From IMG/VR virus record IMGVR_UViG_3300048927_000805, positions 1 through 36,259 of that record: a DNA stretch of 36,259 nt. One strand, written 5' to 3'. Positions 1 through 36,259 of the stretch are shown here, in pieces (position 1 is the stretch's first letter; each line of letters starts with the position of its first letter). The DNA comes from a virus. The notes under the pieces are model-generated. The model ran no database searches and had not been told where the DNA came from. It saw only the letters and a program-made list of their open reading frames with translations. A program made the translations under genes and the position numbers.

Positions 1-1074
1 CTATCCGTGATTATTCCGTGATTCGCTGGCGGCCATGACGGCCCGCAAATCATCCTCGACGACATGGGCGTAACGCGACGTCGTGCCGATGTCGGTATGC
101 CCGAGCAGCTTGCTCGCGGCCTTGATGTTGCCAGTCGCGCGCATGATCCGGGTCGCGCTGGTGTGACGCAGATCGTGGAAGCGGAAGTCCTGCACGCCAG
201 CCTCCTTCAGCGCCGCGCGCCAATGCCGGTCCCACCCCTGTTTGCTGAACGGGTAGCGCTGGCCCTTCACGCGCCGCGGCCGGTCCTGGCGTGCCGGCGC
301 GTGCCGCTGGCACTCGTAGGTGAAGACGAAGGGGCAGCCGGCGACCACGGGCCGCGAGCGGATCACGTCGGCCATCGTCTCCGTCAGCGGGAACGAATGC
401 CACTTGTCGCCCTTGGTGTGGACCTCGGCGCGCATGCCCTGCAGGTCGACGCGATCCCAGCGCAGGCCGATGACGGCGCCCTTGCGCTGGCCGCTCAGCA
501 GCGCGAATCGCACCACGGCCGCCAGGTCGTCGTCGAGCGCCGCGAATAGCCGCGCCTCCTCGTCGGCGGTCAGCGAGCGCACGCGCTCCTTCGGCTCGGG
601 CAGCATCAGGTCACGCCAGACGATCGCGCCCGGCGTCCCCGGCGTCGGCACGTCGTAGCCGTTGCTCAGCGCCAGCTTCCAGATCCGGCGCGCGACCTCG
701 AGCTCGCGGTTGATGCTGGCGGCCGACACGCCCTGCGCGCGGCGCGTCGCGATGAACGCGCGGAACTCCTTCATGCCGATGGCGCCGATCAGGTGGTGCT
801 TGCCCAGCACGTCGCACAGGTTCGCCGTCTGGTATTCGGTCGTCTTCGCGGCCTTGTCGTGCTGCCCCTGCGCGTCCCAGAACTCACCCGCGGCAACGTC
901 GAGCGTCGCGGCCGGCTTGCTGGTGTCGCCGAGGGCGACCTTCCGCTTCAGCTCCGCTTCGAAGCGCTCGGCGTCGCGCTTCGACGTGCATCCCGTCGAG
1001 CCATGAAACCTTTGTTTGTTCCTCTGGAAATCATACTGCCAATAGGGCGAGCGGGGGTCTTTTCGAATTGACAT
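1..1074 (-). CDS. int: Tyrosine-type phage integrase
   Basis: A 357-residue tyrosine recombinase that would catalyse prophage integration and, with Xis, excision. The catalytic set is visible: R197 (SGQRKGAV, where many relatives have TGxRxxE), K221 (HTKGDK), H300-x-x-R303 (FHDLRHT), H326 (LLGHTD) and nucleophile Y335 (SRYAHV). The N-terminal 60 residues look like an arm-binding domain and residues 60-165 like a core-binding SAM-like domain. An in-frame ORF extends upstream, but ATG 1074 is preceded by AGAGGAAC and fits the family N-terminus (MSIRKDP). The stop codon is the first three bases of the window, so the gene is complete. It is the last gene of the leftward operon, and its 5' end overlaps xis by 127 bases. 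The att site should lie immediately to the left, outside the window. Confidence 0.95.
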   Translation of the reverse strand: MSIRKDPRSPYWQYDFQRNKQRFHGSTGCTSKRDAERFEAELKRKVALGDTSKPAATLDVAAGEFWDAQGQHDKAAKTTEYQTANLCDVLGKHHLIGAIGMKEFRAFIATRRAQGVSAASINRELEVARRIWKLALSNGYDVPTPGTPGAIVWRDLMLPEPKERVRSLTADEEARLFAALDDDLAAVVRFALLSGQRKGAVIGLRWDRVDLQGMRAEVHTKGDKWHSFPLTETMADVIRSRPVVAGCPFVFTYECQRHAPARQDRPRRVKGQRYPFSKQGWDRHWRAALKEAGVQDFRFHDLRHTSATRIMRATGNIKAASKLLGHTDIGTTSRYAHVVEDDLRAVMAASESRNNHG

Positions 1075-1253
1075 GGTTCCTCTTTCCGCCGGCGAGATTG
1101 CAGGAAGGCGTCGACGTCCGCCTGGGTATAGCGGAAGGTGCGGTCGGTGATCGCCACGTAAGTGATCTCGCCGCGCTGGCGCAGCTTGCGCAGGGTCCGC
1201 TCGCACATGCCGAGCTTCTCGGCGGCCTGCTGGGAGGTCAGCAGCTCCGTCAT
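948..1253 (-). CDS. xis: Excisionase-like helix-turn-helix protein
   Basis: A 101-residue protein whose first 55 residues match the AlpA/HTH_17-type winged helix used by excisionases: LTSQQAAEKLGMCERTLRKL is the helix-turn-helix, followed by a wing (TDRTFRY) and TQADVDAFL. The start ATG 1253 has GGGAGG upstream and overlaps the stop of the preceding gene as ATGA. The basic tail (residues 60-101) is encoded in a different frame from int over 127 bases, so that tail may be little constrained. Position directly before int supports the excisionase role; a general regulator is the alternative. Confidence 0.8.
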   Translation of the reverse strand: MTELLTSQQAAEKLGMCERTLRKLRQRGEITYVAITDRTFRYTQADVDAFLQSRRRKEEPCQFEKTPARPIGSMISRGTNKGFMARRDARRSATPSASKRS

Positions 1254-1522
1254 CCCCGCACCTCCCGCCAGCCTTCCGGCTGCTCGCTCATGACGCCGTC
1301 CGCGTTGGTCGCCCAGCAGCACCCGTCCGACCAGCACTTGGGGAATCGATCGGTCGTTGCCTGCCACTGGTCGCAGGGGACTTCGTCCTCGGTCATGCTG
1401 GCATTGCGCACCCGCTGCGCGCGGATCGCCCGGCTGCCGAGCTTGACCTCGACCTCGCGGCCATAGGGCACCGTGTCGAGCGGCTGCCACTCCCGCGCCC
1501 GCTGGTTCGTATCGTCGTTCAT
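1250..1522 (-). CDS. Small hypothetical phage protein (DUF551-like)
   Basis: A 90-residue protein of unknown function. The pattern REWQPLDTVPYGREVEVKLG, a Trp-Pro opening followed by a strand, and the Trp-rich C-terminal half (CWSDGCCWATN, PEGWREV) recall the small DUF551-type phage proteins; this resemblance is tentative. It overlaps its neighbours on both sides by four bases (ATGA), which fixes the start at 1522 and indicates translational coupling within the leftward operon. Confidence 0.7.
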   Translation of the reverse strand: MNDDTNQRAREWQPLDTVPYGREVEVKLGSRAIRAQRVRNASMTEDEVPCDQWQATTDRFPKCWSDGCCWATNADGVMSEQPEGWREVRG

Positions 1523-1758
1523 GACTGCTTGATCCTATCGATAGCGGCATCGATCTGCCGGATGCTGGCGGCGCTCGGCGCGAGGAAGAAGCCCTCTGCG
1601 TCGGCCGCATCCCCAGCCGGGCAAGAGTATTCGCCGGTCTGATCCTGCGTTGGCCTACATCGCCCAGCAGCGGTTCGCTCGTTAGACGCTCCGCATTTCT
1701 CGCACGCCTTCCGGACCCAACGGATTGCGGCACCGCTGACGATCTGCTCGTCGTTCAT
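1519..1758 (-). CDS. Small hypothetical protein with a Cys motif
   Basis: A 79-residue product with no recognised family. The N-terminal third has CEKCGASNERTAAGRC, a possible partial zinc-binding site, and the C-terminus is amphipathic (IRQIDAAIDRIKQS). It is coupled by 4-base ATGA overlaps to both neighbours, which is the main evidence that it is a gene and fixes the start. Confidence 0.65.
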   Translation of the reverse strand: MNDEQIVSGAAIRWVRKACEKCGASNERTAAGRCRPTQDQTGEYSCPAGDAADAEGFFLAPSAASIRQIDAAIDRIKQS

Positions 1759-1940
1759 GACTGCACACTCCGGAGGGCTGCGACAGAATGATCAAGGGCG
1801 GCGGCGATCTTTCGCGCCCGATCTTCCGAGGGGAAACCTTCTGCACCGCAATCGAGCAAATATCCGTCATCCAAGCGAACGAACCATACGGTCCCGACGC
1901 CGCAGTCCGCGCGATGCTGCACCTTGCAAATCCGATCCAT
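1755..1940 (-). CDS. Small hypothetical protein
   Basis: A 61-residue protein, function unknown. Sequence such as VGTVWFVRLDDGYLLDCGAEGFPSED suggests a small beta-rich fold followed by a helix. The upstream stop overlaps the start as TGATG, so ATG 1940 is preferred, although an in-frame GTG at 1943 directly precedes it. It is coupled at the other end by an ATGA overlap. Confidence 0.65.
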   Translation of the reverse strand: MDRICKVQHRADCGVGTVWFVRLDDGYLLDCGAEGFPSEDRARKIAAALDHSVAALRSVQS

Positions 1941-2296
1941 CACGCCCCTCCTGCGATCTTGGCACCACGGAGGGCTGCACGGGCCTGTTCCAGCGCATCG
2001 GCCTTGATGGTGCAGTCGTGGTCACCGTTCGGCTTGCAGGGCGACAGGTGCGTGGCTTCGTAGACCATGCGCTCCAGCGCCTCCACCAGCGGCTTTACTG
2101 CTTCTGTGCGGTGGCGGGCGGCGAAAAACTTAGCAGACGCCTCCTTCTCCGCTTTCAACCGCTCTTCGGCTTGGCGCGCCTTTTCGCGGAAGTAACCGAC
2201 CAGTTCCCACGGATCCCCTTTGCCTGTATCGGCCAGCGTGTTGGCGCGTTCCTCAACGCTCATGTCCGACAGATCGGCCTGTGTAACCTCAGCCAT
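1940..2296 (-). CDS. Helical hypothetical phage protein
   Basis: A 118-residue mainly helical protein with a coiled-coil-like stretch (residues about 30-75: FREKARQAEERLKAEKEASA) and a C-terminal segment carrying two Cys and one His (SPCKPNGDHDC). The reading frame is open further upstream from a GTG, but ATG 2296 has GGGAG eight bases ahead and overlaps the preceding gene by only eight bases, whereas the GTG would overlap it by over 120. The function is not recognised. Confidence 0.7.
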   Translation of the reverse strand: MAEVTQADLSDMSVEERANTLADTGKGDPWELVGYFREKARQAEERLKAEKEASAKFFAARHRTEAVKPLVEALERMVYEATHLSPCKPNGDHDCTIKADALEQARAALRGAKIAGGA

Positions 2297-2483
2297 TGCT
2301 TTGCTCCCGATGGGTGGATAGGAAGTCCTTGCCGGCCTGCGTGATGCGGTAGGTTCCCTCGGCAAGCCCCATGCCGACCAGAGCGGCGGCGCACGACCAC
2401 ATTGCAGCACCAGCAGTCCAACCAGGCACGTTCTCGCCGTTGAGGATACGCAGCACTTCTATTTCCATGTCGTTCGGGATCAC
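2289..2483 (-). CDS. Small winged-helix-like hypothetical protein
   Basis: A 64-residue product. The segment EIEVLRILNG, then AALVGMGLAEGTYRITQAGK, resembles a short winged-helix ending in a wing (helix, 'GLAEGTYRIT', 'GKDFL'), but no family assignment is made. The GTG start at 2483 overlaps the upstream stop as GTGA and has GGGGGAGG ahead; ATG 2468 is the alternative and lacks a clear RBS. Confidence 0.6.
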   Translation of the reverse strand: MIPNDMEIEVLRILNGENVPGWTAGAAMWSCAAALVGMGLAEGTYRITQAGKDFLSTHREQSNG

Positions 2484-2677
2484 TTCGCGCCCTCCCCCAT
2501 CTTGAAGATGCTCTCGGGCTTCCGCTTGTGGCGCCAGCAATACCCGTCCGGTCCTGCCTTGTTTCCGCACGGCTTCGCAAAGCGGGACTGCCCTCCGCTG
2601 GCGTCTCCGGTCCGATAGTTCCCGACGATGCTCGCGTTGCAGCGATCCCCGCCATTACATGCTCGCTTCGGCCTCAC
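2480..2677 (-). CDS. Small Cys/His zinc-ribbon-like protein
   Basis: A 65-residue basic protein. Four Cys and a His are spaced as CNGGDRC near the N-terminus and KPCGNKAGPDGYCWRHKRK near the C-terminus. The latter (C-x9-C-x2-H) resembles short phage CxxxxxxGYCWxH zinc motifs. A nucleic-acid or structural zinc role is likely, but nothing more specific can be claimed. The GTG start at 2677 overlaps the stop of the 36-codon gene upstream (GTGA). Confidence 0.65.
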   Translation of the reverse strand: MRPKRACNGGDRCNASIVGNYRTGDASGGQSRFAKPCGNKAGPDGYCWRHKRKPESIFKMGEGAK

Positions 2678-2784
2678 TTCGCCTCTCCCTTCGTCACGAT
2701 AGCCGCGATGCTCTCCACGATCTCCGGGGAGATGGTAGGATGGGCTGCCTTGGCGAGGTCGGTGGTGGAGGCGTAGCGGGTCAT
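2674..2784 (-). CDS. 36-residue hypothetical protein
   Basis: A very short gene whose reality rests on context. ATG 2784 overlaps the upstream stop as ATGA, and its own TGA overlaps the downstream GTG start as GTGA, so it exactly fills the space between two chained genes. The peptide begins MTRYASTTDLAKAAHP, continues with a helix-forming middle (EIVESIAAIVTKG), and ends GEAK. No family is recognised. Confidence 0.6.
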   Translation of the reverse strand: MTRYASTTDLAKAAHPTISPEIVESIAAIVTKGEAK

Positions 2785-3092
2785 GCCGCTGTTCCCGATT
2801 TCTTACCAGGCGTCGACCGCGCCTGGCTGACTTGATCCGGGCGGATCACCTCGCCGCTCTTCGCATGCCACGTGAGGGTGAGGTTGCCGCTCTCGATCCA
2901 GTCCAGGGGCAGCTCCATCACCCCGAACTTCAGCACAGGCTCGATGTCGCGCGGGTGCTTGGCGAGGTAGGAGATCAGGCTTCCTGCCGTCTCCATGCCG
3001 CCAACCCCGGCTTGCTGTCCGAACGCGGCGGCGATCTCAGCAATGCGGGCGATGACGAGCTCGGCCTGGGCCATGTCGATATGCTCGCGCAT
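2781..3092 (-). CDS. Hypothetical phage protein
   Basis: A 103-residue protein with an alpha-helical N-terminal half (AELVIARIAEIAAAFGQQ) and a strand-rich C-terminal half (LPLDWIESGNLTLTWHAKSG) resembling part of a small beta domain. ATG 3092 overlaps the preceding stop as TGATG; an in-frame GTG sits one codon upstream. The next gene is coupled by ATGA. The function is unknown. Confidence 0.65.
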   Translation of the reverse strand: MREHIDMAQAELVIARIAEIAAAFGQQAGVGGMETAGSLISYLAKHPRDIEPVLKFGVMELPLDWIESGNLTLTWHAKSGEVIRPDQVSQARSTPGKKSGTAA

Positions 3093-3316
3093 CACGCCAC
3101 CCTCCCCCGCGCCGCGCGCTGGGCGGCATCGCGCCGGTCCATCTCGCCGAGCAGCATCTTGCCGCGCAGGGTGGGCATGCCGAGGGAGATCGCGTGGCGA
3201 GATTCGAGCTGCGACAGCTCGGTCGCCACCTGCCGGCGCTCGGCCTCGATGCGCTCCAGGCGGGCGTGCTTCGCGCGGATCAGGTGCGCGCGTTGGGCTT
3301 CGGTCAGCGGGGTCAT
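3092..3316 (-). CDS. Small basic helical protein
   Basis: A 74-residue highly basic helical protein (RAKHARLERIEAERRQVATE is a probable coiled coil), ending in Arg/Ala-rich sequence. The frame is open far upstream, but ATG 3316 overlaps the previous stop as ATGA, and upstream translation is low-complexity Arg/Pro typical of a shadow frame. A DNA- or RNA-contacting accessory role is possible but not shown. Confidence 0.65.
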   Translation of the reverse strand: MTPLTEAQRAHLIRAKHARLERIEAERRQVATELSQLESRHAISLGMPTLRGKMLLGEMDRRDAAQRAARGRVA

Positions 3317-4218
3317 GCTGCTTGCTCCAGATCGGGGGTGGAGATGCGGCGGAGAGCGTCGCGGTAACGCGCGGCGGCTTCGTAATCCTCGGTGCGGACC
3401 GCCTCGTCGCGCAGGCGGGTAAGCCGGCTGATGCCGCGCTTCACGGGCACCTCGCGTCGCTTGGTCTGCGCTGGCGAGCACTGGAACAGCTCCGAGCGGT
3501 GCAGGTGGCGGCAGTCGCGGGCGCCCGGGCCGTAGATGACCATCCACATGCCGTTGATGCCGCCATAGCACCGTCCGCGCATCAGGTGCCCGCCATGGTC
3601 GCGGAAGTACCAGACATCGCCGTGCTGGACTGGCTCGGCACCGCGGCGCCAATGCCGCAGCTCGCTCTCATCCGGCCAGCCGCTCTCGTCGCGCTTGAAC
3701 CGGTGGACGCCGCGCTTCCGCTCGTATTCACTGTCCCACTTGTCGTTGAAGAATGCGAGCGGGTCGGGGTTGGGTGATTCGACTGGCTGGCGGTGTTCGA
3801 ACCCACGGGCGAGCAGGTGATCGCGGGCGCTGATGGCGGCCAGCTCGAAGGCCTTTCCGATCAGGTAGGGCATCTTCTCGCGCTTGTCGAAATCGTAGCG
3901 GCCGCCGTGGTGGTTCTCGGTGACGATCTCCTGGAAGAACTCCAGCTTGCAGCCGGTCGGGTAGCATTCTGCTGCGACGCATAGGTCACCCTGCGGTGTC
4001 GCGCGCGAACCGACGCGATGGTACTTGCTGAGGATCCGATAGCGCTTGTCGAACTGGGGGTCTGTGGTGAAGGTGAACCCCTTCCCCTCCAGCACCTTCA
4101 GCAAGCGGTTGAAGGTCTCCCAGTCGGGCGAGTATGACCGGAGCTGAGACTTCGGCTCGATGCCGAGCGCGCTGACGATCAGCGACGCGTCGTAGAACTT
4201 GAAGCTGCGGTCGGTCAT
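3313..4218 (-). CDS. Hypothetical phage protein with C-terminal UVR-like motif
   Basis: A 301-residue protein, one of the largest of the leftward operon. Residues 1-235 are not assignable; they contain aromatic- and His-rich strands (ENHHGGRYDFDKRE, GDVWYFRDHGGHL, RHLHRSELF). Near the C-terminus, LRDEAVRTEDYEAAARYRDA has the spacing of the UVR motif that mediates UvrB-UvrC-type contacts and also occurs in unrelated proteins. ATG 4218 overlaps the upstream stop as ATGA. The function is unknown; protein-protein interaction through the UVR-like helical hairpin is an inference. Confidence 0.75.
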   Translation of the reverse strand: MTDRSFKFYDASLIVSALGIEPKSQLRSYSPDWETFNRLLKVLEGKGFTFTTDPQFDKRYRILSKYHRVGSRATPQGDLCVAAECYPTGCKLEFFQEIVTENHHGGRYDFDKREKMPYLIGKAFELAAISARDHLLARGFEHRQPVESPNPDPLAFFNDKWDSEYERKRGVHRFKRDESGWPDESELRHWRRGAEPVQHGDVWYFRDHGGHLMRGRCYGGINGMWMVIYGPGARDCRHLHRSELFQCSPAQTKRREVPVKRGISRLTRLRDEAVRTEDYEAAARYRDALRRISTPDLEQAA

Positions 4219-4808
4219 GCTGCTTGCTCCTCGCGAGCGGGGACGCGGATCTTGCGCTTGACGTCGCCGAACCAAGACTGGCAGCGCTGAGCCTTGTTGA
4301 AGGCCTCGACGGCGGCGTAGAACTCGTCCACGCCGTCCATGTCATCAACGCTCGCGCCCTCGTGCATGTCGTCGAGCAGGTTCTCGAGAACGCTATCCGC
4401 ATCGATCCGTGGATATGTGATGGTGCACGGGCTCACCCACCCGGCGCCGAAGTCCTGCGCTTCGGCCATTTCGGTGAAATAGGTGTCGCCGTCGAACAGG
4501 CAGTACGGGCCCCCTTCGTCAGGTACCTCGGTCGCGGCGTCGAGCTTGCGCTGGTAGCGGCACGGCTCACAGGCGGTGAAGCTCTTGCTGCACTGCTCAC
4601 CGCAATACTGGCAGGTGTTGTGCGTCTTGCAGGTGTAGCAGTCACGAGCCGCGTCGATCGCGGCGGCGTGCTTCTTTTCCTCGGTCGCCAGGTAGATCTC
4701 CGGCGAATGAACCGAACCGCACTTCGCGCACACATAGAGGCGCGGCTTCCGCTCCGGGTCGTCCGCGAAGATCAGGATCCTTGGCTCTTGGCTCTGCTCG
4801 TCTGCCAT
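4215..4808 (-). CDS. Cys-rich zinc-binding phage protein
   Basis: A 197-residue protein with many Cys in its first half: CAKC near residue 28, then CYTC, CQYCGEQC and ACEPC between about 57 and 85. This is a set of CxxC knuckles able to hold two or more zinc ions. The second half is acidic (RIDADSVLENLLDDMHEGAS). ATG 4808 is chosen because GGAG lies six bases upstream; ATG 4814 is two codons earlier. The RBS belongs to an 11-base segment (ACGAGACGGAG) repeated before the gene starting at 5435, and a 9-bp hairpin sits immediately upstream. Confidence 0.75.
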   Translation of the reverse strand: MADEQSQEPRILIFADDPERKPRLYVCAKCGSVHSPEIYLATEEKKHAAAIDAARDCYTCKTHNTCQYCGEQCSKSFTACEPCRYQRKLDAATEVPDEGGPYCLFDGDTYFTEMAEAQDFGAGWVSPCTITYPRIDADSVLENLLDDMHEGASVDDMDGVDEFYAAVEAFNKAQRCQSWFGDVKRKIRVPAREEQAA

Positions 4809-4814
4809 CGTCAT

Positions 4815-4854
4815 CTCCGTCTCGTTGTGCCCCCGCCACCGGAGCGGCGGGGGC
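4815..4854 (-). promoter_or_regulatory. Intercistronic hairpin plus repeated RBS segment (copy A)
   Basis: Read on the minus strand, a perfect 9-bp stem (GCCCCCGCC / GGCGGGGGC, 8-base loop, 4829-4854) is followed within a few bases by ACGAGACGGAG (4815-4825), which contains the GGAG for the gene starting at 4808. There is no U-tract, so this is not a classical terminator. The same arrangement recurs at 5444-5497. Confidence 0.6.
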
Positions 4855-4889
4855 TTGCGACCCGGGGGCTTTGCCCTCTGGGGATTGGG

Positions 4890-5435
4890 TTAGGCCGGCA
4901 CCTTGTCGGTGCCGATCGGGTAGCCGTAGCGGGCCATCGCCGCGTCGATCGCCTGGCGGCACGACGGCAGACCATTTGCCGCGCTATCGTGCAGGTCGAC
5001 CGCCATCGGCCCGAGCATGAGCCGGTTGACGTTGTGGTTCAGCACCAGCGCCCAGCGGTATTCGCTGCCGGACTGCTGGTTGAGCCGGCGGTTGCACTGG
5101 TCGAGGAAATCAAGCCGGGCAGTGTCGGCGAGGCGTGCCAGCCGTGCGCGCTCCTTCCGCTCTGCCTTGAGCGCGTTCCACAGCCTGAGGAGAAGGCCAG
5201 AGCCAAGATCCTCGGCTCGATCGCCGGCGATGAACATCCACATCGCTGCGTCCACCTCCGCCTCATCGGCGCGCTGGCGAGCCTTGACCATTTCGGGGCG
5301 CAGGCCGGCAGCATCGTCGAGGATGACCTTGCGCGAAAGCTCACTGCGGAAAGGGCCGGGCTTGAACCCGAGCGCGGCAAGAAGCGCGTCGCGCTCCTCT
5401 GCTGCCCGATCCACCTCCAACTCAGCTTCTGCCAT
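4890..5435 (-). CDS. Helical hypothetical phage protein
   Basis: A 181-residue protein, largely helical, rich in Ala/Arg/Glu (residues 1-105, coiled-coil-prone, for example ALKAERKERARLARLADTA), with a more mixed C-terminal part ending YGYPIGTDKVPA. ATG 5435 is preceded by ACGGAG eight bases upstream. This gene and the next one down are the only ones in the leftward operon not joined by overlaps; each has its own hairpin-plus-RBS element. No family is recognised. Confidence 0.7.
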   Translation of the reverse strand: MAEAELEVDRAAEERDALLAALGFKPGPFRSELSRKVILDDAAGLRPEMVKARQRADEAEVDAAMWMFIAGDRAEDLGSGLLLRLWNALKAERKERARLARLADTARLDFLDQCNRRLNQQSGSEYRWALVLNHNVNRLMLGPMAVDLHDSAANGLPSCRQAIDAAMARYGYPIGTDKVPA

Positions 5436-5443
5436 GCTCGTAA

Positions 5444-5497
5444 CTCCGTCTCGTGATTTCGTGGGGCCGGCGCCTGCTGGGTCGCGACACCGGCCCC
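5444..5497 (-). promoter_or_regulatory. Intercistronic hairpin plus repeated RBS segment (copy B)
   Basis: On the minus strand an 8-bp GC stem (GGGGCCGG / CCGGCCCC, arms 5463-5470 and 5490-5497, about 19-base loop) is followed by ACGAGACGGAG (5444-5454), the RBS of the gene at 5435. The 11-base segment is identical to the one at 4815-4825, although the hairpin sequences differ. Confidence 0.55.
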
Positions 5498-5530
5498 TGG
5501 ACGCCGCGGGATGCGGCGCCCTTCAGCTGG

Positions 5531-5812
5531 TCACAGCGCGCCCGTCGCCTCGAGGATTTCCTGCCGGGTGGGCTGGTGGTCTTCCTCGCCGATCGCGTCG
5601 GCTTTGCCGGTGCAGGAGCGGCAGAGGTGCAGGTCGCACTGCACAGATCCGCACTCACCGGTCATGGGGTTGCCGCCGCGGAGGACGTCCTCCGCAAGGT
5701 CGGCCACAGCCGGCAGCGCTGCATTGGTGGAATCGGCCGGATCGATGCCGACCCGGAAGCTCTTGCCGCACCCGTCGCACTCGAAAAGCGCCTCGATGGA
5801 CTTGATCGCCAT
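5531..5812 (-). CDS. Small zinc-finger-like protein
   Basis: A 93-residue protein with paired Cys: FECDGCGKSF at residues 9-18, then CGSVQCDLHLCRSC in the centre, a likely zinc-binding unit. ATG 5812 overlaps the upstream stop as TGATG, with a GTG codon immediately before. The acidic C-terminus ends in EILEATGAL. Function not recognised; a nucleic-acid-binding or structural zinc role is inferred from the Cys spacing only. Confidence 0.7.
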   Translation of the reverse strand: MAIKSIEALFECDGCGKSFRVGIDPADSTNAALPAVADLAEDVLRGGNPMTGECGSVQCDLHLCRSCTGKADAIGEEDHQPTRQEILEATGAL

Positions 5813-6264
5813 CACGCGGCCTCCGCCTGCACGATAGCAATGCCCGCCAGGTGCTCGGCGGCGAGGCTCGCAGGATCTTCGCTTTCGCTGCCGGCGATCT
5901 TCCGCAGCACGTCCCGCGCGTCATCGCGCTCGGTCAGGGCATCGTTCAGCGCCTTTCCGACGATCCGCTTCTCGCGCTGGGCCGCCGCCTGGGCATCCAG
6001 CGCTTCGGCGCGGGCGTTCTCGGCAGCGAGTACCGCGTCGACCTGCTCGTTGAGCTGAGATTCCAGATCACGGATGCGGGCGTCGCTGCGGGCATTGTCC
6101 TCGCGACGCCAGCGGGCGATCGTGGCCCGCGCAGCCTCCAGGCCGGCGTTGTCCCTCTTGAGCAGGCGAATCTGGTCGTCCTTCTCGACATTGTCCGCGA
6201 TCAGCGCGGCATGCTCCCGCTGGAGCGCCGCGAGCTGGCGCCTGGTCTTTCCTCCGAACATCAT
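5812..6264 (-). CDS. Coiled-coil phage protein
   Basis: A 150-residue protein that is almost entirely predicted coiled coil from residue 8 to about 110 (for example QREHAALIADNVEKDDQIRL, LAAENARAEALDAQAAAQRE). Ends in an Ala-rich amphipathic segment. ATG 6264 overlaps the upstream stop (ATGA). Similar coiled-coil proteins in phage accessory operons are uncharacterised. Confidence 0.7.
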   Translation of the reverse strand: MMFGGKTRRQLAALQREHAALIADNVEKDDQIRLLKRDNAGLEAARATIARWRREDNARSDARIRDLESQLNEQVDAVLAAENARAEALDAQAAAQREKRIVGKALNDALTERDDARDVLRKIAGSESEDPASLAAEHLAGIAIVQAEAA

Positions 6265-6590
6265 GCCTCTCCCTGCTTGGTGGTGATGACCCGGCCGCGC
6301 CGCGAGACGCGGGCGCCCCCGGAGAGCCCGCTGGCGAACTCGGCGCCGAACACGCGGACTGCGAAGTCCGGCGCTCCCCGCTCCCGCTGGCGCTGCTCGT
6401 CGCGAGCCTGGTGGCGGAGGCGGCGGGCGATCTCCCGCTCGCCATGGTGGGGGCGGTAGACACTGCGGTTCGGCTTGTGCCCGGTCGGATAGCGGGTGCT
6501 GCCCTGGTGGTGCTTGCCAGCCGGGTGCAGCGGTCCGAGGGCGGGCATGGAGAGGGCACTCAGCGCCGCGGCGATATTGAAGGCTCGCAT
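6261..6590 (-). CDS. Basic hypothetical protein
   Basis: A 109-residue Arg/His-rich protein (for example NRSVYRPHHGEREIARRLRH) with a hydrophobic N-terminus (AFNIAAALSALSMPALG) that could be a weak signal or membrane-association sequence. ATG 6590 has GGAG nine bases upstream and follows the preceding stop by one base (TGAGATG). Upstream in-frame sequence belongs to the neighbouring gene in another frame. Function unknown. Confidence 0.6.
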   Translation of the reverse strand: MRAFNIAAALSALSMPALGPLHPAGKHHQGSTRYPTGHKPNRSVYRPHHGEREIARRLRHQARDEQRQRERGAPDFAVRVFGAEFASGLSGGARVSRRGRVITTKQGEA

Positions 6591-6591
6591 C

Positions 6592-6729
6592 TCATTGGTC
6601 TCCGTTCTCGTCGGCGTCGTCGCCAGGGAATTGGTCGCCGTGCTCGGCATCGCTGCGGCCGGTCGGAACGTCGTCCTCGGCATCGGCCGGGAAGTCGGCG
6701 GCTGCCGGGTGCTGTGGGGTCGTCGTCAT
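6592..6729 (-). CDS. Highly acidic 45-residue protein
   Basis: A 45-residue protein with about ten Asp and three Glu and only one Arg, so net charge is strongly negative. It starts at ATG 6729, which overlaps the TGA of a hydrophobic frame upstream (ATGA at 6726-6729). Read without that start, the same frame runs back into the preceding gene, so a longer 87-residue product is formally possible. Function unknown; the charge pattern would suit a DNA-mimic or a linker peptide, but this is speculation. Confidence 0.5.
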   Translation of the reverse strand: MTTTPQHPAAADFPADAEDDVPTGRSDAEHGDQFPGDDADENGDQ

Positions 6730-6855
6730 GCGCGCGCCCTTCCGAAGCGCAGGTCGAGCGCCAGCGCGGCGCCGAGCAGCAGCGCGACGGGCCAGCCCTG
6801 CGGGGTGAAAGGCGGCGCCGAGCGCCAAGCCGAGGGTGAGCATGCGAGCGGTCAC
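6726..6855 (-). pseudogene. Small membrane-protein gene with a 1-base frame break
   Basis: Both ends are marked by typical coupling: GTG 6855 overlaps the upstream stop (GTGA), and a TGA at 6726-6728 overlaps the downstream ATG. The interval is 130 bases, one too many for a single frame. The first frame gives MTARMLTLGLALGAAF; the frame ending at 6726 gives TPQGWPVALLLGAALALDLR before its tail. Removing one T in the TTT at about 6808-6810 would join them into a smooth 42-residue hydrophobic protein. Possibilities: an inactivating insertion, a sequencing error, or a +1 frameshift. Confidence 0.5.
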
Positions 6856-7160
6856 AGCGCGGGCTCCAGCACCGGCAGCTTGCGCAGCTGCTCGCGGAAC
6901 TCGTCCGTCACCTCGTCGTCGATCTTGCGGAAGCGGAGAGCACCAACACTTCCACCATCCGGGTGGTGTGGCCCCGTATGGTCGAAATCGCAGAGCGTCA
7001 CATTCCAGGGATCTTCAGGCCACCAGAAAGAGACATCTATGACCTCCGCGATGCGGTAATGGCGACCGAGCCGCAGACCGAGGTCGTCACCGCAGCCGCA
7101 GCCGCACGCGCTATCGTCCACGCACACAACGACGTCGCCCGGATCGAATGGAGCCCTCAT
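6852..7160 (-). CDS. Hypothetical phage protein, small beta-type domain
   Basis: A 102-residue protein beginning MRAPFDPGDVVVCVDDS, with a CGCGCGDD cluster, a strand-rich core (HYRIAEVIDVSFWWPED) and a C-terminal helix (DDEVTDEFREQLRKL). The opening resembles SH3/KOW-like small beta barrels, but this is a tentative reading. ATG 7160 overlaps the upstream stop (ATGA). The long open frame before it is Arg/Pro-rich shadow sequence of the two preceding genes. Confidence 0.7.
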   Translation of the reverse strand: MRAPFDPGDVVVCVDDSACGCGCGDDLGLRLGRHYRIAEVIDVSFWWPEDPWNVTLCDFDHTGPHHPDGGSVGALRFRKIDDEVTDEFREQLRKLPVLEPAL

Positions 7161-7543
7161 GCCGCCACCTGCTCGAGCAAGTGCCGGTTCGGCCGGCTGG
7201 GCATCTTCACCCACCCGTTCTTCAGCACGATCTTCACGTCGCCGCTGGGCGCGATGACGCGAAGGCGGCCGTCGGCGGTGACCGACATCACCGGGCAGTC
7301 GAACTGAAACACCGGCGGCGCGGCGCCGCGGGCCCAGTACATCTCCCGCGTCGTCGCCTCGCGGAACACGGTGACGAAGACTGCGTGCGTCTGGGGGTCG
7401 ATGTCGTTGCGCTTCATCGCGCTGACCTGGGCGCGGGTGAACCGATCGCCCTGCGCGTCGAGCCAGCCCACCCAGGGGCTCTGGTTCGACGGCGTGATGA
7501 CGAGCTGCGCCGGCTGGCGCGGGAATGCGGGGCGCTCGGTCAT
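7157..7543 (-). CDS. Hypothetical phage protein
   Basis: A 128-residue protein with alternating strands and short helices (THAVFVTVFREATTREMYW, DGRLRVIAPSGDVKIVLK). Not assignable to a family. ATG 7543 overlaps the upstream stop and the gene's own stop overlaps the next ATG, both as ATGA. Second gene of the leftward operon. Confidence 0.7.
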   Translation of the reverse strand: MTERPAFPRQPAQLVITPSNQSPWVGWLDAQGDRFTRAQVSAMKRNDIDPQTHAVFVTVFREATTREMYWARGAAPPVFQFDCPVMSVTADGRLRVIAPSGDVKIVLKNGWVKMPSRPNRHLLEQVAA

Positions 7544-7977
7544 TCTGCCAGCCTCCCGACGCCGAACTGGTGGCAGGCTGCCTCGACGGCGGCGCGGTGG
7601 TCAGCAGCGGCCTGCGCGGCCTCTGCCGCAGCCAGCGCGGCGGCCTTGGCCGTCTCTTCCTGCGCCATCGCCTCGGCATAGCGGGTCATCAGCGTGCGGC
7701 GGGTGTCGCCTGCCGGTGCCTTGCGGCCGCGGCGCGCGCGGGTGTCGAGGACGGCGTTGAGTATCTCGGTCAGCGCCGGGCCCGTCGTGCCGATGCGCTC
7801 GGCGCGCAGGGCGATCATCGAGGTCAGGTCGCGGATGTTGACCGTGATGGCGCGGCGATAGCCGTCATTCTGCTCGTTGAGCAGCCGCGCGCCTTCGCGG
7901 CGCAGCTTGTCCGCCATCGGCAGCAGGTCGGCGATCGCCTGCTGCAGATCGGGGTCGTTGAGGTCGGCGTGTTCCAC
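7540..7977 (-). CDS. First gene of leftward operon, helical hypothetical protein
   Basis: A 145-residue helical protein (LQQAIADLLPMADKLRREGA; Ala-rich C-terminal helix ending GVGRLAE) of unknown function. I chose GTG 7977, which has GGAG eight bases upstream and leaves about 35 bases of leader after the predicted promoter. ATG 8016 is in frame but sits only two bases after the predicted -10 box and has no RBS. It is probably the first product made when the repressor leaves the operators at 8025-8070. Confidence 0.7.
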   Translation of the reverse strand: MEHADLNDPDLQQAIADLLPMADKLRREGARLLNEQNDGYRRAITVNIRDLTSMIALRAERIGTTGPALTEILNAVLDTRARRGRKAPAGDTRRTLMTRYAEAMAQEETAKAAALAAAEAAQAAADHRAAVEAACHQFGVGRLAE

Positions 7978-8018
7978 CGGAGCGTCTCCGTCGCCGCGGC
8001 GTGCGGCTGATGGCATCG

Positions 8019-8047
8019 CTTATCGTTGGGAATTTATGACACGTCAA
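8019..8047 (-). promoter_or_regulatory. Predicted leftward early promoter
   Basis: On the minus strand TTGACG (8042-8047) and GATAAG (8019-8024) are separated by 17 bases. A full 15-base operator copy (8025-8039) lies within that spacer, so repressor binding would block polymerase. The predicted start site (about 8012) drives the leftward operon that ends in xis and int. Confidence 0.55.
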
Positions 8048-8070
8048 GCGTAAAATCATAAATTCCCAAC
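8025..8070. promoter_or_regulatory. Operator pair O1 (inverted 15-base repeats)
   Basis: A perfect inverted repeat: GTTGGGAATTTATGA at 8025-8039 and its exact complement at 8056-8070, separated by 16 bases. The same 15-mer occurs at 10057-10071 and, with two changes, at 10027-10041 beside the repressor gene. Shared sequence at both ends of the immunity region is the signature of repressor operators. Confidence 0.75.
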
Positions 8071-8084
8071 ACGCTCCGGTGGCG

Positions 8085-8879
8085 CTATGCCGCTTGGAGC
8101 TGCATCCTCCGTCCTACCGCTTCGACCATGCTGCGCTCGTCGCCTCGGAAGACAGCCATGGGCAGATCTCGATTCACTGCTCGCGACCACTTCCTGCGGC
8201 TGATTTGACGCATTTCCGGTTCTTCGAGCACGGCTATCATTGCTACAGTAGGATCAGGATGGTCCATCAGCTCCCTCCACGCGAGAAGAGCTTCGCTCAA
8301 TTTCTCGTTCGTGTTGACTAGATACAATCCAGCAGTCTTTGCCGCGGGAGCATGCGGCTTCACGACTATGTCGGCCGGGAACTCCGCAAGAGCCAAGCTG
8401 GGAGCGGCGCCTTCAAGGATTTCGACTTGGTCGCCGTACTTAAGCCTTACGGCTGCGATCACGTCATCCCGGAAGGCAGATTTGACCCGCTCCTTAGTGA
8501 TCAACGCTAAATCACGCACCCTTAGGAGCGATGCGAGAAAGCTCATCGCCCGTTCGGGCAACCGCTCAGCGGGGAACGTTTCCGTTCTCATCTCATAGGT
8601 GTCGCGGTCCCAGTAGGCGCCGGCCTCAGCCAGGATCGCGTCCAACATGGTTGCACGACTGCCCGCGTCTATCCGAATATCGTTCGCGATGAGAGTTGAA
8701 AGGTAGTCACCATCGTCTTCGATGCGCAGTCCGTCGTCCTCAGGAGATATGTAGAACGTCAGTTTATCACCCGCTCCATCATTGAAGACTGTACTTACAG
8801 CGTAACCGTCGCCGACTGGATGAACTTCCAAAGATCGACAAAAAGCCCCGCACAGCTGATCCTGAAGGTTCTCGATCAT
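8085..8879 (-). CDS. DUF1828/DUF1829-type protein in the immunity region
   Basis: A 264-residue protein of unknown biochemical function. Residues about 22-68 fit the DUF1828 pattern (GDGYAVSTVFNDGAGDKLTF, then DDGLRIEDDGDYLSTL), a compact beta domain, and the rest (residues 130-260) fits the associated DUF1829 region; the assignment is from memory of the family pattern. Base composition is about 50-55% GC, well below its neighbours, which marks it as a transferred accessory gene. It forms a pair with the gene at 8876-9313 through an ATGA overlap and lies between repressor and leftward promoter. Possible roles are superinfection exclusion, anti-phage defence, toxin-antitoxin or repressor modulation; none is shown. 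Confidence 0.7.
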   Translation of the reverse strand: MIENLQDQLCGAFCRSLEVHPVGDGYAVSTVFNDGAGDKLTFYISPEDDGLRIEDDGDYLSTLIANDIRIDAGSRATMLDAILAEAGAYWDRDTYEMRTETFPAERLPERAMSFLASLLRVRDLALITKERVKSAFRDDVIAAVRLKYGDQVEILEGAAPSLALAEFPADIVVKPHAPAAKTAGLYLVNTNEKLSEALLAWRELMDHPDPTVAMIAVLEEPEMRQISRRKWSRAVNRDLPMAVFRGDERSMVEAVGRRMQLQAA

Positions 8880-9313
8880 ATCAGGCCAAGCTGGGTTTGA
8901 ACGCCTGAGATCCTAAACATCTTAACAGCAGCATCCCAAAAAGCATCGCGTGTAGTGTGTATTCTACGGTGCTTTGCACCTGTCGGCGGCATCCGTTGTC
9001 CGCGGCTCATCCCTTCGGCACCTGGCTCAAGGACGCCGGTTAGACAGTCTGAGTGAATGTGGAAGCCGGGATGGCTACCATGAAACTCGTACCGCGCGAC
9101 CACAGCTGCACCCCCGGGGCCGCCCGCGAGCATGATTGCTTTGTAGTTCTGCCGACGCACATTGACCATCGCAACTACCCAGAAATCTCGGTTCTCAGCT
9201 TGCGCCCTGACCGATCGCCAAACCCAATCTGGCCCATGAGGTTTGCTCTTCGCCAAGATCGGGCAGTGCCTTGGTTGAAGGTCGCCTACCTTCCACCCGG
9301 TGTCGGACGTCAT
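8876..9313 (-). CDS. His-rich hypothetical partner of the DUF1828-type protein
   Basis: A 145-residue protein with no recognised family. The central segment RYEFHGSHPGFHIHSDC packs four His and a Cys into 13 residues and could bind a metal; N-terminal residues include VWRSVRAQAENRDFWVVAMV and a Gly-rich loop (AGGPGGAAVVA). ATG 9313 follows a GAAG stretch; an in-frame GTG at 9352 is the alternative. It shares an ATGA overlap with the DUF1828-type gene and the same lower GC, so the two form one cassette. They are likely to act together, but how is unknown. Confidence 0.6.
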   Translation of the reverse strand: MTSDTGWKVGDLQPRHCPILAKSKPHGPDWVWRSVRAQAENRDFWVVAMVNVRRQNYKAIMLAGGPGGAAVVARYEFHGSHPGFHIHSDCLTGVLEPGAEGMSRGQRMPPTGAKHRRIHTTRDAFWDAAVKMFRISGVQTQLGLI

Positions 9314-9503
9314 TTGTTTCTTCAGGCTGGCGGTACCGCGGTAGCTCGTCACCGGCTGTACATCCGTTTTGAAGGAATTTTCCTAGACATGCAATCCAGA
9401 ACGGAACAGAATGAGAACATGGCTGAGCGAGTCGAGTTGTTGGATGGCCCGGGTTGTTCCGATGGGTGCTTCCCATGCATCCGAAAGTGCGCCGTCGCCA
9501 AAG
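9314..9503. other. Intergenic region between repressor and two-gene cassette
   Basis: About 190 bases without a convincing gene. Open frames cross it on both strands but give low-complexity or family-less translations. It probably holds the 3' end of the repressor transcript and the promoter of the two-gene cassette; a small palindrome (AGGAAAATTCCT, near 9377-9388) is the only structure I can point to. Confidence 0.35.
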
Positions 9504-9989
9504 TCATATCCTCTTGGTGGCAGCGCGAGGAAGAACGCCTTCTTCGGGAGCGTCCAAAGCTTGCTGATCCTCAGCGTCGGGAGTGGCTTGCAAGCCTGAG
9601 GGAAGCGCAAGGACACCTGCAACGACTTCAGCAAGATATCGCGCCCGATCGGCGGCCTTCGACGGTAATGACGGCAGCGCGTCGGCAATCGCCTGCTCTA
9701 CGGCTCGTCGGCTCGGCGCACGCGCAAGTGCACCATCAGCCTCAGGCAAAAAGAACTCAGCTAGGCTGACACGGACCACCCGGAGCACCTGGCGCAATTG
9801 GTCGACACTGGGGTCGCTTGGCGGCTTCGTCGGCGTGCCGCGTAGGTTCGAGAAAAAGGACGGGCTAACACCGGCTTTCTGTGTCCATTGGCGCTCGCTC
9901 AAGTCCGAAGGCTTCACGTCTTCCAAGCGCTCGGCGATCGTCAGCGCTGAACGCTGCGCGCTCTCTTTTTTGTCCGGTCTAGAGGCCAT
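9504..9989 (-). CDS. CI-like phage repressor without S24 protease domain
   Basis: A 161-residue protein with an XRE-type helix-turn-helix at residues 30-52 (SERQWTQKAGVSPSFFSNLR), followed by a helical region with VSLAEFFLPEADG, typical of sphingomonad phage and host XRE regulators. The C-terminal 75 residues are Ala-rich and contain no S24/LexA-type Ser-Lys protease, so RecA-driven self-cleavage is not expected. Start choice: ATG 9989 lies about 15 bases after the predicted transcription start of a promoter with TTGGGA (10035-10040) and TATAAG (10011-10016); in-frame ATGs at 10025 and 10043 lie within that promoter. The promoter overlaps an operator copy, which suggests autoregulation. Confidence 0.8.
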   Translation of the reverse strand: MASRPDKKESAQRSALTIAERLEDVKPSDLSERQWTQKAGVSPSFFSNLRGTPTKPPSDPSVDQLRQVLRVVRVSLAEFFLPEADGALARAPSRRAVEQAIADALPSLPSKAADRARYLAEVVAGVLALPSGLQATPDAEDQQALDAPEEGVLPRAATKRI

Positions 9990-9992
9990 GTA

Positions 9993-10003
9993 GGGAATAT
10001 CCC
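9993..10003. promoter_or_regulatory. Near-palindrome resembling the operator core
   Basis: GGGAATATCCC, sharing GGGAAT with the 15-base operator, lies between the predicted transcription start and the ATG of the repressor. It could be a weak autoregulatory site. Only one copy exists, and the resemblance is short. Confidence 0.25.
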
Positions 10004-10010
10004 ACAGCCG

Positions 10011-10040
10011 CTTATAGCGGGCCATTTCATTTATTCCCAA
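10011..10040 (-). promoter_or_regulatory. Predicted repressor promoter
   Basis: On the minus strand TTGGGA (10035-10040) and TATAAG (10011-10016) with an 18-base spacer. The -35 box is part of the left arm of operator O2, and the predicted start is near 10004, giving a short leader before ATG 9989. Confidence 0.5.
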
Positions 10041-10071
10041 CATCAGCGCTTGAAGTGTTGGGAATTTATGA
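10027..10071. promoter_or_regulatory. Operator pair O2 (diverging 15-base repeats)
   Basis: Left arm 10027-10041 (TCATTTATTCCCAAC, two mismatches to the O1 arm) and right arm 10057-10071 (GTTGGGAATTTATGA, identical to O1), separated by 15 bases. The arms point away from each other, opposite to O1. They lie between the divergent repressor and cro-like genes. The right arm fills the spacer downstream of a TTGAAG box (10050-10055), the possible -35 of the rightward promoter, whose -10 is poor. Confidence 0.7.
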
Positions 10072-10094
10072 TACTGCTCGGGTGTATGGAGATC

Positions 10095-10298
10095 ATGACT
10101 GACGCTGAGCTGCTCGCCGCTGTCGAGGACTTCCTCACGCGGTCGGGAATGGCCCCCACCCGCTTCGGGCGCGAGGTGATGTCTGATGGTGCGCTCGTGC
10201 AGCACATGCGTGCGGGCAGATCGCTCTCGCTCACAAACGCGAACAAGGTGCTCGCATTCATCCGCCAGCAGGACGCTGCTCGCAAGGCCGCAGCTTGA
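10095..10298 (+). CDS. Cro-like small DNA-binding protein
   Basis: A 67-residue protein with the pattern FLTRSGMAPTRFGREVMSDG, then LVQHMRAGRSLSLTNANKVL, seen in short alphaproteobacterial phage HTH proteins. Helix-turn-helix about residues 15-45; C-terminal basic tail. It is the first gene to the right of operator O2, divergent from the repressor, the place of Cro in lambdoid phages. ATG 10095 is preceded closely by GGAG; ATG 10086 (three codons earlier) is the alternative and would lie near the predicted transcript start. Confidence 0.7.
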   Translation: MTDAELLAAVEDFLTRSGMAPTRFGREVMSDGALVQHMRAGRSLSLTNANKVLAFIRQQDAARKAAA

Positions 10299-10579
10299 TG
10301 CGCCGCCTGCCCGCCTCCCTGCGCACACCGCGCTACCCCATTGTTGCCGGCGGCATCCCCCCCTGCCCCGTTGCCGGCAGCAAGGGCGCCCAGCCCCTCC
10401 CCCCAGGCTGGGCGCCCACCACTGATACCCGCCCCGAGCCTGTAACAGCGGACAACGCCAGCCGCTGCGAAGCCGATCCTGCGCACCACTCCCTGTGCGT
10501 TAACGCCGTCGGACAAGCGGGTCTGCGTACAACGGCCAAGGTTCGGAATGGCGCCACCACCACCCGAGAGGAACGCTGA
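10298..10579 (+). CDS. Doubtful ORF downstream of cro-like gene
   Basis: A 93-codon frame that overlaps the cro-like stop as TGATG. The translation is Pro/Thr/Arg-rich with no recognisable fold, and it spans a 12-bp perfect hairpin (10384-10417). It may instead be an untranslated leader containing a terminator-like structure, comparable in position to tR1 of lambda. The coupled start is the only argument for a gene. Confidence 0.3.
   Translation: MRRLPASLRTPRYPIVAGGIPPCPVAGSKGAQPLPPGWAPTTDTRPEPVTADNASRCEADPAHHSLCVNAVGQAGLRTTAKVRNGATTTREER
10384..10417 (+). terminator. Strong hairpin downstream of cro-like gene
   Basis: GGGCGCCCAGCC (10384-10395) pairs perfectly with GGCTGGGCGCCC (10406-10417) around a 10-base C-rich loop. 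There is no U-tract after it (ACCACTG), so intrinsic termination is doubtful. Rho-dependent termination, pausing or RNA stability control are alternatives. Confidence 0.45.
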
Positions 10580-10738
10580 ATGGACCCGCAAGGCCTGTGC
10601 CTCGCCGTGCCGCTGCTCTGCGCGGCCTTCTACCTGTTCGCCACCGCGACGCTGCCCCTCGCTCACCAGCTGGTGCTGGCCGGCGCGGTCGGCGCGCTTC
10701 GGGTGGTTGGTCTCCGTAATCATACGAAGGGGCTATAA
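10580..10738 (+). CDS. Small membrane protein
   Basis: A 52-residue protein with two hydrophobic segments (LCLAVPLLCAAFYLFATATL and HQLVLAGAVGALRVVGL), probably inserted in the inner membrane. The start ATG 10580 has GAGAGGAA upstream, a very good ribosome binding site, and the TAA stop overlaps the next ATG by one base (TAATG). Function unknown. Confidence 0.6.
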   Translation: MDPQGLCLAVPLLCAAFYLFATATLPLAHQLVLAGAVGALRVVGLRNHTKGL

Positions 10739-11196
10739 TGGTGCAGCGCCGCGAAAACACGCGCCGCGAGTGCGAGATCTCGCTCGCCGTCGACATGGCG
10801 CAGATGCACATGTTCGACATCGCATACCGCAAGCATGGGTTCAGCCGGAAGATCCTGGCCAGCCATATGGAAGTGTCGGTTTCGACCGTGCGCAGCTGGG
10901 AAGAAGGCGCATCGATGCCGGTGCATGCCTTCGTCAAGCTGGCGCGGGTGCCGAAGTTCCCGAACGAGCTGCTGTCGCTGATGCTCGAGCCCGCCGACCG
11001 CGTCGTTGCCGATGCTGAGGAGGACGAGAGCGATCTCGACGACCTCGCACTGTCGGCACTGGACGTGCTGGTTCAGTACGTCGCCGCGCGCCACCCAGAC
11101 AGCCCCTCTGGCATCAAGATCGACCACACGGAGCGCGGCGCCATCAAGGACGCGGCGAAAGCGATCGCCGGTCGCGCGAAGAAGGTGGCGTCGTGA
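10738..11196 (+). CDS. XRE-like HTH regulator
   Basis: A 152-residue protein with a probable helix-turn-helix at residues 28-66: YRKHGFSRKILASHMEVSVS, then STVRSWEEGASMPV. The C-terminal half is acidic then helical (DDLALSALDVLVQYVAARHP), plausibly for oligomerisation. Position after the cro-like gene resembles that of CII-type activators, but the assignment to CII function is only positional. ATG 10738 overlaps the upstream TAA; its stop overlaps the next GTG (GTGA). Confidence 0.75.
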   Translation: MVQRRENTRRECEISLAVDMAQMHMFDIAYRKHGFSRKILASHMEVSVSTVRSWEEGASMPVHAFVKLARVPKFPNELLSLMLEPADRVVADAEEDESDLDDLALSALDVLVQYVAARHPDSPSGIKIDHTERGAIKDAAKAIAGRAKKVAS

Positions 11197-11306
11197 AGCC
11201 GCAGCCTATCCCCGCATCGGCGCTGCGCCCCCGCGCGCTCACCGGCATCTATCCCTTCCGCGATCACCGCACGGTCGCCGAGCAGCAGGCGGAGAAGGCA
11301 GCATGA
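11193..11306 (+). CDS. 37-residue hypothetical protein
   Basis: A short gene supported by coupling at both ends: GTG 11193 overlaps the upstream stop as GTGA, and its TGA overlaps the ATG at 11303. The peptide carries RALTGIYPFRDHRTVAEQQA and is otherwise featureless. Possibly translated mainly to couple its neighbours. Confidence 0.5.
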   Translation: MKPQPIPASALRPRALTGIYPFRDHRTVAEQQAEKAA

Positions 11307-11953
11307 GGAACTTCGGCCGCACGAGTCCCGTGCCCCTGCGCCACCGGCAGATCGACCGGCTCAGCCTGCGCGACTGGATCCGCGATCAGATCGAAGCCGG
11401 TCAGCCCACGCCGACCGATGCCGAGATCATGGAGCGCTTCGGCTTCGAGCACCCGGAGCAGGCGCGCACTCTGCTGGCCGACCTGAGCGACCAGGGGCTG
11501 ATCACCATCTTCGGCACGGGCGCCGACCGCGAGATTCTGCTCGGCCGCGTGCGCCCGTCCCAGCGCGCCGCGGCCCCGCGGCCGGTGCCGAGCGTGGTGC
11601 GCCCCGAGACGAAGCCGACCAGCGCCAAGGCCGGTGCCGAGCGCCTGGCCAGCATCCTCGCTGGCGTCGCGCCGAAGAAGGAAGCCGCGCCTGCTGCCGC
11701 GAAGGCGGTGCCTGCACCGGCCAAGCCGGGCGCCGTCGAGAAGCCGAAGTCAGCTGCGAAACCGCAGCCCGCGCTACCCGCTGCGACGCCTTCCGCCGAC
11801 CAGCCCGCGCGCAAGCCCAAGCTGCGCGCCGACATGACCGCGGCGGCGATCCGCAACGGCATCCCCATCGACACCTTCATCGGCATGCTGCTCGAGCGCG
11901 GCTTCAAATCGTTCAGCTTCGATGAGCGGACCCAGAAGGAACTGCTTGCATGA
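11303..11953 (+). CDS. Winged-helix protein with Ala/Pro linker
   Basis: A 216-residue protein. Residues about 20-80 look like a winged helix (LSLRDWIRDQIEAGQ, then DAEIMERFGFEHPEQARTLL and a wing FGTGADREILLG), of the type found in LexA N-termini and GntR-like regulators. Residues 90-170 are an Ala/Pro/Lys-rich flexible linker, and the last 40 form a small helical end (MTAAAIRNGIPIDTFIGMLL). ATG 11303 overlaps the upstream stop (ATGA). A transcriptional or replication-control role is inferred from the fold. Confidence 0.7.
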   Translation: MRNFGRTSPVPLRHRQIDRLSLRDWIRDQIEAGQPTPTDAEIMERFGFEHPEQARTLLADLSDQGLITIFGTGADREILLGRVRPSQRAAAPRPVPSVVRPETKPTSAKAGAERLASILAGVAPKKEAAPAAAKAVPAPAKPGAVEKPKSAAKPQPALPAATPSADQPARKPKLRADMTAAAIRNGIPIDTFIGMLLERGFKSFSFDERTQKELLA

Positions 11954-12537
11954 GCAGCTGCGCCTGTGGAGCCACGATCTCGCCGAAGAGCCGTACCGGC
12001 CGGTGCATGAAGTGCGGGTGCGCGGCGCGGAAGAAGGCCGTGCTGACCCCCGAGCAGCGCGCCGCCAAATCCGAGCTCGCCCGACGGCTGAACTCCGACC
12101 CCGAGATCGCGGCGCGCCGTGAAGAGGGCCGCGCCCGCTATTACGACACGCCCGGCGTGCGGGAAGCATGCGGCGCCCGGCTCGCCAACTATAACCGCAA
12201 CATGCCGCCGGAGCACCGCGAGATGCGGCGGCAGCATGGCCTGCGGATCGCGCGCGAGGTGCTCGCCCGCCCGGACGTGCTCGCCCGGTCCAACAGCCCG
12301 GAGGCGAAGCGCAAGGCCTGCGCCGGCCGCACAGCGACGGTGCTCGCCTGGTGCCCGCCGGAGCTGCGCGACGAATATCGCCACCTGTGCGCCAGCCTAC
12401 GCCTGAGCGCGGCCGAAGCGCGGGAGATCATCGAGGAGAAGATCCCCGGCACCGCGGCGCACGCCCGCCGCGAGGTGGCGAACAACATCCTGAAGCAGAA
12501 GCTGCGCCACGAGCGCCAGCAGATGGAGGCGTACTGA
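11950..12537 (+). CDS. Zinc-ribbon-containing hypothetical protein
   Basis: A 195-residue basic protein. The N-terminus holds five Cys in CACG...CMKCGC (residues 4-24), a probable zinc site. The middle is rich in Arg/Ala with NUMOD3-like spacing (SDPEIAARREEGRARYY), and the C-terminal third is a helical unit (WCPPELRDEYRHLCASLRLS, then EAREIIEEKI). Function unknown; DNA-binding is likely from charge and the zinc motif. Overlaps both neighbours (ATGA, and TGATG at 12537). Confidence 0.7.
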   Translation: MSSCACGATISPKSRTGRCMKCGCAARKKAVLTPEQRAAKSELARRLNSDPEIAARREEGRARYYDTPGVREACGARLANYNRNMPPEHREMRRQHGLRIAREVLARPDVLARSNSPEAKRKACAGRTATVLAWCPPELRDEYRHLCASLRLSAAEAREIIEEKIPGTAAHARREVANNILKQKLRHERQQMEAY

Positions 12538-12788
12538 TGGGCGACATTATCGCGCTTGCTTGGGTTGCTGGGATGGGCGGCTGGGTCGGCTACCATCTCG
12601 CCGAACGTCGCCATCGCGACGACCTTCCCCAGTGGAAGGCCGCGCTGGGCAATGTCCTCGTCCGCCAGTTCGCCGAGATCCGCAAATACGAGAAGTTCGC
12701 CGGAACGTCGCCGTGTTGCCAGATCACCGTGCAGGACGATGATGAGGCGTTCAAGCTGACGCTCGAGCGGGTCGAGGTGGAGGCATGA
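12537..12788 (+). CDS. Small membrane-anchored hypothetical protein
   Basis: An 83-residue protein with one N-terminal hydrophobic segment (IIALAWVAGMGGWVGYHLA) followed by a soluble tail. ATG 12537 overlaps the upstream stop by one base (TGATG), and upstream in-frame sequence is shadow of the preceding gene. Its stop overlaps the next ATG (ATGA). Unknown function. Confidence 0.65.
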   Translation: MGDIIALAWVAGMGGWVGYHLAERRHRDDLPQWKAALGNVLVRQFAEIRKYEKFAGTSPCCQITVQDDDEAFKLTLERVEVEA

Positions 12789-12976
12789 TCGGCCGCCTGC
12801 TCCGCGTGCTCGCCTGGCGCCGCCGCTGCCACCGGCTCGACGCCGCCCTCGCCGATCGCCGCGCCACCCGCGCCGCCTACCGGCAGGCCCAGCTGACCAC
12901 GCGTGCCGAACGCGAGGCCGAGCGCCTGCGCAAGTGCCGTGAGGCGCTGTCGGCAGCCATGGCCCCGCGCCCGTGA
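12785..12976 (+). CDS. Small basic helical protein
   Basis: A 63-residue Arg-rich protein ([20 protein letters not shown], later [15 protein letters not shown]), probably one long amphipathic helix. It is coupled by ATGA to the gene before and GTGA to the gene after, which is the principal evidence. Function unknown. Confidence 0.6.
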
Positions 12977-13419
12977 CCGTCGGCGGCTCGCAGCAGCTGC
13001 GCATTTTCCGCCGCGCGATCCGTGATGGGTCGACCGTCGAGGATGCCGCCGCCGAAGCGGGCATGAGCCTGGGCGAGGCCCGGCTCCACGCTGCCGACGA
13101 CGCGAAGAACCCACCCCCGCCGGAAGCATACGAGCTGCTCGGCCACAATTCTGAAGGAGCGAACATGAGCGACAGCATTTCCGCCGAGCAGCTGCGCCTG
13201 CTGATCGAGCGCGTGGAACGGCTCGAAGAGGAGAAGAAGGGCATCGCCGAGGACATCAAGGATGTGCTTGCCGAGGCTAAGTCGACCGGTTTCGACGTGA
13301 AGACGATCCGCACTATCCTCCGGCTGCGGAAGATGGAGCCCCAACACCGCAGCGAGGCCGCGACGCTGCTCGAGACCTATTGCAATGCCCTGGGCATGCA
13401 GGCGGGCTTCGGCTTCTGA
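12973..13419 (+). CDS. GapR-family (DUF2312) protein with extra N-terminal domain
   Basis: A 148-residue protein. Residues 66-148 match the GapR/DUF2312 pattern: [20 protein letters not shown], then [20 protein letters not shown] and [20 protein letters not shown]. GapR in alphaproteobacteria binds overtwisted AT-rich DNA as a coiled-coil dimer/tetramer. Residues 1-60 form an additional HTH-like piece ([20 protein letters not shown]) not usual in GapR. Inside the gene ATG 13165 has AAGGAG at ideal distance and would yield the standard 84-residue GapR protein, so two products are likely. The GTG start at 12973 overlaps the upstream stop. Confidence 0.8.
13158..13419 (+). promoter_or_regulatory. 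Internal ribosome binding site and nested GapR reading frame
   Basis: AAGGAG lies six bases before ATG 13165, in frame inside the longer gene. It should direct synthesis of the compact GapR-family protein that begins MSDSISAEQ, the N-terminus typical of free-standing family members. The region covers the start signal and the nested frame. Confidence 0.5.
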
Positions 13420-13466
13420 TGCGCATGCCCGCGCCTGCTCTCGTGCTGTCGGGGATCGCCCAGTGA
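13419..13466 (+). CDS. 15-residue coupling peptide (uncertain)
   Basis: A 15-codon frame whose ATG overlaps the GapR-family stop (TGATG) and whose TGA overlaps the next GTG (GTGA). It may serve to bring ribosomes to the DUF1064 gene. No conservation can be judged here. Confidence 0.3.
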   Translation: MRMPAPALVLSGIAQ

Positions 13467-13843
13467 AGCGATCCGCCGGCTTTGCGTGGCCCTCCGCGAA
13501 GGCGGCTGGCAACAAGTACAGCGCCAAGCAGATGACCTGCCAGGCGGGGCACTCGCACCCGTCGAAGAAGGAGGCTGGGCGCTGCAATGCGCTGCACCTG
13601 CTGCAGAAGGCAGGCGAGATCAGCGACCTGCGGATCGGTCCGAAGTTCTTCTTCGAGGTGAATGGGCAGACGCTGCTGCACGATAACGGCCGGCGCGCCG
13701 TCTACACGCCGGACTTCGTCTACCGCCAGCGCGGCGGGCAGCTGACCGCCGAGGACAGCAAAGGGATGCGGGTGCGCGACTGGTCGCTCCGCAAGGCGCT
13801 GTTCCGCGCCTGCTACCCGCACATCGAGGTGATCGAATCATGA
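13463..13843 (+). CDS. DUF1064 phage nuclease-like protein
   Basis: A 126-residue protein with the DUF1064 pattern: NKYSAKQMTCQ, HPSKKEAGRCNALHLLQKAG, EISDLRIGPKFFFEVNG, then YTPDFVYRQRGGQLTAEDSK. The last part has the PD-(D/E)xK nuclease layout (PDF, then EDSK), suggesting a restriction-endonuclease-like fold acting on DNA during replication or recombination, a role comparable to RusA. The GTG start at 13463 overlaps a preceding stop. Complete length for the family. Confidence 0.8.
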   Translation: MKRSAGFAWPSAKAAGNKYSAKQMTCQAGHSHPSKKEAGRCNALHLLQKAGEISDLRIGPKFFFEVNGQTLLHDNGRRAVYTPDFVYRQRGGQLTAEDSKGMRVRDWSLRKALFRACYPHIEVIES

Positions 13844-14628
13844 CACGGCAATCGTCCGCCTGGATGCCGCTCTACGTGGGCGACTATCTGGGCGACACTC
13901 AGCGGCTCACGACCGAGCAGCACGGCGCATATCTGCTGCTGATCCTCGACTATTGGCGCAACGGGCCCGCGCCGGACGATGACGCTGTCCTGCAGCAGAT
14001 CACCAAGCTGGATGCGAAAGCGTGGAAGAAGCATCGCCCGGCCATGGCGCGCCTGTTCCAGGTCGCCGACGGCGAGTGGCGCCACAAGCGCATCGACGCC
14101 GAGCTCGCACAGGCAGAGGCGAATGCCGAGCGCCGATCGAGCAAGGCGAAAGCAGCTGCTGAAGCACGCTGGGGGCAATGCAAGGACGATGCTCCGAGCA
14201 ATGCTAGTAGCATGCCCGAAGCAGTGCTTGGAGAATGCCCGCCACAATCACCTTCACCCAAGAAGAATTCCGTTCCTAACGGAACGGGCGCCGCGGCGCC
14301 GACTGAGCCTCAGCCAGCAGACCCCGAAAAGATCATGTTCGCCGCCGGAAAGCGCCTCCTCGGCGAGGCCGGGGTCAGCTCCGACACGGCTGGCAGGCTG
14401 CTCGGCAGGTGGCGACGAGACCACGGCTCGGAGGCGGTGATCACCGCACTCGGCAAGGCGCAGCGCGAAGGCGCGATCGATCCCAAGGCTTACATCGAAG
14501 GGTGTCTCCGGAATGGCAAACGACCTGCAAACGACCACCGTGGCAATGCCCGCCCAGGCGGCAACAACGGGCTGCTCAATGCCTGCATTGACGCCGAGCT
14601 CGCAGAGCGTGCTGGCGCGGGCCACTGA
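13840..14628 (+). CDS. DUF1376 (YdaU-like) replication initiator protein
   Basis: A 262-residue protein. Residues 6-100 match DUF1376: WMPLYVGDYLGDTQRLTTEQ, HGAYLLLILDYWRNG, then the conserved helical continuation. Such proteins occupy the replication-initiator position of many alphaproteobacterial prophages and precede a helicase loader. The middle is a Pro/Ser/Ala linker, and the C-terminal part (residues 165-225, DTAGRLLGRWRRDHGSEAVI) is a second helical domain. ATG 13840 overlaps the DUF1064 stop (ATGA). The 3' end overlaps the next gene by 116 bases. Confidence 0.8.
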   Translation: MTRQSSAWMPLYVGDYLGDTQRLTTEQHGAYLLLILDYWRNGPAPDDDAVLQQITKLDAKAWKKHRPAMARLFQVADGEWRHKRIDAELAQAEANAERRSSKAKAAAEARWGQCKDDAPSNASSMPEAVLGECPPQSPSPKKNSVPNGTGAAAPTEPQPADPEKIMFAAGKRLLGEAGVSSDTAGRLLGRWRRDHGSEAVITALGKAQREGAIDPKAYIEGCLRNGKRPANDHRGNARPGGNNGLLNACIDAELAERAGAGH

Positions 14629-15175
14629 GCCCGGCGCCGTGTTCTCGGCCGCTGACATTGCGCTGGTCGAGCCGCTGGCGACGGCAGTGGCGCCGGTTCA
14701 GGAAGCAGATGCGCGGTTCATCCGCCAGTCGATCGGCTCGCTTGCTTCCGCCCTTCCAGCGCAGGCCATTGGCGAGGTAGGCGGCGCGCTGAAGCTCAAT
14801 ACCTACGGGACCATGCTCGCTGGGTGCGACGAACGCGCGCTGGCTTATGCCTGCCGGCGCTGCCTCGCCGAGCTGGATTGGTTCCCGACGGTTAAGCAGA
14901 TCCAGGACCGGTTGCGCTGCTACGTCAGCCCCGAGCAGCACGCGATCAACGTGGCGCGGTACATCGTCCGCAACGGCCCTCGGGAGCAGGTCCACCATCC
15001 TGTTGAACCCATGACCGACGACGAGATCCGCCGCATGTCGCCGGAGCTGCGCCGCATGGGGCTGAAGGGCGGCCACCTGACGCAGGAACAGGTCGACCGC
15101 GCGCTCGCCGCATGCGTCGAAGAGCCGCCCAGCGATAGCGGCATCGTGCCGGACAAGCGCGCGATTGCGGCATGA
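14513..15175 (+). CDS. Hypothetical protein in the helicase-loader position
   Basis: A 220-residue protein not assigned to a family. The region DERALAYACRRCLAELDWFP, then TVKQIQDRLRCYVS, is similar in style to the C-terminal half of phage replication proteins. It follows the DUF1376 initiator, where a helicase loader (P-like) is expected, so that role is a positional guess. The start is uncertain: ATG 14513 gives a 116-base overlap; internal ATGs (14546, 14579) or GTG 14639 shorten it. Its stop overlaps the next ATG (ATGA at 15172). Confidence 0.65.
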   Translation: MANDLQTTTVAMPAQAATTGCSMPALTPSSQSVLARATEPGAVFSAADIALVEPLATAVAPVQEADARFIRQSIGSLASALPAQAIGEVGGALKLNTYGTMLAGCDERALAYACRRCLAELDWFPTVKQIQDRLRCYVSPEQHAINVARYIVRNGPREQVHHPVEPMTDDEIRRMSPELRRMGLKGGHLTQEQVDRALAACVEEPPSDSGIVPDKRAIAA

Positions 15176-15225
15176 TCACCACCAACGACAAGAACACCGA
15201 CCAGGAGCAGACGACCAATGGCTAA
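15172..15225 (+). CDS. 17-residue coupling peptide (uncertain)
   Basis: A 17-codon hydrophilic frame (rich in Thr, Asn, Asp) whose ATG overlaps the preceding stop (ATGA) and whose end overlaps the next gene's start. It carries the AGGAG used by that gene. Likely a coupling leader; low confidence as a functional protein. Confidence 0.3.
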   Translation: MITTNDKNTDQEQTTNG

Positions 15226-15775
15226 GGGGTACAAGCGCAAGTCGGGCAAGCGGACCAAATCAGGTCGGCTTAGCCGCGCCGGCGTGCCGGCAGTGCGCAT
15301 CGATCGCGGCACCGAGCGAGCCCAGGCCATGCGCGAGCTGTATGGCGACAACTGCAGCGACGCGATCGGGCGGGCATTCGAGCGCGGGCTGCTGGGCAGC
15401 GGCACCGAGGCGAAGTCGATGCTCGACACGGCGCGTGCGATCCACCGGGCCTATTGGGCATGGTACGCGAACGGCCCGATCCGGTGCGCCCTGGCCGATC
15501 GCAGCGGCGGCGCGGTGGTCGACGACAGCGAGCGCGAGCGGCGCCAGGAAGAGTGGCTGCGCGGCATGCTAAAGACTGCCGGCCGCGGCGGGCAGTCGGT
15601 GCGAGTGCTGTTCGATCAACTGGTGGTCGACATCAACCCCGACATGGGGCCGCTCTGGCTCGACCGCATCATCGCGCGGCAGCCCACCGCTGACGACTGG
15701 GGCCGGCTGGCCATTGCGCTCGACGCGCTGGCGGAATGCGCTGGCGTGCAGCGGATCACGGCGAGGTGCGCGTGA
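15218..15775 (+). CDS. Basic hypothetical protein, possible late regulator
   Basis: A 185-residue protein with a very basic N-terminus (MAKGYKRKSGKRTKSGRLSR) and a helical remainder (DAIGRAFERGLLGSG, MLDTARAIHRAYWAWYANGP). AGGAG is eleven bases before ATG 15218. No family is recognised. Its location between the replication genes and the late region is where a Q-type antiterminator would lie, but nothing in the sequence proves this. Stop overlaps the next ATG (TGATG). Confidence 0.65.
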   Translation: MAKGYKRKSGKRTKSGRLSRAGVPAVRIDRGTERAQAMRELYGDNCSDAIGRAFERGLLGSGTEAKSMLDTARAIHRAYWAWYANGPIRCALADRSGGAVVDDSERERRQEEWLRGMLKTAGRGGQSVRVLFDQLVVDINPDMGPLWLDRIIARQPTADDWGRLAIALDALAECAGVQRITARCA

Positions 15776-16029
15776 TGATCGAGGCGGAGATCAAGCTCGA
15801 TGATGATACCCCAGTGGCGACAGCATATTTTCGTATGAAGCCAGCTGTTGGCGAATACCTATGGTTCGGAGATGAGGTGCGCGCTGTGCACGGCGCATCC
15901 AGTTTCTTCATCAAGGAAATAGCTCACTGGGTCTCAACGGTCTGGACTCCTTCAACCCACCTCGGCGAGCCGATCCAGAAACTGGCCATCTACGTCGCGC
16001 CTGTGCTGCTCGATGCAGGTGCGTCATGA
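15775..16029 (+). CDS. Hypothetical protein, beta-rich
   Basis: An 84-residue protein with alternating strands (IEAEIKLDDDTPVATAYFRM, GEYLWFGDEVRAVHG). Lower GC than the genes before it, suggesting separate acquisition of this small-gene block. ATG 15775 overlaps the upstream stop as TGATG; GTG 15772 is one codon earlier. No family is recognised. Confidence 0.65.
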   Translation: MIEAEIKLDDDTPVATAYFRMKPAVGEYLWFGDEVRAVHGASSFFIKEIAHWVSTVWTPSTHLGEPIQKLAIYVAPVLLDAGAS

Positions 16030-16385
16030 ACCTAGGGCCGATGGAGGTGACCGAGCAGCTTATTGCCTTCGCTAGAAGCCAAGAGGGTAAACCGAAGTGG
16101 AACCCGTATTGGACCCACCGACCGGATGGATCGCGCTGGACGGTAGCCGGCAGGCTGTTCCAGGCGGCTGAGTGGAGGCGCTACGCTGGGGCCTGGGACG
16201 GCATTCCGATTGACCGCGGGTTCGTGGGATGGCCGCATGGGCAGCGGGTGATCCTCGGCCGCGCTTGGGTCGAAGGCATCCTGCGCGTCAGCAAAGCTGA
16301 GTGCATCCGCCGCGCCAAGGTCAACCACTATTTGGCGAGGCGCATACGCCGCCGCTCGCAAGCTTTAAATCAGGATGGAGATTGA
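16026..16385 (+). CDS. Hypothetical phage protein
   Basis: A 119-residue Trp- and Arg-rich protein (WNPYWTHRPDGSRW, AAEWRRYAGAWDGIPIDRGF) with a basic C-terminal helix (ECIRRAKVNHYLARRIRRRS). ATG 16026 overlaps the previous stop (ATGA). Function unknown. Confidence 0.65.
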   Translation: MNLGPMEVTEQLIAFARSQEGKPKWNPYWTHRPDGSRWTVAGRLFQAAEWRRYAGAWDGIPIDRGFVGWPHGQRVILGRAWVEGILRVSKAECIRRAKVNHYLARRIRRRSQALNQDGD

Positions 16386-16386
16386 G

Positions 16387-16845
16387 ATGAAGGATCGCAA
16401 GCAGCAGATCGTCTCAATGCTGGAGATCAAGCGCACGGCGCGGGGACCGGTGTTGGAGGTGTTGGGCAACTGGCTGGTGGGCGAAGCGAAGAAGCTTTGG
16501 CCGCGCCGCGCCGGCCTGAAGTTTTGGTCTAAGACGAACGCCGCCCGCACGTGGACCCTGGTCAGCTACCATCACCCAGCAATCATCGTTTGGAGTTGGT
16601 CTATCTGGGTGCATTTTCTGCCGCCGACCCCCGCCAAGCAGGCGCTCCGGCCGTGGCGCTGGCTCATGTGGAAGCCGGCGTATCGCCTGCGCGATTTCAC
16701 CATCCCTTGGCTGATCCGCATCAGCTTTCACGAGCAGTTCAGCAGCACATGGATGCTTTCTGGCGAAGGCGAGCAGCGGTTGCGCGCGCACTGCTTCCAG
16801 GATGAGAAGGGGGCCGCTGGCGTTGCCCAGGCGGCGAGGTTGTGA
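16387..16845 (+). CDS. Trp-rich hypothetical protein, possibly membrane-associated
   Basis: A 152-residue protein with many Trp and a hydrophobic central stretch (SYHHPAIIVWSWSIWVHFLP) that might insert in or lie along the membrane, flanked by basic segments (AKKLWPRRAGLKFW, ALRPWRWLMWKPAYRLRDF). ATG 16387 has GGAG six bases ahead; ATG 16375 would overlap the previous gene. Function unknown. Confidence 0.65.
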   Translation: MKDRKQQIVSMLEIKRTARGPVLEVLGNWLVGEAKKLWPRRAGLKFWSKTNAARTWTLVSYHHPAIIVWSWSIWVHFLPPTPAKQALRPWRWLMWKPAYRLRDFTIPWLIRISFHEQFSSTWMLSGEGEQRLRAHCFQDEKGAAGVAQAARL

Positions 16846-17129
16846 GCGCGAACGACGAACGCGGCGTGCTACCGCCGGGCGAACTGGTCGTGCCCATGCC
16901 CCCCGTCTCTCCTCCCCGCCCCGCCGGCATCCCGTGGGTGCCGATCGCGGACATGCCCGAGGATTGGAAGGATGGGCGGGAGGTGCTGGTGCATGACCAA
17001 GAGAGCGATGCGATGCACGTCGTGTTCTGGCTTGCTAGGCACGACCACGTTGGCTGGGAGACTTGGGGCGGAGACTGGATCGATTCCGTCACCCACGTCG
17101 CCGCCATCAACCCGCCGGAGAGTCTATGA
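16842..17129 (+). CDS. DUF551-like small phage protein
   Basis: A 95-residue protein with the arrangement GIPWVPIADMPEDWKDGREV, LVHDQESDAMHVVFW and a Trp/Gly-rich end, matching the short DUF551-type proteins found in many temperate phages (uncharacterised). The GTG start at 16842 overlaps the upstream stop (GTGA), and the stop overlaps the next ATG (ATGA). Confidence 0.65.
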   Translation: MSANDERGVLPPGELVVPMPPVSPPRPAGIPWVPIADMPEDWKDGREVLVHDQESDAMHVVFWLARHDHVGWETWGGDWIDSVTHVAAINPPESL

Positions 17130-17308
17130 GCGGTCAACGCCCCCATGACCCACGGCTGTGGGTCCCCGGATGGATGACGCAAGCATTATTCACCCTGCTC
17201 GGCGGCTTGAGCCTATGGATCGGCAGGCCAGAGATGTCCGCTATTTGGGTTGCTGCCGCGGGCGTAATTGGTGTGGTGCGCCAGATCGAGCGGCAGCGAG
17301 GTAGATAG
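17126..17308 (+). CDS. Small membrane protein
   Basis: A 60-residue protein with two hydrophobic segments (WMTQALFTLLGGLSLWIG and SAIWVAAAGVIGVV) and a basic C-terminal tail (RQIERQRGR). Its topology and place at the end of the early operon could suit a holin or a small inner-membrane protein, but holins usually lie by the lysis genes. ATG 17126 overlaps the upstream stop (ATGA). Last gene before the control region. Confidence 0.65.
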   Translation: MSGQRPHDPRLWVPGWMTQALFTLLGGLSLWIGRPEMSAIWVAAAGVIGVVRQIERQRGR

Positions 17309-17312
17309 CACG

Positions 17313-17318
17313 TTGACA
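17313..17318 (+). promoter_or_regulatory. TTGACA box, possible late promoter -35
   Basis: A consensus TTGACA in the gap between early and late genes, about 60 bases before a terminator-like hairpin. No good -10 hexamer sits 16-18 bases downstream (CAGAGA region), so this is a weak call unless a phage activator takes part. Confidence 0.3.
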
Positions 17319-17376
17319 GCCGCCCCGGTTTGAGGCAGAGAACTATCCATGGCGTTTTGCGCCAGCATCATATCAG

Positions 17377-17412
17377 CGGCTCGGTAGCTTCGGCTTCCGG
17401 GCCGTTTTCGTT
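17377..17412 (+). terminator. Rho-independent-type terminator before late genes
   Basis: CGGCTCGG (17377-17384) pairs with CCGGGCCG (17397-17404; one G-U pair), followed by TTTTCGTTT. It lies 12 bases before the HNH gene. It can end early transcription; late transcription must either start downstream or read through. Confidence 0.6.
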
Positions 17413-17423
17413 TGGGGAAGCGC

Positions 17424-17744
17424 ATGCCGACCCGTCCGCCGCAGCTGCGCAAGCAGGCCCCTCGCCCCTCCAGCAACTGGGATCGACGCAAGAGCCGGCA
17501 GGAACGCGGCTACGGGCGCGAGCATGACGCCATGCGCCGCATCGTCCTGGATGAGGAGCCGCTGTGCCGCGTGTGCCTGGGCAAGCACCCTGCCCAGTAC
17601 ACGCCCAGCACGATCGCAGACCACATCCGCCCGAAGGCTGAAGGCGGCACCGACGATCGCGACAACTATCAGGGCATCTGTGACCCATGCCATCGGGACA
17701 AGACGGCGCGCGAGAGCGGACGTTCGCGAAGGAACCGAACATGA
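17424..17744 (+). CDS. HNH endonuclease next to terminase
   Basis: A 106-residue HNH protein: C-x2-C in CRVCLGKH, the His of ADHIRPKAEGG, the Asn of DDRDNYQGIC, and the final CDPCH motif. HNH proteins encoded beside P27-type small terminases take part in cos cleavage and packaging in HK97-like phages (established for HK97 gp74). ATG 17424 is preceded by GGGGAAG. The stop overlaps the next ATG (ATGA). Confidence 0.88.
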   Translation: MPTRPPQLRKQAPRPSSNWDRRKSRQERGYGREHDAMRRIVLDEEPLCRVCLGKHPAQYTPSTIADHIRPKAEGGTDDRDNYQGICDPCHRDKTARESGRSRRNRT

Positions 17745-17938
17745 CGGCTGACCCACGCAACGCTCGGACGCTGGAGGAGGCAGCTCGCAACCCCGATGGT
17801 ACCTATAACGCGATCAAGGCTCTCTCGTGGCTGTCCGACGTGTTGAGCCCGGGCCGTGGCCTCCCCGAGGGCGAGGTGGAGAAGATCGCGGAAGAGGCCA
17901 AGGCGCGCGTCGCGGCGAAGCGACCGCCGACCCCCTGA
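17741..17938 (+). CDS. Small hypothetical protein between HNH and TerS
   Basis: A 65-residue helical protein (TLEEAARNPDGTYNAIKALS, then GLPEGEVEKIAEEAKARVAA). ATG 17741 overlaps the HNH stop (ATGA). Its stop codon lies within a C5-TGAT-G8 inverted repeat, part of the candidate packaging region. No family is recognised. Confidence 0.65.
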   Translation: MTADPRNARTLEEAARNPDGTYNAIKALSWLSDVLSPGRGLPEGEVEKIAEEAKARVAAKRPPTP

Positions 17939-18044
17939 TGGGGGGGGAGTCTGAAAATCGAGGGGGCGCCCACGGCTGGACCGCATCCGGGGACTTTTTT
18001 TGCGCGTGCGGATTAAACTTCCGGGGCGAATTAAATTTCGGAGG
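17931..18044. other. Candidate cos / TerS-binding region
   Basis: A 110-base gene-free stretch before TerS begins with CCCCC-TGAT-GGGGGGGG (17931-17947), followed by GAAAATCGAGGGGGCG, a T7 run near 17994-18001, then two direct repeats with an 18-base period (ATTAAACTTCCGG at 18012, ATTAAATTTCGGAGG at 18030). Location between HNH and TerS matches where HK97-type cos sites lie. The function is inferred. Confidence 0.45.
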
Positions 18045-18049
18045 GCAGG

Positions 18050-18469
18050 ATGAAGCGTGGCCCGAAGGCCGAACCGCCGGCCTCCAAGCTGGCCCGCGGC
18101 ACCTTCCAGCCGGTGCGCGACGCGCCGAAAACAGAACTTCTCGTGCCGGGCGATCCCCCGGTGATGCCTGACTATCTGACCGCCGGTGCTATCGACGTCT
18201 GGCAGGAGGAGCTCGGCCGCGTGATGGCGGCGGGCACTGCTGAAATCGATAGCTCGCTATTCGCCCGCTACTGCTCGCTCGAGGCGCTGGTGCGCCTGGC
18301 GTTCGCCGCCGGCACCGAGCCGCCGCCGGCCGCGTACCTCACGGTGCTGCGCCAATATGCGGAGCTGCTGGGAATCGCTGGTCGGAAAAGCAGGGTCGGC
18401 AAGGTGACCGATGACCCGACCGCAAGCCGCAACCCCTTCGCGCGCAACGGGCCGAGGGCGCGCGGCTAA
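18050..18469 (+). CDS. terS: Terminase small subunit, P27 family
   Basis: A 139-residue protein of the P27-type small terminase family: N-terminal MKRGPKAEPPASKL, the core PPVMPDYLTAGAIDVWQEEL and a helical region ending LRQYAELLGIAG. It recognises viral DNA and stimulates TerL. ATG 18050 is preceded by GGAGGG. The 3' end overlaps terL by 59 bases. Confidence 0.88.
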   Translation: MKRGPKAEPPASKLARGTFQPVRDAPKTELLVPGDPPVMPDYLTAGAIDVWQEELGRVMAAGTAEIDSSLFARYCSLEALVRLAFAAGTEPPPAAYLTVLRQYAELLGIAGRKSRVGKVTDDPTASRNPFARNGPRARG

Positions 18470-20276
18470 GCCGCCGCCCAAGCCGAAGCGGAAGCCCGCG
18501 CCGACCTATGCGGAGACCGGCCACCAGAGGAACTATGCCGAGATCGCGCACCGCTATGCAGTCGCCGCGGCCGGCGACAAGGCCCAGCGGCAGCACTGCA
18601 AATGGGTGCGCCTGGCGGCGCAGCGCTATCTCGACGACCTGAAGAGGGCCAAGGACAAGGCCTGGGGGTTCTATTTCGACCCCTGGCACGGCAACGACAT
18701 CTGCGACTTCGCCGAGAAGCTGCCGCACGTCGAGGGTGTCTGGGACACGCCGACGATCACGCTTGAGCCCTTCCAGATCTTCATTCTGGTCATAGTGTTC
18801 GGCTGGCGGCGGCGCGACACGGGCGGCCGGCGGTTCACGTCGGTCTATGAGGAGGTCGCCCGCAAGAACGCGAAGTCGACCAAGACGGCGCTGGTCTCGC
18901 TCTATTGCCTCGCCTGCGAGGAAGAGCCGGGCCCGCAGGTGCTAACCGCGGCGACCACGTTCGACCAGGCCAAGAAGGTGTTTCACCCTGCCAAGCGGAT
19001 GGTCGAGAAGACGCCTGCGCTGCAGGAGGCGTTCGGCCTCACGCCCTGGGCGAAGTCGATCACCTGCGCGGACAACGGCGGGTACATGCAGCCGATGCAC
19101 GCGAAGGCGAAGAGCCAGGACGGGCACAACCCGCACCTGGTGACCATGGACGAGCTGCACGCGCACTCCGATCGCGGGCTGTTCGACGTCATGAATTCGG
19201 CATTCGGTGCCCGACGCAACCCGCTGATGTGGATCATCACCACCGCGGGCTTCAACCTGCACGGGGTCTGCTACGAGCAGCGGACGCTGGCGACGAAGGT
19301 GCTGGAGCGATCGGTGATCGCCGAGCACATTTTCGGGATCATCTTCACGCTCGATCGCGCCGAGGATTACGGGGACGACAGGAAGGAGGGGGATAGCCCC
19401 TACGACCCCGCCTTCTGGATCAAGGCAAACCCGCTGATCGAGGCATCGCGGCCGCTGCGCGACGAGGTCGCGAAGCGCGCGATCGAGGCGCAGGCGAGCC
19501 CCGCGGCCGAGGGCGAATTCAAGACGAAGCACCTGAATATCTGGCTGGGTGCGGCGTCGGCGTGGTTGAATGTCAGCCAGTGGCAAGCGTGCGCTGATAC
19601 CAGCCTGTCGCTCGACGACTTTGTCGGGCTGGACTGCCACCTGGGCGCCGACCTTTCGAACGTCGACGACCTTTCGGCGCTGGTGCTCTCGGCGCTGAAG
19701 GACGACGGCAAGCTGCTGGTGAAGCCGTGGTTCTTCGTTCCCGAGGCGCGACTGGCCAGTCAGGATAACTCGCTGAAGCAGGTCACCGACCTCTATGCCG
19801 CCTGGGTGAAGAGCGGGCACCTGACGGCAACGCCAGGCGACTTCATCGACCACAATATGATCGAGGCGCTGATCCGCGACCTGAAGGCCAAGCTGGCCGT
19901 GCGGAAGGCGACGTTCGACCAATGGAACAGCGGGCTGGCCATGGCCTCCCGCCTCAACGAGGACTTCGGCGAGCCCGACAATCCGTTCGCGGTCCAGCTG
20001 GGCAAGAACGCGAAGAACGCCACCGACCCAGCCCGGGCAATCGAGGCACGGGTCAAATCCGGGCCGACGCGGCTTTGCCACGACGGGAACCCGGTCATGA
20101 CGTGGATGGTCGGCAACGCCGTTGTCGACCGCCGCACCGACGGGAGCCTGCTGCCGAAGAAGCAGACGGCGAACAGCCCGAACAAGATCGACGGCGTCGA
20201 CGCTCTGATCAACGCGACTGCGCCGATGTTCCTGGTGGCCGAGCCCGGCCCCGACGTCGCGACCATGATTTTCTGA
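18411..20276 (+). CDS. terL: Terminase large subunit (Terminase_1/HK97 type)
   Basis: A 621-residue packaging motor and nuclease. ATPase domain: Walker A-like VARKNAKSTKTA (residues 149-160), where relatives have R-K-x-G-K-S/T; Walker B LVTMDELH (243-250) with the catalytic Glu; coupling motif IITTAG (275-280). The nuclease domain starts near residue 408, with D414 in LGADLSNVDD as first metal ligand and a final DGVDALINA acid. Length is normal for the family. The first 35 residues are Pro/Lys-rich and encoded in the overlap with terS, so translation could start slightly later. Confidence 0.95.
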   Translation: MTRPQAATPSRATGRGRAAKPPPKPKRKPAPTYAETGHQRNYAEIAHRYAVAAAGDKAQRQHCKWVRLAAQRYLDDLKRAKDKAWGFYFDPWHGNDICDFAEKLPHVEGVWDTPTITLEPFQIFILVIVFGWRRRDTGGRRFTSVYEEVARKNAKSTKTALVSLYCLACEEEPGPQVLTAATTFDQAKKVFHPAKRMVEKTPALQEAFGLTPWAKSITCADNGGYMQPMHAKAKSQDGHNPHLVTMDELHAHSDRGLFDVMNSAFGARRNPLMWIITTAGFNLHGVCYEQRTLATKVLERSVIAEHIFGIIFTLDRAEDYGDDRKEGDSPYDPAFWIKANPLIEASRPLRDEVAKRAIEAQASPAAEGEFKTKHLNIWLGAASAWLNVSQWQACADTSLSLDDFVGLDCHLGADLSNVDDLSALVLSALKDDGKLLVKPWFFVPEARLASQDNSLKQVTDLYAAWVKSGHLTATPGDFIDHNMIEALIRDLKAKLAVRKATFDQWNSGLAMASRLNEDFGEPDNPFAVQLGKNAKNATDPARAIEARVKSGPTRLCHDGNPVMTWMVGNAVVDRRTDGSLLPKKQTANSPNKIDGVDALINATAPMFLVAEPGPDVATMIF

Positions 20277-20286
20277 AAGGCCTGCC

Positions 20287-22209
20287 ATGACCGTGATCGA
20301 GAAATCGGTCGTCACCCCTGCGGGCGACGACCCGCTGGTCTATGTGATGAGCGACGAGACTGTCGACCGCTATGGCGATATCGTCGAGGCCCGCGGCTGG
20401 AGCCTGGTGAACTTCACCAAGAACCCCATTGCGCTGTTCGGCCACGATTCGAAGTTCATCGTCGGCAACTGGACCGACGTGAAGGTCATGGGCGGCAAGC
20501 TGATCGGGACGCTGAAGCTGCTGCCCGCCGGCGTGTCGCAGCGCTTGGACGAAATCCGCGCTGCGGTAGAGGCCGGTGTCCTGCGGGCGGTGTCGGTCGG
20601 CTTCCGCCCGCTCGAGGCCGAGCCCATCGCCAACGGCGGCATGCGCTTCAAGCGCGCCGAGCTGGTCGAATGCTCGCTGGTCAGCATCCCCGCCAATCCG
20701 AACGCCATCCAGCTCGCGAAGAGCCTCAACCTTTCCGACGATGCCCAGCGCACGATTTTTGGCAAGTCCGCCGACGAGATCGCCGCGATGCAGCGTGGAT
20801 ACCCTGGCGAGCACGCCGCACCCACCTCGACCCCAAGGAACAAGAACATGACGACGCTTTCGCAGCGCATCGTGGATGCGCAGGCTTCGCTCACCAAAGC
20901 GACCGACGACCTCAACAATCACGTCTCGCAGGATGGCGCGGATCCGATCGCGACCGAGGAACTCTGCCGCATCGTCGAAGAAGCAAAGACCGCGCTCGCG
21001 GCACTCCAGCGCGCCGAGCAGGCGATTTCCGTCCGCTCGGCTCCCGGCACCGTGGTGACCGAGCAGCGCGGCGGCGGCAACCAGTCCCGCCCGTTCGCCG
21101 TGCCTGAGAAGAAGGTCGCGCCGAAGGATTATGTCCTCCGCTCGGCAGTCGTTTCGGTGCTTTCGCACGTCACCAAGCGCAGCGCCGCCGACGTGATGAT
21201 CGAGCGCTATGGTGAAGATCCCATGACGCGAGCGGTGTTCGATGTGGTAACCCGCGCTGCCTCCGCGCCGGCGACCACGACCACCACGGGCTGGGCGGCC
21301 GAACTGGTGCAGACGGCGATCGGCGACTTCATCGAATCGCTTCTGCCGTTCTCGGTTTATCCGGCGCTGCGCGACCTCGGCGGTCGCTTCACTTTCGGCC
21401 GCAACGGCATCATCAGCCTGCCCTCGCGAAACACCTCGGCGAGCGTCGGCGGGTCGTTCGTCGGCCAGGGCGCACCAATCCCCGTCCGCCAGGGCGCTTT
21501 CAGCAACACCAACCTGACCCCGAAGAAGCTTGCGGTCATCTCGACCTTCACGCGCGAGATCGCGGAACACTCGACGCCGTCGATCGAAGGCGTGCTGCGC
21601 GAGGCGATCCAGGAAGACACGGGCGTATCGATCGACACCGTGCTGCTCGACGCCACGGCGGCTTCGACCATCCGCCCTGCTGGTCTCCGCAACGGCGTCA
21701 CCGTCACGACGGCCACCGCGGGCGGCGGCTTCGCGGCGCTGGTGGGTGACCTCAAGGCCCTCATCGGCGCGCTGATCGCCAACAGCGGTGGTAACGTTCG
21801 CAAGCCGGTCTGGATCATGAACCCGGTGCAGGTCCTCTCGGCGAGCGTGACGCAGAACGCTGGTGGCGACTTCCCGTTCAAGGAGGAACTCGCGCAGGGC
21901 AAGCTCATGGGCTACCCGGTGCTCTCGTCCGCAACCGTGCCTGCCGGCATGGTTATCCTCGTCGATGCCGCCGACTTTTTCAGCGCGACGGGTGACGACC
22001 CCCGCTTCGACGTCTCGGATCAGGCGACCCTCCACATGGAGGATACGAGCCCGGCGCAGATCGCCGCCACCGGCACGCCGAACGTTGTCGCCGCACCGGT
22101 ACGTTCGATGTTCCAGACCGACAGCCTCGCGCTGCGGATGATCATGGACATGAACTGGGCGATGCGCCGCACCGGCACCATCGCCTGGACCCAGACCGTC
22201 ACCTGGTAA
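20287..22209 (+). CDS. Prohead protease fused to HK97-type major capsid protein
   Basis: A 640-residue fusion. Residues 1-150 are an S78/HK97-type prohead protease: ETVDRYGDIVEARGW, catalytic H53 (ALFGHD), S103 (AVSVGF) and the family signature ELVECSLVSIPAN (125-137). Residues 188-250 form a coiled-coil delta/scaffold domain (TLSQRIVDAQASL...), and residues 260-640 the HK97 fold (VYPALRDLGGRF, then KLAVISTFTREI, PVWIMNP, MNWAMRRTGTIAW). Protease and capsid are usually separate genes. ATG 20848 (residue 188) has AAGGAA eight bases upstream and could independently start a 453-residue capsid precursor. Located directly after terL, before the portal. Confidence 0.93.
   Translation: MTVIEKSVVTPAGDDPLVYVMSDETVDRYGDIVEARGWSLVNFTKNPIALFGHDSKFIVGNWTDVKVMGGKLIGTLKLLPAGVSQRLDEIRAAVEAGVLRAVSVGFRPLEAEPIANGGMRFKRAELVECSLVSIPANPNAIQLAKSLNLSDDAQRTIFGKSADEIAAMQRGYPGEHAAPTSTPRNKNMTTLSQRIVDAQASLTKATDDLNNHVSQDGADPIATEELCRIVEEAKTALAALQRAEQAISVRSAPGTVVTEQRGGGNQSRPFAVPEKKVAPKDYVLRSAVVSVLSHVTKRSAADVMIERYGEDPMTRAVFDVVTRAASAPATTTTTGWAAELVQTAIGDFIESLLPFSVYPALRDLGGRFTFGRNGIISLPSRNTSASVGGSFVGQGAPIPVRQGAFSNTNLTPKKLAVISTFTREIAEHSTPSIEGVLREAIQEDTGVSIDTVLLDATAASTIRPAGLRNGVTVTTATAGGGFAALVGDLKALIGALIANSGGNVRKPVWIMNPVQVLSASVTQNAGGDFPFKEELAQGKLMGYPVLSSATVPAGMVILVDAADFFSATGDDPRFDVSDQATLHMEDTSPAQIAATGTPNVVAAPVRSMFQTDSLALRMIMDMNWAMRRTGTIAWTQTVTW
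20837..22209 (+). promoter_or_regulatory. Internal RBS and nested capsid start at 20848
   Basis: AAGGAACAAGAAC precedes in-frame ATG 20848. Translation from here gives a 453-residue protein beginning with the delta domain of HK97-type capsid precursors, separated from the protease by a Pro/Ala linker (residues 168-187). This would set the usual large excess of capsid over protease. Confidence 0.5.
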
Positions 22210-22217
22210 CGGCAAAC

Positions 22218-22241
22218 GCCGGGCGGCTTCGGTCGCCCGGC
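22218..22241 (+). terminator. UUCG-tetraloop hairpin after capsid gene
   Basis: GCCGGGCG (22218-22225) pairs with CGCCCGGC (22234-22241), closed by G-U, then C(UUCG)G. There is no U-tract, and late genes continue directly, so it is more likely to protect or pause the mRNA than to end it. Confidence 0.5.
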
Positions 22242-22270
22242 ACCCTTCGGCGTAATCGAGAGGTGCACCC

Positions 22271-22522
22271 ATGACCGATAAGACCAAGACCGCGCAGGCG
22301 AAGCCCGCAGAGACGAAGGCCATCGAGGCGGAGGCGCAAAAGCAGGGGTATATTACCCGCGAGATGAAGCTCGAGGAAGCGCGTGCCGATCAGGCCCGCA
22401 TTGTCGCCGAGATCGAGGCGATGTCGGCGATGCCCTGTACCCCGACGCAGGAAGAGCTGAACCAGGCGATGGCGAACGCCACCCAGGCAGCGCCGCCGAT
22501 CGACGACGAAGCCGGCGCCTGA
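22271..22522 (+). CDS. Small hypothetical protein between capsid and portal
   Basis: An 83-residue Ala/Glu/Lys-rich protein, mostly one or two helices (KLEEARADQARIVAEIEAMS) with a disordered N-terminus (MTDKTKTAQAKPAETKA). GAGAGG precedes ATG 22271. Possibly a small structural or scaffolding accessory; no family is recognised. Confidence 0.7.
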   Translation: MTDKTKTAQAKPAETKAIEAEAQKQGYITREMKLEEARADQARIVAEIEAMSAMPCTPTQEELNQAMANATQAAPPIDDEAGA

Positions 22523-22526
22523 CATC

Positions 22527-23954
22527 GTGGCCGCGTCCGGGTACCAGCTTTCCGCGCGCGCTGCCGCGGCTGAGGAGCGCTATGCCCTCAGCCGCGTCCA
22601 GCGCAGCACCGAAGGCGAGTACCGCGACGGACCTTACAACCTCTCGGTGACCGGGGGCTGGCTTTCTGCCGATGCCGGTCAATATGCCAATTGGTGGCAG
22701 ATGGGCCATGATGTCCAGAGCGGCGGCCGGTCGGCCATGGTCGAGGCGTGCATCGCCTCCTATGCGCAGACCGTCGCCATGTGCCCGGGCAACCACTGGA
22801 AGTGGTCGAAGACCGGTGGCCGCGAGCGCGTTGACAATTCGGCGCTGGTGCGGATCCTGAAGAAGCCGAACGACTACCAGTCGATCTCCGATTTCCTGAT
22901 GAATCTGGTGTGGGGCCTGCTTGACGACGGCAACGCCTATGGGCTGATCATCCGCAACGCGCGGTTCGAACCAACCGAACTGCACCTGATGAACCCCCGG
23001 CAATCCGGCGCCCAACTGGCCGTAACCGGCGACGTCTTCTACCACATGTCCGGCAACCCCATCGTCGACGCGCGTTACGGCGCGGGTCTCGTGGTGCCGG
23101 CGCGCGACGTGCTCCACCTGCGGCTGCATACGCCGCGCCACCCGCTCCTGGGGGAGAGCCCGCTGGCGGCAGCGGCGTTGCAGCTGGCAGCCGGCAACGC
23201 CGCGCTGATGCAGCAGGTGCGTTTTTTCCTCAATCAGTCCCGCCCCTCGTTCGTGCTGGGCACCGAGCAGCAGCTGAGCAAGGATCAGACCGAGCAGCTC
23301 CGCGAAAGCTGGAATAGACAGGCTGCGGGCATGAACCGCGGCGGCACGCCGATCCTGAGCAACGGTCTTAAGCCCCTGCCGCTTGGTACCACCGCGAAGG
23401 ATTCGGAACTGGCGGACATGCTGAAGATGTCGGACCAGGCCATCGCCAACGTCTACCGCGTGCCGCTGCAGGTGCTCGGCATCGGCGGCACCACCTATGC
23501 CTCCACGGAGGCGCTTATGCAGTCCTGGCGCGCCGGTGGGCTCGGCTTTCTGCTAAACCACATCGAGGAAGCGATCGGGCTGCTGTTCAACCTGCGCGGG
23601 CAGCCCGATGAGTATCTGGAGCTCGACACCAGCGCGCTGCTGCGTTCCGCGTTCAAAGATCGCGTCGACGGTTGGGTTGCGGGCGTGAAAGGCGGCATCT
23701 TCAGCCGCAACGAGGCCCGACAGGACTTCGAGCAGGCGCCGGTCGACTTTGGCGACGAGCCCTGGGTGCAGCAGCAGGATATCCCGCTCTCGGTCGCAGG
23801 CGAAGCTGCGAAGAATCCTCCGCCCCCGCCCGCCCCTCCGGCTCCGCCGGAACCGATGCAGACACCGGAGCAGAAACGGGCCGATATCGCGCAATTCAAA
23901 GAGCAAACGCGGAAGCGTACGAAAGAGCTCGGTCGGGAGCGCCAGAATGCTTGA
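22527..23954 (+). CDS. Portal protein (HK97/Phage_portal type)
   Basis: A 475-residue portal that forms the dodecameric DNA channel at the capsid vertex. Family features: ALVRILKKPNDYQSISDFLM near residue 105, LLDDGNAYGLIIR, DVLHLRLHTPRHPLLGESPL, the stem/crown helices (LADMLKMSDQAIANVYRVPL, residues about 291-310) and a clip-type C-terminus. The last 50 residues are a Pro-rich linker (NPPPPPAPPAPPEP) and a basic helix. Start is GTG 22527, four bases after the previous stop. Overlaps the next gene by eight bases. Confidence 0.93.
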   Translation: MAASGYQLSARAAAAEERYALSRVQRSTEGEYRDGPYNLSVTGGWLSADAGQYANWWQMGHDVQSGGRSAMVEACIASYAQTVAMCPGNHWKWSKTGGRERVDNSALVRILKKPNDYQSISDFLMNLVWGLLDDGNAYGLIIRNARFEPTELHLMNPRQSGAQLAVTGDVFYHMSGNPIVDARYGAGLVVPARDVLHLRLHTPRHPLLGESPLAAAALQLAAGNAALMQQVRFFLNQSRPSFVLGTEQQLSKDQTEQLRESWNRQAAGMNRGGTPILSNGLKPLPLGTTAKDSELADMLKMSDQAIANVYRVPLQVLGIGGTTYASTEALMQSWRAGGLGFLLNHIEEAIGLLFNLRGQPDEYLELDTSALLRSAFKDRVDGWVAGVKGGIFSRNEARQDFEQAPVDFGDEPWVQQQDIPLSVAGEAAKNPPPPPAPPAPPEPMQTPEQKRADIAQFKEQTRKRTKELGRERQNA

Positions 23955-25017
23955 TATAAACGACCTTGCCGAAGCCACTGCAGAACTGATCCACGAGCAT
24001 GTCAGCACGGCGCTCGCCCCGCTACTCGCCGAGAACAAGGCGCTCACCGAGCGCATCGCGGCTTTGGAAGCACGCGCGCCGGAGCGCGGAGAACCCGGCG
24101 CTCCCGGAGCACCCGGTGAGCCTGGGCCAGCAGGTAGGGACGCCGACCCCGACGCCGTGCGCGGGATGATTGGCGAGGCGGTAGCAGCTGCTGTCGCCGC
24201 CCTTCCCGCCCCCGAGCGAGGAGAGCCTGGTGCGCCAGGTGAGCCTGGCCGCGATGGTTTGCCCGGCGAGCAGGGTGCCCCTGGCCGCGACAGCGATCCC
24301 GAGGTGGTGCGGTCCATGGTTGGAGAGGCGATTTCCGCCGCCGTTGCTGCCTTGCCGGCGCCTGAGCGCGGCCCCCAAGGGGCACCCGGTGAGAAGGGCG
24401 AAAAGGGCGACACAGGTGAAGACGGCGCGGGAATCGCCGACCTGCTGATCGACCGTGATGGCCACCTCGTGGCCACCTTCACCGATGGCCGAATGAAGAA
24501 CCTTGGCCTGATCATCGGCCGAGATGGGACGGATGGCGCGCCAGGTGCCCCCGGTATGGATGGCCGGGACGGAAAGGATCTCGACGGCATCGACGTCACC
24601 CAAGACGGCGCGATGCTCACCCTCGCCTTCACCATCGGCGAAGAGCGCTCGATCTATGAGCTGGAGCTGCCCACGGGCCCGGCGGGCCGCGACGGCCAGG
24701 ACGCCTATATGGGCGAGGCGCGCGGGCTCCATGATCCGGAGGCCGTCTATCGCAAGATGGATGTTGTCAGCTTCAACGGCTGCGAATGGCGGGCAAAGCA
24801 GGACAACCCCGGCCCGCTCCCTGGGAACGGCTGGATGCTGTCGGCCAGCAAGGGCAAGCGCGGCGACCGCGGCGAGCCCGGCCCGGCGGGTAAGTCCGCG
24901 CCTGCGATCGTCGCCAACTACATCGACGCCAAGGCGCTCAAGCACGTCATTACCCTCGAGGACGGCACTGAACTGGAAGCCGACCTCACCGAACTCGCCC
25001 ACACCCTTTCCCGATAG
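23947..25017 (+). CDS. Collagen-like phage structural protein
   Basis: A 356-residue protein. Residues 1-45 form a short coiled coil (LLAENKALTERIAALEARAP), followed by several Gly-X-Y collagen blocks (about residues 48-63, 92-113, 142-162, 191-210, 244-252, 303-316), with two tandem copies of a 50-residue module (RDADPDAVRGMIGEAVAAAV / RDSDPEVVRSMVGEAISAAV). The segment KMDVVSFNGCEWRAKQ...GNGWMLS (270-299) resembles carbohydrate-binding modules of the chitinase type. Collagen triple helices occur in tail fibres and capsid spikes; here, between portal and connectors, a capsid or neck decoration fibre that binds surface sugars is the likeliest role. ATG 23947 has GGGAG upstream. Confidence 0.8.
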   Translation: MLDINDLAEATAELIHEHVSTALAPLLAENKALTERIAALEARAPERGEPGAPGAPGEPGPAGRDADPDAVRGMIGEAVAAAVAALPAPERGEPGAPGEPGRDGLPGEQGAPGRDSDPEVVRSMVGEAISAAVAALPAPERGPQGAPGEKGEKGDTGEDGAGIADLLIDRDGHLVATFTDGRMKNLGLIIGRDGTDGAPGAPGMDGRDGKDLDGIDVTQDGAMLTLAFTIGEERSIYELELPTGPAGRDGQDAYMGEARGLHDPEAVYRKMDVVSFNGCEWRAKQDNPGPLPGNGWMLSASKGKRGDRGEPGPAGKSAPAIVANYIDAKALKHVITLEDGTELEADLTELAHTLSR

Positions 25018-25032
25018 CCCGAGGAGCCCCCG

Positions 25033-25758
25033 ATGGCCGATAACGTCACCACCCCCGTCGAGGCCGGTAAGGTCCTAGCCCTGAAGGACATCGCAGGTGT
25101 CCTGTTCGCCTGGAATCTGCTCGCCGATGCCGCTGGCGCGGATGCGATGGGCCTGGTCACCGCCAGCCCCGCCGCGAACACGCTGCTCGGTCGCCTGAAG
25201 GCCGTCGCCGACCTGCTCACCACGCAGAACGGCTATCTCGACGGCGTGGAGACCCTGCTCGGCGCCGCGACGCCGGCGGGCGAGAACTATATCGGCCGGA
25301 TCGGCGGCGACGTGCTCACCGCGCCAGCCGCTGCGCCGGCGGTTACCACCACCGCCTATGCCAGCGGCAATGTCGTCGGCGGCCTGCTGACGTTCACCGG
25401 CGCGGCGCGCGCGGCGGCGGGCGCGGGCCTGATCCAGGCCGCCAGCGTGTTGTCGAAGAGCGTCCAGACCGCGGCGCTCGACCTGCTCGTCTTCTCGGCG
25501 AACCCGTCGGCATCGACCTTCACCGATCACTCGGCGGTGTCGATCAACTCGGCGGACACCGACAAGCTGGTCGGGGTGATCCATCTCACCGACTGGTCGG
25601 CGCTCGGTACCGCGTCGATCGCGCAGGCGGTCAGCGCGGGCCTGCCGTTCAAGCTGGCCTCGGGCACTTCGCTCTACGGCGTGCTCGTCGCGCGTGCGGC
25701 GATGACCCTGGCGTCGACGTCCGACCTGACGCCGTCGCTGCGCATTATCCCCGGCTGA
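25033..25758 (+). CDS. Hypothetical virion protein
   Basis: A 241-residue Ala/Gly/Thr-rich protein with a structural-protein look: residues 1-95 helical (ALKDIAGVLFAWNLLADAAG), then a beta domain (LIQAASVLSKSVQTAALDLL, LVGVIHLTDWSALGTASIAQ, LYGVLVARAAMTLASTSDLT). It follows the collagen-like gene after 15 bases with GAGGAG as RBS. Probably a head or neck decoration protein; no family is recognised. Confidence 0.75.
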   Translation: MADNVTTPVEAGKVLALKDIAGVLFAWNLLADAAGADAMGLVTASPAANTLLGRLKAVADLLTTQNGYLDGVETLLGAATPAGENYIGRIGGDVLTAPAAAPAVTTTAYASGNVVGGLLTFTGAARAAAGAGLIQAASVLSKSVQTAALDLLVFSANPSASTFTDHSAVSINSADTDKLVGVIHLTDWSALGTASIAQAVSAGLPFKLASGTSLYGVLVARAAMTLASTSDLTPSLRIIPG

Positions 25759-25773
25759 TAGGAGAACTGCGCC

Positions 25774-26277
25774 ATGCTGACGCATCTGCTCGTCCTCGGC
25801 CTGCTCGCCGGCCCCACCTCGGGCAGCGGCACCGACACGGGGGCCGTGATCGCCACGCCCGATCGCACCGCATCAATGGCCGTGATCCAGTCGGCAGCAT
25901 CGCGGCCCAGTAACATCCCGTTGGGTGCCGTCACCTGGTCGCAGCCCTATGACCCTGGCGATCACGCGCCCTATGCGATCAACTTCACCGACCTGCTCGA
26001 TGAAGGCGAAACCATCGCGAGTATCGACGCCATCAAGGTGCCGTCGTCTGCGGTGCTGCTTGGTATCTCGGTCGACACGGCGGCGGGCTATGGCCCGATC
26101 ATCGACATTGCCGGCAAGAAGATCCAGCTGTGGTTCCTCGTTGATCAAACGGCATGGGAATCGGCATCGTTCACCGGTGCAGGTGTCCAGCTGCCGATCA
26201 CGGTGCGGGTGAACACGGGCAGCACGCCGCCCAAGCGCTATGAGCGCACGGCGGTCCTGACGGTGCGGCAGCTGTGA
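25774..26277 (+). CDS. Hypothetical virion protein with hydrophobic N-terminus
   Basis: A 167-residue protein starting MLTHLLVLGLLAGPTSGSG, a short hydrophobic stretch that might be a signal or simply buried. The rest is beta-rich (FTDLLDEGETIASIDAIKVP, YGPIIDIAGKKIQLWFLVDQ). TAGGAG precedes ATG 25774. Its stop overlaps the next GTG (GTGA). Placement implies a head or connector accessory. Confidence 0.7.
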   Translation: MLTHLLVLGLLAGPTSGSGTDTGAVIATPDRTASMAVIQSAASRPSNIPLGAVTWSQPYDPGDHAPYAINFTDLLDEGETIASIDAIKVPSSAVLLGISVDTAAGYGPIIDIAGKKIQLWFLVDQTAWESASFTGAGVQLPITVRVNTGSTPPKRYERTAVLTVRQL

Positions 26278-26495
26278 AGGTCGACAACGGCCGCCGCGAG
26301 CGGCTCGAAATCTCGGGCGTGTTCGAAGGCATTGCCGGGGTCCAGGGCAACCACGTCTCGTTCGTGCCGAATCGATCGACGGCCGAGCCCGAGGCGGTGA
26401 AGGGCGGCATCCTCGGCGGCAAGCCGGTGCTGCTCACCACCGCCAAGGATCCCATCGGCCCGCTCTACACCGCGCGCTTCACGGTGGTCGAATGA
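26274..26495 (+). CDS. Small hypothetical virion protein
   Basis: A 73-residue beta-type protein (RLEISGVFEGIAGVQGNHVS, KPVLLTTAKDPIGPLYTARF). The GTG start at 26274 overlaps the previous stop; its stop overlaps the connector ATG (ATGA). Function unknown. Confidence 0.65.
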   Translation: MKVDNGRRERLEISGVFEGIAGVQGNHVSFVPNRSTAEPEAVKGGILGGKPVLLTTAKDPIGPLYTARFTVVE

Positions 26496-27118
26496 CCATC
26501 GTCGAGATGCGCGGCATCGTCGGGCTCGACGAAACCGCGACCGATGCCGAAGTGGTCGCCGCCTATGCGGCGCTGATCGACGACGGCATTCCGGCCTCGC
26601 TGCCGATCGTCGAGCCGGTGACCGTCGCGCAGGTGCGCCTGCACTGCAAGATCGAGGAAGACGAGGAAGACGACCTGATCGCGCAGAAGATCAGCGCGGC
26701 ACGCGAGTGGGTCGAAGACTATACCGGCCGCATCGTCGCCCAGCGGACGCTGGTGCAGCACTTCCGCAGCTGGGGCACCTATCTGGAGCTCTACACCCGC
26801 CCGGTCGTCTCCATCGTCTCGATCGCCTATGACGGCGCCGCCGGCGGGGCGACGATCACCGACGCGGCCTATTCGACGGGCATCAACCCCGTCCGCATCT
26901 ATCCGCCGGGCAGCGGGTGGCCTGCGCTGCGCGCGGGTGGGGCCATCACGGTCGCCTATACTGCCGGTTATGCCGAGGGCGAGGCACCGCGCTCGATGAT
27001 CGAGGCCATCATCGTCCTGGTCGCGGGCATGCTCGACGAGCGGGCAGGCGCCTATGACAAGGCAGCGGCAGCCGCCGAGCGCTTGCTCGCCCGTCTGCGC
27101 TCGATGGCGATCGCCTGA
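26492..27118 (+). CDS. Head-tail connector (gp6-like) protein
   Basis: A 208-residue protein of the HK97 gp6 / SPP1 gp15 adaptor type: PVTVAQVRLHCKIEEDEEDD, LIAQKISAAREWVEDYTGRI, then VSIAYDGAAGG and the C-terminal helices MIEAIIVLVAGMLDERAGAY. It forms a ring beneath the portal. Residues 1-40 are an extra N-terminal piece. Overlaps the preceding gene (ATGA) and the next one (TGATG). Confidence 0.85.
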   Translation: MTIVEMRGIVGLDETATDAEVVAAYAALIDDGIPASLPIVEPVTVAQVRLHCKIEEDEEDDLIAQKISAAREWVEDYTGRIVAQRTLVQHFRSWGTYLELYTRPVVSIVSIAYDGAAGGATITDAAYSTGINPVRIYPPGSGWPALRAGGAITVAYTAGYAEGEAPRSMIEAIIVLVAGMLDERAGAYDKAAAAAERLLARLRSMAIA

Positions 27119-27486
27119 TGGCGGGCGTGTTCGACCCGTCCAAGCTGAACCGGCGCGTCCGCATCGAGCGGCCAGTGCCCGACACCAGCCTGGACGGGGC
27201 GGGCTCCGGCGCATGGGCACTGGTGAAAGAGGTATGGGCCGAGGTGCAGGATCAGCTGCCGAGCCGCGGCGAGCGCATGTCGGACGGCGTCAACGTCGCC
27301 GCGCGCCCGGCGCGCGTGCGGATCCGGTACCGCGACGACGTGTCGTCGGAGATGCGGCTCGTGCAGCTGCGCAAGGGCGTGCCCGAGCGCATTTTGCAGA
27401 TCGTCTCTGGCCCGGCGGTGCTGGGAAACCGAGACGGCCTGGAAATGATGGCGGAGGACTATCGGCCGACGGGGAACCCCGCCTAA
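27118..27486 (+). CDS. Head closure / head-tail joining protein
   Basis: A 122-residue Phage_H_T_join-type protein (SPP1 gp16 fold): FDPSKLNRRVRIERPVPDTS, GAWALVKEVWAEVQDQLPSR, then RVRIRYRDDVSSEMRLV and the final VSGPAVLGNRDGLEMMAEDY. It plugs and seals the portal after packaging. Coupled to both neighbours by one-base overlaps. Confidence 0.85.
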   Translation: MAGVFDPSKLNRRVRIERPVPDTSLDGAGSGAWALVKEVWAEVQDQLPSRGERMSDGVNVAARPARVRIRYRDDVSSEMRLVQLRKGVPERILQIVSGPAVLGNRDGLEMMAEDYRPTGNPA

Positions 27487-28016
27487 TGGTGACGGTGAAT
27501 GGGCGCGACACCGTGCAGCGCTTCCTCGCTTCCCTGCCGAACGAGATCGAGACGAAGCTGCTGCGCGGCGCCGGCCGCGTCGCGGGGAAGCTGGTGAAGG
27601 AAGACGCGGCCGATCGTGCTCTGTCGGCGGAGGTCCGCGAAGACCTGGTGGTCAAGACGTCGGCGCGCGACGGGCGGATCGTCGTCAAGGTCACCGTTAA
27701 ACCCGGCTGGGGCTATTCGCTCGGCGTCTGGCAGGAGTGGGGCACGGCGCCGCACTTCATCTCCGTGGCCGAGGATCAGCGACAGGGCCGCAGCATCGGG
27801 CGCATCAACAAGCTGTCGAAGGAGGGCTCGCTGGTGATCGGCGGGAAGTTCGTCGGCGCCACCGTGTTCCACCCTGGCGCGCGGCCGCACCCGTTCCTGC
27901 GCCCGGCGCTGGATATTCGGGGGCGCGACGCGATCGCCGCGGCGCAGGCCTACATCAATGCGCGGATCGCCGGCGGCAAGATCGTCGGCAACGCAGAGCC
28001 CGAGGACGAAGCATGA
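27486..28016 (+). CDS. HK97 gp10-type tail completion protein
   Basis: A 176-residue protein with the gp10 signature: VTVNGRDTVQRFLASLPNEI, AGRVAGKLVKEDAADRALS, GYSLGVWQEWGTAPHFISVA and HPGARPHPFLRPALD, the last being a strong family landmark. Acts at the head-tail interface during tail joining. ATG 27486 overlaps the upstream TAA; the long frame before it is shadow. Confidence 0.87.
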   Translation: MVTVNGRDTVQRFLASLPNEIETKLLRGAGRVAGKLVKEDAADRALSAEVREDLVVKTSARDGRIVVKVTVKPGWGYSLGVWQEWGTAPHFISVAEDQRQGRSIGRINKLSKEGSLVIGGKFVGATVFHPGARPHPFLRPALDIRGRDAIAAAQAYINARIAGGKIVGNAEPEDEA

Positions 28017-28198
28017 TAGAGACTCGGGGGCGGAGCGTAGCCTCCGACATGATGACGGTGAGCCAGTCGCTTACTTGGGTAGATATCCGGGGCAACGAGC
28101 GAGAGGTAACAGTTCAGTGCCGCGCGCAAGTGCTTTCCGGCTATAGCTCGGACGGCGATAAGTTCGAAGTTTTCCGGCTTCCGGTCGCTCCACGATGA
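28013..28198 (+). CDS. Inserted 61-residue hypothetical protein
   Basis: A 61-residue protein (VSQSLTWVDIRGNEREVTVQ, SGYSSDGDKFEVFRLP) lying between gp10-like and tail-terminator genes, where most HK97-like phages have none. It overlaps both by four bases (ATGA). Composition is slightly less GC-rich than its neighbours. Function unknown. Confidence 0.6.
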   Translation: MIETRGRSVASDMMTVSQSLTWVDIRGNEREVTVQCRAQVLSGYSSDGDKFEVFRLPVAPR

Positions 28199-28593
28199 CG
28201 GGCGTCGACATCATCGGCACGCTGCTGCGCGCGGATCCGGCGGTTCTGGCGCTCGTGCCGCTCGAGCGGATCAAGGCCGGCGCGCTGCCGGATGGCGTCG
28301 CCCTGCCCGCGCTGCTGATCCGGTCGACCAGTAACGTCGAGCGCCAGCCGCTCCGTCGGGGTGAGCGGACGCGCAATACGGAACGGGTCACCGCGAGCGT
28401 CCGCGCGGCGAACTATCGCGACCAGCGGATGGTAATGAAAGCGGTGATCGACTGCTGCGCGGGGCGGGTATTCATCGAATTCGAGGATGCGCAGAACGTG
28501 TCGATCCTCACCGCGGGTCGCGGGCCCGACACGCGCGGCCCCGGCGACACCTTCGACCAGGGGCAGGATTTCCGGGTCTCCTTCGAGGCCTGA
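28195..28593 (+). CDS. Tail terminator / minor tail protein (DUF3168-like)
   Basis: A 132-residue protein in the position of the tail terminator, with the pattern DIIGTLLRADPAVLALVP, ALPALLIRSTSNVERQPL, RVTASVRAANYRDQRMVMKA and a final FDQGQDFRVSFEA. Such proteins cap the growing tail tube. ATG 28195 overlaps the previous stop (ATGA). Confidence 0.8.
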   Translation: MTGVDIIGTLLRADPAVLALVPLERIKAGALPDGVALPALLIRSTSNVERQPLRRGERTRNTERVTASVRAANYRDQRMVMKAVIDCCAGRVFIEFEDAQNVSILTAGRGPDTRGPGDTFDQGQDFRVSFEA

Positions 28594-28610
28594 CGACCAG
28601 GAGAACCACC

Positions 28611-28787
28611 ATGCCGAGCAAGAAGGGCACCGCGAAGCAGGACTTCAGCGATGCCGGCAGCGAGAAGAATTACACGAAGGGCGAGACCTACGGCTTCACG
28701 GCCGGCGAGTTCGCCAATTTCGAGGCCGCGGGCCTGATCGAGGCGGAAGCCGAGGCCCCGGCGAAGGGCAAGACGCCCACCAACTGA
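28611..28787 (+). CDS. Small protein before tail tube gene
   Basis: A 58-residue protein not longer than many missed ORFs but with a near-perfect RBS (AGGAGAA, eight bases before ATG 28611), the same one that precedes the tail tube gene. Sequence: Lys/Asp-rich N-terminus, then YTKGETYGFTAGEFANFEAA and an acidic Ala-rich end. Small proteins of this kind often lie beside tail tube genes; the role is unknown. Confidence 0.6.
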   Translation: MPSKKGTAKQDFSDAGSEKNYTKGETYGFTAGEFANFEAAGLIEAEAEAPAKGKTPTN

Positions 28788-28848
28788 TTCCGCCCAATCG
28801 GGCTGAATACCGCCGGCGCCGCCGGCTCGCCACACCAGGAGAACTATC

Positions 28849-29298
28849 ATGACGTCGACGACTGCGGCGGGCACGGCGTTCGCCGTTTCCGCAAACGCGC
28901 CCGCCACCCAGGATTCCACCGGGTTCGCAGCGCTCACCTTCACCGAAGTCGGCAGCCTCGAGCAGATCGGTGCCTTCGGCGCCGTGTTCGCGAAGGTCGA
29001 ATTCACCCCGCTCAAGGGCGCCAAGGACAAGCACAAGGGCAGCGTCGATTACGGCTCGCTCCAGCTGTCGATGGCCTATGACGCGGCCGATGCCGGCCAG
29101 ACGCTGCTTTCGACCGCGGCCGACGACGCCACCTCGAAGCTCTACAGCTTCCTCATCACCCTGCCGACCGGCGAGAAGTATTACTTCCAGGGCCGCGTCT
29201 TCGGCATGCCGCGCAACGTCGCCGGCGCCGACAGCGTCGTGATGGCGAACCCCACCGTCGAGGTCTGCACCAAGCCGGTGAAGGTCGCCGGCTCCTAA
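28849..29298 (+). CDS. Major tail tube protein
   Basis: A 149-residue beta-rich protein: SANAPATQDSTGFAALTFTE, VEFTPLKGAKDKHKGSVDYG, LYSFLITLPTGEKYYFQGRV, then the C-terminal VMANPTVEVCTKPV. Pattern and position (between tail terminator and chaperones) match lambda-type tail tube subunits, which polymerise around the tape measure. AGGAGAAC precedes ATG 28849. A stem-loop follows the stop codon. Confidence 0.88.
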   Translation: MTSTTAAGTAFAVSANAPATQDSTGFAALTFTEVGSLEQIGAFGAVFAKVEFTPLKGAKDKHKGSVDYGSLQLSMAYDAADAGQTLLSTAADDATSKLYSFLITLPTGEKYYFQGRVFGMPRNVAGADSVVMANPTVEVCTKPVKVAGS

Positions 29299-29333
29299 AC
29301 CCGTTCCCGGCGCCCGCGACGCCGCCTTCTCTC

Positions 29334-29378
29334 TGCTCCACCTGCCCCGTTTTCGCGGGATGCGGGTCAGGTGGGGCA
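29334..29378 (+). terminator. Hairpin after tail tube gene
   Basis: An 11-bp stem with one G-U pair (TGCTCCACCTG, 29334-29344, with CAGGTGGGGCA, 29368-29378) lies 36 bases after the tail tube stop. No U-tract, so attenuation or mRNA protection is more likely than full termination. Confidence 0.45.
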
Positions 29379-29400
29379 CCAATCCCGCGAGAGGTTACCC

Positions 29401-29817
29401 ATGTTCGATATCACCACCCAGGCGGTCGCCGATACTGCCGCCCTTCATCTGAAGAACGCCGCCGGCGAGCCGCTGTATGCGGATGCCGAGCGCACGAAGC
29501 CGGTGCAGATCATCCTGCACAGCCCGGGCAGCAAGGCGTTCTCGGCGGTCGAAACCGCCCAGTCGGCGCGCGCGGTGAAGCGCCTGAAGGCAAACGACGG
29601 CGAGATCACCGCCACCACGGCCGAGGAGCGCCTCCAGCAGACGGCCGAGGACTTGGCCATGCTCACCGTGCGCTTCGAAAACTTCGAATATCCGCTCGCG
29701 CCCAATGCCCAGGGCGCCGAGCTGTTCAAGGCCGTCTATTCCGATCCGCGGCTCGGCTTCATCACCAAGCAGGTCGCCAAGTTCATCCAGGACTGGAGCA
29801 ACTTCACGGGAAAGTAA
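29401..29817 (+). CDS. Tail assembly chaperone gpG-like
   Basis: A 138-residue protein in the gpG position (after the tail tube, before the tape measure). Sequence: MFDITTQAVADTAALHLKNA, ATTAEERLQQTAEDLAMLTV, ending in SNFTGK. GAGAGG precedes ATG 29401. The last codons are ACG GGA AAG TAA: they contain the heptamer GGGAAAG that moves ribosomes by -1 in lambda gpG/gpGT. Acts with gpGT to load tube subunits onto the tape measure; neither is in the virion. Confidence 0.85.
   Translation: MFDITTQAVADTAALHLKNAAGEPLYADAERTKPVQIILHSPGSKAFSAVETAQSARAVKRLKANDGEITATTAEERLQQTAEDLAMLTVRFENFEYPLAPNAQGAELFKAVYSDPRLGFITKQVAKFIQDWSNFTGK
29808..29814 (+). promoter_or_regulatory. Programmed -1 frameshift heptamer (G GGA AAG)
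   Basis: The slippery heptamer is in the correct phase and directly precedes the TAA of gpG. A -1 shift at AAG continues as GTA ACC CGC, opening the T frame with no stop until 30261. The same heptamer is used by lambda for gpG-gpGT. Confidence 0.88.
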
Positions 29818-30263
29818 CCCGCCAGCTGGTGCTCTACGTCCGGCACATGGCGTGGCTTAATGCCGTGCCGCGTCCGGCCGAGGGCGCCAGCCGGGCGCGG
29901 GCCGACGCGCCCGCGCCCAAGCTCAGCCGCGCAGCCCAGATGCGAGCGAACGGCATCCGCAACCCGCTGATGCCGCCGAACCCCCTCCCCCATATCATCG
30001 ATGAATTGCTCGAGATCGGTCTCAGCGAGGCGGCGGGGATGGGAATCGGTCCGGTCAGCTGGCCGACGATCGATGCCTGGCGGCGCCAGACCGGCGCCGA
30101 ACTGGCGCCGTGGGAATCCCGCCTGATCCGGCGGCTCTCGATCGAATATGTCGCCGAGCAGCGGCGCGCCGAGAGCGAAAACTGCCCGCCGCCCTGGCGA
30201 TGGGAGGTCACTGAGGCCGAGAAGAAGGCTGAGGTCGCGGGGCTGGCGCAGATCTTCAGCTGA
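29814..30263 (+). CDS. gpT-like extension made by -1 frameshift (gpGT)
   Basis: The reading frame entered after -1 shifting at 29808-29814. It adds about 149 residues to gpG, for a gpGT of about 287 residues: VTRQLVLYVRHMAWLNAVPR, a Pro/Ala-rich linker, PLPHIIDELLEIGLSEAAGM, WESRLIRRLSIEYVAEQRRA, ending QIFS. There is no good RBS for the GTG (29829) or the ATG inside it, so it is not expected to be translated alone. Confidence 0.82.
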   Translation, partial: VTRQLVLYVRHMAWLNAVPRPAEGASRARADAPAPKLSRAAQMRANGIRNPLMPPNPLPHIIDELLEIGLSEAAGMGIGPVSWPTIDAWRRQTGAELAPWESRLIRRLSIEYVAEQRRAESENCPPPWRWEVTEAEKKAEVAGLAQIFS

Positions 30264-30278
30264 CGGTACGATGCTCGC

Positions 30279-31004
30279 ATGGGAATCAGCTTTCGCGCGC
30301 TCGCTCTGGCATCGTGCATTATGACCTCACCGGCTTTGGCGCAGGTGAAGCACTCGTCAGACTATCGCATAACGGCCAGCCCGACAGGTGGTGAGATAGT
30401 AACTGCTACCGCCGGTGATCCCATTTACACGGTCGAGGCAACTCCAGTTTCCGTGACAACAGATCAGCACATCGAGATAGCGCATAAAGTTTCATATGGA
30501 AACTTCATGAAGGGGACGGTCACGATCCCTTCGGACGCAAAATTCACCCGCGTCGATGGGTATGATGGTGTGTATGCGTGCACTCATCAAAACGTGCTTT
30601 TCGGTTATAGAGCTAACTCATGCCTATACGACAAGGATGGAGACGGGAAGTTTGAGCTTTTTGCCTACAGCAAAGGCGATGAGCTTCGGCAGCTAAAAGA
30701 GCCGGTACCATACAAAACTGTGTCTTCTTCAAGTGCTACAGTGGGGTATGCCTTCAGGAGCGTAGTAACATACCTGGGGTCGGACGGAAACTCCATCAAT
30801 CTAAGCTATCGCGAATTCTATAATAATTACGCGAGGCCTGCCTTCACCGAAGAATTGAAGTTGCCTTTGATGAAGGCATTTCCTCAGCAGATGCGTTTCA
30901 AAGGCACGACTATCAACGTGCTTGGTGTCGACGGTAGCGGCATACGTTACGCTGTTGTCTCCTCGCCTCCTTCGGCGGTGCCTGAAGCCCCACCGAGCCA
31001 ATAG
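30279..31004 (+). CDS. Secreted hypothetical protein, probable moron
   Basis: A 241-residue protein with a clear signal peptide (MGISFRALALASCIMTSPALA, cut before QVK), so it should be exported to the periplasm or outside. Mature part: TVEATPVSVTTDQHIEIAHK, CTHQNVLFGYRANSCLYDKD (two Cys that could pair), DGDGKFELFAYSKGDE, and a Pro-rich C-terminus. GC is near 47-50%, far below the late genes around it. It has its own rho-independent terminator at 31032-31052. Insertion between gpGT and the tape measure, which are otherwise contiguous, suggests a lysogenic-conversion gene acquired by transfer. Confidence 0.75.
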   Translation: MGISFRALALASCIMTSPALAQVKHSSDYRITASPTGGEIVTATAGDPIYTVEATPVSVTTDQHIEIAHKVSYGNFMKGTVTIPSDAKFTRVDGYDGVYACTHQNVLFGYRANSCLYDKDGDGKFELFAYSKGDELRQLKEPVPYKTVSSSSATVGYAFRSVVTYLGSDGNSINLSYREFYNNYARPAFTEELKLPLMKAFPQQMRFKGTTINVLGVDGSGIRYAVVSSPPSAVPEAPPSQ

Positions 31005-31031
31005 CGCTTAGATTTCATAGCAATCCCAACA

Positions 31032-31052
31032 CCCCGCTTCGGCGGGGTTTTT
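31032..31052 (+). terminator. Rho-independent terminator after moron
   Basis: A CCCCGC-TTCG-GCGGGG stem-loop with UUCG tetraloop, followed by five Ts: a textbook intrinsic terminator. It lies 18 bases before the tape-measure start, in the direction of late transcription. Confidence 0.88.
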
Positions 31053-31069
31053 GTCGTGGAGGTCCGCCA

Positions 31070-34000
31070 ATGGAAGACGGCTCGCCCGCTCTTGAAGTCG
31101 GCTTCGCGATAGACACCAGCAATGCGTTCGACGACCTAGCGCAATTGCAGCGGGCGATGAACAGCACCGAGGCGAAGGTCGTCGCGGAAGCTGCAAAGAT
31201 CGAGCGCGCGACCAGCTCCATGGTGAACCTGGGCAGCGCCACCGCCCAGTTTTCGGCATTCAGCACTGCGGCCACCCGCGAAATGCGTGCCGCTGCGCGA
31301 GAGGCACAGGGCGTCGAGCGCGCGATCGAGCGAATGATATCGGCGCTCGACCGCGACACGGTAGCTGTCGGGCGCACTCGCGACCAGCAGCGCGCCGCTC
31401 GCGCCGAAGAGCTGGCCACCGCTGCAGCTCGTCTGGGGAACACGGATGCTGCCAATCGTCTGACGGCAAGCCTGCGTTCCCTGCAGGCGGCGCAGAGCAA
31501 ACTCACTGAGGATCGCCTAGCCGCCGAGGTGAAGGCACAGGCGGACGCCATGCGTGAACGCGAGAGCGCAGAAGCCGCTGTCATTGCTCAGCTACGCGAA
31601 CGCGCCCAGTTGGAATCAGCGCTGGCGCGGACGACAGGCGCTGACCGGCCGCGCGCAACGGACGCCGGGGCAACCTATAGCGCCTTGGCGGCTAAGGCTG
31701 CCGAAGACGAAGCTCGCGCGCATAACCTCGCCGCAGCTGCGGTGAAGCGGGAGGCGGACGAGCATGCACGGCTCGCTGCGCTGGTCCGCGGGTCACACGA
31801 TGCGGAGATGGCAGACGCCATAGCGGCGGAGCGGATGCGAGAAGCCACCGATCCGCTCTATGCCGCGGTGAAGCGACTGAATGCGGAGGTCGCCGAATCG
31901 ACCCGCCTCTATCACAGCGGTGCGACTGCGCCTGCGGAATATGCTCGGCAGCAGGAAGTCCTTGCCCAGCGCCTGCGCCTCACGACCGAGCAGCATGAAG
32001 CGATGGCCATTGCAGGCGGCAAAAATGCCAACGCGATGCGCAATCTGGTGATCCAGATGCCCGACGTGGTGCAGGGGCTGCTCACCGGGCAAAAGCCATT
32101 CACGATCCTGATCCAGCAGGGCGGCCAGCTCGCGCAGGTTGCCCTGATGACAGAGGGCGGCCTCATGGCCATGGCGGCTGCGGCAGGAACGCTCGCGCTT
32201 TACCTGGCCCCGCTCGCGGTCGTTGCGGGCGTGGGCTATGTGGCGTTCGCCAAGTTCCAGAGCGCGGTCAAGGATAGTGGAGAGCTGACCCGCTACCGCG
32301 ATAGCCTCGGGCTGACGCACAAGGAAATGCTGCAGCTCAGCGACGGCGTCGAGAAGGCTGGCGGCAAGATCGAGCAGCTGGCGGGCGTGACGGTCACCGC
32401 CGGTGACCTGATGTCCGGTCTCTGGAAGACGATCAGCGACCAAGCGGGCTCCGGCGGGAACTGGGACGGGCTGAAGAAGGGTGCTAGCGAGGCGTTCGAC
32501 TGGATTATCGCGGCCTGGAACAAGACGTCGGCCGGTATCACCGCCGGCATCTACGGCACCGTGAACGCCAGCAAGGTCATCTGGTCGAGCTTCGCGACTT
32601 CGGTGGGCGACATCTTCTACCAGTCGGTCAACCTCGCGATCGGCGCGATGAACACGTTGGTGAAGGCTGGCACAGACATTCTGAATGGTTTCGTGCACGC
32701 CGCCAACAAGGTGCCCGGCGTGAACATCGGAGACTTCAAGGCGACGCAGGTCGCAGAGGTCCAGAACCCCTTTGCTGGGGCCTCGAGCAAGGAAGCTGCC
32801 GCGGCCGCATGGAAGGCCGTGGGCGACGGTTACAAGAGCGCCTATGCGCAGGCCCGCAAGGAAGATGCTGCATTCTGGGCGCAAGTTGGCACCAATGCGA
32901 AGAAGAGCGCCATGGATCGCATGAAGGCCGAGGCCGACGCGATCAAGGCAAACCGCACCGCGCCGAAGCCCAAGGTCGACCGCAACGCGCTCAACGCTGA
33001 CGCGACCGAGGCGCAGATCAAGAATTTGTATCGTCTGGCGGATGCATATGGCGTGTCCGGCGCTGCCGCTCTGATCGCCGAGGCGCGGGTGAAGGCGGAG
33101 AGCGAAGCAATCACGCGGCGCGCCGACGTCGACGCGGCGGTAGAGCGTCAGATCCGGCTATCGATCGCGCAGCGGGTTTCGGACGCGGCTAAAGGCACCG
33201 CCTCCATTCGCGATCAGGCGGATGCGCAGGAGCGGGTCAATGCGTCGGTTGCCGCTGGTCTCGTACCTGCCCAGCAGGCCGCAGATCTCGTTAAGAGCCA
33301 GATCGCAGACCTGCCGCTGCTCGCCGCGATCGAAGCCGCCCAGCAGCAGGGGCTCGCGAAGGAGGCCGCGCGCGCCACGAAGGCGCTGGCCGACCAGCGC
33401 GCCGAGCGTGAACGCCTGATGGGAGCGGAGAGCCGGGCGCGGCTCGCAAGCTCCACCGAGACCGGAAAGGACAGGCTCGCAGAGCTCCGCGAGGAGCTGC
33501 GGCTCATCGGCGCCACGGACGAAGCACGAGCCCGTGGTCTAGCCGAGTTCCGCGCGCAGCAGGAGGTGTCCGGCATGAAGGGCATCGATCCGGCGCAGGC
33601 CGCAGAATATGTGAAGCTGCAGGGCGATATCGCGGCGCAGACCGAGCGCAACCGCGCGGCGCAGGACGACTACAACGCATCCCTGACATTCGCCGCCGAC
33701 AAGTGGGACCTGATCGCCCGGAATGTGCAGCGCGCCGGTCAGGGGATGGCCGATGCGTTCGGCAGCGCCGGCAAGGCCATCGGCGATCTTGCGACGATCT
33801 ACGCCGGATTTCACGCTGATCGCGAGCGGCTTGACGCTCAACATAAGGCCGAAATCACGAGGGCAGGTATCGATCAGAACAAGATCGCGATCGAAAACGC
33901 GAAATACGCCCTCCGGACATCGACACTCCAGGTCGGCGCTTATGGCGATATGGCTGCGGCAGCGAAGGGCTTCTTCGGCGAGAACACGGCTGGCTATCAG

Positions 34001-36259
34001 GCACTTGCCGCTGCCGAGAAGGCTTTCCGCGCCGTAGAGTTCGCGCTCTCCGTGCGCGCCATGGCCCAGGATGCCGCGGAGACCGTCGGCTCGATCGCGC
34101 GTAGCGGCGCGCGCGCGGCGGCGCACGGGGTCGAAGCGGTGGCCAAGGCAATCGCGTCCCTGCCCTTCCCGCTCAACCTCGCGGCCGGCGCGGCCACAGC
34201 TGCGGCCATTGCCTCGCTGGGGATCTCCATCGCAGGTTCGTTTGGGGGCGGCGGCGCGCGACCGGCCCCGTCGAACACCGGCACCGGCACGGTCCTGGGC
34301 GACACCTCTGCCAAGAGCGAGAGCATCAAGCGCGCGATCGATGAGCTGAAAGCGGTCGACACGCTGACGAACGTCTATTCGCGCCAGATGCTGGACTCGC
34401 TGCGCTCGATCGACAGCCAGATCAGCGGGGTCGCGTCGGTGATCGTCCGCGGCGGCGACATCAACGCTAGTGCGAACGTCACCACTGGGTTCAAGACGAA
34501 CACCATCGGCAAGGTGGCGTCCAGCATCATCGACCCGACGGGCCTCTTCTCGAAGATCCCGGTGCTGGGCGACATCATCGGCGGTATCAAGGGCGTGATC
34601 AGCTCGCTGTTCGGCACCCGCACCGACGTGACCGGCAGCGGCATCTACGGCGGCGCGCAGTCGCTCGGGAGCATCCTTGGCGGCGGCTTCAACGGCCAGG
34701 CCTATTCGGACATCACCAAGACGAAGAAGTTCCTGGGGATCGTCAGCGGCCGCTCCTATTCCACCCAGTACGGCGCCCTGGACCCGAACCTGTCGAACCA
34801 GTTCACCCTGATCCTCCGCAGCTTCAACGATGCGATCGCCGCCGCGGCCGGCCCGCTCGGCCAGTCGACCGAGGAAATCCAGAAGCGGCTGAACGGCTTC
34901 GTCGTGAACATCGGCAAGATCGACCTGAAGGGCCTCACCGGCGAGCAGATCCAGGAGAAGCTGACCGCGATCTTCGGTGCGGCCGCCGACGGCATGGCCA
35001 ATGCGGCCCTGCCCGGGCTCCAGCAGTTCCAGAAGGTCGGCGAAGGAGCATTCGAGACGCTGGTGCGCGTCGCATCGACGGCCGAGCAGGTCACTACCTC
35101 GCTCGACCTGCTCGGCGCCAGCACCCGCAACCTCAGCCTCAACGCCAAGCTGGGGCTGGCCGACCAGTTCGACAGCGTCTCGGCGATGAAGGATGCAGCG
35201 GACGGCTATTTCCAAGCCTTCTACAGCCAGGAGGAGCAGACGGCCGCGAAGGCGGCGCAGATGGCCAAGGTTTTCGCCAGCCTGGGCTTTGCGGTGCCGG
35301 GAACGCTCGCTTCCTTCCGGCAGCTGGTGGAGGCTCAGGACCTCACCACCGCGGCGGGGCAGGCGGCCTATGCCACCCTCCTCAAGCTGGCGCCGGCGTT
35401 CGCCGATCTTCAGCAGTCCATGGCGGGGGCCAAGAGCGCGGCCGACATCCTGAGCGAGCGGCAGGACCTGGAGCGCCAGCTGCTCGAGCTGCAGGGCCGC
35501 ACCGACGAGCTCCGCCGGCTCGACCTGGCCAAGCTGGATGCGAGCAACCGCGCGTTGCAGCAGCAGGTATGGGCGCTGCAGGATTCGGCGGCGGCAACGC
35601 AGGCAGCAACCCAGGCGGCCGAGGAGGCCGCACAGGCGCAGAAGGCCATTGCCCAGGAACGCGCCGGGCTGGAGCAGCAGCTGCTTCAGCTGCAGGGCGA
35701 TACCGCCGCGCTTCGCGCGCGCCAGCTCGAGGGGCTCGACGCGAGCAACCGCGCGCTGCAGCAGCAGATCTATGCCGTCCAGGACGCGCAGGAGGCAGCC
35801 AAGGCCGCCGACGATCTCCGCCAGGCGTGGACGTCGATCGGCGACACGATCGAGGACGAGGTCAAGCGCATTCGCGGGCTGACCGACACGACGACCGGCG
35901 GCGGCTTCGCGTCGCTGCTCGGCCAGTTCAATGCTGCCACCAATGCGGCGCGCGGCGGCAGTCAGGATGCAGCGAAGTCCCTGCCCCAGCTGTCGCAGGC
36001 GGTGCTTGCCGCCGCAGCAGATGCGGCAACCAGCCAGCAGGAACTGGCGCGCGTACAGGCGCAGATCGCACGGTCTCTGGAAGACACGCTGTCGATCGTC
36101 GGCGGCACGCCCGGTGCGAGCAGTTCCGATGTGCTGGCCCGCGCGGCCGCGCAGGTGGCGGCGGCCGCGCCGGCGACGGCGGATAACAGCGGGATGATGG
36201 AGGAGCTTCGCCTGCTTCGTCAGGAGGTGGCGGATATGCGGCAGGACAAAAACCGCGGC
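31070..36259 (+). CDS. Tail tape-measure protein (3' end outside window)
   Basis: At least 1730 codons, open to the window edge. ATG 31070 has GGAGG ten bases upstream. Residues 1-320: coiled coil (EVGFAIDTSNAFDDLAQLQR, then long Ala/Glu/Arg helices). Around residue 323: MRNLVIQMPDVVQGLLTGQK, typical of TMP_2-type tape measures, followed by a hydrophobic segment (LALYLAPLAVVAGVGYVAF). A second hydrophobic stretch lies near 1030-1060 (LNLAAGAATAAAIASLGISI). Near the end two 67-residue tandem repeats start at 35456 and 35657 (ERQDLERQLLELQ / ERAGLEQQLLQLQ). It sets tail length and takes part in DNA ejection. About 0.18 micrometre of tail would be expected from 0.15 nm per residue for the part shown. 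Confidence 0.93.
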   Translation, partial: MEDGSPALEVGFAIDTSNAFDDLAQLQRAMNSTEAKVVAEAAKIERATSSMVNLGSATAQFSAFSTAATREMRAAAREAQGVERAIERMISALDRDTVAVGRTRDQQRAARAEELATAAARLGNTDAANRLTASLRSLQAAQSKLTEDRLAAEVKAQADAMRERESAEAAVIAQLRERAQLESALARTTGADRPRATDAGATYSALAAKAAEDEARAHNLAAAAVKREADEHARLAALVRGSHDAEMADAIAAERMREATDPLYAAVKRLNAEVAESTRLYHSGATAPAEYARQQEVLAQRLRLTTEQHEAMAIAGGKNANAMRNLVIQMPDVVQGLLTGQKPFTILIQQGGQLAQVALMTEGGLMAMAAAAGTLALYLAPLAVVAGVGYVAFAKFQSAVKDSGELTRYRDSLGLTHKEMLQLSDGVEKAGGKIEQLAGVTVTAGDLMSGLWKTISDQAGSGGNWDGLKKGASEAFDWIIAAWNKTSAGITAGIYGTVNASKVIWSSFATSVGDIFYQSVNLAIGAMNTLVKAGTDILNGFVHAANKVPGVNIGDFKATQVAEVQNPFAGASSKEAAAAAWKAVGDGYKSAYAQARKEDAAFWAQVGTNAKKSAMDRMKAEADAIKANRTAPKPKVDRNALNADATEAQIKNLYRLADAYGVSGAAALIAEARVKAESEAITRRADVDAAVERQIRLSIAQRVSDAAKGTASIRDQADAQERVNASVAAGLVPAQQAADLVKSQIADLPLLAAIEAAQQQGLAKEAARATKALADQRAERERLMGAESRARLASSTETGKDRLAELREELRLIGATDEARARGLAEFRAQQEVSGMKGIDPAQAAEYVKLQGDIAAQTERNRAAQDDYNASLTFAADKWDLIARNVQRAGQGMADAFGSAGKAIGDLATIYAGFHADRERLDAQHKAEITRAGIDQNKIAIENAKYALRTSTLQVGAYGDMAAAAKGFFGENTAGYQALAAAEKAFRAVEFALSVRAMAQDAAETVGSIARSGARAAAHGVEAVAKAIASLPFPLNLAAGAATAAAIASLGISIAGSFGGGGARPAPSNTGTGTVLGDTSAKSESIKRAIDELKAVDTLTNVYSRQMLDSLRSIDSQISGVASVIVRGGDINASANVTTGFKTNTIGKVASSIIDPTGLFSKIPVLGDIIGGIKGVISSLFGTRTDVTGSGIYGGAQSLGSILGGGFNGQAYSDITKTKKFLGIVSGRSYSTQYGALDPNLSNQFTLILRSFNDAIAAAAGPLGQSTEEIQKRLNGFVVNIGKIDLKGLTGEQIQEKLTAIFGAAADGMANAALPGLQQFQKVGEGAFETLVRVASTAEQVTTSLDLLGASTRNLSLNAKLGLADQFDSVSAMKDAADGYFQAFYSQEEQTAAKAAQMAKVFASLGFAVPGTLASFRQLVEAQDLTTAAGQAAYATLLKLAPAFADLQQSMAGAKSAADILSERQDLERQLLELQGRTDELRRLDLAKLDASNRALQQQVWALQDSAAATQAATQAAEEAAQAQKAIAQERAGLEQQLLQLQGDTAALRARQLEGLDASNRALQQQIYAVQDAQEAAKAADDLRQAWTSIGDTIEDEVKRIRGLTDTTTGGGFASLLGQFNAATNAARGGSQDAAKSLPQLSQAVLAAAADAATSQQELARVQAQIARSLEDTLSIVGGTPGASSSDVLARAAAQVAAAAPATADNSGMMEELRLLRQEVADMRQDKNRG
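35456..35857 (+). repeat. Tandem 201-base repeat in tape-measure gene
   Basis: Two in-frame copies of a 67-codon unit (35456-35656 and 35657-35857). Shared elements in order: E-R-x-x-L-E-x-Q-L-L-x-L-Q-G, D-A-S-N-R-A-L-Q-Q-Q and ALQD/AVQD. Tape measures with repeats vary in copy number, which changes tail length. Confidence 0.7.

What the first reader, a model, noticed from the sequence alone, without database searches (positions are those of the whole stretch)
8085..9313. Two-gene DUF1828-type cassette in the immunity region: candidate accessory or defence system
A lower-GC pair of overlapping genes (ATGA at 8876-8879) sits between the repressor and the leftward operator, a place where lambdoid phages carry exclusion or lysogeny genes (rex, old and similar). 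One protein fits the DUF1828/DUF1829 pattern, whose function is unknown to me; the other has a dense His/Cys cluster (FHGSHPGFHIHSDC) that could hold a metal and matches no family I recognise. Composition, coupling and location together suggest a mobile functional pair expressed in the lysogen.
Basis: partly seen in the sequence, partly recalled or inferred. Interest (0 to 1): 0.8.

Follow-up and report, generated by a model that had tools for sequence, protein, structure and literature searches.

The report
Prophage-borne DUF1828 two-gene defence module
A phage dormant in its host keeps, beside its repressor gene, a small two-gene unit whose relatives also sit inside bacterial anti-virus gene clusters and on transposons, so it is probably a toxin-and-neutraliser pair that guards the host cell against other phages, although nobody has yet tested it.

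Summary
Two overlapping minus-strand genes, 8085-8879 (DUF1828, 264 aa) and 8876-9352 (158 aa; GTG start, not the ATG at 9313), lie with a HTH repressor gene between two copies of an inverted-repeat operator (8025-8070, 10027-10072), the place where lambda has rexAB. The pair is kept as a unit: in 351 Sphingomonadaceae genomes all six with the DUF1828 gene have the partner adjacent, and both proteins diverge together (r = 0.93). It occurs in three settings: behind the repressor in at least 13 other prophages (Sphingomonads, Rhizobium, Pseudomonas); inside or beside type I R-M, BREX and type IIG R-M loci; and as cargo of IS1595-family transposons with intact ends and target duplications. Its second gene matches PADLOC's untested phage-defence candidate PDC-M24B. 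The window's partner matches no model, but other lineages carry DUF6978/PDC-M24A in the same slot. Most likely it is a toxin-antitoxin-type exclusion module: the His-rich protein as effector, the DUF1828 protein (C-terminal degenerate PD-(D/E)XK-like fold) as neutraliser/sensor. New variant of a known candidate system.

The parts
8085..8879 (-). DUF1828 protein (264 aa), second gene of the pair; C-terminal half predicted as degenerate PD-(D/E)XK-like (DUF1829 position); proposed neutraliser/sensor
   Evidence: PF08861 E=1.2e-10, PADLOC PDC-M24B 1.1e-16, phrog_5059 8.9e-25; AlphaFold2 pLDDT 90.6; several of the top Foldseek PDB hits are PD-(D/E)XK nucleases, E 0.01-0.06
8876..9352 (-). Partner protein (158 aa, GTG start), first gene of the pair; antiparallel beta-sheet protein with invariant E/H/H/H motif (RYEFHGSHPGFHIH); proposed toxin/effector
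   Evidence: no family hit; conserved in 16 relatives incl. K12 upstream of ATG 9313; AlphaFold2 pLDDT 84.1, pTM 0.82; no PDB or viral fold match at E<=0.001
8876..8879 (-). ATGA stop/start overlap of the two genes (translational coupling)
   Evidence: sequence
9504..9989 (-). HTH protein (161 aa), probable immunity repressor, upstream of the pair on the same strand; no S24 peptidase domain found
   Evidence: weak HTH hits only; position between the operators; relatives have an S24/HTH repressor in this place
8025..8070 (.). Left operator-like inverted repeat, 15-bp arms GTTGGGAATTTATGA, 16-nt spacer
10027..10072 (.). Right operator-like inverted repeat, same sequence with 2 mismatches in one arm

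Best explanation
The pair is a self-contained toxin-antitoxin-type anti-phage (superinfection-exclusion / abortive-infection) module of the DUF6978-DUF1828 (PADLOC PDC-M24) kind. The prophage carries it in the rexAB position of its immunity region, where it would be transcribed with the repressor in the lysogen. Shown: the two genes are coupled, are found together and diverge together; relatives occupy prophage immunity regions, defence loci and IS1595 transposons. Inferred: the small His-rich upstream protein is the effector, probably a metal- or His-dependent nuclease or other hydrolase. The DUF1828 protein binds and restrains it, and infection by another phage releases the effector and stops growth. 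DUF1828 is thought to act through its DUF1829-type, catalytically degenerate PD-(D/E)XK-like C-terminal domain together with the DUF1828 domain.
For: Adjacency and co-occurrence; Fisher p=2.8e-12; Mantel r=0.93, 0/5000 permutations. PADLOC candidate: PDC-M24B for the window gene, PDC-M24A and DUF6978 for the partner of the P. aeruginosa phages. Prophage setting: repressor upstream on the same strand in L002, L003, L004/L020, L007, L014, L015, L021, L022, L023, L027, L130, L131 (one small ORF between in L003), and with small ORFs between in L073. Defence setting: type I R-M (L065, L070), BREX BrxC-DUF1828-PglX (L066), type IIG R-M (L067-L069), reverse transcriptase next to L067. Transposon cargo: 23-bp perfect terminal repeats and 8-bp target duplication in L018; L064 likewise with imperfect repeats. 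Direction of toxin and antitoxin: the DUF1829-bearing protein of HipAD/DS-6 appears to neutralise a HipA toxin; deleting the DUF3037 protein was toxic and the pair defends (PMC12548924; PMC13092281); L046 shows DUF1828 and DUF1829 in one protein paired with DUF6978. PD-(D/E)XK-like C-terminus without [DE]xK in 26 sequences. One locus (L066) keeps DUF1828 intact with only a remnant of the partner, as expected if the partner is the costly part.
Against: No experiment on any member was found; PADLOC lists PDCs as candidates, mostly unvalidated (PMC12988326). The partner's fold matches nothing known, so no catalytic activity can be read from it. Profile comparison does not link it to the TumE toxin. 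Its link to DUF6978 rests on position and motif, with only a marginal profile score (0 of 40 shuffles for one of three profiles). In HipAD the neutralising activity could lie in DUF3037 rather than DUF1829. The PD-(D/E)XK resemblance is weak by E-value (best 0.011). No promoter evidence beyond chance.
Confidence: 0.55

Rival explanations
1. A defence module with roles reversed: the DUF1828 protein is the DNA-cutting effector through its PD-(D/E)XK-like domain, and the small His-rich protein is a sensor or regulator.
For: Several top fold matches are nucleases (NucS/EndoMS, Kpn2I, Can2). D170, the first acidic position expected in that fold, is invariant in 26 sequences.
Against: Strand 3 (residues 183-188) has no acidic-x-Lys motif in any of 26 sequences. 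L066 keeps DUF1828 without a full partner, which would be odd for an unrestrained nuclease.
Confidence: 0.2
2. A selfish addiction (toxin-antitoxin) module that only stabilises the prophage or transposon and has no anti-phage role.
For: Carriage on transposons and prophages and coupled gene order fit addiction modules.
Against: Location inside BREX and type I R-M operons in several genomes is more typical of defence; the two roles overlap in practice.
Confidence: 0.15
3. Lysogeny-control genes, for example co-regulators of the repressor.
For: Behind the repressor between the two operators.
Against: The same pair is found in chromosomes without any adjacent S24 repressor, inside R-M/BREX loci and IS1595 elements; no HTH in either protein.
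Confidence: 0.07
4. A sub-hypothesis on mechanism that can hold together with the best explanation: the partner is a distant TumE-superfamily translation-blocking toxin (RYD..HxH motif).
For: Similar R-Y-[DE]...H-x-H signature at similar spacing in TumE and TumE pairs with unrelated antitoxins (PMC10584680).
Against: Profile-profile scores are no better than column shuffles for the window's clade (27 of 40 shuffles as good) and marginal for DUF6978 (2 of 40).
Confidence: 0.15

Closest known systems
PADLOC PDC-M24 (PDC-M24A/B; DUF6978 + DUF1828), an untested phage-defence candidate
   Same: DUF1828 gene hits PDC-M24B; same gene order, size and overlap; P. aeruginosa phage relatives in the same immunity-region place hit both PDC-M24A and B.
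   Different: The window's partner clade does not hit PDC-M24A or DUF6978, so the system as modelled would not be called here; profile link only marginal.
HipAD / DS-6 / PDC-M66 (HipA kinase + DUF3037-DUF1829 protein)
   Same: Two-gene defence system; second protein carries the DUF1829 domain that some DUF1828 proteins also carry C-terminally.
   Different: Toxin is a HipA kinase, unrelated to the His-rich partner; no DUF1828 reported there.
Lambda rexA-rexB
   Same: Position: behind the repressor gene, between left and right operators (lambda layout from general knowledge).
   Different: No sequence family in common found; not tested for exclusion.
TumE-TumA (DUF6516) toxin-antitoxin
   Same: Small beta-sheet protein with R-Y-[DE]...H-x-H motif in a two-gene operon.
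   Different: No significant profile similarity; the second gene is a DUF1828 protein, not a known TumA antitoxin.

Membership tests
PDC-M24 | Gene B: DUF1828 / PDC-M24B model match | tested here: met
   PDLC04539 E=1.1e-16; PF08861 1.2e-10
PDC-M24 | Gene A: PDC-M24A / DUF6978 model match | tested here: not met
   No hit at E<=1 for the window partner; marginal profile link only
PDC-M24 | Genes A and B adjacent, A first, coupled | tested here: met
PDC-M24 | Embedded in or near known immune systems | tested here: inconclusive
   Not for the window itself (prophage), but seen for relatives L065-L070
Toxin-antitoxin system | Two-gene operon, small first protein, co-inherited | tested here: met
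Toxin-antitoxin system | One protein toxic alone, neutralised by the other | not testable with these tools
   needs expression assay
PD-(D/E)XK nuclease (DUF1828 protein C-terminus) | alpha-beta-beta-beta-alpha-beta core | tested here: inconclusive
   Predicted topology fits; Foldseek prob 0.97 for NucS/EndoMS but E 0.01-0.06
PD-(D/E)XK nuclease (DUF1828 protein C-terminus) | D ... [DE]xK catalytic residues | tested here: not met
   D170 invariant but no [DE]xK in strand 3 in 26 sequences
DUF1829 (PF08862) | Pfam model match | tested here: not met
   Window protein no hit; relative L046 E=7e-32 in the same C-terminal place
TumE (PF20126) | Profile match | tested here: not met
Lambda rexAB | Position behind the repressor between the two operators | tested here: met
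Lambda rexAB | Sequence match to a RexA/RexB family | tested here: not met
   No such match among Pfam or PHROGs hits at E<=1 for either protein

The most novel reading that the evidence does not exclude
The partner clade is an undescribed effector family with a new fold and a His-based active site, paired with DUF1828 as its dedicated neutraliser. Temperate phages of several proteobacterial lineages have repeatedly installed this kind of pair in the rex position as a repressor-linked exclusion system, while IS1595 transposons carry it between chromosomes.
Probability: 0.35. Interest if true: 0.72.

Novelty: new variant of a known kind. Interest (0 to 1): 0.55.

Why it matters
It turns two domains of unknown function and an unnamed His-rich protein into a testable defence pair. 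Its spread over prophage immunity regions, R-M/BREX loci and transposons points to one portable anti-phage unit. The window's partner type is missed by the PADLOC model for gene A, so such pairs probably go uncounted in current defence surveys.

Tried and rejected
TumE homology of the partner was suggested by the RYD..HxH motif. I collected 39 TumE proteins and compared profiles against column shuffles; it is not supported for the window's clade. PDB sequence and profile searches of both proteins gave nothing convincing. Fold searches of the partner in PDB and viral libraries found no match. Plasmid searches with both proteins found none. Literature search for DUF1828, DUF6978 and PDC-M24 found no functional study. 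Promoter and terminator scan was at chance level. Lambda-like lysogeny regulators were considered and set aside because relatives live outside prophages.

Full report
Observation. The two minus-strand genes are present as described, overlapping at ATGA 8876-8879. The upstream gene should be read from GTG 9352. With that start it is 158 aa, its N-terminus has about the length of 16 relatives, and it contains the Lys that is invariant in all of them. The pair has 56.6% GC against 66.4% for the rest of the window and ranks 5th lowest of 350 equal windows; the whole operator-to-operator stretch is also low (56.7%).

Place. An exact 15-bp inverted repeat (GTTGGGAATTTATGA) lies at 8025-8070 and recurs, with two mismatches in one arm, at 10027-10072. 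Four half-sites were found where 0.47 were expected. The genes read between the two repeats are three on the minus strand: a HTH protein (9504-9989), the partner and the DUF1828 gene. This is the layout of a lambdoid immunity region with the pair where lambda has rexAB (lambda layout from general knowledge). The window's HTH protein is short, has only weak HTH matches and no S24 domain.

Families. The DUF1828 protein matches PF08861 (1.2e-10), PADLOC PDC-M24B (1.1e-16) and phrog_5059 (8.9e-25). The partner matches nothing. In P. aeruginosa phages (L003 and copies) the gene in the same slot is DUF6978 and PDC-M24A. The partners in L046, L053, L054 and L130 also match DUF6978, the middle two just below the curated cut-off. 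The window's clade and DUF6978 share position, length, an N-terminal K...W pattern and an R-[YF]-x...H-x-H motif. Profile comparison links them only marginally, so I treat common descent as likely but unproven.

Unit. Almost every relative found by protein search has the two genes side by side. In 351 Sphingomonadaceae genomes, six have the DUF1828 gene and all six have the partner adjacent; a seventh partner hit is a weak fragment (Fisher p = 2.8e-12). Pairwise divergence of the two proteins is correlated (r = 0.93, 0 of 5000 permutations). In a sample of 399 genomes of the phylum, 11 have DUF1828. Nine have an intact gene directly upstream. In one of these (L073) the upstream gene is not recognised by profile but contains GSHTH. 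In L066 only a remnant of the partner is left, and in L058 both genes are broken.

Three settings. (1) Prophages: a repressor gene lies upstream on the same strand in L002, L003 (one small ORF between), L004/L020, L007, L014, L015, L021, L022, L023, L027, L130 and L131, and with small ORFs between in L073. (2) Defence loci: type I R-M genes surround the pair in L065 and L070; BrxC and PglX flank the DUF1828 gene in L066; type IIG R-M enzymes lie next to or near the pair in L067-L069, with a reverse transcriptase in L067. (3) Transposons: in L018 an IS1595-family transposase, the partner and the DUF1828 gene lie between perfect 23-bp terminal repeats with an 8-bp target duplication (aaaatata). 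L064 is similar with imperfect repeats, and L019, L063 and L072 carry transposase remnants. Loci L016, L017, L061, L062 and L071 were not assigned to a setting.

Structure. The partner is predicted as a mainly antiparallel beta-sheet protein with short terminal helices (pLDDT 84, pTM 0.82), without a match in PDB or viral models. The DUF1828 protein has an N-terminal alpha/beta domain, a long helix and a C-terminal domain with an alpha-beta-beta-beta-alpha-beta order (pLDDT 91). Among its best PDB matches are PD-(D/E)XK nucleases (NucS, EndoMS, Kpn2I, Can2) at E 0.01-0.06, next to unrelated Rab GTPases further down the list. D170 is invariant, but the [DE]xK motif is missing in all 26 sequences, so it is probably not a standard nuclease. 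In L046 this C-terminal region is DUF1829.

Mechanism. A DUF1829-bearing protein is the partner of a HipA toxin in the validated system HipAD/DS-6 (PMC13092281), and deletion of the DUF3037 protein of such a pair caused toxicity (PMC12548924). By analogy the DUF1828 protein is most likely the neutraliser and the small His-rich protein the toxin, released on infection. The step from analogy to this pair is inference. The role reversal is the main rival.

Known or new. PDCs are candidates found by guilt-by-embedding and are mostly unvalidated (PMC12988326). I found no functional paper on DUF1828, DUF6978 or PDC-M24. The window's pair is a divergent variant of that candidate: gene B passes the model test, gene A does not. 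Its regular place in prophage immunity regions and its carriage by IS1595 elements were not found described in the library searched.

Noticed in passing
L018:4452-6959 and L064:8376-10883: IS1595-family transposons carry the pair as cargo, with terminal inverted repeats and target-site duplications; decayed copies in L019, L063, L072.
   Followed up: yes
L015:6781-7194; L020:6787-7185; L021:6798-7199; L022:6810-7196: A HIRAN-domain ORF (PF08797, tested on L015; the others look alike by sequence) directly follows the pair in several sphingomonad-type prophages but not in the window.
   Followed up: partly
L073:9653-10150: A different 165-aa partner, unrelated by profile but with a GSHTH cluster, precedes a DUF1828 gene behind a cI-type repressor.
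   Followed up: partly
L066:9931-10963: DUF1828 gene intact between BrxC and PglX while the upstream partner is reduced to an N-terminal remnant.
   Followed up: partly
window:9504-9989: The window's immunity-region HTH protein lacks a recognisable S24 peptidase domain, unlike the S24-bearing repressors of related prophages; induction may not follow the usual self-cleavage route.
   Followed up: no
L017:5521-6809: In Methylobacterium ajmalii both genes of the pair are interrupted (decaying copy).
   Followed up: no
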